Below are positions 1-64,000 of a DNA stretch of 64,000 nt, one piece after another. Each line of letters starts with the position of its first letter. Positions within the stretch are counted from its first letter, which is position 1. This stretch comes from Zoogloea sp. (lineage in GTDB: Bacteria > Pseudomonadota > Gammaproteobacteria > Burkholderiales > Rhodocyclaceae), in assembly GCF_023150065.1 (NCBI RefSeq), contig NZ_JAKLLN010000006.1, positions 1-64,000 of the forward strand, written 5' to 3'. Under the pieces are notes generated by a model. It was not told the DNA's origin. It saw nothing but the letters and a program-made list of their open reading frames with translations, and searched no databases. A program made the translations under genes and the position numbers.

Positions 1-62
1 TGGCGGGTCGCCTTCTTTGCTGACTTTCTTGGCGAAGCAAGAAAGTCAGTCGCCCGCCGGGG
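1..62. repeat. Intergenic hairpin repeat
   Basis: The sequence holds a long imperfect inverted repeat. The arms CTGACTTTCTT and AAGAAAGTCAG lie inside outer arms GGCGGGTCGCC / CGCCCGCC. This resembles the dispersed intergenic hairpins of beta- and gammaproteobacteria whose accidental translation gives short peptides such as LLTFLAKQES. No protein is supported here. The left edge may be cut by the window. Confidence 0.5.
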
Positions 63-189
63 CGAACACCCGGCCAATGTCACGCAAAAAAAACGGAAAG
101 CCGGCCAGTAACGGCCACCCTGCCAGGCATGGAGAGCCTTACCTGCCGAGGGCGAAAACCCTTTCCATACTTAACGCGAACAGCGCCAA

Positions 190-283
190 TTCATTCGACC
201 TCCGCGCGCTGAATCATTGGCCTGCCTTTGATCGGCGTCCGCGGTCGAATGAATTCGACCCCACATTAGAAGCACCTCGCCCC
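190..283. repeat. Dispersed inverted repeat, TCGAATGAATTCGA family, copy 1
   Basis: Arms TCATTCGACCTCCGCG (near 196) and CGCGGTCGAATGA (near 239) are inverted around a spacer of about 30 bases. The right arm carries the core GTCGAATGAATTCGAC, itself a dyad. A second full copy is at about 19015-19100 and a core-only copy at 60433-60452. All three copies are intergenic. Apart from this repeat I see no gene between positions 63 and 318. Confidence 0.6.
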
Positions 284-319
284 GGCGGGCAAGTGGACCG
301 CTGTCCCGACCGCCAAAGC

Positions 320-354
320 AAAAAGGCCGATTCCTTGCGGAACCGGCCTTTTTG
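320..354 (-). terminator. Rho-independent terminator of the tRNA unit
   Basis: The stem AAAAGGCCGATTCC / GGAACCGGCCTTTT has one mismatch. Read on the minus strand it is followed by a T-rich tail. It lies about 10 bases beyond the 3' end of tRNA-Thr and so should end the tRNA-Gly/tRNA-Thr transcript. The A/T runs on both sides would also let it work in the other direction. Confidence 0.8.
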
Positions 355-363
355 CCAATCGGG

Positions 364-438
364 TGGTGCTCATGGGCAGGATTGAACTGCCGACCTCTCC
401 CTTACCAAGGGAGTGCTCTGCCACTGAGCTACATGAGC
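364..438 (-). tRNA. tRNA-Thr (anticodon GGU)
   Basis: On the minus strand the 75-base sequence folds as a cloverleaf: acceptor GCTCATG paired with CATGAGC, then ACCA. The anticodon stem CTCCC/GGGAG encloses the loop TTGGTAA, giving anticodon GGT (reads ACC/ACU). The T-arm GTTCAATCC is present and CCA is encoded. In many betaproteobacteria tRNA-Gly and tRNA-Thr precede a tuf gene, but no tuf follows here; a terminator and repeats come next. Confidence 0.95.
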
Positions 439-487
439 CTTATCCCATTGTGTCCTGGCCAGATGGCTGTCTGGGGGACGGGAAAAC

Positions 488-563
488 TGGAGCGGCAGAA
501 GAGTCTCGAACTCTCGACCTCAACCTTGGCAAGGTTGCGCTCTACCAACTGAGCTACTGCCGC
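488..563 (-). tRNA. tRNA-Gly (anticodon GCC)
   Basis: The 76-base minus-strand cloverleaf has acceptor GCGGCAG/CTGCCGC and an encoded CCA. The anticodon stem CAACC/GGTTG encloses the loop TTGCCAA, so the anticodon is GCC. The D-arm AGCTCAGTTGGTAGAGC and T-arm GTTCGAGAC are canonical. It is co-transcribed with tRNA-Thr 49 bases downstream. The tRNA-Tyr often found first in this cluster is not seen. Confidence 0.95.
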
Positions 564-618
564 ATTGGACTTTAAGTACTGCAGACGCCTGTTGAAAGCG
601 CCTTGTCCGAAGGCCGGC

Positions 619-646
619 ACTATACAGGAAACCCGCGATTTGTGAA
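619..646 (-). promoter_or_regulatory. Sigma-70 promoter of the tRNA operon
   Basis: On the minus strand TTCACA (plus 641-646) and TATAGT (plus 619-624) are separated by 16 bases. They lie about 55 bases upstream of tRNA-Gly. Spacing and sequence are close to a strong vegetative promoter. Confidence 0.7.
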
Positions 647-862
647 GCCCGCGATTGAAAAAATTCATCCATGCCCGGAGGCGGGATGGGGGTGGGGGGG
701 CTTTCGGGTGGGGAATGTCTTTTCATTTCAAGGCTGTACCGGGCACGCGGGGCAGGGCGTCGAGACCTCCTTTGGTGCAGCGGCGGCGGGTGATGCCGGG
801 TTCTTGTGCATGGGCTGCCTGGCGGTGGCGCTAAATCCTTGATTTTTCGTGTCCTCGGCCCT
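647..862. other. Intergenic stretch without a recognisable gene
   Basis: This is G-rich sequence (runs such as GGGGGTGGGGGG near 690) between the divergent tRNA and glnK promoters. Reading frames crossing it have no convincing start, ribosome binding site or known motif. I see no repeat or RNA gene in it. Confidence 0.5.
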
Positions 863-878
863 TGGCACAGCTCCTGCT
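863..878 (+). promoter_or_regulatory. Sigma-54 (RpoN) promoter of glnK-amtB
   Basis: TGGCACAGCTCCTGCT matches the -24/-12 consensus (TGGCAC, five bases, then TGC). It starts about 130 bases before glnK and 43 bases before a short leader reading frame. RpoN with NtrC control is the known mode for glnK-amtB, so nitrogen-limitation control is likely. A near-identical element (TGGCACGGCCCCTGCT) precedes the aldehyde dehydrogenase at 55.4 kb. Confidence 0.8.
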
Positions 879-920
879 TCTTATTGAGAAACTTTTTTTC
901 ATTGAGTGCAAACAGGAGCC

Positions 921-1330
<410 letters not shown>

Positions 1331-1340
1331 GGAGAATCCC

Positions 1341-2735
1341 ATGAAACGCTTGCTCGCTTTCGCGCCCTTCCTTGCGGCCGCACTCTTTTCCACCCCGGGC
1401 TGGGCCGACGGTGCCCCGCCGGCGCCGGTACCCAACAAGGGCGACACCGCCTGGCTGATCACCGCCACCTTGCTGGTGGTGATGATGGCCACCCCGGGCC
1501 TCGGCCTGTTCTATGGCGGCATGGTCCGCGCCAAGAACATGCTGTCCGTGCTCATGCAGACCCTGGTGATCTTCTGTCTGCTCGGCGTGCTGTGGGCCGT
1601 GTATGGCTACAGCCTGGCCTTCACCGACGGCAATGCCTTCATCGGCGGCTTCGACAAACTGTTCATGAAGGGGGTGACGCCCGAGACGGTAGTGGCCACC
1701 TTCAGCAAGGGCGTGGTGCTGCCCGAATACCTGTTCGCCTCCTTCGAGCTGACCTTCGCCGCCATCACGCCGGCGCTGATCATCGGGGGCTTCGCCGAGC
1801 GCATCAAGTTCTCGGCGGTGCTGATCTTCATGGTGCTGTGGTTCACCTTCTCCTACATCCCGATGGCCCACATGGTCTGGTACTGGGCCGGCCCGGATGC
1901 CTTCACCTCGGCCGAAGCTGCGGCCAAGGCGGGCGAGTTCGCCGGTTTCCTGTTCAACAAGGGCGCGCTGGACTTTGCAGGCGGCACGGTGGTGCACATC
2001 AACGCCGGCGTGGCCGCGCTGGTGGGGGCCTACATGGTGGGGCCGCGCATCGGCTACCGTCGTGAGTCCATGGCTCCCCACAGCCTGACCATGACCCTGG
2101 TCGGCGCCTCGCTGCTGTTCGTGGGCTGGTTCGGCTTCAACGTGGGTTCGGCGCTGGAAGCCGGTGCCACCGCCAGCCTGGCCTTCTTCAACACCCTGGT
2201 CGCCACCTGCGCCGCCACGGTGGCGTGGACCATCGTCGAGGCGATCTTCAAGGGCAAGCCGTCGATGCTGGGTGCCGTCTCCGGCGCCATTGCCGGCCTG
2301 GTGGTGATCACCCCGGCCTGCGGCCTGGTCGGCCCCATGGGCGCCATCATCATGGGCTTCCTCGGCGGCATCGTGTGCTACTGGGGCGTCAATGGCCTCA
2401 AGCGCATGCTGGGTGTGGATGACAGCCTCGACGTGTTCGGCGTGCATGGCGTGGGCGGCATCCTGGGGGCCCTGCTGGTCGGCGTGTTTGCCGCGCCGGA
2501 GCTGGGCGGTGCCGGTGTATGGGACTACGTGGCCAATGCGCCCGGCACCTTCGACATGGGCGCCCAGATGGTGGCCCAGGCCTGGGGTGTGGGTACGGCG
2601 GTGGTGTGGTCCGGGGTGGTGTCCTACATCGCCTTCAAGCTCATCGACCTGACCATCGGCCTGCGCGTCAGCGAGGAGGACGAGCGGGAAGGCCTCGACT
2701 TGAGCGCCCACGGCGAGTCGGCCTACCACCACTGA
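1341..2735 (+). CDS. amtB: Ammonium transporter
   Basis: This is a 464-residue inner-membrane channel for ammonium. An N-terminal signal peptide (about residues 1-22, ending GWADG) is followed by eleven expected membrane segments. Hallmarks are GLFYGGMVRAKN and the twin pore histidines in VVHINAGVAALVGA and DVFGVHGVGGILGALLVG. The ATG at 1341 is chosen because AAGGAG precedes it and the signal peptide begins there. GlnK, encoded just upstream, is the expected gate. Amt proteins can also carry methylammonium, which is relevant to the methylamine genes that follow. Confidence 0.96.
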   Translation: MKRLLAFAPFLAAALFSTPGWADGAPPAPVPNKGDTAWLITATLLVVMMATPGLGLFYGGMVRAKNMLSVLMQTLVIFCLLGVLWAVYGYSLAFTDGNAFIGGFDKLFMKGVTPETVVATFSKGVVLPEYLFASFELTFAAITPALIIGGFAERIKFSAVLIFMVLWFTFSYIPMAHMVWYWAGPDAFTSAEAAAKAGEFAGFLFNKGALDFAGGTVVHINAGVAALVGAYMVGPRIGYRRESMAPHSLTMTLVGASLLFVGWFGFNVGSALEAGATASLAFFNTLVATCAATVAWTIVEAIFKGKPSMLGAVSGAIAGLVVITPACGLVGPMGAIIMGFLGGIVCYWGVNGLKRMLGVDDSLDVFGVHGVGGILGALLVGVFAAPELGGAGVWDYVANAPGTFDMGAQMVAQAWGVGTAVVWSGVVSYIAFKLIDLTIGLRVSEEDEREGLDLSAHGESAYHH

Positions 2736-2754
2736 TCCATCCGCTGTCTGCTGC

Positions 2755-2795
2755 AGGGCCTACCCCGTCCGGATGTTCCGGGCGGGGCAGGCCCT
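2755..2795. terminator. Hairpin between convergent amtB and the XRE regulator
   Basis: A strong stem of about 19 base pairs with two mismatches (AGGGCCTACCCCGTCCGGA with its partner TCCGGGCGGGGCAGGCCCT) sits 20 bases after the amtB stop and 13 bases from the regulator stop. There is no T-run on either side. It could act as a transcription block or mRNA 3' stabiliser for both genes. Confidence 0.5.
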
Positions 2796-2807
2796 GGTGG
2801 CCTGGGC

Positions 2808-3410
2808 TCAGGTGGCGTCGCCCGGGTTGGGGTACATCAGCACGCTGAGAAAGCGGATCGGGCATTGGGTGAGCTTCTCGGGACCGTGCGGGATATCGGC
2901 CCGGAAGGTGAGGGAATCCCCCGGGGTGAGCACATAGGTGTTCTGCCCGTGGCGGTACTCGATCTCGCCTTCGAGCATGTAGATGAACTCGGTGCCCGGG
3001 TGCTCGAAGATCGGGAAGGTTTCGGATTCGTGGTCGATGGTGATCAGGAAGGGCTCGAAGACCTTGGTCGGGCCCTGATCGTAAGCCAGCAGATGATAGG
3101 TGTGGCCCTTCTTGGTGCCCCGCCGCACCACCTCCATGCCTTCCCCCTTCTTCACCAGCTGTGCGCTCCCGTCGCGCACGTCGTAGCCCCGGAACAGGGT
3201 GGCGATGGACACCCCCAGGGCGCCGGCCAGGCGCGACAGGGTGTCGAGGCTGGTGGCGGTCTGGGCGTTCTCGATCTTCGACAGCATGCCCCGACTGATG
3301 CCCGCCAGGCTGGCCACGTCGGCGATGGTCAGCCCATGTTTCTGGCGCAGATCACGAATGGTGTTGCCCAGGTAGCGCTCCAGGCTGCCGGAGCTGTCGG
3401 TGTCGCTCAT
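2808..3410 (-). CDS. XRE-cupin transcriptional regulator
   Basis: This 200-residue regulator has a lambda-repressor-type helix-turn-helix (about residues 12-66, TIADVASLAGISRGMLSKIE) and a C-terminal cupin (about 118-190, HPGTEFIYMLEGEIEY and TPGDSLTFRADIPHG). XRE-cupin regulators usually respond to a small-molecule ligand bound in the cupin. The gene is divergent from purU and the methylamine cluster, sharing a 149-base control region with A-rich direct repeats. It is therefore the likely regulator of that cluster; the ligand is unknown. ATG at 3410 follows GGAGATCCCCC on its strand. Confidence 0.85.
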   Translation of the reverse strand: MSDTDSSGSLERYLGNTIRDLRQKHGLTIADVASLAGISRGMLSKIENAQTATSLDTLSRLAGALGVSIATLFRGYDVRDGSAQLVKKGEGMEVVRRGTKKGHTYHLLAYDQGPTKVFEPFLITIDHESETFPIFEHPGTEFIYMLEGEIEYRHGQNTYVLTPGDSLTFRADIPHGPEKLTQCPIRFLSVLMYPNPGDAT

Positions 3411-3470
3411 GGGGGATCTCCCGCCGAAATAAGGATGCCGGGATTATTGCACAGGCGGCATTTGTTTCAC

Positions 3471-3530
3471 TGTAGGAAAAATAGTTGACATGATTCGGGG
3501 TGCGATGCACCATACGAAAAAATAATTCTC
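3471..3530 (+). promoter_or_regulatory. Divergent control region with A-rich direct repeats
   Basis: Two similar boxes, TAGGAAAAATAGTTGACA (from 3473) and TACGAAAAAATAATTCTC (from 3513), lie 40 bases apart in the AT-rich gap between the regulator and purU. TTGACA at 3484-3489 could be a -35 element for purU; no good -10 is obvious. The boxes are candidate operators for the divergent XRE-cupin protein. Confidence 0.35.
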
Positions 3531-3559
3531 TACATGAACTTCCTGACGGAGTTGAGAGC

Positions 3560-4420
3560 ATGTCATCGAGTCGTCGTTACACCCTGTCCCTGTCCTGCCC
3601 TGATCGGGTTGGCATCGTGGCCGCCGTGAGTGGCTTCCTGGCCCAGAACCAGGGCTGGATCACCGAAGCCAATCACCACGCCGACGCCGAGGCAGGCCGC
3701 TTCTTCATGCGCCAGGAGATCCTGGCCGACTCGCTGCCCTTCGGCATCGAGGCCCTGCGCGACAAGTTCGCCCCCATCGCCGCCGAGTTCCAGATGGACT
3801 GGCGCATCAGCGACAGCGCCCGCAAGAAGCGCGTGGTGATCCTGGTGTCCAAGCAGGAGCACTGTCTGTACGACCTGCTGGCGCGCTGGCAGGCCGACGA
3901 GCTGAACATCGAGATCCCCTGTGTGATCTCCAACCACGAGACCTTCCGCGGCTTCGTGGAATGGCACGGCATCCCCTTCCATCACGTGCCGGTCACGCCG
4001 GAGAACAAGCCGGCGGCCTACGCCAAGGTGGCCGACCTGTTCCGCGAAGCCGAAGGCGATGTGATGGTGCTGGCCCGCTACATGCAGATCCTGTCGCCCG
4101 AGCTGTGCGAGAACTACCCGGGGCAGATCATCAACATCCACCACAGCTTTTTGCCCAGCTTCGTCGGCGCCAAGCCCTACCACCAGGCCTACACCCGGGG
4201 CGTGAAGCTGATCGGCGCCACCTGCCACTACGTGACCAGCGAGCTGGACCAGGGGCCGATCATCGAACAGGACGTGATCCGGGTGGACCACTCGGACGCC
4301 CCGGACGACCTGGTGCGCTATGGCAAGGACATCGAGAAGGCCGTACTGGCCCGGGGCCTGCGCTACCACCTGGAAGACCGGGTGCTGGTGCATGGCAACA
4401 AGACGGTCGTCTTCCGATGA
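3560..4420 (+). CDS. purU: Formyltetrahydrofolate deformylase
   Basis: This 286-residue cytosolic enzyme hydrolyses 10-formyl-THF to THF and formate. An N-terminal ACT domain (about 5-85, YTLSLSCPDRVGIVAAVSGF) precedes a formyltransferase-fold domain with the catalytic NIHHSFLPSFVGAKPYHQA and LDQGPIIEQD motifs. ATG at 3560 follows GGAG; longer upstream frames lack a site. It heads the methylamine cluster, so it probably disposes of the C1 unit released by N-methylglutamate dehydrogenase after FolD action. A REP element separates it from mgdA. Confidence 0.95.
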   Translation: MSSSRRYTLSLSCPDRVGIVAAVSGFLAQNQGWITEANHHADAEAGRFFMRQEILADSLPFGIEALRDKFAPIAAEFQMDWRISDSARKKRVVILVSKQEHCLYDLLARWQADELNIEIPCVISNHETFRGFVEWHGIPFHHVPVTPENKPAAYAKVADLFREAEGDVMVLARYMQILSPELCENYPGQIINIHHSFLPSFVGAKPYHQAYTRGVKLIGATCHYVTSELDQGPIIEQDVIRVDHSDAPDDLVRYGKDIEKAVLARGLRYHLEDRVLVHGNKTVVFR

Positions 4421-4435
4421 GCCCGGCCACCCCCC

Positions 4436-4461
4436 GTAGGGGCGACTTCAGTCGCCCGCGG
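4436..4461 (+). repeat. GTAG-headed REP element, single copy
   Basis: The element is a GTAG head then the dyad GGGCGACTTCAGTCGCCC (GGGCGACT/AGTCGCCC around TC). This is the architecture of REP sequences linked to RAYT transposases. It sits between purU and mgdA and could modulate read-through or mRNA stability inside the cluster. An inverted pair of the same family lies at 14080-14165. No RAYT gene is in the window. Confidence 0.75.
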
Positions 4462-4543
4462 ACGCTGATCACCGGCCTGCCCTTCATCCCCGTGCTGCGG
4501 GCGGCCCAAGCCGTTTCCCGCATGGCTATCTGAGGACTCGAAA

Positions 4544-5785
4544 ATGCCCTGGCGACTCCTGCGCTTTGCGCTGAACAAGAAGCATCCGGAGCCCCGGATG
4601 TTCACCTTCCACGAGAAGCTCAAGCCGAGCTACGACGTGGTCATCATCGGGGCCGGCGGCCACGGCCTGTCGGCGGCCTACTACCTGGCCAAGGAGCACG
4701 GCATCACCAATGTGTGCGTGCTCGAGAAGGGCTACATCGGCGGCGGCAACACCGGCCGCAACACCACCATCATCCGCTCCAACTACCTGACCCCCGAGGG
4801 CGTCAAGTTCTACGACGAGTCGGTGAAGCTGTGGCAGGACCTATCCACCGACTTCGACCTGAACCTGTTCTACGCCAACCGCGGCCACTTCACCCTGGCC
4901 CACACCGACTCCGCCCTGCGCACCATGCGCTGGCGTGCCGAGGTGAACAAGCACTACGGGGTGAACTCCGAGGTGGTCGGCCCGGAGGCGGTGAAGGAAG
5001 CCGCGCCGATGATCGACCTGTCCTGTGCCGGCCACGCCCCCATCCTCGGCGCCCTGTACCACGCGCCGGGTTCGGTGGCCCGCCACGACGCGGTGGCCTG
5101 GGGTTACGGCCGCGGTGCCGACCAGCGCGGCGTGGAGATCCACCAGCAGACCGAAGTACTGGGCATCGATGTGCAGGCCGGCAAGGTCAAGGGCGTCAAG
5201 ACATCCCGCGGCTACATCTCCACCGGCAAGGTGCTGTGTGCCGTGGCCGGCTCCACCCCGCGCATCCTCAAGATGGTGGACGTCAAGACGCCCCTCTACA
5301 TCCACCCGCTGCAGGCCATGGTCAGCGAGCCCATCAAGCCCTGGCTCGACCCCATCCTGGTGTCCGGCAGCCTGCACGTCTACATCAGCCAGTCGGCCCG
5401 CGGCGAGCTGGTGATGGGCGCCTCCCTGGACCCGTACGAGCTGCACGGCACCCGCTCCACCCTGGATTTTGTCGAGGGCCTCAGCACCCACATGCTGGAG
5501 ATGTTCCCCTTCCTCTCCGGTGTGAAGGTGATGCGCCAGTGGGCCGGCATGGCCGACATGACCCCCGACTTCGCCCCGATCATGGGCAAGACCCCGGTCG
5601 AAGGTTTCTACCTGGATTCCGGCTGGGGCACCTGGGGCTTCAAGGCCACCCCCGTCTGCGGCAAGACCATGGCCCACACCCTGGTCAACGACACCCCGCA
5701 TCCGCTGATCACCGGCTTCTCCATGGACCGCTTCCGCAACTACGCCCTCACCGGCGAAAAGGGCGCAGCGAGCGTGGGCCACTGA
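4544..5785 (+). CDS. mgdA: N-methylglutamate dehydrogenase subunit A (sarcosine oxidase beta-like)
   Basis: This 413-residue flavoprotein oxidises an N-methyl amino acid. It has an N-terminal FAD Rossmann motif (VVIIGAGGHGLSAAYYLA, about 32-49) and a D-amino-acid-oxidase fold. RHDAV with His181 aligns with the histidine that carries covalent FMN in heterotetrameric sarcosine oxidase. Sequence alone cannot separate N-methylglutamate dehydrogenase from sarcosine oxidase. Linkage to gmaS and mgsABC favours the former. GAGG lies upstream of ATG 4544, and mgdB starts 25 bases downstream. Confidence 0.85.
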   Translation: MPWRLLRFALNKKHPEPRMFTFHEKLKPSYDVVIIGAGGHGLSAAYYLAKEHGITNVCVLEKGYIGGGNTGRNTTIIRSNYLTPEGVKFYDESVKLWQDLSTDFDLNLFYANRGHFTLAHTDSALRTMRWRAEVNKHYGVNSEVVGPEAVKEAAPMIDLSCAGHAPILGALYHAPGSVARHDAVAWGYGRGADQRGVEIHQQTEVLGIDVQAGKVKGVKTSRGYISTGKVLCAVAGSTPRILKMVDVKTPLYIHPLQAMVSEPIKPWLDPILVSGSLHVYISQSARGELVMGASLDPYELHGTRSTLDFVEGLSTHMLEMFPFLSGVKVMRQWAGMADMTPDFAPIMGKTPVEGFYLDSGWGTWGFKATPVCGKTMAHTLVNDTPHPLITGFSMDRFRNYALTGEKGAASVGH

Positions 5786-5810
5786 GTCGGCCACCGAGAG
5801 GAAAACCACC

Positions 5811-6068
5811 ATGAAGATCCTGACCTGCCCCCTCAACGGCCCCCGCCCCGTCTCCGAGTTTTTCTACTGGGGCGAAGTGCGCCCCATGCCCAACCCGAAC
5901 CTGGCCAGCGACGACGAATGGGCCGACTACGTCTTCAACCGCAACGGCGCTCCCGGGGTGAAGAAGGAGTGGTGGTGCCACACCCCCAGCAACACCTGGT
6001 TCATCGCCGAGCGTGACACCGAGAAGGACGTCGTGCTCAAGACCTACTTTCATCAGGGAGAAGAATGA
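5811..6068 (+). CDS. mgdB: N-methylglutamate dehydrogenase subunit B (sarcosine oxidase delta-like)
   Basis: This 85-residue zinc-binding small subunit belongs to the heterotetrameric sarcosine oxidase delta family. The N-terminal CPLNGPRPVSEFFYWGE and the Trp/Cys/His segment KKEWWCHTPSNTWF are the family's hallmark and include likely zinc ligands. It is expected to cap the alpha/beta subunits. GAGAGGAAAACC precedes the ATG. Its TGA overlaps the next start as ATGA, implying coupled translation. Confidence 0.9.
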   Translation: MKILTCPLNGPRPVSEFFYWGEVRPMPNPNLASDDEWADYVFNRNGAPGVKKEWWCHTPSNTWFIAERDTEKDVVLKTYFHQGEE

Positions 6069-9000
6069 TGCGTTTGCCCGCCACCAGCGGCGAGTGGATC
6101 GACCGCTCCCGCCCCCTCGAATTCCGCTTCGAAGGCCGCAGCTACAAGGGCTACGAGGGCGACACCATCAGCTCGGCCCTGTGGGGCGCCGATGTGCGCG
6201 TCCTCGGCCGCAGCTTCAAGTACCACCGGCCGCGGGGCGTGCTGTCCCTGGCCAACCATGACACCAACGCCCTGCACCAGCTGGGCGGCACCCCCAACGT
6301 GCGCGCCGACGTCACCCCGCTCGTCGCCGGCATGGACCTGAACGCGGTCAACACCTTCGGCAGCCTCGAAGCCGACAAGGGCCGCTTCCTGGGCAAGATG
6401 GCGCGCTTCCTGCCGGTGGGCTTCTATTACAAGGCCTTCCACACCCGCAAGCTCTTCCCCATGTGGGAGCGCATGTTCCGCTACATGACCGGCCTCGGCC
6501 GGGTGGATCTGCAGGCGCCCCATCGCAGCACCCCCAAGGCCTACGACTTCTGTGACGTGCTGGTGATCGGCGCCGGGCCCTCCGGCCTGTCGGCCGCCCT
6601 CTCCGCCGCCGCCCAGGGCGCCGACGTGGTGGTGGTGGATGAGAACGCCCGGGCCGGTGGCAGCGCCAGCTACCAGATCGGCAACGAAGCCAGCCGCCGT
6701 CGCCTGCTCGCCGAGCTGCTCGTCAAGGTGGCGGCCCAGCCGCGCATCCGCGTGCTCACCGGCACCTACGCCGCCGGTTACTACAAGGACCACTGGATTC
6801 CCCTGGTCAGCGCTGAGCGCATGCTCAAGATGCGCGCCGGCAGCGTGGTGGTGGCCAGCGGCGCCTTCGAGCAGCCTGCCGTCTTCCACAACAACGACCT
6901 GCCCGGCGTGATGCTGGCCAGCGCCGCCCAGCGCCTGATGTACCGCTACGGCGTCAAGCCGGTGAACAAGGCGGTGGTGCTGGTCGCCAACGCCGACGGC
7001 TACCGGGCCGCTCTCGACCTGCTGGCCCAGGGTGTGGGTGTGGCCGCCGTGGTGGACCTGCGCTCCACCGCCGGCAGCGCCGACCCCCTGGCGCGCCTGC
7101 TGCAGCAGTCCGGTGTCGAGATCCTCGGCGGCCACGCCGTGGTCGAAGCCCTGCCCGACGGCAAGGGCCTGTGCGCCGGCGCCCGCGTTGCGCCGCTGCA
7201 GGCCGATGGCAGCCCCGGCGCCAGCCGCCGCGACATCGCCTGCGACGGCATCCTGATGAGCACCGGCTGGGCGCCCGCCGCCAACCTGCTGTACCAGGCC
7301 GGCACCCGCATGCGCTACGACAGGAAGGTCGAACAGTTCGTCCCCGACGTGCTGCCCGACGGCGTGTTTGCCTGTGGCCGCGTCAATGGCGTGCATGAGC
7401 TGGCCCGGCGCATGGCCGACGGCACCCGCGCCGGCAGCCACGCCGCCGCCGCCGCCGGCTTCGGCCAGGCCAGCGGCGAGGCCCTGCCCCCCGAAGCCGA
7501 GAGCCCCAGCCACCCCTGGCCCATCGTCGATCACCCGGCCGGCAAGAACTTCGTCGATTTCGATGAAGACCTGCAGTTCAAGGATTTCTGCAACGCCGTG
7601 CAGGAGGGCTTCGACAACATCGAGCTGCTCAAGCGCTTCTCCACCAACGGCATGGGCCCCAGCCAGGGCAAGCACTCCAACATGAACGGGCTGCGCATCC
7701 TGGCCCGCCTCACCGGCAAGGAGCCCCAGCAGGTCGGCACCACCACGGCGCGCCCCTTCTACCACCCGGTCCCCATGGCCATCCTGGCCGGGCGCGGCTT
7801 CAACCCGGAGCGTCGCACCCCCCTCACCAGCCGCCACGACGCCCTCGGCGCCAAGTGGATGCCGGCCGGCGTGTGGCAGCGCCCCGAGTATTACCAGGTC
7901 GCCGGCCAGGACCGCCTGGCCTGCATCCGCGGCGAGGCCCATGCGGTGCGCAACGGCGTCGGCATCATCGACGTGGGCACCCTGGGCAAGCTGGAGGTCA
8001 TCGGCCCCCAGGCCGCCGAGTTCCTGGAGCGGGTGTACACCTCCAACTACGCCAACCTCAAGGTCGGCATGACCCGCTACGCCGTGATGTGCGACGAGTC
8101 CGGCGTGGTCATCGACGACGGCGTGGTGGCCCGCCTGGCTGACGACCACTTCTACTTCACCACCACCACCTCCGGGGCCGCCACGATCTACAGGGAGCTG
8201 TCGCGCCTCAATACGATGTGGCGCCTGGACTGCGGCATCGTCAATCACACCGGCGCCTTTGCCGCGGTGAACCTGGCCGGGCCGAAATCCCGCGAGGTGC
8301 TGGCCGGCCTCACCGGCATGGACTTGTCGGCCGCCGCCTTCCCCTACCTGGCGGTGCGCGAGGGCGAGGTGGCCGGCATTGCCGCCCGCCTGATGCGGGT
8401 CGGCTTCGTCGGCGAGTGGGGGTACGAGATCCACGTGCCCGCCGCCAGCGGCGGTGCCCTGTGGGACGCCCTGATGCAGGCCGGCAGGGCCCATGGCATT
8501 CGCCCCTTCGGTGTGGAGGCCCAGCGCCTGCTGCGCCTCGAGAAGGGTCACATCATCATCAGCCAGGACACCGATGGCCTCACCACCCCGCTGGAGGTGG
8601 GCATGGACTGGGCGGTGAAGATGACCAAGCCCTTCTTCGTCGGCCAGCGCAGCCTCGCCGCCATCGCCAGGAAGCCGCGCAAGCAGCAGCTCGCCGGCAT
8701 CACCTTCCCGGTGGGCTACAGCGGCGCCGTGCCCCTGGAGTGCAACCTGGTCATCGACGGCAGCGACATCGCCGGCCGCGTCACCAGCATCGCCTTCAGC
8801 CCCAGCCTCGATCGCACCATCGGCCTGGCCTTCCTGCGGCCCGATCTGGCCGTCCCCGGCGGCACCGTCAGCATCCGCCTCACCGACGGCACGCTGGTGC
8901 AGGCCCAGGTCAGCACCACCCCGTTCTACGACCCGGACAACCTCAAGCAGAAGGAGGCCGCAGAGAGCGCTGCGCCGGGCCGTCCCCAAGCAGGCTCGCA

Positions 9001-9634
9001 CCGCAGTGCGCAGCACGGAGGTACTCCAACAAGTACAAACCTCGCCGTGAGCCCGGTGGCCGAACTCCTCGCCACCACGCTCCTCAAGCCGCAAGACCAG
9101 GCCGCCGCGGCCGCCAGCCTTGGCATCGCCGATGTGTCCCTCACGGCCCGCCACGGCTGCAAGGGCCCCGGTGCCATCGCCTGGCTGGAAAGCCTCGGCC
9201 TGCCCATCCCGCCCGAGACCAACAGCTGGCTGCCGCTTGACGGCGGTGGGCTGATCGCCCGGCTGGGCTTCACCGAGTTCCTGGTCGAAGGCCCGGATGC
9301 CCTGATCGCCCCCATCGCCGCTGCGCCCCGTGGCCCCGGTGTGTACCCGGTGCTGCGCCAGGACGCCGCGCTGATCGTCGGCGGGGCACGCCTGGACGAG
9401 CTGCTGCGCCAGACCTGCAACGTCAATCTTCGCCCCCTCGACCCGGCCCGGCGGCCGGTGGTGCTCACCTCGATGGTCGGGGTCGGCGTCACCGTGATCC
9501 CGGAGGTGCGCAAGGGGCTGCCGGCCGCACGCATCTGGTGCGACGGCACGTATGGACATTACCTGTGGGAAACCCTGCTCGGCATCGCCACCGAGCTGGG
9601 TGGCGGCGCCGTTGCCCCCCACAGCTTCAACTGA
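6065..9634 (+). CDS. mgdC-mgdD: N-methylglutamate dehydrogenase subunits C and D fused (sarcosine oxidase alpha-gamma)
   Basis: This 1189-residue protein combines two normally separate subunits. Order: N-terminal ferredoxin-like region (1-110, YKGYEGDTISSALW); FAD/NAD domain (about 160-470, VIGAGPSGLSAAL); a cysteine-containing linker; a THF-binding GcvT-like aminomethyl domain (about 605-955); a low-complexity linker (about 962-995, rich in A, G, P, S); and a gamma-subunit-like domain (about 996-1189). The complex passes the methyl carbon to THF as methylene-THF and regenerates glutamate. The linker codons look like an inserted repeat (CGCAGAGAGCGCTGCG and related). No stop interrupts the frame, so a true fusion is likely. 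Confidence 0.88.
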   Translation: MMRLPATSGEWIDRSRPLEFRFEGRSYKGYEGDTISSALWGADVRVLGRSFKYHRPRGVLSLANHDTNALHQLGGTPNVRADVTPLVAGMDLNAVNTFGSLEADKGRFLGKMARFLPVGFYYKAFHTRKLFPMWERMFRYMTGLGRVDLQAPHRSTPKAYDFCDVLVIGAGPSGLSAALSAAAQGADVVVVDENARAGGSASYQIGNEASRRRLLAELLVKVAAQPRIRVLTGTYAAGYYKDHWIPLVSAERMLKMRAGSVVVASGAFEQPAVFHNNDLPGVMLASAAQRLMYRYGVKPVNKAVVLVANADGYRAALDLLAQGVGVAAVVDLRSTAGSADPLARLLQQSGVEILGGHAVVEALPDGKGLCAGARVAPLQADGSPGASRRDIACDGILMSTGWAPAANLLYQAGTRMRYDRKVEQFVPDVLPDGVFACGRVNGVHELARRMADGTRAGSHAAAAAGFGQASGEALPPEAESPSHPWPIVDHPAGKNFVDFDEDLQFKDFCNAVQEGFDNIELLKRFSTNGMGPSQGKHSNMNGLRILARLTGKEPQQVGTTTARPFYHPVPMAILAGRGFNPERRTPLTSRHDALGAKWMPAGVWQRPEYYQVAGQDRLACIRGEAHAVRNGVGIIDVGTLGKLEVIGPQAAEFLERVYTSNYANLKVGMTRYAVMCDESGVVIDDGVVARLADDHFYFTTTTSGAATIYRELSRLNTMWRLDCGIVNHTGAFAAVNLAGPKSREVLAGLTGMDLSAAAFPYLAVREGEVAGIAARLMRVGFVGEWGYEIHVPAASGGALWDALMQAGRAHGIRPFGVEAQRLLRLEKGHIIISQDTDGLTTPLEVGMDWAVKMTKPFFVGQRSLAAIARKPRKQQLAGITFPVGYSGAVPLECNLVIDGSDIAGRVTSIAFSPSLDRTIGLAFLRPDLAVPGGTVSIRLTDGTLVQAQVSTTPFYDPDNLKQKEAAESAAPGRPQAGSHRSAQHGGTPTSTNLAVSPVAELLATTLLKPQDQAAAAASLGIADVSLTARHGCKGPGAIAWLESLGLPIPPETNSWLPLDGGGLIARLGFTEFLVEGPDALIAPIAAAPRGPGVYPVLRQDAALIVGGARLDELLRQTCNVNLRPLDPARRPVVLTSMVGVGVTVIPEVRKGLPAARIWCDGTYGHYLWETLLGIATELGGGAVAPHSFN
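8950..9050 (+). repeat. Repeat-like linker inside the mgdC-mgdD fusion
   Basis: About 100 bases encode a linker with PQAGSHRSAQHGGTP. The DNA contains short inverted pieces (CGCAG...CTGCG; GCACCGCAGTGC). From memory, very similar linkers, apparently derived from an intergenic repeat, occur in other betaproteobacterial proteins. Insertion of such a repeat with loss of the mgdC stop is a plausible origin of the fusion. This is inference. Confidence 0.4.
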
Positions 9635-9670
9635 ATCGCCCGAACCCAACCCACTTTCAGGAGAGCGGCC

Positions 9671-10999
9671 ATGACGCCCACAGAAGCCAAGCAGTTTCTC
9701 GTCGACAACGACGTCAAGTACGTATTGGCGCAGTTTGTCGACATCCACGGCACCGCCAAGACCAAGGCAGTTCCCGCCGCCCATTTCGAGAGCATTCTCA
9801 CCACCGGAGCCGGCTTTGCGGGCTTCGCGGTGTGGGGCCTCGGCATCGAGCCCAACGGCCCCGACTACATGGCCATCGGTGATCTGGACACCCTCACCCT
9901 GGTGCCCTGGCAGCCCGGCTACGCCCGCATCGCCTGCGACGGCCATGTGAAGGGCGAGCCCTGGCCTCTGGACACCCGCGTGGTGCTCAAGGATCAGGTC
10001 AAGCGCCTGGAGGCCAAGGGCTTCACCTTCTTCACCGGGCTGGAGCCGGAGTTCTCCCTGCTCAAGAAGGATGCCGACGGCAACATCATCCCCACCGATC
10101 CCACCGACACGCTGCCCAAGCCCTGCTACGACTACAAGGGCCTGTCGCGCAACCGCGAGTTTCTCGAAACCCTCACCGACAGCCTGCGGGCGGTGGATGT
10201 GGACGTCTATCAGATCGACCACGAGGACGCCAACGGCCAGTTCGAGATCAACTACACCTACGCCGACTGCCTGACCTCTGCCGACCACTACCTGCTGTTC
10301 AAGATGGCCGCCTCGGAGATCGCCAACGACCTGGGCATGATTTGCTCCTTCATGCCCAAGCCCTTCGCCAACCGGCCGGGCAACGGGATGCACATCCACA
10401 TGTCCATCGGCGACGGCAAGACCAACCTGTTTGCCGACAAGAGCGACAAGCGCGGCCTGGGCCTGTCCAAGCTGGCCTACCAGTTCCTGGGCGGCATCCT
10501 GGCCCACGCGCCGGCCCTGGCGGCGATCTGCGCCCCCACGGTCAACAGCTACAAGCGCCTGGTGGTGGGCCGCTCCCTCACCGGCGCCACCTGGGCCCCG
10601 GCCTACATCAGCTACGGGGACAACAACCGCTCGTCGATGGTGCGCATCCCCCACGGCCGCCTGGAGCTGCGCCTGCCCGACGGCGCCTGCAACCCCTACC
10701 TGGCCACCGCCGCGGTGATCGCCGCCGGCCTCGACGGCATCGAGCGCAACCTGGACCCGGGCGAACCCCACAACCAGAACCTGTACGCCCTCAGCCCGGA
10801 AGAGCTGAAGGCCGCCGGCATCGAGATCCTGCCCCAGAACCTCCACGAAGCCCTGCTGGCCCTGGAGAAGGACACCGTGCTGTGCAAGGCCCTCGGCCCT
10901 GTGGCCGGCGAGTTCCTGCGCCTCAAGCACATGGAGTGGGTGGAGTACATGCGCCACGTGTCCGACTGGGAAATCAAGAACTACCTGGAATTTTTCTGA
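9671..10999 (+). CDS. gmaS: Gamma-glutamylmethylamide synthetase (type III glutamine synthetase-like)
   Basis: This 442-residue enzyme ligates methylamine to glutamate with ATP. It has the glutamine synthetase beta-grasp (residues 1-100) and catalytic domain, with [21 protein letters not shown], the NSYKRL loop and a late [15 protein letters not shown] motif carrying metal/nucleotide ligands. Its size matches GlnT/GmaS proteins. True glutamine synthesis is an alternative, but the adjacent mgs and mgd genes point to GmaS. CAGGAGAGCGGCC precedes the ATG. Confidence 0.9.
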
Positions 11000-11062
11000 G
11001 CCCCTGCAGGTTCAGACGAAACAGGATCAACGAATCAAAGACTTAACGAAGGAGAAGCAACC

Positions 11063-11971
11063 ATGTGTGGAATCGTCGGATTGCTGGTGAAGACACCGGC
11101 CCTGCGTGAAAAACTCGGCGAGTTGATGGTGCCCATGCTCATCGGCATGACCGAGCGCGGCCCCGACTCTGCCGGCCTGGCGGTGTTCGGCAACCCCCTC
11201 GCCGAGACCGAGCGCAAGATCAGCATCTACTCCGGCCTCACCGAAGACGGCGCCGACTTCAACTGGCTGGGCCTGGGCCACGCCCTCAAGGAGCACCTGG
11301 GCGTCGCGGTGAGCGTCGAGCCCAAGGGCAACCACGCCATCCTGAGCTTCGACGTGGCCCCGGCCATCATCAAGCGCTGGATCGCCGAGCACCACCCCAA
11401 GCTGCACATCCTGTCCACGGGGCGCAGCATCGACCTCTACAAGGACATCGGCACCCCGGCCGAGGTGGCCGCCCGCTACGGCTTCGACAAGCTGACCGGC
11501 TCCCACCTGGTGGGCCACACCCGCATGGCCACCGAATCCGCCGTGACCCCCGACCGCGCCCACCCCTTCACCGCTGGGGAGGACTTCTGCCTGGTGCACA
11601 ACGGCTCGCTGTCCAACCCCAACGGCATCCGCCGCATGCTCGAGCCGCGGGGCATCCGCTTCGAGACCGACAACGACACCGAGGCCGCCTGCCGCTTCCT
11701 GGAATGGCGCCTGCGTGAAGGGGACGACCTGGAGACCGCGCTGCAGAAGGGTTTTGAAGAGCTGGACGGCTTCTTCACCTTTCTGATGGGCACCCCCGAC
11801 AAGCTGGCCCTGATCCGCGACCCCTTCGCCTGCAAGCCGGCGGTGGTGGCCGAGACCGACGACTACGTGGCCATCGCCTCCGAATTCCGTTCCCTGGCCC
11901 ACCTGCCCGGCATCAAGCACGCCACTGTTTTTGAACCCGCCCCCGAGGAGATGTACGTATGGAACGCCTGA
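11063..11971 (+). CDS. mgsA: N-methylglutamate synthase subunit A, class II glutamine amidotransferase
   Basis: This 302-residue subunit has an N-terminal nucleophile (Cys2 in MCGIVGLL) with the class II glutaminase motifs ERGPDSAGLAVF, HTRMATESAV and LVHNGSLSNP. In N-methylglutamate synthase it hydrolyses gamma-glutamylmethylamide and channels methylamine to subunit C. It resembles GlxB and the glutamate synthase glutaminase domain. GAAGGAGAAGCAACC is a strong ribosome binding site. The stop overlaps mgsB by 13 bases. Confidence 0.9.
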   Translation: MCGIVGLLVKTPALREKLGELMVPMLIGMTERGPDSAGLAVFGNPLAETERKISIYSGLTEDGADFNWLGLGHALKEHLGVAVSVEPKGNHAILSFDVAPAIIKRWIAEHHPKLHILSTGRSIDLYKDIGTPAEVAARYGFDKLTGSHLVGHTRMATESAVTPDRAHPFTAGEDFCLVHNGSLSNPNGIRRMLEPRGIRFETDNDTEAACRFLEWRLREGDDLETALQKGFEELDGFFTFLMGTPDKLALIRDPFACKPAVVAETDDYVAIASEFRSLAHLPGIKHATVFEPAPEEMYVWNA

Positions 11972-12648
11972 CCTTCGACCTGGCCGCACAGCCCCTGCGG
12001 GAGCTCAACACCTTCCTGCACACGGGTGCCAAGGAAGGCAAAGTCGGCCACGTGACCGTCCTCAACCCCGACGGTGCCCACAACATCGCGGTCGGCCTCG
12101 ACTGCCCCATCGACGTCGAAGTGGTCGGCCATGCCGGCTACTACGCCGGCGGCATGAACAAGGCGGCCACCGTCACCATTACCGGCAGCGCCGGCACCGG
12201 CGTGGCCGAGAACATGATGAGCGGCAAGGTGCACGTCAAGGGCTTCGCCAGCAACGGCGCTGGCGCCTCGGCCCACGGCGGCCTGCTGGTCATCGAGGGT
12301 GACGCCGGCCTGCGCTGCGGCATCTCCCTGAAGGGCGGCAACATCGTCGTCGGCGGCTCGGTGGGCAGCTTCTCGGCCTTCATGGCCCAGGCCGGCCGCA
12401 TGGTGATCTGCGGCGACGCCGGCGACGCCCTGGGCGATTCGCTGTACGAGGCCGTGCTCTACGTGAAGGGTGAGGTCAAGTCCCTCGGCGCCGACGCCCA
12501 GTACGAAGAGATGAGCGCCGAGGACATCGCCGCCGTGGCCAGCCTGCTCGACCAGGCCGGCCTCGACCACGACCCCAAGGCCTTCAAGCGCATCGCCTCC
12601 AAGCGTTCCCTCTACCACTGGAACGCCGACGCCAACCAGGAATACTGA
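11959..12648 (+). CDS. mgsB: N-methylglutamate synthase subunit B (GlxC-like)
   Basis: This 229-residue protein matches the C-terminal beta-helix domain of glutamate synthase large subunit. It has the repeating glycine-rich pattern expected of a right-handed beta-helix (VVGHAGYYAGGMNKAA, GGLLVIEGDAGLRCG, GNIVVGGSVGSFSAF). It is the structural, non-catalytic subunit of the three-part synthase. Translation is probably coupled to mgsA through the overlap. Confidence 0.9.
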   Translation: MERLTFDLAAQPLRELNTFLHTGAKEGKVGHVTVLNPDGAHNIAVGLDCPIDVEVVGHAGYYAGGMNKAATVTITGSAGTGVAENMMSGKVHVKGFASNGAGASAHGGLLVIEGDAGLRCGISLKGGNIVVGGSVGSFSAFMAQAGRMVICGDAGDALGDSLYEAVLYVKGEVKSLGADAQYEEMSAEDIAAVASLLDQAGLDHDPKAFKRIASKRSLYHWNADANQEY

Positions 12649-12689
12649 GCCCGCGGCTCGCGCCCACCCGGACTACCAAGGATACGATC

Positions 12690-14051
12690 ATGGAAACCAA
12701 ACCCGTGCAATTCAAGAACCTCTCCCGCGAGGAATCCTACGGCTTCGACCGCAAGACCCTCGACTACATCCGCAATGCTGCCGCCCACGGGTTGTACGAG
12801 ATCCGCGGCATGGGCGCCAAGCGCAAGCTGCCCAACTTCGATGATCTCGTCTTTCTGGGTGCCTCCATGTCCCGCTACCCGCTGGAAGGCTACCGGGAGA
12901 AGTGCCTGACCAAGACCGTGCTCGGCACCCGCTTCGCCAAGAAGCCCATCGAGCTGGACATCCCTATCACCATCGCCGGCATGAGCTTCGGCGCCCTGTC
13001 GGCCAACGTGAAGGAGGCCCTGGGCCTGGCCGCCACCGAGATGGGCACCTCCACCACCACCGGTGACGGCGGCATGACCCAGGAAGAGCGCCGCTCCTCC
13101 AGAACGCTGATCTACCAGTGCCTGCCCTCCCGCTACGGCTTCAACCCGGACGACCTGCGCAAGGCCGACGCCATCGAGGTGGTGATCGGCCAGGGCGCCA
13201 AGCCGGGCGGCGGCGGCATGCTGCTGGGCCAGAAGGTGAACCCCCGCGTCGCCAAGATGCGCACCCTGCCGGAAGGCGTGGATCAGCGCTCCGCCTGCCG
13301 TCACCCGGACTGGACCGGCCCGGACGATCTGGCCATCAAGATCCAGGAGCTGCGCGAGATCACCGACTGGGAGAAGCCCATCTACGTGAAGGTGGGGGCC
13401 ACCCGCACCTTCAACGACGTCAAGCTGGCCGTGCATTCCGGCGCCGACGTGGTGGTGGTGGATGGCATGCAGGGGGGCACCGCCGCCACCCAGACCTGCT
13501 TCATCGAACACGTGGGCATCCCCACCCTGGCCGCCGTGCGCCAGGCCGTGAATGCCCTGGAAGACCTCGATATGAAGGGCAAGGTCCAGCTCATCGTCTC
13601 CGGCGGCATCCGCACCGGCGCCGACGTGGCCAAGGCCCTCGCCATGGGCGCCGACGCGGTGGCCATCGGCCAGGGCGTGCTGGTGGCCCTGGGCTGCAAC
13701 GGCGAGACCTACTTCCAGAACGGCGGCCACCACGACGCCATCGCCGACTACAACGCGCTGGGCACCACCCCGGGCTTCTGCCACCACTGCCACACCGGCA
13801 AGTGCCCGGTCGGCATCACCACCCAGGACGCCATCCTGGAGCAGCGCCTGTCGCCGGCGGTGGGGGCCAAGCACCTCAAGAACTACCTCAAAACCCTGAA
13901 CATGGAGCTCACCACCATCGCCCGGGCCTGCGGCAAGCAGAACGTGCATCACCTGGAGCCGGAAGACCTGGTCGCCCTGACCATCGAAGCCGCCGCCATG
14001 GCCGGCGTGCCCCTGGCCGGCACCAACTGGATCCCCGGCCGGGGCTTCTGA
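12690..14051 (+). CDS. mgsC: N-methylglutamate synthase subunit C (FMN glutamate synthase-like)
   Basis: This 453-residue TIM-barrel FMN enzyme joins methylamine to 2-oxoglutarate reductively. GlxD/GltB-type features are VVIGQGAKPGGGGMLLG, VVVDGMQGGTAATQTCF, the phosphate-binding SGGIRTGADVAKALAMGA, and the Fe-S cysteines in FCHHCHTGKCPVGI. It is the catalytic subunit partnered by MgsA and MgsB. CAAGGATACGATC precedes the ATG. A REP pair and terminator follow. Confidence 0.92.
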   Translation: METKPVQFKNLSREESYGFDRKTLDYIRNAAAHGLYEIRGMGAKRKLPNFDDLVFLGASMSRYPLEGYREKCLTKTVLGTRFAKKPIELDIPITIAGMSFGALSANVKEALGLAATEMGTSTTTGDGGMTQEERRSSRTLIYQCLPSRYGFNPDDLRKADAIEVVIGQGAKPGGGGMLLGQKVNPRVAKMRTLPEGVDQRSACRHPDWTGPDDLAIKIQELREITDWEKPIYVKVGATRTFNDVKLAVHSGADVVVVDGMQGGTAATQTCFIEHVGIPTLAAVRQAVNALEDLDMKGKVQLIVSGGIRTGADVAKALAMGADAVAIGQGVLVALGCNGETYFQNGGHHDAIADYNALGTTPGFCHHCHTGKCPVGITTQDAILEQRLSPAVGAKHLKNYLKTLNMELTTIARACGKQNVHHLEPEDLVALTIEAAAMAGVPLAGTNWIPGRGF

Positions 14052-14079
14052 GCAAAAGGCGCGCCGGTGATCGACATCT

Positions 14080-14188
14080 GTAGGGGCGACTTCAGTCGCC
14101 CGCGGACTTCGATCAACGGCATGCCGGTGATCAACGTGCGGATGGGCGACTGAAGTCGCCCCTACAAGTCGCCCGCGGAGTCTGATCA
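14080..14188. repeat. Inverted pair of GTAG-headed REP elements
   Basis: GTAGGGGCGACTTCAGTCGC at 14080 is repeated in inverted orientation ending CTAC at 14165. The pair can form a large stem, a typical BIME-like layout. A partial third piece (AAGTCGCCCGCGGAGTCTGA) follows. The intervening CGGACTTCGATCAACGGC resembles the flank of the copy at 4436. It lies in the mgsC-folD gap. Confidence 0.8.
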
Positions 14189-14239
14189 CCGGCCGGCCCG
14201 CAACCCTGTTTCTCCCTCTCGCCCCGCAAGGCGTTTCAC

Positions 14240-14270
14240 CGGGGCGGCTTTCGGGCCGCCCCGTTTTTTT
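14240..14270 (+). terminator. Rho-independent terminator between mgsC and folD
   Basis: A perfect GC stem CGGGGCGGC/GCCGCCCCG with a short TTTCGG-type loop is followed by seven T residues. It should end the purU-mgd-gmaS-mgs transcript. It lies only 16 bases before the folD start, so folD expression must come from read-through or a promoter overlapping the repeats. Confidence 0.85.
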
Positions 14271-14286
14271 GCAGGAGACTGAATTC

Positions 14287-15192
14287 ATGACTGCCCGCAT
14301 CATCGACGGCAAGGCCCTCTCGAAACAGCTGCGCGAAGGCTTCAAGACCCGCGTCGGCGCCCTGGTGGCGCAGGGCGTCACCCCTGGCCTGGCGGTGATC
14401 CTGGTGGGCGACAACCCGGCCAGCCGGGTGTATGTGGGCAACAAGGTGAAGGCCTGCGAGGAATGCGGCGTGCGCTCCTTCCATATCGCCCTGCCGGGCG
14501 ACACGGTGGAATCCGAGGTGCTGGCCACCATCGCCCGTCTCAACGCCGACCCGGCGGTGCACGGCATCCTCATCCAGCTGCCGCTGCCGCCCCACATCGA
14601 CGGGCGCAAGGTGCTGGAGGCGATCAGCGTGCACAAGGACGTGGACGGCTTTCACCTCTACAACGTCGGCGGCCTGGTGGTGGGCAACACCATCTTCCCG
14701 CCCTGCACCCCCTACGGCGTGCAATTGCTGCTCGACACCACCGGCACCGACGTAGCGGGCCAGAACGTGGTGGTGGTGGGGGCCAGCAACATCGTCGGCA
14801 AGCCCATGGCCCTGATGCTGCTGCAGCGGGAAGCCACGGTGACGCTGTGCCACGCAAAGACGCGGGATCTGGCCCAGCACACCATCCTCGCCGACATCCT
14901 GATCGTGGCGGCGGGCAAGCCCGGGCTGATCGTGCCGCAGATGGTCAAGCAGGGCGCCATCGTCATCGACGTGGGCATCAATCGTTTGCCTGACGGCAAG
15001 ATCGTCGGCGACGTGGATTTTGAAGGGGTGAAGGAGAAGGCCAGCTGGATCACCCCGGTGCCGGGCGGCGTCGGCCCGATGACGGTGACCATGCTGATCG
15101 AGAACACCCTGCGCTCGGCCGAACGCGCCCTGCGCATCCGCCAGACCGACGACTACCAGGACTGGGAAGCCCCGGTGCTCAAAGGGGTTTGA
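14287..15192 (+). CDS. folD: Methylenetetrahydrofolate dehydrogenase/cyclohydrolase
   Basis: This 301-residue bifunctional enzyme oxidises methylene-THF to methenyl-THF and hydrolyses it to 10-formyl-THF. Family motifs include the catalytic Lys region VYVGNKVKACEECGV, ILIQLPLPPHID, and the Rossmann motif VVVGASNIVGKPMALML. ATG at 14287 follows GCAGGAGAC. Its product is the PurU substrate and its substrate is the MgdC product, so its placement completes a C1 route. The last 14 bases overlap the convergent ABC1 gene. Confidence 0.96.
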   Translation: MTARIIDGKALSKQLREGFKTRVGALVAQGVTPGLAVILVGDNPASRVYVGNKVKACEECGVRSFHIALPGDTVESEVLATIARLNADPAVHGILIQLPLPPHIDGRKVLEAISVHKDVDGFHLYNVGGLVVGNTIFPPCTPYGVQLLLDTTGTDVAGQNVVVVGASNIVGKPMALMLLQREATVTLCHAKTRDLAQHTILADILIVAAGKPGLIVPQMVKQGAIVIDVGINRLPDGKIVGDVDFEGVKEKASWITPVPGGVGPMTVTMLIENTLRSAERALRIRQTDDYQDWEAPVLKGV

Positions 15193-16549
15193 GCGTGGCC
15201 GCGGCCGCGGCCGCGGCCTCGACCGCGTGGCGCAGGAACAGGGCGCGAATATCGACCCTGGCCTTGAGCCGCGCAGCCAGCAGATAAAGGCCGCCGATCT
15301 TGCGGTGCAGGAACAGGGCATCGGCTGGCGGGGTGTGCCAGAACTCCCGGTCCATGCCCAGCCTGAGGCCCACATCGCGGATGCGCAGGGCCAGGTCCGA
15401 GGTGCCGAAGTCGTAGGGGCCGCTGTGGCGGAGGGGCTCGCAGGCCTGGGTGAAGATGTCCAGCACCAGGCGGCGATGGTGCTCCCGGATGTCGGCCTGG
15501 AAATAGCCGATCTCGCTGGCGGCGGCGTTCATGCCGGCCGTGTCGCCCAGGGCGCCACCGCTCAGCAGGCGCCGGTAGGCATCCACCATGGCCGGGGAGT
15601 AGGCCCGGGTGGCGCCGAAATCCAGCAGCACCAGGCGCCGGGAGGCGCTGTCGTAGCGGTAGTTTGCGAAGTTGGGGTCGGTCTGAACCAGATGGAATTC
15701 CAGGATCTCCCGGAACAGCAGGGAGAACAGCAGGCCCATCATCCGGTCGCGCTCCGCCTGGGGCGCGGATGCCAGTGACTCCACCGGCACGCCGTCCACG
15801 AAGCCCATGACCAGGATGTCGGGGGTGGTGAGCCCCTGGTGCACCCCGGGGAGGGTGTAGTCGGGGCTGTCGGCCAGCAGGGCGCCGAAGCGCTGGAGCT
15901 GCGCGCCCTCCCGCAGGTAGTCGGCTTCTTCGTGGAGCTGTCGCTTGGCCTCGCCGAGCAGGGGCGCCACATCCAGGGAGGAAGGCAGCAGCCCGGACAG
16001 GCGCAGCAGGGTGGCGACGTTGTCCACATCGCTGGAGATGCTCTGGCGTACCCCCGGGTACTGCACCTTGATGGCCAGGGGCTGTCCGTCCAGGGTTTCG
16101 GCGGCATGCACCTGGCCGATGGAGGCGGCGGCCATGGGGGTGAAGGAAAAGCGTCGGAACTGTTTCTCCCAGCCCGGCCCCCAGCTGGCCTCCAGTACCG
16201 TGACCAGCTGGCTCATGGGCATGGGGCGGGCATCGGCGCGCAGGCGGGCCAGGATGTCGGCGAGTTCGGGCGGCAGCAGGTCGCCGGCGTCCATGGACAG
16301 CAGCTGCCCCACCTTCATGGCGGCACCGCGCAACTGGGAGAGCTGATCGGTGACCCGACGGGCATTGGCGGGCGTCAGCAGCAGCTCACTGACGCTGGGC
16401 CGCCGGCCCTGGGCGAGCTGGCGCAGACCCTCGGCGAGCATGCCGCCGGCCACCCCCGAGGCGAGGCCGCCCAGCCGCGCGAGGCGCGACAGGCGGCTGC
16501 CGGGAACGGCGAAGGGAGCAGGGGGCCTGGGCGTACGCCTGTCGGACAC
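15179..16549 (-). CDS. ABC1/UbiB-family atypical kinase
   Basis: This is a 456-residue UbiB/ADCK-type protein. Diagnostic motifs are KxGQ (AMKVGQLLSMD), the alanine-rich loop replacing the P-loop (AAASIGQVHAA), QTDPNFANY in the catalytic loop and LLDFGATR with the metal Asp. The family supports quinone biosynthesis or lipid homeostasis; this paralog's substrate is unknown. GTG at 16549 is chosen because it follows the upstream gene's TGA by four bases, and longer frames would read through that gene. The N-terminus is Pro/Arg-rich. Confidence 0.85.
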   Translation of the reverse strand: MSDRRTPRPPAPFAVPGSRLSRLARLGGLASGVAGGMLAEGLRQLAQGRRPSVSELLLTPANARRVTDQLSQLRGAAMKVGQLLSMDAGDLLPPELADILARLRADARPMPMSQLVTVLEASWGPGWEKQFRRFSFTPMAAASIGQVHAAETLDGQPLAIKVQYPGVRQSISSDVDNVATLLRLSGLLPSSLDVAPLLGEAKRQLHEEADYLREGAQLQRFGALLADSPDYTLPGVHQGLTTPDILVMGFVDGVPVESLASAPQAERDRMMGLLFSLLFREILEFHLVQTDPNFANYRYDSASRRLVLLDFGATRAYSPAMVDAYRRLLSGGALGDTAGMNAAASEIGYFQADIREHHRRLVLDIFTQACEPLRHSGPYDFGTSDLALRIRDVGLRLGMDREFWHTPPADALFLHRKIGGLYLLAARLKARVDIRALFLRHAVEAAAAAAATLKPL

Positions 16550-16553
16550 GGGC

Positions 16554-18083
16554 TCAGCGACGCCGGCTGCCGCCACCGAGGATGGAGCCGAGCACGCCGC
16601 GCACGATCTCCCGCCCGATGGTGGAGCCGACGGTGCGGGCCACGCTCTTGGCGGCGGTTTCGGCGAGGCCGGGGTGGCGCCCGCCGCGGGGGCCGGTGCT
16701 GCCGAAGAGGATGTCGCTGAGGCCGCCGAACAGGCCGCCGCCGCTTTCTTCTGCCGGGGCCGCCTGACCACCGCGGGGGGCCGGGTTGCCGGCTGCCGGG
16801 GCCGCGCTGCTACCGCCCTGGAGCTTCTCGAAGGCGGATTCCCGGTCCACCACTTCTTCGTAGTGCCCGTAGATCACCGAGCCTTCGATGGCGGCCTTGC
16901 GTTCGCTGGGGGTGAGGGGGCCGAGGCGGGAGGCCGGGGCGATGATGGAGGCGCGCTCGACGATGTGGGGGCGGCCCTTTTCGTCGAGGAAGGAGATCAG
17001 GGCTTCACCCACGCCGAGTTCGGTGATGACCGTGGCGGCGTCGAACTCGGGGTTGGCGCGCATGGTTTCGGCGGCGGTCTTGACGGCCTTCTGGTCCCGC
17101 GGGGTGAAGGCACGCAGGGCATGCTGGACGCGGTTGCCGAGCTGTCCCAGCACCGTCTCGGGGACGTCCAGCGGGTTCTGGGTGACGAAGTACACACCCA
17201 CGCCCTTGGAGCGGATCAGGCGCACCACCTGCTCGATCTTCTCGAGCAGGGCCTTGGGGGCCTCGTTGAAGAGCAGGTGGGCCTCGTCGAAGAAGAACAC
17301 CAGCTTGGGCTTGTCCACGTCGCCGACTTCCGGCAGCTGCTCGAAGAGCTCGGCCAGCATCCACAGCAGGAAGGTGGAGTACAGCTTGGGGGCGTTGTAG
17401 AGCTTGTCGGCGGCCAGGATGTTGATCACGCCACGGCCGTCGGCGTCGGTCTGCATCAGGTCGGCGATATCGAGCATGGGCTCGCCGAAGAACTTGTCGC
17501 CGCCCTGGGTTTCGATGCCGAGCAGGCCACGCTGGATGGCGCCGATGGAGGCGGCGGAGATGTTGCCGTACTGGGTGGTGAATTCCTTGGCGTTGTCGCC
17601 CACGTACTGGATGGTGGCGCGCAGGTCCTTCAGATCGATGATCAAGAGGCCCTGGTCGTCGGCGATCTTGAACACCAGCTGCAGCACGCCGGCCTGGGTG
17701 TCGTTGAGGTTGAGCAGGCGCGCCAGCAGCATCGGTCCCATGTCGGACACGGTGGCCCGCACCGGGTGGCCGGCTTCGCCGAAGACATCCCAGAACACGG
17801 CGGTATTGGCCCGGGGCGCGAACTCGCTGATGCCCAGGGCGGCCAGGCGCTCCTTGAGCTTGGGGGATTCGACGCCGGCCGCGCCGACGCCGGACAGGTC
17901 GCCCTTCACGTCGGCCATGAACACCGGGACGCCGATGCTGGCGAAGGCCTCTGCCATCTTCTGCAGGGTGACGGTCTTGCCGGTGCCGGTGGCGCCGGTG
18001 ATGAGGCCATGGCGGTTGGCCAGCTGGGGCAGCAGATGGATTTCCTTGTCCTTGGACTTGGCGATGAGCAGCGGCGCGGTCAT
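16554..18083 (-). CDS. HerA-type ATPase (DUF853 family)
   Basis: This 509-residue DNA-translocase-like ATPase resembles E. coli YjgR. Walker A GATGTGKT is at residues 30-37, Walker [13 protein letters not shown] about 255-266, and [13 protein letters not shown] forms the sensor region. The C-terminus is Gly/Arg-rich ([11 protein letters not shown]). The role of this subfamily is not established. It is followed with a 4-base gap by the ABC1 gene, probably one transcript. Confidence 0.85.
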
Positions 18084-18265
18084 GAATCTCTCCTGGCAGA
18101 CGGGGCGAAAAAACGGTGAACGGGATTATCGGGCAAGGATCTGCCTTGGGTATGAAATCCGGTGGAATCGGGTTGAAATTGACGCGGATCAGTCGCGAAG
18201 CTGCGCGAAAAACAGGTGGCGGGGTAAAATCGCGCCTTTACGTCGCGAAGCAAGGACACAGAATC

Positions 18266-18994
18266 ATGGCGGGTCATTCCAAGTGGGCCAATATCCAGCA
18301 CCGCAAGGGCCGGCAGGACGAGAAGCGCGGCCGGGTCTTCTCCCGGCTGGCCAAGGAAATCACCGTGGCGGCCCGCATGGGTGGAGGCGATGCCGCTTTC
18401 AACCCGCGCCTGCGCCTGGCGGTGGACAAGGCCAAGGCCGTCAACATGCCCGCCGACAACATCGACCGTGCGGTCAAGAAGGGTACCGGCGAGCTGGAAG
18501 GCGTGACCTATGAAGAGTCGCGTTACGAGGGCTACGGCATTGCCGGCGCCGCGGTGATGGTGGACTGCCTGACCGACAACAAGACCCGCACCGTGGCGGA
18601 CGTGCGTCACGCCTTCAACAAGTACGGCGGCAACATGGGCACCGACGGCTGTGTGGCCTTCCAGTTCAAGCACTGCGGCCAGCTGCTGTTCGCCCCGGGC
18701 ACCTCTGAAGATGCACTGATGGAAGCCGCCCTCGAGGCCGGTGCCGACGACGTGGCCACCAACGACGACGGCTCCATCGAAGTCCTGACCGACCCCTACC
18801 AGTTCGGCGATGTGCGCGAGGCCCTGGAAAAGGCCGGCTTCACCGCCGAGTTCGGCGAAGTCACCATGAAGCCCCTCAACGAAACCGAGCTCGCTGGCGA
18901 TGATGCCCTGCGCATGCAGAAGCTGCTCGACGCCTTGGAGTCCCTGGACGATGTTCAGGCGGTGTACACCTCGGCTGCAATGGACGAGGAGTAA
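18266..18994 (+). CDS. yebC: YebC/PmpR-family protein
   Basis: This 242-residue cytosolic protein starts [18 protein letters not shown], the family signature, with [14 protein letters not shown] and a three-domain length typical of the family. Members act as transcription regulators or ease ribosome stalling at proline runs. ATG at 18266 follows AAGGACACA. It is usually beside ruvCAB, which is not the case here. Confidence 0.95.
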
Positions 18995-19014
18995 TAGGCA
19001 GACATGCCCGTGGG

Positions 19015-19102
19015 GTCGAACTCATTCGACCTCCGCAGCGTGAGCCACGGGCAGGCCGGTAACCGGAAGCCCGTCGTCGATTGAATTCGACACCTCCTGG
19101 AG
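19015..19102. repeat. Dispersed inverted repeat, TCGAATGAATTCGA family, copy 2
   Basis: TCATTCGACCTCCGC (from 19023) repeats the left arm of the element at 190-283. CGTCGATTGAATTCGACACC (from 19074) is a diverged right arm. The spacing is similar. It lies between yebC and the first PEP-CTERM gene. Confidence 0.6.
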
Positions 19103-19166
19103 GCGGCGCACGGGCGCCAGCCTCGCCGGTTGCGGCGCAGGATGGTGATGCCGAATGAGTGGGTCC

Positions 19167-19850
19167 TCAGCCCCCGCGCTTGCGACGGCGGACCGTGGCC
19201 AGCAAGCCTGCCATGCCGAGCCCGAGCAGGGCCATGGAGGTCGGCTCCGGAATCGGGCTGGCCCGGGGCGTGTAGTCGTATTCCACCGTGGCGCCACAGC
19301 CGGCCTGGGTGACGAGGCCGAGCGTGACCGTGCTGTTGCCGCCAGCCAGCTGCCTGTCGTCCGAATTCTCGCAGTAGATCGTGAAATTGCCGCCGCCCGC
19401 CTGGGCGAACAGGCCGGGCGTCAGCGTGTCCAGCGTCAGGGTCGCGCTGCTGATCACCGGGCCGATGCGGGCGCCCATGCCTGCATCCAGGCTGACCGGG
19501 CCGGTGGAAGCCTGCATCTGGAGGGCCGGCATGAGGACATCCAGGGTGGTGTTGAGGCTGGGCAGCGAGCTGCTGAAATACATCAGGATGACGGAGCTGG
19601 CAGTGACGGTCTGGCCGCTCCCCGACGTGTTGTTGAGCACGAAGGTGCTGTTCCCCGTGCCCGACAGGGTCAGCCGGACCTTGTGCAGGGTGCCGATATT
19701 GGCGTCAAAGAGATCCAGGATCCCGTCCTGGGAGATCGGCGTCAGTGAGTTGGCATTGCTGAAGGACAGGCTCGCCCCGTGGGCGGAGCCAGCCGCCATG
19801 CCAGCGGCCAGCGCCAGCGCGAGAACAGTCTTGATCACGGAGCACCCCAT
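19167..19850 (-). CDS. PEP-CTERM protein, choice-of-anchor E-like
   Basis: This is a 227-residue exported protein. A signal peptide (about 1-26, VLALALAAGMAAGSAHG) precedes a beta-rich body starting SLSFSNANSLTPISQDG. The C-terminal sorting signal PEPTSMALLGLGMAGLLATV is followed by RRRKRGG. The body order (DLFDANIGTLHKVRLTLSG) resembles the choice-of-anchor E family. Exosortase would cleave at PEP; no exosortase gene is in the window. GTG at 19838 is an alternative start. It is more diverged than its two neighbours. Confidence 0.8.
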   Translation of the reverse strand: MGCSVIKTVLALALAAGMAAGSAHGASLSFSNANSLTPISQDGILDLFDANIGTLHKVRLTLSGTGNSTFVLNNTSGSGQTVTASSVILMYFSSSLPSLNTTLDVLMPALQMQASTGPVSLDAGMGARIGPVISSATLTLDTLTPGLFAQAGGGNFTIYCENSDDRQLAGGNSTVTLGLVTQAGCGATVEYDYTPRASPIPEPTSMALLGLGMAGLLATVRRRKRGG

Positions 19851-20168
19851 CGTCTTGAATCACTGTGCGGACCGGAAAAAAGGGCTTCCCGGGCGTCAGG
19901 CCGGATTCGTTTCAACACCCCCTGAAGATACCGAGCCTAGGCCGATCAGGTTGTTTCGGAGTGTTTCGTATTTATCGTTTTGGTTAATTTTGATCGTTTT
20001 GAGGAAATTTATCATTCCTCAATGTGCTGCAGTTCCCGCTTTGAGGGAGAATGGCTCCCATGCAATCGTGCTGGCCAGGGAAGGGGTATGGCCTCCGAAG
20101 GAGGGTGCGGAGCAGGAGGCGCAGGTATCGGTGAGGTTTGCAGGACGCTGTGGTGTAAATGGTGGACG
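19851..20168. other. Intergenic stretch, partly AT-rich
   Basis: This is upstream of the first PEP-CTERM gene. Bases 19950-20030 are AT-rich (for example TTTATCGTTTTGGTTAATTTTG) and probably hold its promoter, but I cannot fix -35/-10 boxes. It lacks the bipartite element found before the other two PEP-CTERM genes. No gene is supported. Confidence 0.5.
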
Positions 20169-20194
20169 AAAAAAGGGCCGCCTTGCGGCAGCCC
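20169..20194 (-). terminator. Terminator of the second PEP-CTERM gene
   Basis: On the minus strand GGGGCTGCCGCAAGGCGGCCC is a hairpin followed by six T residues. It lies about 45 bases after the stop of the gene ending at 20240. A near-identical hairpin ends the next gene, showing that the whole gene unit was duplicated. Confidence 0.8.
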
Positions 20195-20239
20195 CTCTCA
20201 TCCTGCTGCGCTTCCCGGGTGCCCGGGGAGCGAAGAGAA

Positions 20240-20866
20240 TTACTTGCGACGACGGATGGCAGCCAGACCGAGCATGCCGAGGCCGACCAGGGCCATGGAG
20301 GCGGGTTCCGGAGTCGGGTTGGACGGGGTGTCGTAGGTGTAAACCACGGACAGGCCGCAACCGGCTTGGGTTTCCTGGGTCACGCGGATGTTGCCGCCAC
20401 CGCCGGACTGGGTGTTAACCACCAGGCTTTCGCAGGTGAAGCTGGTGGTGCCGGTGCCGATGAACTGGCTCAGGTCAGACGCGCTGAAGGTCAGGCTGTC
20501 GGTGGGGTTGGCGGTGCCCAGATCGGTCAGCACGCCAACCGGCAGGACGGTCGGGGGGAAGGTGAAGAGGTTCAGCGCCAGGGTTTGGGACAGGCCGGCA
20601 CCGTCCAGGAACAGGGTCAGGTCGCTGACGAAGCCGAAGCGCTGGGATTGGGCGGCGGTGTTCAGCAGGGTGACGGTGGAGAGGGCTTCGCCGTTCAGGA
20701 TGACGGAGACACCGGTCAGGGTGCCCAGGGTGGCGTCAAACTTGTTGATGTTGAAGACCTGATGGATCTCGGTGGTTTCGAGGGTCAGGGCAGCGGTTTG
20801 GGTGATGACGCCAGCCTGGACGGTGCCAGCGGCGATCAGTGCCAGGGCGAGAAGGGTCTTTTTCAT
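20240..20866 (-). CDS. PEP-CTERM protein, choice-of-anchor E (paralog A)
   Basis: This is a 208-residue exported protein. The signal peptide MKKTLLALALIAAGTVQAG precedes a body starting VITQTAALTLETTEIHQVF and NKFDATLGTLTGVSVILNG, which matches the choice-of-anchor E pattern. PEPASMALVGLGMLGLAAI plus RRRK is the sorting tail. Two cysteines flank the C-terminal beta region and may form a disulphide. GGAG is 8 bases before the ATG. It is closely similar to the gene at 21223-21855. Confidence 0.88.
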   Translation of the reverse strand: MKKTLLALALIAAGTVQAGVITQTAALTLETTEIHQVFNINKFDATLGTLTGVSVILNGEALSTVTLLNTAAQSQRFGFVSDLTLFLDGAGLSQTLALNLFTFPPTVLPVGVLTDLGTANPTDSLTFSASDLSQFIGTGTTSFTCESLVVNTQSGGGGNIRVTQETQAGCGLSVVYTYDTPSNPTPEPASMALVGLGMLGLAAIRRRK

Positions 20867-21152
20867 TGATGAAACTCCAGTGGAAAATGGTGAAAGCCGG
20901 GACTGTTGGGTGGTGCTGGCTTGCTATCATGTCTTTAGCAATGTGTATGCCAGTTTAAATTTTGTATAAAAATCAATGGATTGTAAAATCCAAAAAACAT
21001 ATGCATCAAGAAGTGTCAAATCTTTCGACGCCCGGGCTTGTGCCTATCCCTCATGTGCTAGGGGAAATGCCGCGCCATGTCGAGGGAAAATGTCCTGCAT
21101 ATGTTCGTATGGCGATGGGCTTGGAAAGTTCTGTGCGCCGGTGTGTTGACGT
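20867..21152. other. AT-rich regulatory gap before PEP-CTERM paralog A
   Basis: It contains the bipartite element described separately (20970-21029) and an AT-rich segment upstream of the gene. No coding frame with a credible start is present. Confidence 0.5.
20970..21029 (-). promoter_or_regulatory. Bipartite upstream element of PEP-CTERM paralog A
   Basis: On the minus strand GATTTGACACTTCTT (21023 down) and TTTTACAATCCATTGATTT (from about 20988 down) are conserved with the copy at 21963-22024. The distance from the end of TTGACA to TTACAAT is 27 bases in both. The second block holds the dyad CAATnnATTG. It is a candidate promoter plus operator for coordinated expression. Confidence 0.55.
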
Positions 21153-21180
21153 AAAAAAGGCCGCCTTGCGGCAGCCTTTT
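21153..21180 (-). terminator. Terminator of the third PEP-CTERM gene
   Basis: Minus-strand hairpin GGCTGCCGCAAGGCGGCC followed by six T residues, almost the same as the hairpin at 20169-20194. It lies about 45 bases past the stop at 21223. Confidence 0.8.
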
Positions 21181-21222
21181 CCATTCTGCTCTGCTCCCCG
21201 GAGGCCGGGGATGCAGGGAGAA

Positions 21223-21855
21223 TTACTTGCGACGACGGATGGCAGCCAGGCCCATCATGCCGAGGCCGACCAGCGCCATGGAGGCGGGTTCCGGCACTTG
21301 AGCGGGCGGGGTGGTCGGAACGTCGTAGGTGTAAACAACGCTCAGGCCGCAACCGGCTTGGGTGTTCTGGACAACGGTGATGTTGCCGCCGCCGCCGGCT
21401 TGGCTGTTGGAAACCAGGCTGTCGCAGGTGAAGGAGGTGGTGCCGGTGCCGATGAAGGCGGACAGGTCAGCTGCGTTGATCAGCAGGCTGTCGGACGGGT
21501 TCACGGTGCCCAGGTTGACGGTCTGGCCAACTTGGATCTGGCTGTTGTAGTTGAACAGGTTCAGGGCCAGGACTTCGGAGAGGCCGGCGCCGTCCAGGTA
21601 CAGGTTCAGGGTGCTGCCGAACTGGAAGCGCTGAGCTTGAGCGGCGGTGTTGGTCAGGGTGGCGCTGGAGATGGCTTCGCCGTCCAGGGTGATGGCGACG
21701 CCGGTCAGGGTGCCCAGAGCGGAATCAAACTTGTTGATGTTGAAGATCTGGTGGATCTCGGTGGTTTCCAGGTTCAGGGCAGCGGATTGGGTGATGGTGG
21801 CAGCTTGGGCGGAACCGGCGGCGATCAGGGCCAGGGCCAGAAGGGTCTTCTTCAT
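21223..21855 (-). CDS. PEP-CTERM protein, choice-of-anchor E (paralog B)
   Basis: This 210-residue exported protein has signal peptide MKKTLLALALIAAGSAQAA, body ATITQSAALNLETTEIHQIF and FDSALGTLTGVAITLDGE, and tail PEPASMALVGLGMMGLAAI with RRRK. It aligns with paralog A along its whole length, including the two C-terminal cysteines (FTCDSL and QAGCGLSVVYTYD). ATG at 21855 follows GGAG; a longer in-frame reading upstream has no signal peptide. It is probably an extracellular-matrix or surface protein made in parallel with paralog A. Confidence 0.9.
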   Translation of the reverse strand: MKKTLLALALIAAGSAQAATITQSAALNLETTEIHQIFNINKFDSALGTLTGVAITLDGEAISSATLTNTAAQAQRFQFGSTLNLYLDGAGLSEVLALNLFNYNSQIQVGQTVNLGTVNPSDSLLINAADLSAFIGTGTTSFTCDSLVSNSQAGGGGNITVVQNTQAGCGLSVVYTYDVPTTPPAQVPEPASMALVGLGMMGLAAIRRRK

Positions 21856-22194
21856 GAATAGAACTCCAGTGAGAAATTTGTGAAAATTATTGGCAGCTTG
21901 GTGGTGCCGACGCTGCCTGGCCTTCTTTGAGCAAAAGGTGTGCCTGAAGTGGGATATTTCAAATAAATCAATATATTGTAAAGTGTGTAAAAGGGTGACA
22001 TTAAGAAGTGTCAAATCCCTCGACACTTGATTGTAAATTCATGTTTAATTCCGTTGGCCGCGTTTTTGTTTAATTGATGAATTCGCCGCCTGCATTTTTT
22101 TGTATTCAAATTCAGTATCCTGGAATTGTTTTTTTCGGAATAATTTGCAATTATTTGTGTAATTATGTGATTTTGATGTTTTCGGGGCGATTAG
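21856..22194. other. AT-rich divergent gap between PEP-CTERM paralog B and the PilZ gene
   Basis: This is the most AT-rich part of the window (for example GGAATTGTTTTTTTCGGAAT near 22121). It includes the bipartite element at 21963-22024. The PilZ promoter should be within 22030-22190 but no consensus pair stands out. No gene is supported. Confidence 0.55.
21963..22024 (-). promoter_or_regulatory. Bipartite upstream element of PEP-CTERM paralog B
   Basis: On the minus strand GATTTGACACTTCTT and TTTACAATATATTGATTT recur with the same 27-base spacing as at 20970-21029. The intervening bases are not conserved, so selection on the two blocks is likely. Confidence 0.55.
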
Positions 22195-22620
22195 ATGGCT
22201 GAAGATCTGGGAAGTATCGGCGTGGAGCATCAGGAGCGCCGCCGTCGCCAGCGCTTTGTGGCCAAGCGCTGGGGCAGCGTCTGTTTCTGGGCGGTCATCG
22301 ACGGGCAGCGCCGGCCACTGAACGACCTTTCCCTGGAGGGGTTCAGTCTGCCAGCGGGGGTGCCGCCCCTGGGCAGCGGTCCTTTCCCCTTTGTGCTGCA
22401 GATCGAAGGCGTGCCCGACGAGATCCGCGGCATGGCGCAGGGCATGAACTTTGTGCTGGGTGAAGAGGGCGGGCTGTTTGGTTGCCGCTTCCTTTCCTTC
22501 GAGGGTGAGGGGGCGGCCCGTCTGCATGACTGGCTGACGGTTCATGTGATTGCCACCGCCACCATCCGCATCTCGGAGAAGGAGGCGGCGGCGATCGTGA
22601 CGGGCCCTTCCCTGATCTAG
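22195..22620 (+). CDS. PilZ-domain c-di-GMP-binding protein
   Basis: This is a 141-residue cytosolic protein. The arginine-rich RRRRQRF (about 15-21) and NDLSLEGF (about 43-50) correspond to the PilZ RxxxR and (D/N)xSxxG ligand motifs. A single domain without a fused output suggests an adaptor. It sits divergent to PEP-CTERM genes, and c-di-GMP commonly controls matrix production, so a link is possible but unproven. The ribosome binding site is weak. Confidence 0.75.
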   Translation: MAEDLGSIGVEHQERRRRQRFVAKRWGSVCFWAVIDGQRRPLNDLSLEGFSLPAGVPPLGSGPFPFVLQIEGVPDEIRGMAQGMNFVLGEEGGLFGCRFLSFEGEGAARLHDWLTVHVIATATIRISEKEAAAIVTGPSLI

Positions 22621-22713
22621 GCGTGGGGCGGGCGAGCGCTGCTTCAGGCTCCGGGCGGGTGCTGTGAAATCTGCCCAGGTGCTTGAAAGATATGATAAAT
22701 TCCGTACCAGCTT

Positions 22714-22740
22714 CGCCGGCCATGCGCCGGCGTTTTCGTT
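22714..22740 (+). terminator. Terminator between the PilZ gene and ybiT
   Basis: CGCCGGC/GCCGGCG with loop CATGC is followed by TTTTCGTTT. It lies about 95 bases after the PilZ stop and 40 bases before ybiT. Confidence 0.65.
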
Positions 22741-22778
22741 TGGCCGCCCTGGCCCCCGAAAATTGAGGAATTCCTGCC

Positions 22779-24410
22779 GTGCTCATCGCCAACAACATCA
22801 CCATGCAGTTCGGGGCCAAGCCCCTGTTCGAGAACGTCTCCGTCAAGTTCGGTGACGGCAACCGCTACGGCCTGATCGGCGCCAACGGGGCCGGCAAGTC
22901 CACCTTCATGAAGATCCTGGCCGGCGTGCTCGAGCCGTCCGCGGGCAACGTGGCCCTCGACAGTGGCGAGCGCATGGCCTTCCTGCGCCAGGACCAGTTC
23001 GGTTACGAGGATGTGCGGGTGCTCGATGTGGTGATGCAGGGGCATGCCGAGATGTGGACCTGCATGCAGGAGAAGGATGCGATCTACGCCAACCCGGAGG
23101 CCACCGAAGAGGACTACATGAAGGCCGCCGAGCTGGAGGGCCACTTTGCCGAGTACGACGGCTACACCGCCGAGGCCCGGGCCGGCGAGCTGCTGCACGG
23201 GGTGGGCATCCCCACCGAGCAGCACGCTGGCCTGATGCGTGAAGTGGCGCCGGGCTGGAAGCTGCGCGTGCTGCTGGCCCAGGCCCTGTTTGCCAATCCG
23301 GACATCCTCCTGCTGGACGAACCGACCAACAACCTGGACATCAACACCATCCGCTGGCTGGAAGACGTGCTCAACGAGCGCAACTCCACCATGATCATCA
23401 TCTCCCACGACCGCCACTTCCTGAACCAGGTGTGTACCCACATGGCGGATCTGGACTACGGCCGCATTCAGGTGTGGCCCGGTAACTGGGACGACTACAT
23501 CGAGGCCTCCACCCAGGCCCGCGAGCGCCAGTCCAACGCCAACCAGAAGGCCAAGGAGAAGGTCCAGGAACTGCAGGAGTTCGTGCGCCGCTTCTCGGCA
23601 AACAAGTCCAAGGCCCGCCAGGCCACCAGCCGCGCCAAGCAGATCGAGAAGATCAAGATCGAGGAGTTCAAGCCCTCGAGCCGCCAGTATCCGTGGATCC
23701 GCTTCGACTACGACGAGAAGGAAAAGCTGCACCGCCAGGCCGTCGAGATCGAGAACCTGACCTTCGGTTACGATCCGGCCAACCCGATCATCAAGAACTT
23801 CACCTTCACCGCCGACGCCAACGACCGCATCGCCATCATCGGCGAGAACGGCATCGGCAAGACCACGCTGCTGAAGCTGCTGGTGGGCACCGGCCTGCAT
23901 GGCCTGGCGCCCCAGTTCGGCACCATCAAATGGGCCGAGAAGGCCAAGCTGGGTTATTACGCCCAGGATCACGCCGAAGACTTCGCCAGCGGCGAAAATC
24001 TTACCGACTGGATCAGCGGATACGTGCGCGAGGGCGGCTACGAGGGTGACGATGCCGAGACCCTGATCCGCGGCACGCTCGGTCGTCTGCTCTTCAAGGG
24101 TGACGACGTGAAGAAGTCGGTCAAGGTGATCTCCGGGGGCGAGCAGGGCCGCATGCTCTTCGGCAAGCTCATGCTCCAGCGCAAGAACGTGCTGCTGCTG
24201 GATGAGCCGACCAACCACATGGACATGGAGTCCATCGAGTCCCTCAACTCGGGTATCGCTGATTTCAGCGGCACCCTGTTCTTCGTCTCCCACGACCGGG
24301 CCTTCGTGTCGTCCATCGCCACCCGCATCCTCGAGATCCGCGGCCCCGGCGACATCGTGGACTACCGCGGCACCTACGAGGAATACCTGTCCAGCCAGGG
24401 CATCCAGTAA
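22779..24410 (+). CDS. ybiT: ABC-F ATPase, YbiT type
   Basis: This 543-residue soluble protein has two ABC domains and no membrane segment. Walker A motifs are GANGAGKS (about 35) and GENGIGKT (about 357); [12 protein letters not shown] and [12 protein letters not shown] are the Walker B/D-loop regions. A charged linker of about 80 residues joins the domains (the P-site interaction motif of ABC-F factors). The N-terminus [20 protein letters not shown] is nearly that of E. coli YbiT. ABC-F proteins act on ribosomes. GTG at 22779 is the start. Confidence 0.92.
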
Positions 24411-24427
24411 GCCTCCGGTTCTTCCAT

Positions 24428-24458
24428 CGTCGGGCGCGCACACGCTCCGTGCCCGACG
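24428..24458 (+). terminator. Possible terminator after ybiT
   Basis: CGTCGGGC and GCCCGACG form an 8-base-pair stem with a 15-base loop, 17 bases after the ybiT stop. There is no clear T-run, so confidence is low. Confidence 0.4.
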
Positions 24459-24474
24459 CGGGCTCCGCATCACC

Positions 24475-25122
24475 GTGAAACCCGTCATCCAGCCCATCCT
24501 CGTCGTGCTCACCATCCTGGTGGGGCTGGCGGTGGATCGCCATGGCGGGGCCTGGGGGCAACCCCTGGTGAGCCTGTGGGTATGGCTGCTCTTCGCTGTG
24601 CTGATGGTCCAGGCGGCAGGTTTGCGCCTGCGGCTGGTGGCCTGCCTGCTCATCGCCACTGCCGGTGAAGTGGTGCTGTCGCTGGTGTGGGGCTTGTACG
24701 ACTATCGTCTCGGCAACCTGCCCCTGTTCGTGCCGCCGGGGCACGTGCTTCTCTACTGGCTGGGCCTGCAGTGGGCCGGGCGCGTGCCCGGGCGGGTGAT
24801 TGCCCTCACGCCCTGGCTGGCCCTGGCGGCGGTCAGCGCCCTGGCGGTGGCCGGCATCGACTGGATGGGGCCGGCCCTGCTGGCGGTCTTTCTGGTCTGC
24901 GTGTGGCGGGGGCCCTCACCGCGGCTCTACATCACGATGTTTCTGCTGTCCCTCGGCATGGAGCTGTGGGGAACCTGGCTGGGCAACTGGACCTGGCGCG
25001 CAGCCCTGCCCGGGCTGGGCTGGCCGGTGGCCAATCCGCCCCTGGCGGCGGGGGCGTTCTACTGCGTTCTCGACCTGCTTAGTGAATCTGTGCGTCGCCG
25101 TAAAGCCTGCCACGCTACCTGA
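24475..25122 (+). CDS. Polytopic membrane protein of unknown function
   Basis: This is a 215-residue protein with about six or seven hydrophobic segments (for example VVLTILVGLAVD, WLLFAVLMVQAA, ALLAVFLVCVW). The C-terminus is charged (SVRRRKACHAT). GTG at 24475 is the first start after the ybiT hairpin. No motif names a family. It ends 31 bases before the hybrid kinase and may share its transcript. Confidence 0.65.
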   Translation: MKPVIQPILVVLTILVGLAVDRHGGAWGQPLVSLWVWLLFAVLMVQAAGLRLRLVACLLIATAGEVVLSLVWGLYDYRLGNLPLFVPPGHVLLYWLGLQWAGRVPGRVIALTPWLALAAVSALAVAGIDWMGPALLAVFLVCVWRGPSPRLYITMFLLSLGMELWGTWLGNWTWRAALPGLGWPVANPPLAAGAFYCVLDLLSESVRRRKACHAT

Positions 25123-25153
25123 GGCCCGGGGCCGTGTAAGCTCTTGAACGGCC

Positions 25154-28132
25154 ATGAAACTCAGCAAGCTATCCCTGATCTTCTCCGCGGCCCTGTTGCT
25201 GATGGTTGCGATCAACGGGGTGATTTCCCTGCTGGTGCTGAACGCCTTTGACCGGGCCCAGGCGGTGCAGGACGAGCGGATCGAAGCACTGCACCTCGTC
25301 GGCGAGCTCCGCCGCGAGATGGATACCCTCGGCCGTCTCGTGCGCAGCTACGTGGTGACCCGCGAGACGCGCTATCTCACCTATTACTACGCCATTCTGG
25401 CGATTCGCGAAGGCGAGAAGCCCGCGGTCGAGAAAGGCAGCGCGGCCAGCTACTGGGACCGTGTGATTGCCGGAGAGACGGCCTTCGAGCCGCCGGTGGA
25501 CGGGCCCCGGATATCGATGCGTTCGCGCATGGTGAGCCTGGGTTTCCAGGGGGCCGAGCTGGCTGCCCTGGAGGCGGTGCTGGCCGAATCCGAGGCCCTC
25601 AAGCAGCTCGAGCAGGTGGCCTTCGCCGCTACCCAGGGGCTCTACGATCCCACCACCCGCGCCTTCGTCTCCGACGGGCAGCCCCACCCCGATCTGGCCG
25701 TGAAGCTGGTTCATGGGCAGGAATACGATCACCAGCACGCCCGTGTCGCGGTGGCCGTGGCCCGGCTGCTGGAACAGGTGGACCAGCGCACCGGACGCCA
25801 GGTGGAGGAGGCGCGCCAGCACCTGCGCAACTGGATCATCGCGGTGATCGTGGCCATGGGGAGCGCGGCCCTGCTGGTGCTGTTCGGGCTGCGCACCACA
25901 CGCAGCAAGGTGCTCATCCCCCTTGAAGGCATGTCCGCCGCCACCGGTCGGCTGGCCCGTGGCCAGTACGATGTGCGGGTGACGGGCGAGGGGGGCGTGG
26001 AGGAGGTGCGGGTGCTGCGGGACGCCTTCAACTCCATGGCCACGGCCATCGAGCGCGACATCCACGAGCGTGAGGACATCGAGTCGGCGCTGAAGGAGGC
26101 CAGCGCCCGGGCCGAGCAGGCAACCCAGGCCAAGTCCATGTTCCTCGCCAACATGAGTCATGAAATCCGTACCCCGCTCAATGCGGTGATCGGCATGGCC
26201 GAGCTGATCCTCCATAGCCCGCTGCCGCCGCGCCAGCGGGACTACGCCGAGAAGATCCGGATGGCCGGGCGCAGCCTGCTCGATACCGTCAACGACATCC
26301 TGGATTTCTCCAAGATCGAAGCCGGGCGGCTGGAACTGGAGAGCGTGCCCTTCCGCCTCGAGGAGGTGATCTCCAGCGCTTATCTGCTGGTCGAGCGGGC
26401 CGCTCTGGAGAAGGGCGTGGAACTGCTCTTCGAGGCGCGCCCCGGCAGCGGCAGCCTGCTGGCCGAGTCCCTCGTCGGAGACCCGCTGCGCATCGGGCAG
26501 GTGCTGGGCAACCTGTTGTCCAACGCGGTCAAATTCACCCCTTCCGGTCACGTGTCCCTGCGGGTCGATGGCCAGACGGCGGAGGACGGGCGTCTGATGC
26601 TCAGTCTGATCGTCGAAGACACCGGCATCGGCATGCGCACCGACCAGATCGAGCGCCTGTTCGAGGACTTCGTGCAGGCCGACGGTGCCACTACCCGCCA
26701 GTACGGCGGAACCGGCCTGGGCCTGGCCATCGTGCGCCGGCTGGTGGATCTGATGGGGGGCGACATCCGGGTGCACAGCGTGCCCAAGCGGGGGAGCGTG
26801 TTCCAGGTGCTGCTGCCCCTGGCCCGGGACGAGCGCCGCCAGACGGCTCCGGCGGACAAGCCCGGCCCCAGCCTGCGTGTGCTGGTGGCCGATGACTACC
26901 CCGAGGCCCGCCTGGCCCTCATCGATCTGCTCAACTTCGAGGGGATCGACGACGTGGATGCGGTCAGCTGTGGCGCGGAGGTGCTGAGCTGCCTGGAAGC
27001 CGCCCGGACTGACGGGCTGCCTTACGACCTGCTCTTCCTCGACTGGTCGCTGCCCGACAAGGATGGTGGAGCGATCCTCGAGATCCTGCAGCAGCAGCCC
27101 GACCTCGCGCCCCATCACGTGGCCCTCATGTCCATGCCCCGGGGCATTGACGGAGAGGCTTCGGAGATCCGGCGCGATGGCCTGCATTTCTGCGACAAAC
27201 CGGTGCTGCCCGGGGTGCTGCGACGCCTTTGTGACGCGGTGCTGGGCCGTGTCGTGGCGAGCTCCGGCAGTGGCGAGGTGGCCACCGGCGCCCTCGACGG
27301 CATGCGTGTGCTGCTGGTGGAAGACAACGCCACCGGGCGCGATGTGGCCATTGCCCTGATGGGGCGCTGGGGGGTCGAGGTGGATACCGCCGGGGATGGC
27401 CGGGATGCCCTCGGGCAGCTCTCCGCCCAGCCCCCCGATCACTACGCACTGGTGTTCATGGACCTGCAGATGCCGGTGATGGATGGCTACGAGGCGGTGC
27501 GCCAGCTTCGTGCCCAGCCCGCCTATGACGACCTGCCCATCTACGCCTTGTCGGCCCACAGCGGCCGTGCCGTGCTGGAGCGCTGCCTGGCCATCGGCAT
27601 GAACGGCTGCCTCAACAAGCCCTACGAGCTGAGCGATCTGTACAAGGTGCTGCGCCAGCACTACCCGGGGGCGCCGGATCTGGCCGATCTGCCGGTGGCG
27701 GCCTCGGGCTCGGTGGTGCTGGCCGGGCTGGACGACATTCCAGGTCTGGACGCCCGCTGTGCGATCAACGACACGGGCATCAGCCCCACCCTCTACCCGC
27801 GCCTGCTGGCCAAGTTCCGCCTGCAGTTTGCCGGCGGTCCGGTGGAACTGCGGGCCGCCGTGGATGATCGGGCCTGGGATCAAGTGGCCTCCTTCGCCCA
27901 TACCCTCAAGGGGCGCGCCGGCCTGCTCGGCATGACCGAGGTCTCGGCCCTGGCCGGGCGCCTCGAGGCGGCAGCCCATGCGGGTGACAACAACCGTGCC
28001 CGCATGGCGCTGAAAAGCCTGGAGGAACACCTGCAGGTCATCGTGGCCGGGCTTGCGCAGGTCCTTCCCTCCGACAATGCGTTGGAGGAGTCCAGTCCGT
28101 TGCCCGCGACCACGGCCGTGAGTCAGGTCTGA
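25154..28132 (+). CDS. Hybrid sensor histidine kinase with two receivers and HPt
   Basis: This is a 992-residue membrane phosphorelay protein. Order: membrane segment (about 8-30), periplasmic sensor (about 31-225), second segment (about 226-246), HAMP, HisKA with His336 in MSHEIRTPLNAVIG, HATPase (NLLSNAVKFT, EDTGIGM, GGTGLGLAIV), receiver 1 with Asp630 (FLDWSLPDKDG), receiver 2 with Asp770 (FMDLQMPVMDG), and HPt with His916 (AHTLKGRAG). No DNA-binding partner is adjacent, so the output regulator is elsewhere. The next two genes may encode its envelope partners. Confidence 0.93.
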   Translation: MKLSKLSLIFSAALLLMVAINGVISLLVLNAFDRAQAVQDERIEALHLVGELRREMDTLGRLVRSYVVTRETRYLTYYYAILAIREGEKPAVEKGSAASYWDRVIAGETAFEPPVDGPRISMRSRMVSLGFQGAELAALEAVLAESEALKQLEQVAFAATQGLYDPTTRAFVSDGQPHPDLAVKLVHGQEYDHQHARVAVAVARLLEQVDQRTGRQVEEARQHLRNWIIAVIVAMGSAALLVLFGLRTTRSKVLIPLEGMSAATGRLARGQYDVRVTGEGGVEEVRVLRDAFNSMATAIERDIHEREDIESALKEASARAEQATQAKSMFLANMSHEIRTPLNAVIGMAELILHSPLPPRQRDYAEKIRMAGRSLLDTVNDILDFSKIEAGRLELESVPFRLEEVISSAYLLVERAALEKGVELLFEARPGSGSLLAESLVGDPLRIGQVLGNLLSNAVKFTPSGHVSLRVDGQTAEDGRLMLSLIVEDTGIGMRTDQIERLFEDFVQADGATTRQYGGTGLGLAIVRRLVDLMGGDIRVHSVPKRGSVFQVLLPLARDERRQTAPADKPGPSLRVLVADDYPEARLALIDLLNFEGIDDVDAVSCGAEVLSCLEAARTDGLPYDLLFLDWSLPDKDGGAILEILQQQPDLAPHHVALMSMPRGIDGEASEIRRDGLHFCDKPVLPGVLRRLCDAVLGRVVASSGSGEVATGALDGMRVLLVEDNATGRDVAIALMGRWGVEVDTAGDGRDALGQLSAQPPDHYALVFMDLQMPVMDGYEAVRQLRAQPAYDDLPIYALSAHSGRAVLERCLAIGMNGCLNKPYELSDLYKVLRQHYPGAPDLADLPVAASGSVVLAGLDDIPGLDARCAINDTGISPTLYPRLLAKFRLQFAGGPVELRAAVDDRAWDQVASFAHTLKGRAGLLGMTEVSALAGRLEAAAHAGDNNRARMALKSLEEHLQVIVAGLAQVLPSDNALEESSPLPATTAVSQV

Positions 28133-28247
28133 TTCCGTCCGGCCCGTGTCGGCGGGGTGTGCAATTGCTGCTCATCCCGGGTGTTGGTTGCTGGGATAAT
28201 CGTACCGTCTGATCCTTGCGCCGGTGCGCCTCGCCTCTGCTTTTGCC

Positions 28248-29546
28248 ATGCGTCGATTTCTTGGAGTCATCCTCGCCGGTCTGGCCGTCTCTTCGTGCGC
28301 CTATGCGGCAGAGAGCGCTGATGTCCGTCTCTCATCCTTTGGCACTCTGGGTTATGCCCGGTCAGGGAACGAGCACCGTTATCAGCGCTTCATCGACAGC
28401 GACGGCACCCTGACCCGGGATTCGCTCCTCGGCTTCCAGGCCGATGCGGTGCTGACGCCGGAAGTGACGGCAACAGTCCAGGCGCGGTTTGCGCCGTCCG
28501 AGAGCAGCGACAAGGAGTGGAACGTGCGCCTGCCGTGGGCCTTCCTTGCCTGGCGGCCCAGCAACGAGCTCATCCTCAGGGCAGGCAAGCTGCGCATCCC
28601 GATGCTGCTGTATTCGGAGAATATCGACGTCGGCACCACCTTCCCTTTTGCGCGGCTGCCGATCGAGGTCTATTCGATTCTGCCGACCTGGGACTTTTAC
28701 GGTTTGTCGGTTGGCCGCAGCTGGTTCCTTGGTAGCACGGATGTGGATCTGGAGGGGTTTGCAGGATGGGCGCAGGGGACTTGGCGGGTGTATTTACGGG
28801 ATGATCCGCTGCTTGTCCCCGGTGCCGTATCGGGGGGCTGGCATGAAGGCATTTCCGGTGCTTTTGTGGGGACCATCCTTACCGTCCGGGAGGCCGAGAG
28901 CCGTTTTCGTGTCAGTGTGCTGGCCTGGGATTCCCAGCTGGATACCCTGAAATTTGGCGTGGATTATCCTTACGTCCCGGTGGCGCCGGGCGTTGGCTAC
29001 TATCAGACGGATCCCCGCATTCCGGGGCCTGGCGTGCCGATGAAGGACAGCGTGCGCTTTTACACCCTGTCGGTCGGGCTGGAGCGCGAGCTGGGGGCCG
29101 GCTTCAGCCTCATCAGCGAGCTGGCGTGGCGGCGCAGCGAGAGGATGAGCCTGGCATCGGGTACCAACTCCCTGGCGGGCTATCTGGCGGTGCTCAAGCC
29201 GATGGGGGCGTGGACGCCCTATGTGTATGGGGCGTCGCTGCGCTCGTCCGAACATGCGCGAAGTCTCTACGCGACACTGGAAGGAAGCCGGCTGCCGTCG
29301 TCGGTGCCGGGGGCCGCAGTGGTCAATCTGACCCAGCGCTGGGGGGCGGATTCGGCCCTGGTCTTTGATCAGCACACCCTTGCCTTGGGGACGAGTTATG
29401 CCCTGGGGCGTGGACAGGTGCTGAAGGCTGAGTGGCAGCGCACCCATACCGGGCTCACATCGGCGTTCTACGATGCGCCGCTGGGCGCATCCAGCCGTGG
29501 GCAGAAGCTGGATGTGTTCTCGCTTTCTTACAGCTTCTCCTTCTGA
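28248..29546 (+). CDS. Predicted outer-membrane beta-barrel (porin-like) protein
   Basis: This 432-residue protein has a signal peptide (MRRFLGVILAGLAVSSCAYA). Alternating hydrophobic strands and a terminal LSYSFSF ending in Phe are typical of outer-membrane barrels. LRAGKLRIPMLLYSENIDVG resembles porins of the OprO/P or uncharacterised type. ATG at 28248 is preferred to a GTG 24 bases earlier because the signal peptide starts there. It is followed at once by a periplasmic binding-like gene; the pair may serve one solute. Confidence 0.7.
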   Translation: MRRFLGVILAGLAVSSCAYAAESADVRLSSFGTLGYARSGNEHRYQRFIDSDGTLTRDSLLGFQADAVLTPEVTATVQARFAPSESSDKEWNVRLPWAFLAWRPSNELILRAGKLRIPMLLYSENIDVGTTFPFARLPIEVYSILPTWDFYGLSVGRSWFLGSTDVDLEGFAGWAQGTWRVYLRDDPLLVPGAVSGGWHEGISGAFVGTILTVREAESRFRVSVLAWDSQLDTLKFGVDYPYVPVAPGVGYYQTDPRIPGPGVPMKDSVRFYTLSVGLERELGAGFSLISELAWRRSERMSLASGTNSLAGYLAVLKPMGAWTPYVYGASLRSSEHARSLYATLEGSRLPSSVPGAAVVNLTQRWGADSALVFDQHTLALGTSYALGRGQVLKAEWQRTHTGLTSAFYDAPLGASSRGQKLDVFSLSYSFSF

Positions 29547-29547
29547 G

Positions 29548-29979
29548 GTGAGCCACTTGCCTCGCGTCCGTCTCCTCGGCTCCCTGATGCTGGCCTTTGC
29601 CTTGAGTGGCCTGTCGCCGGCCGTACAGGCCGGGGACGTCGTGCTGATTGCCCATCCGTCGGTGCCGCGTCTTGACCGCGTGACCGTGGAGCGCATCTAT
29701 ACCGGCAAGGTGGTGGAAGTGGCGGGTGTTCGTGTGACGCCCATCGATCTGCCCGTGGGAGATGCCGTGCGCAATCGTTTTCTCGTCCGCTGGGTGAGCA
29801 CGGATGAGGAGCGTTACACCGCCTACTGGACGGTGCGCCGCTACGTGGGCAAGGGTGTCCCGCCAAGGGAAGTCGTCAATGCTGCCGAGGTGAGCCGTCT
29901 GGTGGCTGCGTTGCCGGGCGGCGTCGGTTATATCGACGAAGCGGATCTTCGCCCGGGCGTCAATGTGGTGGCACGCTGA
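29548..29979 (+). CDS. Small PstS-like periplasmic protein
   Basis: This 143-residue protein has an N-terminal export signal (about 1-28, ending SPAVQAG). VVLIAHPSVPRLDRVTVERIYTGKV resembles the PstS-like phosphate-binding superfamily, but it is only half the length of a full binding protein. GTG at 29548 begins one base after the upstream TGA, so translation is coupled. Its end overlaps the convergent hydrolase gene by 20 bases. The ligand is unknown. Confidence 0.65.
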   Translation: MSHLPRVRLLGSLMLAFALSGLSPAVQAGDVVLIAHPSVPRLDRVTVERIYTGKVVEVAGVRVTPIDLPVGDAVRNRFLVRWVSTDEERYTAYWTVRRYVGKGVPPREVVNAAEVSRLVAALPGGVGYIDEADLRPGVNVVAR

Positions 29980-30832
29980 TGCTTTTACCCGTATTGCCCA
30001 GGGCCATGATGCGCTGCGACAGCCCTTCCAGGTAGGCCGGAAACTCGTGGATGTCCGCGTGCCGGGCGCCTTCCACGCGCAGCAGCGTGGCGCGTCCGTC
30101 GCTTGCCGCCACCAGTTGGCGGGCGTGCTCGAAGGGAATCAGCTCGTCCGCGTCCCCGTGGGCGATCAGGATCGGGCTTTTGACCGTGCCGATCAGCCGA
30201 TCGGTGCGCAGGGGGTATTTCAGCAGCGCTGCCGGGACCAGGGGAAACTGCTCGGTGGCTAGGCGTTCCACGCTGGTGTAGGGCGTCACCAGGATCAGCA
30301 GGGCCGGTGTCACCTCGGCCGCCAGCTGGGTGGCCAGACCGCTGCCCAGGGAGCGGCCCAGGATCACCACCGGCTTGCCGGCGTAGGCCGGCGTCACCCG
30401 CGCCCACGCGGCACGTACGTCGGCGTGGAGCTGCGCCTCGCTGCTGATGCGGCCGGTGCTCTTGCCGAAGCCCCGGTAGTCGAGCATGAACAGATCGAAG
30501 CCGAGGTGGCGGTAAAAGGCGATGTTGCGCGTCCAGCCCACGAGGTTTCCCGCATTGCCGTGCAGGTAGAAGACCAGGCCGCGGCTGGCGGGCTGGCGGA
30601 ACAGCAGCGCGCTGAGCTCGGCACCATCGACGGGAATGCGCAGCTCCTCGAAATCCTGCTCCGGTGGGTAGAGGCCGGTGAAGCTGAAATCTGCCGGCAG
30701 GGGCTCCGGGTGGAAGAGCAGGTCTTCCTGCTTCAGGCCGATGGCGGCAAGAGCCGCCCCATAGAGGACCACCGGGGCAGCCAGCAGGCTGCGCAGCCAG
30801 CTTCTCCTGCGAGGTTCGGGGGCGGATTGCAT
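29960..30832 (-). CDS. Alpha/beta hydrolase, membrane-anchored
   Basis: This is a 290-residue protein with an N-terminal hydrophobic anchor (about 13-31). FYLHGNAGN is the oxyanion region, GRSLGSG has the nucleophile Ser, HGDADELIP the Asp and EGARHADIHEF the His. The size and HGNAGN motif match the BEM46/YfhR group. It is downstream of the FAD oxidoreductase gene with a 14-base gap, so probably in that operon. The substrate is unknown. Confidence 0.85.
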   Translation of the reverse strand: MQSAPEPRRRSWLRSLLAAPVVLYGAALAAIGLKQEDLLFHPEPLPADFSFTGLYPPEQDFEELRIPVDGAELSALLFRQPASRGLVFYLHGNAGNLVGWTRNIAFYRHLGFDLFMLDYRGFGKSTGRISSEAQLHADVRAAWARVTPAYAGKPVVILGRSLGSGLATQLAAEVTPALLILVTPYTSVERLATEQFPLVPAALLKYPLRTDRLIGTVKSPILIAHGDADELIPFEHARQLVAASDGRATLLRVEGARHADIHEFPAYLEGLSQRIMALGNTGKSISVPPH

Positions 30833-30846
30833 GTAGGTGGGTCTCC

Positions 30847-32466
30847 CTAGCGGGTGGCGGCCAGCCGGGCGGCCCGTTCGCCCCACCAGCTGGCTTCCTC
30901 GAAAACCGAATAGCCGGACAGATCGGCGTGGGCAAACAGCAGGCGCCCGTCGGCGGCCTGGAGGGCGGCCAGGCCGGGGTCGTTCAGGCTGCCGCAGCCC
31001 GGGATGGCCATGCCGTGACCCCGTACCGTGATGTCCACAGCCTGGGTCCGGCGCCACAGCTCGAGGGCGCCATAGGCCTGCTTCAGGTCGACGGCGGCCA
31101 GTTCCAGAAGTTCGTCCGGGCGCATGGCCAGCAGTCGTTGCCGGGCGTCGGCGGGCGCCTGGTCGGCCAGGGCCCGGTAGGCGGTGAAGACCGTGTGGGC
31201 GGGCTTGGCGGCCCGCAGCCACTGGTGGGTGGAGACGACCCAGCCCAGGCCCGGGCTGCCATGGATCACGTTGTCCCAGGCCAGGGGCGACTCCACCGGC
31301 TCGGTGGGAAAGCCGTCGAGCAGAAAGTTGGCCACCAGCCAGGGGGCCTGGGCGGGCAGATGCCGGGCCGGGTCGAAGCCGTAGTCGCGCAGATGGGGAA
31401 TGACCCGTGCCGCCACGTGCAGGGGCATGGCGCAGATGGCGCGGCGCGCGTGGAGCAGGAAGGGACCGGCGGCGTTCTGGCAGAGGATGGCCACGCCCTC
31501 GCGGGTTTCATCGATGCGCAGGGCGTAGCCGGGCTGCTGCCGGGCAGGGGGCACCCGGCTGCGCAGGCCCCGGGCCAGAAAGGCCAGGCCCTCGGGCCAG
31601 GTGAGCAGGGTGCCGTCGGCGGCATTGGCGGCGTGCCCGCCGCGGCTGGCGAAGTAATGCAGGCCGGCCCAGGCCGATACGTGTTCCGGGCCCGCACCGT
31701 ATTCGTCCCGGCACACATAGTCGAGCCAGGTGTGCAGGCTGGGGGCGCTGTAAGCGCGGGCCGTCAGCCAGTCGCGAAAGCTCAGGGTGTCGAGTTGGTG
31801 CCATTCCGCATCCGTGGATGAAAGCGCCTTCGGCACACAGAACAGGCGGCGGCCGTCGCTGCCCCGGCGGCGGGTCAGGGCCGCCATCTCGGCGAGGAAG
31901 CGCCGATGCTGCCCGGCTTCGTCCGCATTCACCTGTTCGGTGGGCAGCAGGCCTTCGTGCCAGGCGCCGTCGAAAAACAGGCGCTCGTCCGGGGCGTGGA
32001 CCAGGGCCGCTTCACTGAAGCGTGGGCGTTCCGAGAAGGGTTCGGCCTCGATCACGCCGAGCTCGAATAGCAGCTCCCGCACTCCCCGGGATTCCATCGA
32101 AGGCAGGGGCAGGTAGTGGGCGCCGCGGGGGTGGGGCAGGGGGCCTGAGGGGCTGTCGAAGCGGCCGGCAGCGGCGTTGCCGTCGGGCTCCGGGCCGTCG
32201 ATGAGGAGGAAGTCGTCATACCCGTCCCGGGCCAGTCGCCAGGCGGCCGTGAGCCCCGCCACCCCGCTGCCGAGGATGGCCACACCGGTGCGGATCTCCC
32301 GGGTCGGTACGGGCAGCGGCCCGGCGTCACGCAGACGATGCCCCTCGGCCAGGCCGGGCTGGCGGATGTGGATCGGGATGCCCAGGTGCGCCAGGCCGCG
32401 GCAGGCCGGCAGGGCCAGTCCGAGCCCGGCGGCCCCACTGGCCCGCAGAAAGCCGCGCCGCTCCAT
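30847..32466 (-). CDS. FAD-dependent oxidoreductase, Tat-exported lipoprotein-like
   Basis: This 539-residue protein starts MERRGFLRASGAAGLGLALP, a twin-arginine signal followed by a lipobox-like LPAC. The FAD motif is VAILGSGVAGLTAAWRLARD (about 62-81). A C-terminal flavin-amine-oxidase-like end is suggested by LLFAHADLSGYSVFEEA. The start codon shares one base with the stop of the aminopropyltransferase-like gene (TGATG). With a polyamine-type synthase as neighbour, a polyamine or amine oxidase role is possible but not shown. Confidence 0.75.
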   Translation of the reverse strand: MERRGFLRASGAAGLGLALPACRGLAHLGIPIHIRQPGLAEGHRLRDAGPLPVPTREIRTGVAILGSGVAGLTAAWRLARDGYDDFLLIDGPEPDGNAAAGRFDSPSGPLPHPRGAHYLPLPSMESRGVRELLFELGVIEAEPFSERPRFSEAALVHAPDERLFFDGAWHEGLLPTEQVNADEAGQHRRFLAEMAALTRRRGSDGRRLFCVPKALSSTDAEWHQLDTLSFRDWLTARAYSAPSLHTWLDYVCRDEYGAGPEHVSAWAGLHYFASRGGHAANAADGTLLTWPEGLAFLARGLRSRVPPARQQPGYALRIDETREGVAILCQNAAGPFLLHARRAICAMPLHVAARVIPHLRDYGFDPARHLPAQAPWLVANFLLDGFPTEPVESPLAWDNVIHGSPGLGWVVSTHQWLRAAKPAHTVFTAYRALADQAPADARQRLLAMRPDELLELAAVDLKQAYGALELWRRTQAVDITVRGHGMAIPGCGSLNDPGLAALQAADGRLLFAHADLSGYSVFEEASWWGERAARLAATR

Positions 32467-34034
32467 CAACGCACCACGTTGTTCCAGTCCTGCTGGAAGT
32501 AATGCACCAGCCGCTGGTCGTTGAGGTGGTTGGGATCGACGGGCAGGCGCTGCATGTCGGCGGGAAACTGGAACATCAGCCGGGTGGTTTCCGCGTCCAG
32601 GTAGCGGGTGGGCACGCTGTAGGCCGTCGGGGGCGTGTAGCCCGGCTGACGGGTGGCAAGGTTGAAACCCCATTCACCGAAGGAGGGGACGTGGGCATGG
32701 TAGGGGTGGGTGTGGAAGCCGGCCTCGCGCAGGGTGGCATCGATGCACCAGAAGCTGCGCGGGGCGAACCACGGTGAGGTGGACTGCACCACCAGGGCAC
32801 CCCGGGCCGACAGGTGCTTGGCCATGAGGCGATACATGGGCACCGAGTAGAGCTTGCCGAGGCCGAAGCTGGAGGGGTCGGGGAAGTCGGCGATGATCAG
32901 GTCGAAGACCTCGCTGTGGGTCTCCAGCCACTGGCCGGCATCGGCGTTGATGACCGTGACCCGGGGGTTGGACAGGGCCTGCCCGTTGAGCCCGGACAGA
33001 TACTCGTTGCGGGTGAACAGGTCGGTCATGGCCGGGTCCAGGTCCACCAGGGTGACCCGTTCCACCTGGGCGTGGCGCAGGACTTCGCGCACCGCCAGGC
33101 CGTCGCCGCCGCCCAGCACCAGTACCGAGCGGGCCCAGGGCAGGGTCTGCAGGGCCGGGTGCACCAGGGCCTCGTGGTAGCGGTGCTCGTCTCGGCTGGA
33201 GAACTGCAGGTTGCCGTTGATGTGGAGGCGGGTGTCGTCCTTCCAGCGGGTCACGGCGATGCGCTGGTAGGGGGTGGTGGTGGCGAAGATCACCTCGTCG
33301 CCGAAGAGGCCGCGCTCGGCCCAGTGGGTGAGTTTTTCGGAGACGGCCAGGCCGCCGGCCAGGAAGGCCATGACCAGGGCGCCGCGGGTCAGGCGGCTGC
33401 GCAGCCGGGGGATCTCCCGGCGGTAATACCACAGCGTCCACAGGGCCACGGCCACGTTGGCCATGCCGAACAGGAAACCGGTGCGCGACAGGCCCAGCTT
33501 GGGGGCCAGCACCAGGGGAAAGAGCAGGGACACGGCCAGGGCGCCCAGGTAGTCGAAGGTCAGCACCCGGCTCACCAGTTCGCTGAAGCTGGCCTGGCGG
33601 CTGTGCAGGACGCGCATCACCAGCGGAATCTCCATGCCCACCAGCACGCCAAGGAGGAAGACCAGGGCGTATAGGGCGCTGCGGAAGGGGGCCGCCATCC
33701 AGGCGAAGAGCAGGAACAGCAGGGTCGCCGACATGCCGCCGATCAGCCCCACCAGCAGCTCGATGTCGATGAAGCGCGCCAGCACGTCCCGGTCGTCCAC
33801 GTACTTTGAAAGGTGCGAGCCCACGCCCATGGCGAACAGATAGCAGCCGATGATCGACGAGAACTGCAGCACCGAGTCGCCGAGCAGGTAGCTCGACAGG
33901 GCGCCGGCGATCAGTTCGTAGGCCAGGCCGCAGGAGGCCACGACGAACACCGACAGGATCAGCAGGCGGTCGGGCAGGCCGCTCGCTGGGCGGGTGGAGG
34001 CGGGGGTGGCGGGGGGAATTCGGGGTGCGGACAT
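32466..34034 (-). CDS. Membrane-bound spermidine synthase-like protein
   Basis: This 522-residue protein has an N-terminal half with about seven membrane segments (ILSVFVVASCGLAYELIAGA first) and a C-terminal methyltransferase-fold aminopropyltransferase domain (about 280-500). VLVLGGGDGLAVREVL binds decarboxylated SAM in this family and IIADFPDPSSFGLGKLYS holds the catalytic-loop aspartates. The substrate may be a polyamine or a membrane-associated amine. It is divergent from DUF350 by 83 bases; speD, which makes the aminopropyl donor, is in that divergent operon. Confidence 0.85.
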   Translation of the reverse strand: MSAPRIPPATPASTRPASGLPDRLLILSVFVVASCGLAYELIAGALSSYLLGDSVLQFSSIIGCYLFAMGVGSHLSKYVDDRDVLARFIDIELLVGLIGGMSATLLFLLFAWMAAPFRSALYALVFLLGVLVGMEIPLVMRVLHSRQASFSELVSRVLTFDYLGALAVSLLFPLVLAPKLGLSRTGFLFGMANVAVALWTLWYYRREIPRLRSRLTRGALVMAFLAGGLAVSEKLTHWAERGLFGDEVIFATTTPYQRIAVTRWKDDTRLHINGNLQFSSRDEHRYHEALVHPALQTLPWARSVLVLGGGDGLAVREVLRHAQVERVTLVDLDPAMTDLFTRNEYLSGLNGQALSNPRVTVINADAGQWLETHSEVFDLIIADFPDPSSFGLGKLYSVPMYRLMAKHLSARGALVVQSTSPWFAPRSFWCIDATLREAGFHTHPYHAHVPSFGEWGFNLATRQPGYTPPTAYSVPTRYLDAETTRLMFQFPADMQRLPVDPNHLNDQRLVHYFQQDWNNVVR

Positions 34035-34117
34035 GGCTGCGGACTCTACCCGGAAAGCGCTTGCCGGGCACGGGGAATGCTGGCTAAATACTCGCCCGGT
34101 CGCCGAGGATTCCGCTG

Positions 34118-34504
34118 ATGGAGCCGCTTTACAATTACGTCGTGCACTTGCTGTCCGGCCTGTTCATGGTGCTGCTCTTCGCCAGCATCTACCTGCGGGT
34201 CACCCCCTTTTGCGAGCTTTCGCTGATCCGTCAGGGCATCGTTGCGCCAGCCCTGTCCCTGGGGGGCGCCGTCATCGGTTTTTCCCTCACCGTGGCGTCG
34301 AGCATCCTCCACAACGACAGCCTGCAGCAGTTCCTGATCTGGAGCGTGGCGGGCCTGTCGGTGCAGTTGCTCACCTATGTGCTGCTGGGCCGGCTGGTCC
34401 CCCGCCTCCCCGAGCAGCTCGCCGCCAACAACGTGGCTGCCGGCGCCTTTGCCGGAACGGTGGCGCTGGTGGTCGGCATCCTCAACGCGGCCTGCATGTC
34501 CTGA
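34118..34504 (+). CDS. DUF350 membrane protein
   Basis: This is a 128-residue protein with four predicted membrane segments (VVHLLSGLFMVLLFASIY; IVAPALSLGGAVIGFSLTVAS; LIWSVAGLSVQLLTYVLLG; GAFAGTVALVVGILNAACMS). The order and spacing match the DUF350/YjfL family, whose function is not known. It is the first gene of the right-hand operon. Confidence 0.8.
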   Translation: MEPLYNYVVHLLSGLFMVLLFASIYLRVTPFCELSLIRQGIVAPALSLGGAVIGFSLTVASSILHNDSLQQFLIWSVAGLSVQLLTYVLLGRLVPRLPEQLAANNVAAGAFAGTVALVVGILNAACMS

Positions 34505-34579
34505 CTTCACCTGCTCCGGCTCCGGGCGCCCGGGGCTTGCGGTCACTGAATACCTGAACATCCAACATCGGGAGCAAGC

Positions 34580-35608
34580 ATGAGCATCGGATCCTTCATC
34601 AAGAAGCAGTTCATCGACGTCCTCCAGTGGAACGAGGATGCCGACGGCACCCTGGCCTGGCGTTATCCCATGGAGGATTTCGAGATCCAGTACGGCGCCA
34701 GCCTGACCGTGCGCGACTCGCAGATGGCGGTCTTCGTCAATGAAGGCAAGGTGGCCGACGTGTTCGGGCCGGGCAGGTACACGCTCACCACCCAGACCAT
34801 CCCTGTGCTCACCAACCTGAAGAACTGGGACAAGCTCTTCGAGTCGCCCTTCAAGTCCGATGTGTATTTCTTCAGCACCCGTCTGCAGCTCGGTCGCAAG
34901 TGGGGCACCCCCCAGCCGGTCACCCTCCGCGACAAGGATTTCGGCATGGTGCGCCTGCGCGCCTTCGGCATGTACTCCTACAAGCTGGCGGATCCGCGCA
35001 GGTTCTTCACCGAGATCAGCGGTACCCGCGCCGAGTACACCGTAGACGAGCTGGAGCAGCAGCTGCGCAACCTGGTGGTGGCGACCATGAGCGCCACCCT
35101 GGGCGGTGCGGATGTGCCCTTCCTGGACATGGCGGCCAACCAGGTGCTGCTGGCCGATCGCATGCGCGAGGCCATGACGCCGACCTTTGAACGTTATGGC
35201 CTCGCGCTCGACAACTTCGCCGTGGAGAACATCTCCCTGCCGGAAGAGCTGCAGAAGGCCATCGACACCCGCATCTCCATGGGCATGGTGGGCGACTTGG
35301 GCAAATATACCCAGTACCAGGTGGCCAACTCGGTGCCCCTGGCGGCCCAGAACGAGGGCGGCCTGGCGGGGGTGGGCGCCGGCCTGGCCGCTGGCGTGGG
35401 CATGGGGCAGGTGATGATGGATGCCCTGCGTGGCAGCCAGACTCCCGCGGTGGCTCCGTCCGCCACCCCGGTCGCAGCCCCGGCTGCCGCTGCCGATGAT
35501 CCGGAGGCGCGCCTCGCCAAGCTCAAGGCCCTCCTCGACAAGGGCCTGGTGACCCAGGCCGACTACGATTCCGCCAAGGCGGAGATCCTCAAGAAGCTGA
35601 TCGGATAA
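34580..35608 (+). CDS. SPFH-domain protein with SHOCT tail
   Basis: This is a 342-residue protein of the YdjI/virion-core-like SPFH group. Region 25-215 carries the band-7-like domain (VFVNEGKVADVFGPGRYTLTTQ). A glycine/alanine stretch (GLAGVGAGLAAGVGMGQ) and an Ala/Pro linker lead to a C-terminal SHOCT motif (ARLAKLKALLDKGLVTQADY). SPFH proteins scaffold membrane microdomains; this group has no hydrophobic N-terminus here. The ATG follows GGGAGCAAGC. Confidence 0.88.
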   Translation: MSIGSFIKKQFIDVLQWNEDADGTLAWRYPMEDFEIQYGASLTVRDSQMAVFVNEGKVADVFGPGRYTLTTQTIPVLTNLKNWDKLFESPFKSDVYFFSTRLQLGRKWGTPQPVTLRDKDFGMVRLRAFGMYSYKLADPRRFFTEISGTRAEYTVDELEQQLRNLVVATMSATLGGADVPFLDMAANQVLLADRMREAMTPTFERYGLALDNFAVENISLPEELQKAIDTRISMGMVGDLGKYTQYQVANSVPLAAQNEGGLAGVGAGLAAGVGMGQVMMDALRGSQTPAVAPSATPVAAPAAAADDPEARLAKLKALLDKGLVTQADYDSAKAEILKKLIG

Positions 35609-35615
35609 GCGCCGG

Positions 35616-37091
35616 GTGTTCAAGCTCGCCTGCCCCAGCTGCGGCGCGGAGGTCGCCTTCCGTTCGGCCACCTCGGCCATGGCCGTGTGCGAGTACTGCC
35701 ACAGCACCCTGCTGCGGGAGGGCGATGCGGTACGTGACGCCGGCAAGATGGCGGTGGTGCTGGAGGATTACTCCCCCATCCGCATCACCACCTCGGGTAT
35801 GTATGCCGGCCAGGCCTTCGGCGTGGTCGGGCGCATCCAGCTGCGCTACGAGGATGGTTTCTGGAACGAGTGGTACATCCTCTTCGACGACGGCAGCGCC
35901 GGCTGGCTGTCGGACGCCTCCGGCCAGTACGCGGTGACCCTCGATACCGGGCTGGCCGATGATGCCCCGCCCTTCGGCCAGATCGTGCCGGGCGGGCAGT
36001 ACGCCTGGGACGGTGCCAGTTTCACCGCGTCCGACCTGCGCACCGCGCGCTGTACCGCCGGGGAGGGCGAGCTGCCTTTCCAGGTCGGCCCCGGCTGGGA
36101 GGCGAAGGTGGCGGACTACCGCCAGGGCGTGCGCTTCCTTACCCTGGATTATTCCGAAGGCCCCAAACCCCGCCGTTATGCGGGCAAGGCGGTGAAGCTG
36201 GAGGACCTGCGCTGCCAGCTGTTGCGCTCGCCTGACGAGATCGCCGGCAGCGCCGGCCGCCTCAAGGGCAAGGCTGCGACCCTGGCCTGCCCGGCCTGCG
36301 GAACCGCCATCACCTGGCGTCCGGCGGTGGCCGCCCACCTCCATTGCCCGGCTTGCGGCACCGAGAGCGACGCCAGCACCGGTACGCTTGAAGTGATGGA
36401 CGCCAGCCGCCGGGAAGCCATGCAGGCCACCACCCTGTCCCTGGGCGACGAGGCCAGCATCGACGGCAAGCCCTGGACCCTGATCGGCCTGATGAAGTGC
36501 CGGGAGATCGGCGAGGCGGAGGAATGGGTCGAGTATCTGCTGTTCAACGAGATCGCCGGTTTCCTGTGGCTGGTGGAGTCGACGGCCGGCTGGGACAAGG
36601 TGCGGGTCCTCGACACCTGGCCGGAGTCCGTTTCGTCCAGCGCCGTGCGTTATGAAGGCGCTGCCTACACCCGCATGCAGGCCTACGGTGCCCAGGTGGT
36701 TCGGGCCGCCGGCGCCTTCAACTGGCGGGTGAAGGTCGGCGACAGCGTTTCGATCACGGACTATCGGGGCAGCCGCGGCACCCTCACCAGCGAGCGCAGC
36801 CCGTCCGAGCTGGGCTGGTCCCTGGCCCAGCGGGTGCCGGCCGCCACGGTGGATGGCTGGTTCGGCAAGAAGGGGCGCATCACCGGCCCTGTCGCATCCC
36901 TCGACTCCCTCGCCGCCGTCGCCACGGTGGACCGGGGCCAGCTGCGCCCCCTGGCGTGGGTCTTCACGGTGCTGGTGCTGCTGGTGAATGTGCCCATCGC
37001 CTTCATGGGCGGGCTGTACAGCTGGGTGCTGATCGTCATCGCCATCGGCATCCTGTGGCTCCCGGTTTACACCGACGTACTGGACGACTGA
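35616..37091 (+). CDS. DUF4178 protein with two zinc ribbons
   Basis: This is a 491-residue protein. Zinc ribbon 1 is CPSCGAEV...CEYCHS (about 5-30) and ribbon 2 CPACGTAI...CPACGTES (about 226-250). Each is followed by a DUF4178 beta domain, and two hydrophobic segments at the C-terminus (about 448-485) anchor it. The GTG start is 7 bases after the SPFH stop, indicating tight coupling. The function of the family is unknown. Confidence 0.85.
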   Translation: MFKLACPSCGAEVAFRSATSAMAVCEYCHSTLLREGDAVRDAGKMAVVLEDYSPIRITTSGMYAGQAFGVVGRIQLRYEDGFWNEWYILFDDGSAGWLSDASGQYAVTLDTGLADDAPPFGQIVPGGQYAWDGASFTASDLRTARCTAGEGELPFQVGPGWEAKVADYRQGVRFLTLDYSEGPKPRRYAGKAVKLEDLRCQLLRSPDEIAGSAGRLKGKAATLACPACGTAITWRPAVAAHLHCPACGTESDASTGTLEVMDASRREAMQATTLSLGDEASIDGKPWTLIGLMKCREIGEAEEWVEYLLFNEIAGFLWLVESTAGWDKVRVLDTWPESVSSSAVRYEGAAYTRMQAYGAQVVRAAGAFNWRVKVGDSVSITDYRGSRGTLTSERSPSELGWSLAQRVPAATVDGWFGKKGRITGPVASLDSLAAVATVDRGQLRPLAWVFTVLVLLVNVPIAFMGGLYSWVLIVIAIGILWLPVYTDVLDD

Positions 37092-37094
37092 ACG

Positions 37095-37256
37095 ATGTCA
37101 CGGATGAGCTACATCGTTCTCGGAGTGGTCGTGCTGGTGATGGTCACACTCTTCAACCTCGAGCACGTCAATGACCGCAGTGGCGGCCGCAGCTGGGGCA
37201 ACAGCGGCGGCAGTGGCTCCGGGAGCTGGTCGTCCGGCGGCGGGGGGCACAAGTGA
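37095..37256 (+). CDS. 53-residue membrane peptide with Gly/Ser-rich tail
   Basis: The ATG at 37095 is 3 bases after the DUF4178 stop. One membrane segment (YIVLGVVVLVMVTLF) is followed by LEHVNDRSGGRSWG and a tail of Gly/Ser/Trp ending SGGGGHK. Its TGA overlaps the speD start as GTGA, so it is embedded in the operon without gaps, which supports translation. I know no family for it. Confidence 0.7.
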   Translation: MSRMSYIVLGVVVLVMVTLFNLEHVNDRSGGRSWGNSGGSGSGSWSSGGGGHK

Positions 37257-37627
37257 GCGCCGACGCCCATCTGCCCCGGGGGCTGCATCTGCTGGCGGAT
37301 TTTCATGGCGTGCCTGCCGAGCGCCTGCTCGACCCCCTGGCCATCGAGACCCTGCTGCGCGAAGCCGCCCGGGCCGCGGGCGCCACGCCGGTGGGTGGGC
37401 ACTTCCACCCCTTCGGCCCGGGGCTGGGGGTCACCGGCGTGCTGCTGCTGCAGGAGTCCCACATCAGCATCCACACCTGGCCGGAACACGGCTTTGCCGC
37501 GGTGGATGTGTTCATGTGCGGTGCGGCGCGGCCCGAGCGGGCGGTGCAGGTCATCGCCGCCGCCCTGTGCCCGGTGTCCGTCAACTGCCGGGACATGCCC
37601 CGCGGCCAGCCTCCCTTACCGACTTGA
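37253..37627 (+). CDS. speD: S-adenosylmethionine decarboxylase proenzyme
   Basis: This is a 124-residue class 1b pyruvoyl enzyme. The self-cleavage site is Glu68-Ser69 in QESHISIHTWPE, giving a pyruvoyl group; His70 and the later Cys in VNCRDM fit the family. It makes decarboxylated SAM, the aminopropyl donor used by spermidine synthase. The GTG start overlaps the small peptide's stop. Pairing with the divergent aminopropyltransferase-like gene suggests one pathway. Confidence 0.92.
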   Translation: MSADAHLPRGLHLLADFHGVPAERLLDPLAIETLLREAARAAGATPVGGHFHPFGPGLGVTGVLLLQESHISIHTWPEHGFAAVDVFMCGAARPERAVQVIAAALCPVSVNCRDMPRGQPPLPT

Positions 37628-37643
37628 TTTGTCTCCCATCACC

Positions 37644-38222
37644 ATGAACGCCCCGTCCCCTCTCCAGTCCGTTCCCCTGACCCAGGCTTACCGCCTCCTC
37701 AACCACGGTCCCACGGTGCTGGTTTCGTCTGCCCATGGCGACCGTCGCAACGTGATGGCGGCGGCCTGGAACATGCCCCTCGATTTCGACCCGCCCAAGG
37801 TGGCCGTGGTCATCGACAAGGCCACCCTGACCCGCGAGCTGATCGAAGCTTCGGGCCAGTTCGTGCTCGCCATTCCGGGGCGTGATCTGGCCGAGCGGAC
37901 CCTCGCCGCCGGCTCGTGCTCGGGGCGCGAGGGTGACAAGTTCGAGGCGCTGGAGCTGGACGTGCTGCCGGCCAGCCAGGTCCTGGCGCCCCTGCCGGCA
38001 GGGTGCATCGGCTGGCTCGAGTGCCGGGTGATCGACGAACCCCACATCCAGCGCACCTATGATCTCTTTCTTGGGGAGGTGGTGGCGGCATGGGCCGATC
38101 CGGACATGTATTCGGACGGCCGCTGGCATTTTCCGGAGCAGGGCCGGAGCAGCATCCACTATGTTTCCGGCGGTCAGTTCTTTGCGACGGGAGAGGCCTT
38201 CGAGGTGGACGGAAAGGCGTGA
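37644..38222 (+). CDS. Flavin reductase-like FMN-binding protein
   Basis: This 192-residue split-barrel protein (VLVSSAHGDRRNVMAAAW, GQFVLAIPGRDL) fits the flavin reductase/DIM6-NTAB group. It starts 16 bases after speD, so is probably in the same transcript. Substrate and partner are not evident. Its ATG is chosen over upstream frame-read-through because no earlier in-frame start escapes overlap with speD. Confidence 0.8.
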   Translation: MNAPSPLQSVPLTQAYRLLNHGPTVLVSSAHGDRRNVMAAAWNMPLDFDPPKVAVVIDKATLTRELIEASGQFVLAIPGRDLAERTLAAGSCSGREGDKFEALELDVLPASQVLAPLPAGCIGWLECRVIDEPHIQRTYDLFLGEVVAAWADPDMYSDGRWHFPEQGRSSIHYVSGGQFFATGEAFEVDGKA

Positions 38223-38255
38223 TCCGAGGGGGCAAAATGGCGCACGCAAAATAAT

Positions 38256-38305
38256 TTGTGCACCGCACAAAAAACGCTTGCTTTCTTTTTTTGTGCGGTG
38301 CAACA
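38256..38305 (+). promoter_or_regulatory. Twin GTGC-type dyads upstream of the phasin gene
   Basis: TTGTGCACCGCACAA (38256-38270) is a dyad with a 3-base spacer. TTGTGCGGTGCAACA (38291-38305) is a near copy in opposite orientation. The two together form a long inverted repeat around the CGCTTGC spacer. The position before a phasin gene fits binding by a PhaR-type repressor, but I cannot confirm the motif. Confidence 0.5.
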
Positions 38306-38363
38306 TAGCGCCATACCGAATCACTTTCGGTGATCGCAAGCCAACCCACTTGAGGAGATCATC

Positions 38364-38942
38364 ATGTCCGTTACCCCCGAGCAAATCGTCGCCGCCTCCA
38401 AAGCCAACGCTGAAGCCGGCCTGAAGTCCGCCACCAGCTTCGTGACCACCCTCTTCACCGCCGTCGAGCGCGTGTCCAGCCTGAACCTGGCCACCGCCCG
38501 CAACGCCTTTGACGACAGCGTTGCCTTCTCCAAGGCTGTGCTCGCCGCCAAGGACCCGCAGGCCCTGGCCGCCCTGAACCTGGGCGCCGTGACCCCCGCC
38601 GTCGAGAAGTCCGTGGCCTACGGCCGCAGCCTGTCCGGCATCGGTGGTGACACCCAGGAAGAGCTGACCAAGCTGGTCGAAGCCGAAGCCGCCGCCCTGT
38701 CCAAGAACGTGGATGTCGCCCTGGAAAACCTCTTCAAGAACGCCCCGGCCGGCTCCGAGCCCGCCATCAAGGCCGTGAAGACCGCCCTGGCCAACGCCAG
38801 CTCGGCCTACGAAGGTGCCCAGAAGGCCGCCAAGCAAGTCGCCGCTGCCGCCCAGGCCAGCGTCGAGAAGGCCACCCTGGTTGCCGTCGAGAACGTTGAA
38901 AAGGGCACCAAGGCCGCTGCCAGCGCCCTGAAGGTTGCCTGA
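38364..38942 (+). CDS. phaP: Phasin
   Basis: This 192-residue PHA-granule surface protein is rich in Ala, with amphipathic helices (QIVAASKANAEAGLKSATSF, FDDSVAFSKAVLAAKDPQAL). It has the typical length and start MSVTPEQI. It coats poly-hydroxybutyrate granules. TTGAGGAGATCATC gives a strong ribosome binding site. The next gene is a PHB depolymerase-like esterase. Confidence 0.9.
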   Translation: MSVTPEQIVAASKANAEAGLKSATSFVTTLFTAVERVSSLNLATARNAFDDSVAFSKAVLAAKDPQALAALNLGAVTPAVEKSVAYGRSLSGIGGDTQEELTKLVEAEAAALSKNVDVALENLFKNAPAGSEPAIKAVKTALANASSAYEGAQKAAKQVAAAAQASVEKATLVAVENVEKGTKAAASALKVA

Positions 38943-38973
38943 TGAATCGATCGATCCTTGCGGATTGATGCAA

Positions 38974-38998
38974 AGAGGCCCTTCGGGGCCTTTTTGCT
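38974..38998 (+). terminator. Terminator after the phasin gene
   Basis: AGAGGCCC/GGGGCCT with a TTC loop is followed by TTTTTGCTTTTT. It lies 30 bases after the phasin stop and just before the depolymerase start. Confidence 0.8.
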
Positions 38999-39016
38999 TT
39001 TTCGAGGAGCCACGCC

Positions 39017-40093
39017 ATGGCCCGTCGCAAGTCTCCCCTCGTATCCGCCCTGTTCAAGCTGACCCGTGCCGGGGTGCGCCAGTCGACAAAGATCGGCAAG
39101 GCCGCCACCCGCCAGGGCCTCGCCGCGGGGGGGCGTCTGGCCAGCTCGGCCCGTCATGTCATGTCGGGCATCGCCACCCCTGCCGAAGCGCCGGCCGCGG
39201 CCAGCGGTGGGCGCTGGCATGAGGGGCGCTGGGGGCTGGGCCCGCTGGCCATGCGCCGCTACCGCCTGTTCATCCCGAGCGGCGCGAGTGCCCGCCGCCC
39301 GATCCCGCTGCTGCTGCTCCTGCACGGCTGCGCCCAGGATACGGCCGCCTTCGCGGCGTCTACCCGTTGTGCTGCCGTGGCCCGGGAGCGTGGCTTTGCC
39401 GTGCTGATGCCCGAGCAGGCCCAGGAGGCCAACCCCCAGCGCTGCTGGAACTGGTTCGGCAGCGATGCCCGGGTGGGCATGGAGACCCGAATCCTGATGG
39501 CCATCGTCGATCATGCGGTGAGCACCCACCCGCGCATCGGTGGACCCCTGTGCGCTCTCGGCCTGTCCGCCGGGGGGGCGATGGCCCTGACCCTGGGTCT
39601 CGAGTTTCCGGATCGTTTCGCTGCCGTCGGCAGTCACTCCGGTGCCGCGCCCTACAGCGCGGTCACGCCGCTGCAGGCAGGGCAGACCATGCGCGGCCGG
39701 CGCTCCCCCGACGCCGAGCCCATCGCCCGGGCCCTCAACGGGCGTGCTGCGCCGCCGGTGCTGCTGATCCACGGGGACTTCGATCCGGTGGTCTCCTACG
39801 CCAACGCCGAAGCTGCGGCCGGGCTGTGGGCAGACCTGCTGCCCGAGGGGACGAAGATGAGCCTGAGCAGTGGCGAGATCCATCGTGGCAGCCGGCGCCG
39901 CCTCACCCGCCAGGACTGGAAGCTGGGGCGCCGGCCCTACGTGCGGCTGTTGCGGGTGCATGGCCTGGGGCATGCCTGGAGCGGCGGCGCGGCCGGGCAG
40001 GCGTTTTCCGACCCGGAAGGCCCCGATGCCCTGCGCCTGGCCTGGCAGTTCTTTGCCGCGGTGATGGAACGGGCGCCGGACAAAGCCGTCTGA
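39017..40093 (+). CDS. PHB depolymerase-family esterase
   Basis: This is a 358-residue alpha/beta hydrolase of the LpqC/PHB depolymerase type. LLLLHGCAQDTAAFA is the oxyanion region, GLSAGGAM has the nucleophile Ser, HGDFDPVVS the Asp and HGLGHAWSGG the His. The N-terminus is basic and lacks a signal peptide, suggesting intracellular action, for example on stored PHB. GAGGAG precedes the ATG. Confidence 0.85.
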   Translation: MARRKSPLVSALFKLTRAGVRQSTKIGKAATRQGLAAGGRLASSARHVMSGIATPAEAPAAASGGRWHEGRWGLGPLAMRRYRLFIPSGASARRPIPLLLLLHGCAQDTAAFAASTRCAAVARERGFAVLMPEQAQEANPQRCWNWFGSDARVGMETRILMAIVDHAVSTHPRIGGPLCALGLSAGGAMALTLGLEFPDRFAAVGSHSGAAPYSAVTPLQAGQTMRGRRSPDAEPIARALNGRAAPPVLLIHGDFDPVVSYANAEAAAGLWADLLPEGTKMSLSSGEIHRGSRRRLTRQDWKLGRRPYVRLLRVHGLGHAWSGGAAGQAFSDPEGPDALRLAWQFFAAVMERAPDKAV

Positions 40094-40117
40094 AGGTTTT
40101 GTGCTGTGGAGCCCGCC

Positions 40118-41203
40118 ATGCCTACCCAATCCCTGCAGGACCGTGCCGCGGGGGCGCTGATGGGCGCCTTCATCGGCGATGCCCTGGCCCTCGGCCCCCA
40201 CTGGTATTACGACCTGGATGAGCTCCGGGCCGATTACGGAGACTGGATCGATGGCTATACCGATCCCCTCCCCGGGCGTTACCACGCCGGCCTGAAAGCC
40301 GGTCAGGCTTCCCAGGCTGGTGTGCTGCTGGCCCTGACGCTGGATTCCCTGGTGGCCCGGGGGGCTTACGACGAGGCGGATTTCTGCCGTCGGCTGGATG
40401 AGGATTTCTTTCCGCAGATCGACGGTACGCCGATGGCCGGGCCGGGGGGCTACACCAGCCAGTCGATCCGCGAAGCCTGGCGTCGCCGGGTGGGCGAAGG
40501 CCTGCCCTGGGGCCAGTGCGGCAGCAATGCCGACACCACCGAGGCCGCCGAGCGGGGGCTGGCCATTGCCGTGCGCTATGCCCTGCGACCGGCCGAACTG
40601 GCCGCGGCCCTGACCCGCAACACCCTGCTTACCCAGACCGACGGCACCGTGGTGGCCATGACCGTGGCTTTTGGTGCGGTGCTGGGCATGCTGGTGGAGG
40701 GGCATCCCCTCGATGCGGCCCTGTCGGGCAAGCTGATGGCCCGGGTCAAGAGCGGGGAGCTCCCCTTCCACGCCGTCACCCGTGGCCGTCTCGGCGCGCC
40801 CAGGCCCGGCGAGCAGGAGGCTGCGGTGGCGGGGCGCTTTCCGTCACCGGACGCGCTGTTGGGGCCGTCGGCCATGGCGGCGGCTGCCCATGACCCGGAC
40901 ATCCGCATCGAGCCCGCCTGGAAGGTGTCGCTGGTCTATGGCATGCCCTGCGCGGTGTATCACCAGTTTCCCGCGGCCTACTACCTGGCCGCGCGTTTTG
41001 CAGACGACTTCGAGTCGGCCGTGCTGCATGCGGTCAATGGCGGCGGGCAGAACCAGGCCCGGGCCATCCTTGCCGGGGCCCTGGCTGGCGCCCAGGTGGG
41101 GCTGGCGGGTATCCCCCGCCGTTTCATCGACGGCCTGGAGGGCGGTGCGGCGCGTCTGGCCCAGGCCCGGCGGCTGGCCGTCCAGCTGGCCGCCGAGCAC
41201 TGA
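40118..41203 (+). CDS. ADP-ribosylglycohydrolase-family protein with altered metal site
   Basis: This is a 361-residue protein. GALMGAFIGDALALGPHWYYD matches the family's first motif. The later GGGQNQARAILAGALAGAQ lies where active members have a D-x-D-T aspartate motif that binds Mg. The substitution suggests changed metal binding or a pseudoenzyme, or a subfamily with another chemistry. GTG 12 bases upstream is a possible alternative start. No ADP-ribosyltransferase is nearby. Confidence 0.75.
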   Translation: MPTQSLQDRAAGALMGAFIGDALALGPHWYYDLDELRADYGDWIDGYTDPLPGRYHAGLKAGQASQAGVLLALTLDSLVARGAYDEADFCRRLDEDFFPQIDGTPMAGPGGYTSQSIREAWRRRVGEGLPWGQCGSNADTTEAAERGLAIAVRYALRPAELAAALTRNTLLTQTDGTVVAMTVAFGAVLGMLVEGHPLDAALSGKLMARVKSGELPFHAVTRGRLGAPRPGEQEAAVAGRFPSPDALLGPSAMAAAAHDPDIRIEPAWKVSLVYGMPCAVYHQFPAAYYLAARFADDFESAVLHAVNGGGQNQARAILAGALAGAQVGLAGIPRRFIDGLEGGAARLAQARRLAVQLAAEH

Positions 41204-41212
41204 GGCACAGCC

Positions 41213-41509
41213 TCAGCAGCGCCCTTTCTTGGCCTGCCCCGGGGGGCAGTGGGACGGGTGGTCGTGATGGGCCGGCGGGGTGCAATGACCGCGGAAATTG
41301 CGGTGCTTCTCGTAGCGATGACAGTTGTCGTGCCACCAGCGCGCGTCACGCCAGCTGCGGCCGTCCCAGTAGCGTCCATCGCGATCCCGGTCGCCGATGT
41401 AAAGTGAGACGCCCGGTGCGCGGATGCTCAGATCCACATCGACGGCGTGGCTTGGCGTGGTGCCCAGCAGGGCCAGCAGGCCCAGGCTGACAAGCAGTGT
41501 GTTGCGCAT
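41213..41509 (-). CDS. Small exported DUF2502-like protein
   Basis: This is a 98-residue protein with signal peptide MRNTLLVSLGLLALLGTTPS ending near AVDVD. The mature part is short, with YWDGRSWRDARWW and a His/Cys-rich tail (NFRGHCTPPAHHDHPSHC). Assignment to DUF2502 is by memory of the YWDG-type repeat. The His/Cys tail could bind metal. Confidence 0.6.
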   Translation of the reverse strand: MRNTLLVSLGLLALLGTTPSHAVDVDLSIRAPGVSLYIGDRDRDGRYWDGRSWRDARWWHDNCHRYEKHRNFRGHCTPPAHHDHPSHCPPGQAKKGRC

Positions 41510-41703
41510 GGCGTGTTCTCCTCCGGATCGAAGCGGGCCGCTCCACTTTACCCTCTCCGGAGGGCGGGGGGCCCGGGCGTTACATGCTGCAAGGCCGGCG
41601 CGGGTTGCGGCGGATCGCCCGCCACATTCCATTGTCGTTACAATGGCTGCCACCGGACGGCCGGATGCAGCGATGACAGGCCGGTACGTGCAGAGGAGAG
41701 ACC

Positions 41704-42210
41704 ATGGGTGTCATTTTTGCCAAGACCCGCAAGGGGCACGAGGAGATTGAAACCCGTTCCGGCGGCCTGAGCCCCCGGGTGCGCCGGGTCCTGATCTTCG
41801 TGGACGGCAAGCGCAGCGTCGAAGAGCTGCGCGGCATGCTGCAGTACGACGACCTGCTGCACACCCTGGGCCTGCTCGAAGAGGACGCCTACATCGAGAT
41901 GATCGGCCCGTCCGGCGGGCAGGGTGCCGCTGGCGTGCCGGTGCCCCCGGCCTCCCTGACGGCCTTCCGCCTGCACCCTCCGGGTGATGATCCGGTGCGC
42001 CTGCAGAAGGCCCGCAACTTCATGCTCAACACCCTCAACGCCTTCGTCGGCGCCCTGGGGACCAGCTCCCTCCAGGACCGGGTCGAGGCGGCCCGCAGCC
42101 CGGCCGAGCTGCGCTCGCTGTTCGACGAGTGGTATCACGCCATCGTCTCGTCCCGGGATGGCCGTCGGGAAGCGGAGCAGCTGCGCAGCAAGCTGCTGGA
42201 AGTGATCTGA
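41704..42210 (+). CDS. Conserved-looking protein of unknown function
   Basis: This is a 168-residue soluble protein. The first 70 residues (GLSPRVRRVLIFVDGKRSVEELRGML) look like a small winged-helix or sensor-like fold, followed by a Pro/Gly linker and a helical C-terminal half. GAGGAGAGACC is a strong ribosome binding site. I do not recognise a family. Confidence 0.65.
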   Translation: MGVIFAKTRKGHEEIETRSGGLSPRVRRVLIFVDGKRSVEELRGMLQYDDLLHTLGLLEEDAYIEMIGPSGGQGAAGVPVPPASLTAFRLHPPGDDPVRLQKARNFMLNTLNAFVGALGTSSLQDRVEAARSPAELRSLFDEWYHAIVSSRDGRREAEQLRSKLLEVI

Positions 42211-42280
42211 GCGTATCACCCGAAGAGTTTGTCCCGGGTCAAGTCCCTTCGCAGGTGGTGGCGCTAAGCTCGTTTTGCCC

Positions 42281-42670
42281 ATGGAACCCACTGCCCCCGA
42301 TCCGGATGTCCCGGGCCGCGAGATTGCCGTCGCGGCTGAGGCGCTCTACCTCGCCAACCTGATGCTCATTCCGGGCCTGGGTTTTGCTGCCCTGCTGGTG
42401 CTGTGGTGGCTGCAGCGCCGGAGTGCCCCGGAGTTGGCCCGCGGACACCTGCGCCAGACCGTCGCGGCCAGCCTGTGGGCCGGCGTGCTGCTGGTCCTGG
42501 CCAACGGGGCGATCATTCTTGCCGGTGGTTACGGGTCTGCCTCCACCTGGGTCGTGGTGATTCTGTATTTCACCACCTGCCACTCCACGCTGATCTTCTG
42601 CGGGGCTATCGGCCTGGCCCGGGCGCTGGCCGGCAAGCCTTTCCGCTTTCCGTTGATCGGGCCCCGCTGA
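42281..42670 (+). CDS. Membrane protein next to the Fe-S protein
   Basis: This is a 129-residue protein with three hydrophobic segments (LMLIPGLGFAALLVLWWL; VAASLWAGVLLVLANGAIILAG; STWVVVILYFTTCHSTLIF). Its stop shares a base with the next start (TGATG). ATG at 42281 is taken; a TTG two codons earlier is possible. Probably part of a membrane redox unit with the next two genes. Confidence 0.65.
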   Translation: MEPTAPDPDVPGREIAVAAEALYLANLMLIPGLGFAALLVLWWLQRRSAPELARGHLRQTVAASLWAGVLLVLANGAIILAGGYGSASTWVVVILYFTTCHSTLIFCGAIGLARALAGKPFRFPLIGPR

Positions 42671-43656
42671 TGGGCGCACCGCGCGTCATCCCCATCGTGC
42701 CGGCCGCCGTTCCCGGCCGGCCGCGCCAGTCCCTGCGGCGCTGGGCGCAGGCCGGCTTCTTCGTGCTTTTCGTGCTGGCGCCGGTGTTCGACCTGCTGCG
42801 CTTCGATCTGGTCGCCGGGCATGCCTGGCTGCTGGGTTTCGAATGGCACGCGGGCCTGGATGATTTCACCCGGGGGGCGATCGATGCCCCGGGGGCCGTG
42901 GCGCGGGTGATCGGCCGGGTGCTGCTGCCCATCCTCGGGGTGGGGGCGCTGCTGCTCTGGGTGGCGTGGCGCTGGGGGCGGCTTTACTGCGGCTGGCTGT
43001 GCCCGCATTTCTCGGTGGTGGAGACCATCAACGCGTACATGCGCCGTGCTACCGGCCGCCCCAGCCTGTGGGAGTCGCGCCCGCTGCCGCCCCGGGAGCC
43101 CGACGGTACGCCGGTGCGCTACGATCGGGCATGGTGGCTGGTGACCGTGCCCCTGGCGGTGGGGTTCGCCTTTGTCTGGGCGGTGGTGCTGCTGACCTAC
43201 CTGCTGCCGCCGTTCCAGGTCTATGGCCATCTTCTGGCCGGGGCGCCGACCCGCAACGAGTTCATCTTCATCACCGCCGGAACGCTGGTGCTGTCGGCCG
43301 AGTTCTTGTTCGCGCGTCATCTCTTCTGCCGTTACGCCTGCGCCGTCGGGCTGTTCCAGAGCCTCGCCTGGATGGGCAACCGCTCGGCCATGGTGGTGGG
43401 CTTCACCCGCGACCGGGCGGCCGACTGTGCCAGCTGCTACAGCGCCTGCGACCACGTCTGCCCGATGCGCCTCAAGCCCCGCAACATCAAGCGGGCCATG
43501 TTCACCTGTACCCAGTGCGCCCAGTGCGTCAGCGCCTGCGAGACGACCCAGCTGAACAACCCGGAGGGGCCGCTGCTCCAGTGGGTGAGCGGCGAGGCGG
43601 CGCGCCACAACGAGGCGTCCTTCAGCGCGCCAAAACCGGAAAGGAAGACCCCGTGA
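42670..43656 (+). CDS. Polytopic 4Fe-4S membrane protein, NapH/CcoG-like
   Basis: This 328-residue protein has about four membrane segments and cysteine motifs YCGWLCPHF and FCRYACAVG typical of the NapH/CcoG/NosR C-terminal type. Two ferredoxin-like clusters follow: CASCYSACDHVCPM and CTQCAQCVSACETTQ. It is shorter than CcoG. It may pass electrons across the membrane. The partner reductase is not in the window. Confidence 0.8.
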   Translation: MGAPRVIPIVPAAVPGRPRQSLRRWAQAGFFVLFVLAPVFDLLRFDLVAGHAWLLGFEWHAGLDDFTRGAIDAPGAVARVIGRVLLPILGVGALLLWVAWRWGRLYCGWLCPHFSVVETINAYMRRATGRPSLWESRPLPPREPDGTPVRYDRAWWLVTVPLAVGFAFVWAVVLLTYLLPPFQVYGHLLAGAPTRNEFIFITAGTLVLSAEFLFARHLFCRYACAVGLFQSLAWMGNRSAMVVGFTRDRAADCASCYSACDHVCPMRLKPRNIKRAMFTCTQCAQCVSACETTQLNNPEGPLLQWVSGEAARHNEASFSAPKPERKTP

Positions 43657-44144
43657 GTGGTTTCAACGACTTTGCCATCGCCCGTGCCCTGCATGTGCTC
43701 GCGGTGCTGGTCTGGATTGGTGGCGTGGCCTTCGTGACCTGGGTGCTGTTGCCGGCCTGCCGCGCGCTGGCGGACGGGCAGGCCCAGCTGGATCTGTTCG
43801 AGCGCCTGGAGCAGCGCTTTGCCGCCATCGCCCGCTGGAGCGTGCTGCTGGCCGGTGCATCGGGTCTGTGGCTGGTCTGGCGTCTGGATGCCTGGGCGCG
43901 CTTTGCCGATCCGGCAAACTGGTGGTGGATGCACGGCATGGTGGCGGTATGGACGGCGTTCGCGCTGATGCTCTTCGTGCTCGAACCCTTCGTGCTGCAC
44001 CGGGTTTTCGAGGCGCGGGCCCGGCGCGATCCCGTCGGTGCCATGGCCACCATCCAGCGGCTCCACACGGTGTTGCTGGCTGTGAGCCTGGTGGTGCTGG
44101 TGGGGGCCGTGGCGGGGAGCCACGGGGGATTCGTCTTTACTTAG
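43653..44144 (+). CDS. CopD-family membrane protein
   Basis: This is a 163-residue protein with four membrane segments. ALHVLAVLVWIGGVAFVTWVL has the conserved His and WIGG of the CopD/DUF2269-like group, and LHTVLLAVSLVVLVGAVAG ends it. The GTG start overlaps the Fe-S gene's stop by 4 bases. Copper or heme binding is possible. Confidence 0.75.
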   Translation: MSGFNDFAIARALHVLAVLVWIGGVAFVTWVLLPACRALADGQAQLDLFERLEQRFAAIARWSVLLAGASGLWLVWRLDAWARFADPANWWWMHGMVAVWTAFALMLFVLEPFVLHRVFEARARRDPVGAMATIQRLHTVLLAVSLVVLVGAVAGSHGGFVFT

Positions 44145-44153
44145 AGGTTTGCT

Positions 44154-45242
44154 TCAGGCGGGCTGCTCGGCGCCGACCAGCAGCTTTTCGAAGACGCCGA
44201 TCAGCTTTCTGGCCTGGGCCTCCATCGAAAAGCGCTCCAGCACCGTGCGGCGGGCGGCAAGCCCGATCTGCCGGCGGTGGTCCGGGCTGCGCAGGGCGTC
44301 AATGGCGTCGAGCCATTCGGCGCGGCTGCGGGCGATGTAGCCATTGATGCCCTGTTCGACGATGTCCAGATAGGCGGGTACCGGGCTGGCAATGACCGGC
44401 AGCCCCAGGGCCATCTTGAGGGTCAGACGGTTCTCGGATTTCACCTCCCAGTAAGACACCTTGCGGCCGGGCAGCGGGTCGAAGCGGGTGTCCACGGGGA
44501 TGATGCCGATGTCGGTGTCGAGGAGATCGGCATAGACCCGCTCGGGGTGCCAGGCGCGGGTCTGGAAGCCGGCGCTGCGCAGGGTACCCAGGCCGGGCTG
44601 GCTGGGCTGGAGCAGGGCGCGCTTGAGGTGCCCGCGGATGGCCTGCTTGAGGCTGGGGCTCTCCGGGTAGCGGCCGACGACGGTGAGATCGAGATGGCGC
44701 GGGAGGCGTCCGATCACCGGGATCGTTTCCAGGGCCGAGGATGTGACCAGCACCGCCCGTAGCCTGGAGGCCGGGGTGTTGCCTGCGCTGCCGTCATGCG
44801 GGTGACAGATATCGGGGCGTTCGATGCCGTCGTGCACGATGTGGATCCGTTCACGCAGTTCGGGTGCGTGCTGCTGGCGCAGGAACTCGGTGACGATTGT
44901 CGTGGCATCGGTGGCGCCCACGATCTCGTCGTCGATGCGATCGCATACGCCATAGACCGTGCGGATGCCGATGTCGCGCAGCCTGCGCATTTCGGTCAGC
45001 ACGCTGGGGCCATGAACTTTCTGGAAGAAGACCAGGCTGCAGCCCCGCGCCTTTACGCGTTCGGTCAGTCCGGAGAGGTCGGGCGTCTCGGTGGCATCGG
45101 CTGGTTCGAAAACGATCTCGGGGTCGTAGCCGGCGGCCCTCAGGAGCGGAAAAAGGTTGAGCACGGCGATACGGGTGCTCGGCAGGGGGCACGCTGAGTT
45201 CGACAGCAGGACGAAACCGATCCTTTTGTCGGTATGGCTCAT
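44154..45242 (-). CDS. GT4-type glycosyltransferase
   Basis: This 362-residue protein has a two-lobed GT-B plan. The N-lobe contains GFVLLSNSACPLPSTRIAVL and the C-lobe contains VSYWEVKSENRLTLKMALGLPVIASPVPAY with a donor-binding Glu, and GYIARSRAEWLDAI. Donor and acceptor are unknown. It is a single gene, so not part of a large polysaccharide locus. GGAGAGGCC precedes the ATG. Confidence 0.82.
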   Translation of the reverse strand: MSHTDKRIGFVLLSNSACPLPSTRIAVLNLFPLLRAAGYDPEIVFEPADATETPDLSGLTERVKARGCSLVFFQKVHGPSVLTEMRRLRDIGIRTVYGVCDRIDDEIVGATDATTIVTEFLRQQHAPELRERIHIVHDGIERPDICHPHDGSAGNTPASRLRAVLVTSSALETIPVIGRLPRHLDLTVVGRYPESPSLKQAIRGHLKRALLQPSQPGLGTLRSAGFQTRAWHPERVYADLLDTDIGIIPVDTRFDPLPGRKVSYWEVKSENRLTLKMALGLPVIASPVPAYLDIVEQGINGYIARSRAEWLDAIDALRSPDHRRQIGLAARRTVLERFSMEAQARKLIGVFEKLLVGAEQPA

Positions 45243-45561
45243 TGGCCTCTCCTTGGGGGGCAGCAGGTGCCCGTGTGCGGGATATGGGGACCGAAGTCGT
45301 TTATCCCATCGTTCTTGCCGCAGGGCGGCGCGCTGGACCTGGCTGAGTGCTCAGCCATATGAGCATGAAATTTAACACGGGTGGCTTGCGCTGCGGCAGG
45401 GCCTGGCAGGCTTGAGCCCGGACTATTCGGAAGGAACCGTGGCGTATGACACACGGTACCTGAATGTCGGAGGTGAGCGCGGCGGGTAGGGCCCCGCGGA
45501 GCGGGGCTCTCCGCCGCCCGCGCCATCACGGCAGGGATAGCCGTGATGGCGCGTCGTCATG
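45243..45561. other. Intergenic stretch with dyads and hairpins
   Basis: TGGCTGAGTGCTCAGCCA at 45340-45357 is a perfect dyad with 8-base arms, a candidate operator upstream of the glycosyltransferase. GGCCCCGCGGAGCGGGGCTC (near 45489) and an inverted repeat at 45519-45553 (CGCGCCATCACGGC/GCCGTGATGGCGCG) probably act as 3' structures of the PEP-CTERM gene ending at 45562. No gene is supported. Confidence 0.55.
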
Positions 45562-47031
45562 TCAGACGCGTGGCTGGTTGCGGCGCCGGGCCAGGCCGAG
45601 CAGGCCAAGGCTGGCCATGAGGAGTGCAACTGCGCTCGGCTCCGCGACCGTGTTGCCGGGCGGGACCGTGGTGGTGGTGGACAGCGGCTTGTAGAGCCAG
45701 ACCTCTGCGTCACCGGTGGTGGCGGAGTACTCGTTCAGGGCGATGAAGGCATCGAGTTCCTCGATGTAGTTCCACTTGCCGAAAACGCCGGTGATGAAGT
45801 CGCCGCCGGGCTGGGCGAAGGTGGTGCTGATCAGCTTTTTCGCCACCCAGGTGGTGAGCATTTTGCCGTTGGCGTCGTAGGCGGGCGTCACGGCCCATAC
45901 GGTGCCCTGATCGGAGCCGTCCCACAGCAGGATCTGACCCGTCTTCGAGTCGTACTCGATGGAGAACTTGGTGTTCATCGGGAAGGGATTGCCGAACTCA
46001 TCCACCAGTTGCACGCCGACGTCCAGGTTTGCCCCGGGATTGGCCGGGTTGGACTTGTTCAGATCCCAGACCGCCAGGTTGGACGTGTATTTGCCCGCGG
46101 TGATCGTGGTCCGGAGGAACAGATTGTTCTTGGTGTCGATGGTGGCGGCGCCCGCATAGGCGGCGCTGTTGTACATCTCGCCGACCTTTTCCCAGGTGTC
46201 CAGGCCCCCGTTCCGGAAATCACCCAGGGTGTAGCGGTACAGGGAGGGGAAGCCGGAAGCGCCCCGGTCTGCCGCGATGTACACCACGTCCTTGCCGTTC
46301 TCGGTGCGGTAGGCGGTTGCCGCGTTGATGAAGCTCTCGGGGCCCGTGCCGGTGGTCTGGGTGAAGCGGTTGGTCCACATCTCGCCGCCAACGGAGGAGG
46401 GGTCCCAGCCGGAGCCGGTGGTGCCGCCGACCTTGTTCGGGTCGGCCTTGCTGGGATCCCACAGCCACGGACCAGCCGGGCTGACCGTGGTGCCGTCGAA
46501 GGTCTGGAACCTGTCCCCATTCTGGAAGGCCGCACCACCGAAGGTCACGAACATGCCGCTCACGGGCAGGTAAAGGTTGTTGTCGTAGGTGTGGGACGAC
46601 TGGGGTGCGGCACTGTCAACGACGAAATTGTTGGCATCGAGACGGCTCGGCAGGGAGCCCCGATCCCAGGCGCCGGTTGCACCATCCCAGACGTACATCT
46701 CATTGCCGGAATAGTTGCCGTGGCCACCGCCCCACAGGAGCAGATCGCCGTTGGCGGAATCCCAGGCCACGGAGCTCCAGGCGATGACGACGGCGCCCGG
46801 GTTGTTGTAGCCGTTGCCGATGGCGGCTGCGCCGGTCGGTTTGGCCGAGGAGAAGGCGTTGGTGCTGACCTTCACCCAGCCCCCTTCGGGGGTCGCGCTG
46901 AGCAGGCTTTCCAGGCGGGAAAGGTCTGCCGCGGCGTGGGCGGTGGTGGCTGCGCCGGACATGACCAGCGCAGCCATGGAAACCAGCAGGGATAGGTGCT
47001 TTCTTGTGGCGCGGGGGCCGGCGTTATTCAT
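45562..47031 (-). CDS. Large PEP-CTERM beta-propeller-like protein
   Basis: This is a 489-residue exported protein. A signal peptide (about 1-33, ending TTAHAA) precedes repeated blade-like segments (DLLLWGGGHGNYSGNEMYVW, GMFVTFGGAAFQNGDRFQTF, GQILLWDGSDQGTVWAVTP) reminiscent of Kelch/galactose oxidase propellers. The tail AEPSAVALLMASLGLLGLAR plus RRNQPRV is a PEP-CTERM signal in which the first Pro is Ala. The upstream region holds a CRP-like site and a large palindrome. Confidence 0.82.
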   Translation of the reverse strand: MNNAGPRATRKHLSLLVSMAALVMSGAATTAHAAADLSRLESLLSATPEGGWVKVSTNAFSSAKPTGAAAIGNGYNNPGAVVIAWSSVAWDSANGDLLLWGGGHGNYSGNEMYVWDGATGAWDRGSLPSRLDANNFVVDSAAPQSSHTYDNNLYLPVSGMFVTFGGAAFQNGDRFQTFDGTTVSPAGPWLWDPSKADPNKVGGTTGSGWDPSSVGGEMWTNRFTQTTGTGPESFINAATAYRTENGKDVVYIAADRGASGFPSLYRYTLGDFRNGGLDTWEKVGEMYNSAAYAGAATIDTKNNLFLRTTITAGKYTSNLAVWDLNKSNPANPGANLDVGVQLVDEFGNPFPMNTKFSIEYDSKTGQILLWDGSDQGTVWAVTPAYDANGKMLTTWVAKKLISTTFAQPGGDFITGVFGKWNYIEELDAFIALNEYSATTGDAEVWLYKPLSTTTTVPPGNTVAEPSAVALLMASLGLLGLARRRNQPRV

Positions 47032-47168
47032 GGGTTGTCTCCGAGATTGCGCCTGTGATCATCAGGTCCGGGGATGGAGCAGGCTGCTTGATCTTTCAGG
47101 TGGAGTAGCGATGTGCTGGTCAAACCTGACAGACATGCAAGGTATGCAATTCTCAGACCAGATGACAC

Positions 47169-47217
47169 ACAATTTTATGTTAATGAAAATTAACGAAAAA
47201 TTGTGACCCGCGTCACA
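47169..47217. promoter_or_regulatory. CRP-type site and large palindrome upstream of the propeller gene
   Basis: TGTGACCCGCGTCACA at 47202-47217 is a perfect TGTGA-N6-TCACA CRP consensus. Immediately beside it, 47169-47204 is a long dyad: outer arms ACAATTTT/AAAATTGT and inner arms GTTAAT/ATTAAC around GAAA. They lie about 140-185 bases upstream of the gene start at 47031. Regulation by a CRP/Vfr-like protein is likely; the dyad may bind a second regulator. Confidence 0.65.
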
Positions 47218-47266
47218 GGGGACCGCTCGGTTGTAAAAAATGTCGACACATTTCCCCGCTATGGCC

Positions 47267-48751
47267 TCAGCTCGAACAGCTCACCGCCAGTCCTTCGGCC
47301 CAGTCAGGCGGGGCGGCGGCGAAGCGCTCGTATTCGGGCTGCTCGTCGAAAGGGCGCGACAGGCAGGCATGCACGGCGTGCACTTCGCTGTAGTCGCCGG
47401 CGCGTGCAGCCCGGATGGCGGATTCGGCGATCCAGTTGCGCAGCACGTATTTCGGATTCACGGCCTGCATGGCGGACTGGCGCGCGGCGTCGGGGCGGGC
47501 TTCGGCACCCAGGCGGGCGCGCCACATGGCCAGCCACGCATCGGCGGCGGCGCGGTCGATGAAGAGGTCGCGCAGGGGGGCGTCGGCGGCCACGCGCCCG
47601 GCCTCTTCCACCTGCGCCGGCAGGCGGCCGAGCTGGCGGAAGAACAGGGTGTAGTCGGGGTGGTGGTCCTGGAGCAGACCGAAGGTCTCACCGATGAAGT
47701 CCTCGTCGCCGGGCAGGGTCTGGGCGAGGCCGAGCTTGGCGCGCGTCAGGTCCATGAAATGGCGTTCGAAGGCCGGGGCGTAACTCTCTTCGATGGCGGC
47801 CTGGACGGTGGCCTGATCGCCGATCAGCGGAGCCAGTGCGCGGCCCAGGGCGTAGAGGTTCCAGTGACCGATCTGCGGCTGCGACTTGTAGCTGTAGCGG
47901 CCGTGGTCGTCCGAGTGGTTGCAGATGTGGCCGGCGTCAAAGGCGTCCATGAAGCCGAAGGGGCCGTAGTCGAGGGTCAGGCCGAGGATGGACATGTTGT
48001 CGGTGTTCATCACCCCGTGCATGAAGCCGACCGCCTGCCAGTGGGCGATGAGCTCGCCGGTGCGTCGGCCCACGTCGCGCAGCAGGGCGTCGTAGGGGTT
48101 GGCGGCGTCACGGCATTCGGGGCGGAAGCGGTCGATCACGTGGTCGGCGAGCTGGTGCAGGGTGTCCATCTGGCGCAGCACCCGCCAGTGCTCGAAGGAG
48201 CCGAAGCGGATGAAACTGGGGGCCAGGCGGGTGACGACGGCGGCGGTCTCGATGGTTTCCCGGCGCACCGGGGCGTCGGAGCCGACCACGCACAGGGCCC
48301 GGGTGGTGGGGATGCCGAGGGCCGCCATGGCCTCCGAACAGAGATACTCGCGGATGCTCGAGCGCAGCACGGCGCGCCCGTCGGCGAAGCGCGAGTAGGG
48401 CGTCTGGCCCGCTCCCTTGAGCTGGATCTCCCAGCCGCGCCCCGGCCCGGCGATCTCGCCGAGAAGATGGGCGCGCCCGTCGCCGAGCTGGCCGGCCCAC
48501 ACGCCGAACTGATGGCCGGAATAGACCGCGGCGAGGGGCTCGCTGCCGGGCAGCAGGTGATTGCCAGCAAAGATCTGGGGGAACTCGGGGCGAGCCAGCT
48601 CGGCCGGATCCAGCCCGATCAGCGCGGCCACCTCGGTGCTGGCGGCCACGAGGTAGGGGCGGGGCAGCGGTTCGGGCGCCAGGCGCGTGTAAAAGGCGGA
48701 CGGCAGGCGCGCAAAGGCGTTGTCGAAGGGCAGGGTCTCGAGGGTGTGCAT
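47267..48751 (-). CDS. selO: Protein adenylyltransferase SelO (YdiU)
   Basis: This is a 494-residue pseudokinase-fold enzyme that transfers AMP from ATP to protein hydroxyls. [18 protein letters not shown] starts the family, and [22 protein letters not shown] and [20 protein letters not shown] are signature motifs, the latter with active-site Asn/Asp. In other bacteria SelO AMPylates redox proteins under oxidative stress. No good ribosome binding site precedes the ATG; a hexanucleotide repeat lies 22 bases upstream. Confidence 0.95.
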
Positions 48752-48772
48752 GATTGTTGGGGGGCGGTTGTC

Positions 48773-48796
48773 GTTGTGGTTGTGGTTGTGGTTGTG
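48773..48796. repeat. Hexanucleotide tandem repeat (GTTGTG) x4 upstream of selO
   Basis: Four perfect GTTGTG copies run from 48773 to 48796, with a diverged copy just before (GTTGTC). They lie between selO and the divergent NarX-like kinase gene. Copy-number change would alter spacing to the selO start. Confidence 0.85.
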
Positions 48797-48912
48797 GGTC
48801 GGGCAATTTGCCTGCCGGGGATGGGCTAAGCTGCGCCCCGAGGCGCCGAGGGCGCCATCCGGTAAATCCGACTAATTCAGTATGGTATGGTTCCGCGGCC
48901 GCCGGGGGAAGC

Positions 48913-50307
48913 ATGAGTGAGCACCTGAAAGAGGCGCAGGAGGCTGCCGCCGTCGACCTGAAGCGTCATCTGCTGCTGCGGGTGAGCCTGTTCGCCCTGG
49001 CCATTGGCGTGGCGGCCAGCGCGGTGGTGTTGCAGCAGGCGGTGGAGCGCATCGGCACCCACATCCAGCGCACCGGCAACACCGTGGAGCGCCTGATCGC
49101 CGGCGAGGCGGACCAGACCCGGGACGCCTTTCGCCGCAGCCTGGACGGGATGACCCTGGCTTCCCTGGACGGTATCGGCCCGCTACTGGGCATCTGCGTG
49201 GCGGTGGACGACATCTACAAGCGGCCGGTGGTCCGGCGCTGCTTCCACGCCGGGGGCGAAGCGCCGGCCGGCGTGCGCTGGGCGTTGGCCAGGCTGATCG
49301 GGCCGGAGCTGCAGTACCGGGGCGTGATCGGCCAGTACCCGGGGGTCAAGGTGGGGGAGTTCGTGGTGACGCCGGACCTGGACAGCGAGAGCCTGGCGGT
49401 GTGGAAACAGATCCAGACCGTGCTGGGCATGACCCTGGGCATCCTGCTGCTCAATCTGCTGATCTACCGGCCGGTGCACCGGGCCCTGCGCCCCGCCGAC
49501 CAGATCCTGGCGGTGCTGGGGCGCATGGAGGCCGGCGAACTGACTGCGCGCATGCCGCGCCCCCGGCTGATCGAGTTGCGTCGTATCGCCGCCGGCTTCG
49601 ATCACCTGGCCGAGCAGCTGCAGAAGACGCTGGCTGCCCAGCGCCACCTGGCCCTGCGCCTGCTGGCCGTGCGGGAGGAGGAGCGCCGGCGGCTGGCTCG
49701 GGAGCTGCATGACGAGTTTGGCCAGTGCCTGGCGTCGATCGGCGCCGAGGCCGCTTTCATCAGGGGGCGTGCCGAGACGCGGGACCCGGATCTGTTGCCG
49801 GCCGCTCGCGCGGTGGCGGCGGTGACGGCGCACATGATGGAGAGCCTGCAGGGCATCCTGCTGCAGCTGCGCCCGGTGGGGCTGGAGGAGTTCGGCCTGC
49901 AGGCGGCCCTCGGCGAGCTGGTGGGCGGATGGCAGCGCCGCCAGCCCGACTGCCGCTTCGAGCTCGAGCTGCGTGGCGAGATCGACGCCCTGCCCGACGC
50001 GTTGCGCACCGGCCTGTACCGCATCGTCCAGGAGAGTCTTACCAACGCCCTGCGCCATGGCAAGCCGCAGCAGGTGGTCATCGGGCTGGAGTGTGATGAG
50101 ACGGGCTGTCGCCTGCAGGTGGATGACGACGGCACGGGGCGCAAGGAGCCGACGGCGGGCAGCGGCCTGGGGGTGCTCGGCATGCATGAGCGGGTAGAGG
50201 CCCTGGGCGGGCGCTTTGCCCTGCAGCCGCGGCGGCCCAGGGGCATGCGGGTGGAGGCGGATTTTCCGGCAGAGGCCGTGCGGGCCGTGGAGATGAATCA
50301 TGAGTGA
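48913..50307 (+). CDS. NarX/UhpB-type sensor histidine kinase
   Basis: This is a 464-residue membrane kinase. Membrane segment about 22-42, periplasmic domain (about 43-175) with paired cysteines, second segment about 178-196, HAMP-like region, HisKA_3 with His266 in ARELHDEFGQCLASIG, and a HATPase (TNALRHGK, GLGVLGMHER). Its ATG follows GGGGGAAGC. The response regulator gene overlaps it. The signal is unknown. Confidence 0.9.
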   Translation: MSEHLKEAQEAAAVDLKRHLLLRVSLFALAIGVAASAVVLQQAVERIGTHIQRTGNTVERLIAGEADQTRDAFRRSLDGMTLASLDGIGPLLGICVAVDDIYKRPVVRRCFHAGGEAPAGVRWALARLIGPELQYRGVIGQYPGVKVGEFVVTPDLDSESLAVWKQIQTVLGMTLGILLLNLLIYRPVHRALRPADQILAVLGRMEAGELTARMPRPRLIELRRIAAGFDHLAEQLQKTLAAQRHLALRLLAVREEERRRLARELHDEFGQCLASIGAEAAFIRGRAETRDPDLLPAARAVAAVTAHMMESLQGILLQLRPVGLEEFGLQAALGELVGGWQRRQPDCRFELELRGEIDALPDALRTGLYRIVQESLTNALRHGKPQQVVIGLECDETGCRLQVDDDGTGRKEPTAGSGLGVLGMHERVEALGGRFALQPRRPRGMRVEADFPAEAVRAVEMNHE

Positions 50308-50935
50308 GGCCTGCCGTCTGGTGCTGGTGGATGACCATGCCATCGTGCGGGAGGGCTACCGACGCCTGCTCGAGGCACGCCCGGACCTGCTCATCGTCGG
50401 CGAAGCCGCCAGCGCGCGGGAGGCCATGGACCAGTACAGGGCGCTGATGCCGGATGTGCTGGTGCTGGATCTGGGGCTCCCCGACATGGGGGGCGTGGAG
50501 CTGATCCGGCGCCTGCTCCAGCGCGACCCCGCGGCCCGCATCCTGGTCTTCACCATGCACCGGGAGCCGCTCTTCGCCACCCAGGCCCTGCGCGCCGGTG
50601 CCCTCGGCTACGTCACCAAGAGCAGTCCGCCGGAGGTGCTGGTGAGTGCGGTGTACCAGGTGGCGGCGCGGCGCCAGGTGATCAGCCCGGATATCGCCCC
50701 CGAGCTGGCCCTGGCCCTCATCGACCGCCCGCGGGAGCGCCTGGCCGAGCTGGCCCCCCGGGAGTTCGAGATCCTGCGCCTGCTGCTGGACGGCTGCAGT
50801 GCCGACGAGATCGGCGCGCGTCTGTCCATCTCTGCCAAGACGGTGCAGAACTGTCACTACCAGATCAAGAGCAAGCTCGGGGTGCGCAGCGACATCGAGC
50901 TGACCCGGCTGGCGCTGCGCATGGGCCTGATCTGA
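50300..50935 (+). CDS. LuxR/NarL-type response regulator
   Basis: This is a 211-residue protein. The receiver has acidic DD at 11-12 and the phospho-acceptor Asp57 (VLVLDLGLPDMGG). The C-terminal HTH (about 145-200, LAPREFEILRLLLDGCSADE) is of the LuxR type. It overlaps the kinase gene by 8 bases and is its obvious partner. Confidence 0.93.
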   Translation: MSEACRLVLVDDHAIVREGYRRLLEARPDLLIVGEAASAREAMDQYRALMPDVLVLDLGLPDMGGVELIRRLLQRDPAARILVFTMHREPLFATQALRAGALGYVTKSSPPEVLVSAVYQVAARRQVISPDIAPELALALIDRPRERLAELAPREFEILRLLLDGCSADEIGARLSISAKTVQNCHYQIKSKLGVRSDIELTRLALRMGLI

Positions 50936-50940
50936 GCCCC

Positions 50941-51393
50941 TCAGGCGGCTTCGGCGGCGGCCTGCTGCCGGGCCTCGAAGATGGCCTGGAGGGTTTCCAG
51001 GGTGATCTCCGCGATGGGCTGACCGGCGTCATCGAGGATCTCGTAGAGGATCTCCCCCGGCTGCGGCCGCATGCTGAACAGCACGATGGCGTCGGTGGCG
51101 CCGCCCCCTTCCCGGTGGGGCGTCTCGCTGGCCGGTGACACCGTATGGCTGCCGGCGGGGCGCACCTCGCGCAGGCGCCCGTCCATCTCGTACAGGCGGT
51201 GTTCCCCCTGCACCACGAAGGTGTGGTTGAGGGCCTTGTGGCGATGCAGCACGATCTGCTGGTTGGCGTCGAAGCGGAACAGTACGTCGGCGATGCGCTG
51301 CTGCATGTCCACCTGCAGGATGCAGAAGGCGAAGTGGGGAAAGTCGCCGAAGGGCTGCCAGGGGATGGTGTTGGCGTCGAAATGCGGGGGCAT
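50941..51393 (-). CDS. Cupin protein
   Basis: This 150-residue protein has a single cupin: IVLHRHKALNHTFVVQGEHRLYE (metal His and Glu set) and HREGGGATDAIVLF. The layout resembles ChrR-like or acetophenone-dioxygenase-like cupins. The C-terminus is helical and Ala-rich. It is convergent with the response regulator gene. GAGAGAC is upstream. Confidence 0.75.
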   Translation of the reverse strand: MPPHFDANTIPWQPFGDFPHFAFCILQVDMQQRIADVLFRFDANQQIVLHRHKALNHTFVVQGEHRLYEMDGRLREVRPAGSHTVSPASETPHREGGGATDAIVLFSMRPQPGEILYEILDDAGQPIAEITLETLQAIFEARQQAAAEAA

Positions 51394-51644
51394 GGATGTC
51401 TCTCCTTTTGGGTTGGGCCGGATGGCGGGCTCCAGTAGAACCCGCCGCAGAGGGGGCCGCCGAGGTCAGCCTGCCCGCAAAACGGTGGGCATTTCGCCCG
51501 GCCCGCATGGCGCCGGCCGCACGGGCAAATTGCCCGCCCTGACCCGGGCAGGATGCTGCAGACCGGGCGGGGCAGCGGGCCTTAGAGTCCTTGCGCAGGG
51601 ACGGTGCCGGGTGGCGCCGTCCGTCATCGACCTACGGAACGCCC

Positions 51645-52589
51645 ATGCGGATACTTCTCACCGCCACCTTGCTGGTCACGGCCCTGTTGTCCGGCAGCGT
51701 GGCCGCCAACAACCTGTTTTGCGGTGGGCCGGTGCCCCAGACCGGCGAGCCCACCGACCTGGCCCACGTGGTGGGCGACCAGACCCTCGAATACATGGCT
51801 GATCAGCCCGCCAGCATGATGGTGTGCAGCAAGGGCTATCTCTTCGAGAAATGCGGTGACCACGTCACCGCCATGCGCATCTTCGACCGCTGCATCGAGG
51901 CCGGCTACATTGGCGCGATGATCTGGAAGGCCCTGATGCTGCAGGACGGCGCCCTGGGCGCGCCCGATCTGCCGGCCGCTGCGGAGCTGATGCGCCGGGC
52001 TGCCGAAGCGGGCGATTCGCCCTATGCCACCCTCGGCAAGCTCCACTACGCCAGTGCCCTTCAAGAGGGCAAGGGCGTGGCCCGGGATGTGGCCGCGGCG
52101 CGCCAGTGGTTCGAGGCCGCCGCTGCCGACGGCAACCCGGACGCCATCGAGTTCCTGCGCACCGGCTATCACGTGGGTGACCGGGACGGGATGGCCCGGG
52201 GCGTGGGCACGGCGCCTCCTGCCGTGGCAGCCGCTGCGCCCCTGCCCGGGGTGCTGTTCGAAGAGGCCGCTCCCGCCGGCGACGCTCCCGCATCCCCGCC
52301 CAGGCCGGTCAGGGCCAGACAGCTGCTTGCCGTGGTAGCGGCGCCCCAGCCCGCCCTGACGGTGCCCGCGACGTCCCCCACATCGCTGCCTGTGCAGCTG
52401 CCCGCGCCCCGACAGGTGCGCGCCGCGCAGCGCCTGGTGCCGCTCCCCGTCAGCGGGGGCTCAGCCCAGCCGGACGCGGCCCCACTTGCCGCCGCAATCG
52501 TCCTGCTCCTGCTGGCCGGGGCGTTTCGCCAGGGCTGCGCCCGACACTTCCCCGCTTTTTCCACCCCTTTCTCCACTCTCCGTATCTGA
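51645..52589 (+). CDS. Secreted Sel1-repeat protein with Pro-rich region and C-terminal membrane segment
   Basis: This is a 314-residue protein. A signal peptide (about 1-21, LLTATLLVTALLSGSVAAN) precedes Sel1-type repeats (about 75-185, AAELMRRAAEAGDSPYATLGKL, AAARQWFEAAAADGNPDAIE). A Pro/Ala linker of about 90 residues follows, then a hydrophobic segment (APLAAAIVLLLLAGAF) near the C-terminus. It is followed after 3 bases by an ExbB-like gene, so may be part of a proton-driven envelope machine. Confidence 0.7.
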   Translation: MRILLTATLLVTALLSGSVAANNLFCGGPVPQTGEPTDLAHVVGDQTLEYMADQPASMMVCSKGYLFEKCGDHVTAMRIFDRCIEAGYIGAMIWKALMLQDGALGAPDLPAAAELMRRAAEAGDSPYATLGKLHYASALQEGKGVARDVAAARQWFEAAAADGNPDAIEFLRTGYHVGDRDGMARGVGTAPPAVAAAAPLPGVLFEEAAPAGDAPASPPRPVRARQLLAVVAAPQPALTVPATSPTSLPVQLPAPRQVRAAQRLVPLPVSGGSAQPDAAPLAAAIVLLLLAGAFRQGCARHFPAFSTPFSTLRI

Positions 52590-52592
52590 ACC

Positions 52593-53078
52593 ATGAATGC
52601 TTCCATCGACGGCCTGATGTATGCGGCCAGCCAGCTCTTCCTGATCCCCGTGTTGCTGGCCATCGGCCTGCTCTTTGCGCACGCCTTCTATGCCCTCGGG
52701 GCCTTCCTGTGGCAGGCCCGTCAGCGGCGGGCCGGGGTGGCGGCCGGCTTCGAGCTGGCCGAGGCCCGCCGTCGCGACCCCGGCCTGCTGCTGGCGGATC
52801 TGGAGGCCCTGGCCCTGGCGCGCCTGGAGTTCGCCCGCATCGCCACCCGGGTGGCGCCGCTGCTGGGGCTGGTGGCGACCATGATCCCCATGGGGCCGGC
52901 CCTCAAGGCGCTCGGTGACGGCAGCCTCGGCGATGTGTCGCGCAGCCTGATTGTGGCGTTTTCGGCGGTGATCCTGGCCTTGATCGCCGCTGCCCTGAGC
53001 TATATGGTGGTGAGTGTGCGCCGGCGCTGGTACGCCGCCGATCTGCTGGCCATCGAAAAGGAAGGGCTCGCCCGATGA
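52593..53078 (+). CDS. MotA/TolQ/ExbB-type proton channel protein
   Basis: This is a 161-residue protein with three membrane segments (LFLIPVLLAIGLLFAHAFYA; RVAPLLGLVATMIPMGPALK; LIVAFSAVILALIAAALSYM). The LGLVATMIPMGPALKAL motif belongs to the family that works with a small D/R subunit. It overlaps the next gene as ATGA. The energised partner is uncertain. Confidence 0.88.
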   Translation: MNASIDGLMYAASQLFLIPVLLAIGLLFAHAFYALGAFLWQARQRRAGVAAGFELAEARRRDPGLLLADLEALALARLEFARIATRVAPLLGLVATMIPMGPALKALGDGSLGDVSRSLIVAFSAVILALIAAALSYMVVSVRRRWYAADLLAIEKEGLAR

Positions 53079-53353
53079 GCCGGATCCGCCTGCGCCTGAC
53101 CGACGAAGGGGAGGGGGATGACCCCCTGTTGTCCCTGGTCAATCTGATCGACGTGTTCCTGGTTCTCGTGGCGGCCCTGCTGCTGGCGCTGGCACGCATG
53201 CCCCCGGCAGGCCAGGGCGCGCGCGCGCTGCCCGATGGCCCGAAAGTCGAGCGTTTTCAGGGTGAGGGGGCGGCGACCACGGCCGAAGGGGGTGTTCGGG
53301 CAGGCACGGCCTACCGTCTGCCCGACGGCTCCCTGGTCGTGGTGCCGGAGTAA
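53075..53353 (+). CDS. DUF2149 (ExbD-like) membrane protein
   Basis: This is a 92-residue protein with a single membrane segment (LIDVFLVLVAALLLALARM), an acidic DDPLLSLVNLID before it and a periplasmic tail ending LPDGSLVVVPE. The Asp within the segment (LIDVF) is the likely proton-carrying residue. DUF2149 proteins pair with ExbB-like proteins; the partner is the gene just before it. Confidence 0.85.
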   Translation: MSRIRLRLTDEGEGDDPLLSLVNLIDVFLVLVAALLLALARMPPAGQGARALPDGPKVERFQGEGAATTAEGGVRAGTAYRLPDGSLVVVPE

Positions 53354-53370
53354 GGATGCCCTGCGGCGCC

Positions 53371-53739
53371 TCAGGCGCCGTCGATGGGCTTGAGGGTGGC
53401 CAGCTCGGCGTCGGAGAGGAGGCGTGACTGGGTAAGGAAGGCCTTGCCCCGGCCGCAGTCGAGGGAGAAGTCGCCGCCGTTGCCCGGCCGGACGTCGAGG
53501 ATCAGCTGGCTGTTCTCGTAGTACTGGAATTCCTGATGCCCCAGGTAGAAGTCGGCCCCGCCGACCTGGCCAAGCAGGATCATCGTCTGTCCGGGCAGGA
53601 TCTCGCCGACCTTGTAGCAGTTGGGTACGCTGCCGTCACAGCACCCTCCGGAGAGCAGGAACAGCAGGGGGCCGAATTCGGCGCGCAGTTCGTCGATGAA
53701 CTGCAGGGCGGCCTCGGTGGCGGTGATGCGATCGACCAT
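53371..53739 (-). CDS. DUF779 protein
   Basis: This is a 122-residue soluble protein. FLLSGGCCDGSVPNCYKVGE holds the Cys motif of the family; LILDVRPGNGGDFSLDCGRG is the other conserved part. From memory, DUF779 is commonly next to aldehyde dehydrogenase genes. It is 88 bases downstream of the aldehyde dehydrogenase and separated from it by a terminator, so expression may be reduced or have its own promoter. Confidence 0.85.
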   Translation of the reverse strand: MVDRITATEAALQFIDELRAEFGPLLFLLSGGCCDGSVPNCYKVGEILPGQTMILLGQVGGADFYLGHQEFQYYENSQLILDVRPGNGGDFSLDCGRGKAFLTQSRLLSDAELATLKPIDGA

Positions 53740-53764
53740 CGTTGCGTCCTCGGGTGAGGTAAAC

Positions 53765-53795
53765 GAAAAAAACGGGGCGAGTGGCCTCGCCCCGT
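53765..53795 (-). terminator. Terminator between aldehyde dehydrogenase and DUF779
   Basis: On the minus strand CGGGGCGAG/CTCGCCCCG with a short loop is followed by a run of six to seven T residues. It lies about 30 bases after the aldehyde dehydrogenase stop. Confidence 0.9.
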
Positions 53796-53826
53796 AACAC
53801 CTTGCCTTACACGTACAACACTTGGA

Positions 53827-55347
<1,521 letters not shown>

Positions 55348-55403
55348 GGAAGTCTCCTCCTGGATTTGGATTGAAAACGCTTCGTGCAGCGTTGATCCTT
55401 ATC

Positions 55404-55419
55404 AGCAGGGGCCGTGCCA
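55404..55419 (-). promoter_or_regulatory. Sigma-54 promoter of the aldehyde dehydrogenase gene
   Basis: On the minus strand TGGCACGGCCCCTGCT matches the -24/-12 consensus. It lies 57 bases before the start codon. An enhancer-binding protein is required by this promoter type. Confidence 0.78.
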
Positions 55420-55528
55420 GGGGGTGATCAGCCTTGCTTATGGGGAGAAATTCTTTCTTTATCAGTCTCTTGTGTGGACTGTCTCAGAATGCCGCGTCGC
55501 AGCAATTGGCATGGGGTGGTGTTTAATA

Positions 55529-55570
55529 ATGGAGCAGGTGCTCCATGCGATGTGCACGATGGAGCACCTG
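55529..55570 (-). promoter_or_regulatory. Candidate enhancer dyads upstream of the aldehyde dehydrogenase promoter
   Basis: ATGGAGCAGGTGCTCCAT at 55529-55546 is a dyad with 8-base arms. ATGGAGCACCTG at 55559-55570 repeats one arm 30 bases away. They are about 110-150 bases upstream of the sigma-54 promoter, the normal distance for enhancer-binding protein sites, and lie just past the stop of the MCP gene. Confidence 0.6.
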
Positions 55571-55589
55571 TCCTTCCAGCGGATGCCGC

Positions 55590-57371
55590 TCAGGCGATCC
55601 GGAAGCGGCCTGACAGGGTCTCCAGCGTCCGGGCCAGGTCTTCCAGTTCGCCGGCCGCGTGGGTGATGCGTGCGGCGCTGGCGGCATTGGATTCCGATGC
55701 GCCGGCGATCTGCTCGACCCGCTGGGCAATGTCCCGGGCCGCCGTGGACTGCTCGCTGAGGCCGAGGGTGATGCCCTCCACCGAACTCAGCACCTGCCGG
55801 CTGCTGTCATGGATGGTGTGGATGGTGCTGCCGGCCTGATCGGCCAGGGCCACGCCGCGGCTCACCCGTTCGACCCCGCCATCCATGTCGTCGGCGGCGC
55901 TGCGGGTGGCGGCCTGGATGCGTTCGATCATCGAGGTGATCTCGGCGGTGGAGTTGGCCGTGCGTTCGGCCAGCTTGCGTACCTCGTCGGCAACCACCGC
56001 AAAGCCCCGCCCCGATTCGCCTGCCCGCGCGGCCTCGATGGCGGCATTCAGGGCGAGCAGGTTGGTCTGGTCGGCGATCTCGCGGATCACCCCGACAATC
56101 ATCGAGATCTCGCCGGACAGGCCTTCCAGGTTGCGCACGGATTGGGCCGTGTGGTTGACCGAATCGGCGATGCCGCGCATTTCGCTGAGGGCGTCACCGA
56201 TGACCCGGGAGCCCAGGGCCGCCTGCTGGCCTGAATGCTCCGACAGCTCCCGGGATTCCCGGGCGTGGTCGCTGATGTGGTCGATGGAGACGGACAGCTG
56301 CTCGATGGCGGCCGCCATGGCCGATGCGGATTCCGACTGGGCCTCGGCCAGCATCCGGGTGTCGCTGGCGGTGCCGCTCAGGCTGCTGGCGTTGCCGAGC
56401 AGCACCTTCACCTCATTGCGGATCGAGGCGATCAGCTCATGCAGATTGTTGCGCATCACCGCCAGGTGCACGATGAGCTGGCCGAGTTCGTCGCTGCTGG
56501 CGGCGGGCAGGGGCTGCAGCATGTTGCCGGCGGCGATGGCCTCGGCCACGCGCTTGCCTGCGTCAACCGATTGGCGCAGACGCCGGATGAGCAGCCAGCT
56601 GGCTACGGCGGCCACGGCCACGCCGCCGGCACCTAAGGCGCCCAGCAGGTTCCGGGTGTGGTCATAGTCAGCCTCGATGCGGCTTCGGGCCGCCTCGCTG
56701 GTGTCGGTCAGACGCTTCAGCTGCTCCCGGGCGGGGGTGTCCGGCGCTGCCTGCTGGAGCGCCTGGACCTGCCCCTGGTGAAGGGCGTCGATGGTGCTGC
56801 GCGCCCGGTCGGTGGCATTCAGCCCGGCAAGGCCGATGGTCAGGCACAGGGCGGCCAGGCCGGCATTGATGAGGCCGATGCGGGTTGCCAGCCCGGTGCG
56901 GGGCAGGGCCCGGGTGATGGCGGCGCCCACGCCGCTCGGGGCGAGGCTGCCTTCGGCGAGGCGGATGCCCGGGTCCTGGCGCATGCGGGCGTAGAGCGCT
57001 TCGGCGCCGCTGATTTCTTCGCGCCGGGCCTTGATGCGCACCGACATGTAGCCCGAGCCATCGGCGAGGGGCGTGGCCGTGGCGCGTACCCAGTAGAAAT
57101 CGCCGTTCTTGCGACGGTTCTTGACGATGCCGCTCCATGGGCGCCCCTGCTGCAGGGTGGCCCACATGTCCCGGTAGGCCTCTGGCGGCATGTCCGGGTG
57201 GCGCAGGATGTTGTGGGGTTCGCCGATGACCTCTTCACGGTTGAAGCCGCTGGCGACAACGAACTCGTCGTTGCAATAGACGATCTTTCCGGCGAGGTCG
57301 GTGCGGCTGATGATCGCCGCACCCTCGGCAATCGGATATTCGTTCTGTGTGACAGGCAGATTTTGGCGCAT
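55590..57371 (-). CDS. PAS-domain methyl-accepting chemotaxis protein (Aer-like)
   Basis: This is a 593-residue protein. The N-terminal PAS (about 15-115, [20 protein letters not shown]) is cytosolic and may bind FAD or heme. Two membrane segments (about 165-187 and 240-262), HAMP, then a chemotaxis signalling domain with [20 protein letters not shown]. An Aer-like role in redox or energy taxis is likely. It may respond to metabolism of the substrates nearby, but this is a guess. Confidence 0.88.
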
Positions 57372-57474
57372 GACGGGTTCCAGGGCATGGGCTTGGGGGA
57401 GGAACCGTGTAACGGCTGTTGTACGCCTTGTCTTGAATCAATCTTACCCGGTCGGGATGGCCTGTTGACCTGGA

Positions 57475-57957
57475 TCAGCCCCGCGGCTGAACCGAGCGGC
57501 TGGTGGTGGTGACCTGTCCGTTCTCGCCGAAGTGGATATTGAAGAAAACGTCGGCGCTGAATTCGGGGGGCAGGCGCCAGTCCCACACCTCCTCCTTTTT
57601 CAGGGCGAAGGTCTGTACCGAGCGTGGTTTGCCCAGCAGGCGGCGCACCTGGTCCTTCGTCCAGCCGGGCTGAACCCGGGCGAAGTTCTGGGGGGTGAGC
57701 ACGTTCTCGAGGCTCCTGAGGATGTTGTCAGGCCCGACCGTGGCCATGAAGCACTCCGTCCCTTCCGGCTGACGGGTGTACTCCCAGGTCACGCTGCCGT
57801 CGTCGTTGCGCCACTCGATGCCGGGCTTGCCGAGCTTGTCGCGCACTTCGTAGCCGGTGGAGACGCCGGGTTTGAGTTCATTCAGGGTGACGGCATCGCA
57901 GGCGGCCAGACCGGCCACGGCGACGGCGCCGAAAAAGAGGGAAGACAGCCTGCGCAT
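57475..57957 (-). CDS. Double BamE/SmpA-like lipoprotein
   Basis: This is a 160-residue protein with a lipoprotein signal (VAVAGLAACD, Cys20). Two SmpA-type halves follow: LNELKPGVSTGYEVRDKLGKP and NFARVQPGWTKDQVRRLLGKP, each with the beta-strand pair of the family. It may assist outer-membrane assembly, though BamE normally has one domain. It is divergent from the livK genes. Confidence 0.78.
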   Translation of the reverse strand: MRRLSSLFFGAVAVAGLAACDAVTLNELKPGVSTGYEVRDKLGKPGIEWRNDDGSVTWEYTRQPEGTECFMATVGPDNILRSLENVLTPQNFARVQPGWTKDQVRRLLGKPRSVQTFALKKEEVWDWRLPPEFSADVFFNIHFGENGQVTTTSRSVQPRG

Positions 57958-58081
57958 CGAAGGATCTCCGGATGGGCCCGCGTCCCGCCAAAGCGGCCGG
58001 GCTTGGTTACAATCCACCTCATTGTGGGCAGAAAGCCGAATGCCCATTCTGGCATGAAGACTCTTGGCGGAGGACGAACAG

Positions 58082-59206
58082 GTGAAACACAGCACAATGA
58101 AGCTGGCCCTGGCCGGCGTGTTGGTGGCGGGCAGCTCTGTCAGCCTGGCCCAGACCGTGGTGAAGATCGGCTTTGCCGGCCCGCTGACGGGGCCGATCGC
58201 CCACGTGGGCAAGGACGAGCAGTACGGCGCCCAGCTGGCCCTCGACGACGCCAACGCCAAGGGTGTGACCATCGGCGGGCAGAAGATCAGGTTCGAGCTG
58301 CAGGCCGAGGACGACCAGGCCGACCCGCGCACCGCCACCACCGTGGCCCAGCGCCTGGCCGATGCCGGCGTGAAGGGTGTGGTGGGCCATGTCACCTCCG
58401 GCGCGTCGATTCCGGCTTCGCGCATCTACGAGCAGTCCGGCATTCCGGCGATCACGCCGTCGTCCACCAGCCCCAAACTCACCCAGCAGAAGTTCCGCAC
58501 CACTTACCGGGTCATCGCCAACGACCTGCAGCAGGGCGCGGCCATGGCCCGCTTTGCCACCGAGGTACTCAAGGCGAAGCGCATCGCCGTGATCGACGAT
58601 CGCACCGCCTACGGCCAGGGCCTGGCCGACGCGTTGGTGGACAGCCTGAAGAAGCTCGGCACTCCACCGGTGGGGCGTGAGTTCACCACCGACAAGGCCA
58701 CCGACTTCGCCGCCATCCTCACCAAGCTCAAGGCGGCCCAGCCCGACGCGGTCTTCTACGGCGGCATGGATGCCCAGGGCGCGCCGCTGCTCAAGCAGAT
58801 GAAGCAGCTGGGTATCGGCGCCAAGTATCTGGGGGGCGACGGCGCCTGCACCGCCGAGATGATCAAGATTGCCGGCGCGGCCATGAGCAGCGACGTGTAC
58901 TGCACCCAGGCCGGCATCCCCATGGACAAGATGCCGGGCGGGAAAGAGTTCAACGAGCGCTTCAAGAAGCGTTTCGGCGTGTCGGTACAGCTCTACGCGC
59001 CCTACAGTTACGACGCCGCCACCGCCCTGATCGAGGCCATGAAGGCCGCCGGCTCCACCGATCCGGCCAAGTACCTGCCTCAGTTGCAGAAGGTGAGCTT
59101 CAAGGGCGTGACCGGCAACATCGCCTTCGATGCCAGCGGCGACAGCCGCGAGGGCGGCGTGACGCTTTACCAGTTCAATGCCGGAAAGTGGGAAGCCCGC
59201 CCCTGA
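58082..59206 (+). CDS. livK: Branched-chain amino acid ABC transporter binding protein, copy 1
   Basis: This is a 374-residue periplasmic protein. A signal peptide (MKLALAGVLVAGSSVSLAQT within) precedes the type I binding fold: VVKIGFAGPLTGPIAHVGKD, DQADPRTATTVAQRLADAGV, and IDDRTAYGQGLADALV. GTG at 58082 follows GGAGGA. ATG at 58097 is an alternative. It is the first of two tandem paralogs ahead of livH. The true ligand (Leu/Ile/Val or an aromatic or amide) is not decided by sequence. Confidence 0.9.
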   Translation: MKHSTMKLALAGVLVAGSSVSLAQTVVKIGFAGPLTGPIAHVGKDEQYGAQLALDDANAKGVTIGGQKIRFELQAEDDQADPRTATTVAQRLADAGVKGVVGHVTSGASIPASRIYEQSGIPAITPSSTSPKLTQQKFRTTYRVIANDLQQGAAMARFATEVLKAKRIAVIDDRTAYGQGLADALVDSLKKLGTPPVGREFTTDKATDFAAILTKLKAAQPDAVFYGGMDAQGAPLLKQMKQLGIGAKYLGGDGACTAEMIKIAGAAMSSDVYCTQAGIPMDKMPGGKEFNERFKKRFGVSVQLYAPYSYDAATALIEAMKAAGSTDPAKYLPQLQKVSFKGVTGNIAFDASGDSREGGVTLYQFNAGKWEARP

Positions 59207-59282
59207 GGAAGTGCTCACCCCCTTCACCGGCCCCGAAGTTGCTAGTCAGCGTCGTACCCCACAAATCAGAGGAGAAACCCGC

Positions 59283-60395
59283 ATGAAAATCCGCCTTGTC
59301 GCCCTTGCTGTGCTCGGTCTTGGTGCATCCGCCGTGCACGCCCAGGAAGTTGTGAAGCTGGGCGTCGCCGCGCCGCTCACCGGCACCCAGGCCCACCTGG
59401 GCAAGGACATCGAGAATGGTGTCCGCCTGGCCATCGAGGAGTACAACGCCAAGGGCGTGACCCTCGGCGGCAAGAAGATCAAGTTCGATGTGCAGGCCGA
59501 GGACGACCAGGCCGACCCCAAGACTGCCACCACCGTGGCCCAGCGCCTGGCCGACAGTGGTGTGAAGGGCGTGGTCGGGCACCTCAATTCCGGCGCCTCC
59601 ATCCCCGCCTCGCGCATCTACAACGAAGCCGGCCTGCCCCAGGTCTCTCCGGCCTCCACCAACCCCAAGCTCACCCAGCAGAACTTCAAGGCCACCTTCC
59701 GCACCATCGCCAACGACGTGCAGCAGGGCCTGGCCATCGGCAAGTACGCGGCCACCAAGCTGGGCAAGAAGGTGGCCCTGATCGACGACCGTACCGCCTA
59801 CGGCCAGGGCCTTGCGGATGAAGTGGAGAAGGCCGTCAAGGCCAATGGCGGCAGCCTCACCGGGCGCGAGTTCACCAGCGACAAGGCCACCGACTTCCTG
59901 GCCATCCTGACCCGCATCAAGGCCCAGAACCCCGACGTGATCGTGTATAGCGGCATGGACACCCAGGCCGGCCCGATGCTCAAGCAGATCAAGCAGCTCG
60001 GTATCAACGCCAAGTTCATCACCGGTGACGGTGGCTGTACCGGCGAGGTGATCAAGCTGGCCGGCGATGCCATCAGCGGCAACGCCTACTGCACCCAGCC
60101 GGGCCTGCCCCTGGAGAAGATGCCCGGGGGCAAGAACTTCAACGAGCGCTTCAAGAAGCGCTTCAACGCCGACGTGCAGATCTACGCCCCGTACTCCTAC
60201 GATGCCGCCTCGGCCATCATCGAGGCCATGAAGGCCGCCAACAGCGCCGACCCGGCCAAGTACGCCGGCAGCATCGGCAAGGTGAACTTCCCCGGCGTGA
60301 TCGGCACGGTGGCCTTCGACGCCAAGGGCGACATCAAGGATGGTGCGGTGACGGTCTATCAGTTCAAGGCCGGCAAGTGGGAAGCGCTGCAGTAA
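59283..60395 (+). CDS. livK: Branched-chain amino acid ABC transporter binding protein, copy 2
   Basis: This is a 370-residue paralog of the previous gene, alike through its length (AEDDQADPKTATTVAQRLAD, PGGKNFNERFKKRFNADVQI). Signal peptide MKIRLVALAVLGLGASAVHA. GGAG precedes ATG 59283. Two binding proteins for one permease suggest broader substrate range. A core-only dispersed repeat follows before livH. Confidence 0.93.
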   Translation: MKIRLVALAVLGLGASAVHAQEVVKLGVAAPLTGTQAHLGKDIENGVRLAIEEYNAKGVTLGGKKIKFDVQAEDDQADPKTATTVAQRLADSGVKGVVGHLNSGASIPASRIYNEAGLPQVSPASTNPKLTQQNFKATFRTIANDVQQGLAIGKYAATKLGKKVALIDDRTAYGQGLADEVEKAVKANGGSLTGREFTSDKATDFLAILTRIKAQNPDVIVYSGMDTQAGPMLKQIKQLGINAKFITGDGGCTGEVIKLAGDAISGNAYCTQPGLPLEKMPGGKNFNERFKKRFNADVQIYAPYSYDAASAIIEAMKAANSADPAKYAGSIGKVNFPGVIGTVAFDAKGDIKDGAVTVYQFKAGKWEALQ

Positions 60396-60432
60396 CGCTC
60401 GTCTGAACCTGCCGGGGCGGTCTCTGGCGGAT

Positions 60433-60452
60433 GGGGTCGAATGAATTCGACC
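60433..60452. repeat. Dispersed repeat, TCGAATGAATTCGA core, copy 3
   Basis: GGGGTCGAATGAATTCGACC is the core shared with the element at 190-283. The surrounding arms are not recognisable. It lies between livK copy 2 and livH. Confidence 0.55.
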
Positions 60453-60502
60453 CGACGCCGTCTCTGCCCCGGTGCCCCTGTTTCCCTTTTTCGGTCGTTT
60501 CC

Positions 60503-61435
60503 ATGGAAACCCTTCTCCAGCAAACCGTAAACGGCCTCGTCGTGGGCAGCGTGTATGCGCTGGTCGCCCTCGGCTACACCATGGTCTATGGCATCCTCGG
60601 CCTGATCAATTTCGCCCACGGCGACATCCTGATGATCGGTGCCCTGGTGGCCCTGGAGGCGATACGCCTGCTCCAGCTCCACGCCCCTGATCTCGGTCTC
60701 ATCCCTACCCTGCTGGCCGGGCTGTCGATCTCGGTGGTGGTGTGCATGATCCTCGGCTACACCATCGAACGCACCGCCTACCGCCGCCTGCGCAACGCCC
60801 CGCGGCTGGCGCCCCTGATCACCGCCATCGGCGTGTCCTTCCTGCTCCAGACCATCGCCATGATCATCTGGGGCCGCAACTACCACACCTTCCCGCAGCT
60901 GGTGTCCACGACACCCATCGAGCCCATCGCCGGCGTGTTCATCACCCCGGTGCAGATCGTCATCCTGGTGGTGTCGGCGGTGCTGATGGTGGCCCTGGTG
61001 CTGCTGGTCAACAGGACCCGCCTCGGCCGCGCCATGCGTGCCACCGCCGAGAACCACAAGGTGGCCAGCCTGATGGGCGTGGACACCAACAAGATCATCG
61101 CCGCCACCTTCATCATCGGCTCGGCCCTGGCTGCGGTGGCCGGGGTGATGTTCTCGTCCAATTACGGCATCGCCCACTACGCCATGGGCTTCATGCCTGG
61201 CCTCAAGGCCTTCACCGCGGCAGTGCTGGGGGGGATCGGCAACCTGGGCGGCGCCATGCTGGGCGGGCTGCTGCTGGGGCTGGTGGAGTCCATCGGCGCC
61301 GGCTATATCGAAGACCTGAGTTTCGGCTTCCTCAACTCCAGTTACCAGGACATCTTCGCCTTCATCATCCTGGGCATCGTGCTCATCTTCCGGCCTACCG
61401 GGCTGCTGGGTGAGCGCGTGGCAGACCGAGCCTGA
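60503..61435 (+). CDS. livH: Branched-chain amino acid ABC permease LivH
   Basis: This is a 310-residue inner-membrane permease with eight to nine segments. LLQQTVNGLVVGSVYALVAL starts it; YTMVYGILGLINFAHGDILM and AVLGGIGNLGGAMLGGLLLG are family motifs. ATG at 60503 is chosen over a longer frame that crosses the repeat. It pairs with LivM. Confidence 0.95.
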   Translation: METLLQQTVNGLVVGSVYALVALGYTMVYGILGLINFAHGDILMIGALVALEAIRLLQLHAPDLGLIPTLLAGLSISVVVCMILGYTIERTAYRRLRNAPRLAPLITAIGVSFLLQTIAMIIWGRNYHTFPQLVSTTPIEPIAGVFITPVQIVILVVSAVLMVALVLLVNRTRLGRAMRATAENHKVASLMGVDTNKIIAATFIIGSALAAVAGVMFSSNYGIAHYAMGFMPGLKAFTAAVLGGIGNLGGAMLGGLLLGLVESIGAGYIEDLSFGFLNSSYQDIFAFIILGIVLIFRPTGLLGERVADRA

Positions 61436-61448
61436 GGACGATCTGATC

Positions 61449-62548
<1,100 letters not shown>

Positions 62549-62552
<4 letters not shown>

Positions 62553-63337
62553 TCACCCTGCTCGAAGCCCGCAACATCACCAAGCGCTTTGGCGGCCTCA
62601 CCGCCCTGTCGGATGTGTCCCTGACCATCCGCAAGGGTGAGGTGTATGGCCTGATCGGCCCCAACGGCGCGGGCAAGACCACTTTCTTCAACGTGCTCAC
62701 CGGCGCCTACGTGCCCGAGGAGGGCGAGGTTGTCTTCAACGGTACCGAGCTGCCCACCGGCAAGCCCCACGAGGTGGTGGCCGCCGGCATCGCCCGGACC
62801 TTCCAGAACATCCGCCTGTTCCGCGAGATGACCGCCCTGGAGAACGTGATGGCCGGCCATCACATCCGCTCCCGGGCCAACCCTTTCTCCATCCTGCTGC
62901 AGACCCGGCAGGCGAAGGAGGAGGAGCGCCTGATCACCGAGCGCGCCTTTGAGCTGCTGCGCTACGTGGGCATCGAGCGCTTTGCCGACACCGTGTCGAA
63001 GAACCTCTCGTATGGCGACCAGCGCCGCCTGGAGATCGCCCGGGCCCTGGCCACCGAGCCCCAGCTGCTGGCCCTGGACGAGCCCGCTGCCGGCATGAAC
63101 GCCACCGAGACCGGCAAGCTGCGCGAGCTGGTCCAGACCATCCGCCACGACGGTGTCACCGTGCTGCTCATCGAGCACGACGTGAAGCTGGTGATGGGCC
63201 TGTGCGACCGCCTGGCGGTGCTCGATTTCGGTAGGAAGATCGCCGAGGACGTACCCGCGGTGGTGCAGAAGAACGAGGCGGTGATTGCCGCCTACCTGGG
63301 CGGCCACGGCACCCACAAGGCAGGAGCGGCCGCATGA
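62549..63337 (+). CDS. livG: Branched-chain amino acid ABC ATPase LivG
   Basis: This is a 262-residue ATPase. Walker A GPNGAGKT (about 36-43), signature LSYGDQRRLEIARAL, Walker B LLALDEPAAGMNATE and the H-loop IEHDVKLVM. It overlaps both livM and livF by four bases. Confidence 0.96.
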
Positions 63338-64000
63338 GCGCCAGCAGCAACGCCACCCCCATCCTGCAACTGCGCGACACTCGCGTGGCCTACGGGGCCA
63401 TCGAGGCCGTCCGGGGCATCAGCCTGGAGCTGGCCCCCGGCGAGCTGGTGTCGCTGATCGGTGCCAACGGCGCCGGCAAGACCACCACCCTCAACGCCAT
63501 CGCCGGCACCCTGGGCACCGTCGGCGGGCAGATCCTCTACCAGGGGCAGCCCATCGACAAGCTGCCGGCCCACAAGCGCCTGCGCCAGGGCCTGGCCCTG
63601 GTGCCCGAGGGGCGGGGCATCTTCACCCGCCTGACCGTCGAGGAAAACCTGCGCATGGGCGCCTACTGCCGGCGTGACGACGACGCGGTGGACGCCGACA
63701 TGGAGCGCATCTTCGGCATGCTGCCGCGGGTCAAGGAGCGCCTGCAGCAGGTGGCCGGCACCCTCTCCGGCGGCGAGCAGCAGATGGTGGCCATCGGCCG
63801 GGCGCTGCTGTCCCGGCCCCGGCTGCTGCTGCTGGACGAGCCCTCCATGGGCCTGGCGCCGCTGGTGGTGGAAAAGATCTTCGAGGTCATCGCCTCGGTG
63901 GCTGCCGAAGGCGTCACCGTGCTGCTGGTGGAGCAGAACGCCAACCTGGCCCTGGAGTTTTCCAGCCGGGCCTATGTGATGGAGTCCGGGGCGATCACCC
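63334..64000 (+). CDS. livF: Branched-chain amino acid ABC ATPase LivF (partial, runs off the end)
   Basis: The first 222 codons are present. Walker A GANGAGKT (about 46-53), signature LSGGEQQMVAIGRALL, Walker B LLLLDEPSMGLAPL. The C-terminal end lies outside the window. It is the last gene of the livKKHMGF operon seen here. Confidence 0.95.
   Translation, partial: MSASSNATPILQLRDTRVAYGAIEAVRGISLELAPGELVSLIGANGAGKTTTLNAIAGTLGTVGGQILYQGQPIDKLPAHKRLRQGLALVPEGRGIFTRLTVEENLRMGAYCRRDDDAVDADMERIFGMLPRVKERLQQVAGTLSGGEQQMVAIGRALLSRPRLLLLDEPSMGLAPLVVEKIFEVIASVAAEGVTVLLVEQNANLALEFSSRAYVMESGAIT

Follow-up and report, generated by a model that had tools for sequence, protein, structure and literature searches.

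A divergent Zoogloea locus combining a membrane aminopropyltransferase with a lysine-ended tail, a possible acceptor of aminopropyl groups

The window analysed here, a stretch of 64,000 nucleotides from a Zoogloea sp. contig (NZ_JAKLLN010000006.1), contains a polyamine-linked locus of two divergent arms (Table 1). One arm encodes a FAD enzyme and an aminopropyltransferase (APT) in which a seven-helix membrane part is fused to a spermidine-synthase (SpdSyn) domain, the start of the FAD gene overlapping the APT stop by one base; the other encodes DUF350, SPFH-SHOCT and DUF4178 proteins, a 53-aa peptide and SpeD. Both the sequence and profile matches recover all the genes that the original prediction had named on the two arms. 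A divergent promoter had been placed between them: the gap does measure 83 bases, but a scan for the sigma-70 consensus found no site within it, and a promoter there is presumed.

Table 1. Features of the locus, with window coordinates and the basis of each assignment.
Feature	Position	Strand	Basis
FAD amine-oxidase-like enzyme, 539 aa	30847..32466	-	PF01593; twin-arginine start MERRGFL
APT, 7-TM/spermidine-synthase fusion, 522 aa	32466..34034	-	NF002956, PF01564, AF2 model
Intergenic gap between divergent starts, 83 bases	34035..34117	.	Start coordinates of both arms
DUF350 membrane protein, 4 TM, 128 aa	34118..34504	+	PF03994, 108 bits
SPFH (Band_7_1) protein, SHOCT end	34580..35608	+	PF13421, 268 bits; PF09851
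DUF4178 protein, two DUF4178 stretches, GTG start	35616..37091	+	PF13785, 99.6 bits; sequence
53-aa peptide, proposed substrate	37095..37256	+	One TM segment, Gly/Ser-rich tail, GGGGHK end
speD, S-adenosylmethionine decarboxylase	37253..37627	+	TIGR03330; start overlaps the peptide's end

The APT scores 689.2 bits against NF002956, the membrane type of polyamine aminopropyltransferase (cut-off 472), and 123 bits against PF01564. The catalytic aspartates D311, D383 and D386 (GGGDG and DxPD motifs) are kept in 111 of 111 APT sequences, so that a lack of catalytic residues in the spermidine synthase domain, raised beforehand as an observation that would count against the hypothesis, was not seen; the acceptor loop, PSFGEWG, is almost invariant. 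The FAD enzyme, proposed as Tat-exported, has the twin-arginine start MERRGFL, and a loose RR-x-hydrophobic pattern is present in 66 of 76 relatives, within their first 90 aa. Its score against the polyamine/amine oxidase profile PF01593 (23.4 bits, cut-off 19.8) makes it amine-oxidase-like; its PDB matches are mostly limited to the FAD-binding start. The DUF350 gene is the sole copy in the genome, and the AF2 model of its product has a pLDDT of 91.8; a fold search of the PDB gave no match at E <=0.001, and for this reason no claim of a channel is made. The DUF4178 protein has CxxC pairs, visible in the sequence, and C-terminal hydrophobic helices; zinc-ribbon profiles stay under their cut-offs.

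The speD product scores 121.5 bits against TIGR03330, the class 1b AdoMet decarboxylase (cut-off 75.65). It carries the motifs ESHISIHTWPE and MCG, whose residues include the pyruvoyl Ser, the processing His and the Cys; among relatives, E-S-H...H...P-E is kept in 70/70 and the Cys in 64/70. Profile and residues predict AdoMet decarboxylase activity, in a family with variants acting on ornithine or arginine (PMC10407285, in the portion available). It is the only AdoMet_dc match in the genome. Of 30 genomes that carry APT, 27 also have SpeD (25 of them in single copy), and a canonical speE scores above cut-off in 1/30. The Zoogloea genome also encodes a soluble SpeE-like protein (166 bits, under the 249.55 cut-off) that could use the same donor.

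The neighbourhood survey drew on 94 APT loci, the best 80 of at least 564 confirmed plus 14 from further genomes; L031 and L068 are one contig, and the contigs of L193 and L194 equal in size those of L043 and L044. In the 62 of these that are well covered, with flanks of at least 6.5 kb and at least 4.5 kb, DUF350 is found in 53, DUF4178 in 53, the FAD enzyme in 49, SPFH in 45 and SpeD in 44 (the FAD enzyme is absent from 13 and SpeD from 18), counts that are not independent trials because the loci are interrelated and were picked by APT similarity. In the other direction, APT adjoins DUF4178 in 15 of 15 genomes taken from a DUF4178 family search. The association of APT with DUF350 and DUF4178 is more than chance, and the suggested recurrence of this gene set is upheld. 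The outer boundaries fared less well. An alpha/beta hydrolase (29960-30835), assigned to the left arm, is found in none of the 94 other loci, and a flavin reductase (37644-38222) that fell inside the proposed extent is found in two, both from Zoogloea; neither is retained as a member. Apart from the tail peptide and the six families, the flanks yielded no further constant partners; the largest cluster without a label (25/95 loci) lies at varying distances and on both strands. A role in anti-phage defence was considered and dropped, PADLOC giving one match each for the FAD enzyme and the APT, both partial-length.

The constant terminal lysine of the small peptide is the most telling part of the locus. 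The peptide had been listed as part of the locus and is indeed a constant member; its lysine end had gone unmentioned, and on the sequences compared its constancy and its lysine end are newly recognised here. In 88 of 88 loci with APT and DUF4178, the last residue of the peptide that follows DUF4178, or of the DUF4178 C-terminus, is lysine; a selection rule that ignores the final residue gave 78 of these, eight are DUF4178 fusions, and L120 and L150 were added by inspection. For background, lysine ends 49 of 895 mechanically chosen other ORFs, some of them spurious, and 7 of 360 further proteins encoded by the system. The 77 distinct peptides end in HK (57), GK (19) or VK (1), and 25 of them have another lysine beyond residue 25. 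Searches aimed at [GH]K or [GHV]K ends, not end-blind, found the tail in 13 of the 14 readable loci whose DUF4178 gene is not close to APT, and in six remote operons a lipoprotein ending in GK in place of the peptide. Two relatives with DUF4178, L169 and L198, have no tail. Peptide dN/dS was 0.11-0.32 in six comparisons (6 of 15 relatives with the peptide, two with dS >1). None of the lysine-tailed lipoproteins and peptides matched Pfam above cut-off, and no account of a lysine-ended tail was found, by title and opening of the abstract, among the papers listed from the limited literature collection searched, in which DUF4178 itself occurs in one paper.

An AF2 model of the APT has seven long N-terminal helices, and lysine plus arginine residues per protein sum to 9.98 over the N-terminus and loops 2, 4 and 6, against 2.58 over loops 1, 3 and 5 and the stretch after TM7. 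Because of the seven helices and the positive N-terminus and even loops, the catalytic domain at the C-terminus is predicted to lie outside the cytoplasm, on the same side as the tail and the oxidase. This topology speaks against a reading that also takes the tail lysine as acceptor but places its modification in the cytoplasm, ahead of export and by a catalytic domain lying inside. Although the donor and SpeD naturally belong to the cytoplasm and no donor transporter is known, that order of events is decidedly unlikely. Ordinary synthesis of spermidine, or another free polyamine, by a membrane-bound enzyme would agree with the NCBI family name, polyamine aminopropyltransferase, which implies a free polyamine as putative acceptor, and with the nearest folds, triamine/agmatine aminopropyltransferase and thermospermine synthase. 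It would leave the tail and the oxidase unexplained, however, and the APT reaches 127.8 bits on the canonical spermidine synthase model TIGR00417, under the cut-off of 249.55. Li et al., writing in Biochem J in 2019, reportedly described SpeD with an MFS-like SpdSyn fusion and DUF350, and proposed an acceptor other than putrescine, naming none; such fusions are said not to restore spermidine in a speE mutant. Free polyamine synthesis is accordingly regarded as very unlikely.

The reading that we favour, with somewhat less than even confidence, is an extracytoplasmic aminopropylation system in which the APT modifies an exported tail, anchored in the membrane, at its terminal lysine. SpeD would make decarboxylated SAM in the cytoplasm, and the donor would reach the C-terminal domain of the APT through that enzyme's own membrane part or through DUF350. 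The APT would then extend the terminal lysine, at its side-chain amine, by at least one aminopropyl group. Here the acceptor tail would be the small peptide; in other species it would be the DUF4178 C-terminus or a lipoprotein. Afterwards the Tat-type flavin enzyme may trim the modified lysine or make a reactive aldehyde, with DUF4178 and SPFH as a putative scaffold. The membrane-localised polyamine modification first suggested for the locus thus stands as regards aminopropyl chemistry fed by SpeD, given the non-random association and the invariant aspartates, but loses the hydrolase. Counted against the model are the need for decarboxylated SAM to cross the membrane through a putative transporter, with DUF350 lacking a fold match, the predicted nature of the APT topology, and a SpeE-like protein that could share the donor. 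Further points against it are the tail-less L169 and L198, the gaps in FAD enzyme and SpeD, the extra lysines and the oxidase's partial PDB matches.

A different use of the lysine end is also conceivable, namely that the APT transfers aminopropyl groups, at the membrane, to a lipid amine or some small molecule while the end serves as a docking or sorting signal for an operon partner. A constant residue at the extreme terminus is also typical of recognition signals, the penultimate residue is kept as well (H or G in 76/77), and the APT acceptor loop differs from the canonical motif, with no indication of which acceptor would fit. A signal, however, need not be a lysine paired with an amine-modifying enzyme across phyla, and the GG end found beside peptide-spermidine ligases suggests, from four proteins only, that such an end is a chemical target; a docking role is therefore considered somewhat unlikely. 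Several phyla carry the SpdSyn membrane fusion with DUF350 and DUF4178, and the terminal-lysine tail offers a specific candidate substrate for this enzyme fusion. The aminopropylation model, if true, would also account for the retention of SpeD where a canonical spermidine synthase is missing from the genome.

This type of operon, without an assigned function, has already been published, and a role in membrane dynamics and envelope stress was proposed from gene context, according to the text available (Ravi et al., 2024; PMC11237479). The enzyme fusion, DUF350, DUF4178, band-7-SHOCT, SpeD and the oxidase are common to those 7TM-SpdSyn operons and to the window, where APT, DUF350 and DUF4178 likewise share one neighbourhood. 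As described in the same partial text, the main group carries a CesT/Tir-PspA pair, whereas the window has no PspA or CesT gene in 30847-37627 and fits the band-7-SHOCT variant with AdoMet decarboxylase and polyamine oxidase; one group has a lipoprotein (Ctha_1186 domain), and DUF4247 operons of Actinobacteria are named (PMC11237479). The terms 'C-terminal lysine', 'small peptide' and 'periplasm' were not found in the main text (PMC11237479). The terminal lysine and the predicted outside topology are additions made here to the operon description.

In diatom silaffins, polyamine is attached to lysine. This protein-bound polyamine is made of aminopropyl units, as stated in the part of the source available (PMC6356823), and in that respect resembles the modification proposed for the tail. 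Silaffins are eukaryotic and modified at internal residues, whereas the tail is bacterial and would be modified at a terminal lysine, the two being likened by description. It is conceivable, though unlikely, that the locus is a silaffin-like counterpart, in which the APT uses exported decarboxylated SAM to build at least one aminopropyl unit on the tail lysine and the oxidase converts the product into a reactive end that cross-links envelope parts. If true, this would amount to a post-translational modification of a new kind, and no earlier use of decarboxylated SAM outside the cytoplasm is known to us.

A parallel in E. coli is provided by YgiB-YgiC and YjfL-YjfM-YjfC: there too a Gly/Ser-rich end belongs to an exported protein, in this case a lipoprotein, that stands beside a polyamine-linked enzyme, and the yjf operon includes a DUF350 gene. 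YgiC and YjfC are reportedly peptide-spermidine ligases (Pederick, 2023), and the adjoining lipoproteins have GG ends. These systems thus combine an ATP-grasp ligase with a GG tail end, in contrast to the aminopropyltransferase and K end of the window operon, among whose genes no ATP-grasp ligase was found. DUF1190 had matches in 2/143 genomes surveyed, which leaves four proteins as the basis of the GG rule. Two DUF350 systems may nevertheless fall under one tentative rule, with a K-ended exported tail accompanying an aminopropyltransferase and a GG-ended one accompanying a peptide-spermidine ligase.

The locus in the window is a member of an operon type that has already been published. Ravi et al. 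(2024; PMC11237479) describe a 7TM fusion associated with DUF350 and DUF4178, together with a band-7-SHOCT variant that has an AdoMet decarboxylase and a polyamine oxidase, and propose a role in membrane dynamics. All genes named in the original prediction were found in the window, arranged as it had listed them: DUF350, SPFH-SHOCT, DUF4178, a 53-aa peptide, and speD follow in that order on the plus strand, with the speD start falling within the 3' end of the peptide gene, and 83 bases separate this arm from the minus-strand genes for the membrane aminopropyltransferase-like protein (APT) and the FAD enzyme, which share one overlapping base. A hydrolase, also named in the original prediction, and a flavin reductase inside its coordinates were dropped as operon members, as they are not conserved among the compared APT loci. 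The window is probably from a Zoogloea; among the matches listed, its closest named relatives are two compared loci, L043 and L044, with 84% APT identity.

Coordinates of operon genes, neighboring ORFs, and selected loci of other genomes
Feature	Location	Position	Strand
FAD enzyme (Tat-type, amine-oxidase-like)	Window	30847-32466	-
APT	Window	32466-34034	-
DUF350	Window	34118-34504	+
53-aa peptide	Window	37095-37256	+
992-aa ORF resembling hybrid sensor kinase, and two more ORFs (translation alone)	Window, left side	25154-29979	
ORFs resembling phasin and depolymerase-type esterase (translation alone)	Window, right side	38364-40093	
DUF4178, tail peptide, and DUF350 in two tandem copies; both peptides end YYHK	Solitalea, L094	6479-9525	
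APT, speD, TelA-like gene, DUF4178, lipoprotein ending SSGK, long DUF350	Alteromonas plasmid operon, L123	6959-13617	
Operon of DUF350, DUF1190 lipoprotein ending GFGG, YgiC-like protein (last judged by eye)	L203	214-3147	

Conservation was assessed in 94 APT loci (the best 80 of at least 564 confirmed, plus 14 from further genomes), with family members called by iterated profiles. Among the 62 with sufficient flank, DUF350 and DUF4178 were each present in 53, the FAD enzyme in 49, SPFH in 45, and SpeD in 44. In the reverse test, 3 of the 114 genomes from the class to which the window belongs and 12 of 296 in a Bacteroidota phylum sample carried DUF4178, and APT adjoined it in all 15. The association is strong from either starting point. 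The APT matches listed come from Proteobacteria, Acidobacteria, Bacteroidetes, Gemmatimonadetes, Verrucomicrobiota, Nitrospinota, Elusimicrobia, and Fibrobacteres.

The ORF 3' of DUF4178 is a constant operon member, a point added by this analysis. It has an N-terminal TM segment and a variable, often Gly/Ser-rich tail whose final residue is lysine. In a survey of 111 APT loci (the 94, the window, 5 plasmid loci, and 11 Bacteroidota loci), 88 had a DUF4178 match by our own profile; the nearest hydrophobic ORF after it, chosen blind to the last residue, ended in lysine in 78. The other ten were resolved singly: the C-terminus of DUF4178 itself forms the TM segment and tail with an HK end in seven (L064, L066, L083, L111, L116, L117, L122) and likewise carries a tail with terminal lysine in L155; L120 has an 83-aa ORF with the end RYHK; and in L150, where a second DUF4178 match misled the rule, the peptide ends SFGK. 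Terminal lysine was therefore present in 88/88 loci, which are related by descent and hence not independent trials, against a background of 49/895 for other ORFs with a length of 100 aa or more and 7/360 for other proteins of the operon system. The 77 distinct tail peptides end in HK (57), GK (19), or VK (1), and 52 have no further lysine past residue 25. The tail is the proposed APT substrate; there is a chance that its terminal lysine is instead a recognition signal, which we count among the main doubts.

DUF4178 occurred elsewhere in the genome for 16 of 17 APT loci lacking it in the fetched stretch (a short contig in some cases). Two of these 16 distant DUF4178 loci were cut by contig edges, and 13 of the other 14 had the tail, the exception being L169, with no lysine tail after DUF4178. 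Among 16 closer relatives, 15 had a lysine tail, with none after the DUF4178 of L198. With dN/dS of 0.11 to 0.32 in six comparisons, the tail peptide is under purifying selection. The last six APT loci (L123, L145, L146, L147, L149, L151), whose DUF4178 was missed by our profile but named by Pfam or the sequence record, encode a lipoprotein ending GFGK, SFGK, SGGK, or SSGK. These lysine-ending lipoproteins, the K/R preceding the TM segment in 70/77 distinct peptides, and the DUF4178 fusions together point to a predicted N-in, C-out orientation of the tails.

The AF2 model of APT (pLDDT 84.1, 14 sequences) has seven long helices followed by a spermidine synthase fold, closest to Thermus triamine/agmatine aminopropyltransferase and plant thermospermine synthase. 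Across 111 sequences, D311, D383, and D386 are invariant and the acceptor loop PSFGEWG is almost so; this loop is unlike the canonical acceptor motif. In 2019, Li and colleagues reportedly found that such fusions failed to rescue a mutant lacking spermidine synthase, and proposed another acceptor. K+R per protein averaged 1.78 at the N-terminus and 1.86, 3.26, and 3.08 in loops 2, 4, and 6, against 0.04, 0.86, and 1.24 in loops 1, 3, and 5 and 0.44 after TM7. Applied to this bias, the positive-inside rule predicts that the catalytic domain lies outside.

SpeD, which would supply decarboxylated SAM as donor, was present in 27 of 30 APT genomes, in single copy in 25. Canonical speE passed a strict cut-off (met by 4/14 control genomes) in 1/30, a genome without DUF4178. 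In two more, the window's own among them, a SpeE-like protein other than APT scored 166-193 bits, so APT need not be the only user of the donor. A loose pattern detected a twin-arginine-like start in 66/76 relatives of the FAD enzyme, with RK replacing the twin arginine in some Bacteroidota. In the PDB, the profile of this enzyme matched oxidases of L-amino acids, monoamines, spermidine, and putrescine, with most of the matches covering the FAD-binding start. DUF350 proteins in the window and fetched loci have sizes near 70, 130, and 280 aa, or about 2, 4, and 8 TM, and the 4-TM model contains a helix, short helix, helix pattern twice; the series would fit duplication of a two-helix unit.

The lysine tail and the predicted outside topology make the published operon type a testable modification system. 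The APT operon is a candidate for such a system, with donor transport and a chemistry that we infer among the main doubts. In E. coli, YjfM, whose gene is flanked by those for DUF350 (YjfL) and for the ligase YjfC, and YgiB, whose gene precedes YgiC, both end in GG, as do two more DUF1190 lipoproteins; RefSeq annotates YgiC and YjfC as peptide-spermidine ligases. Whereas the E. coli systems pair a GG tail with a ligase, which needs a carboxylate, the APT operon pairs a lysine tail with an aminopropyltransferase, which needs an amine. The tail ends fit both enzyme types, the GG side comprising four proteins.
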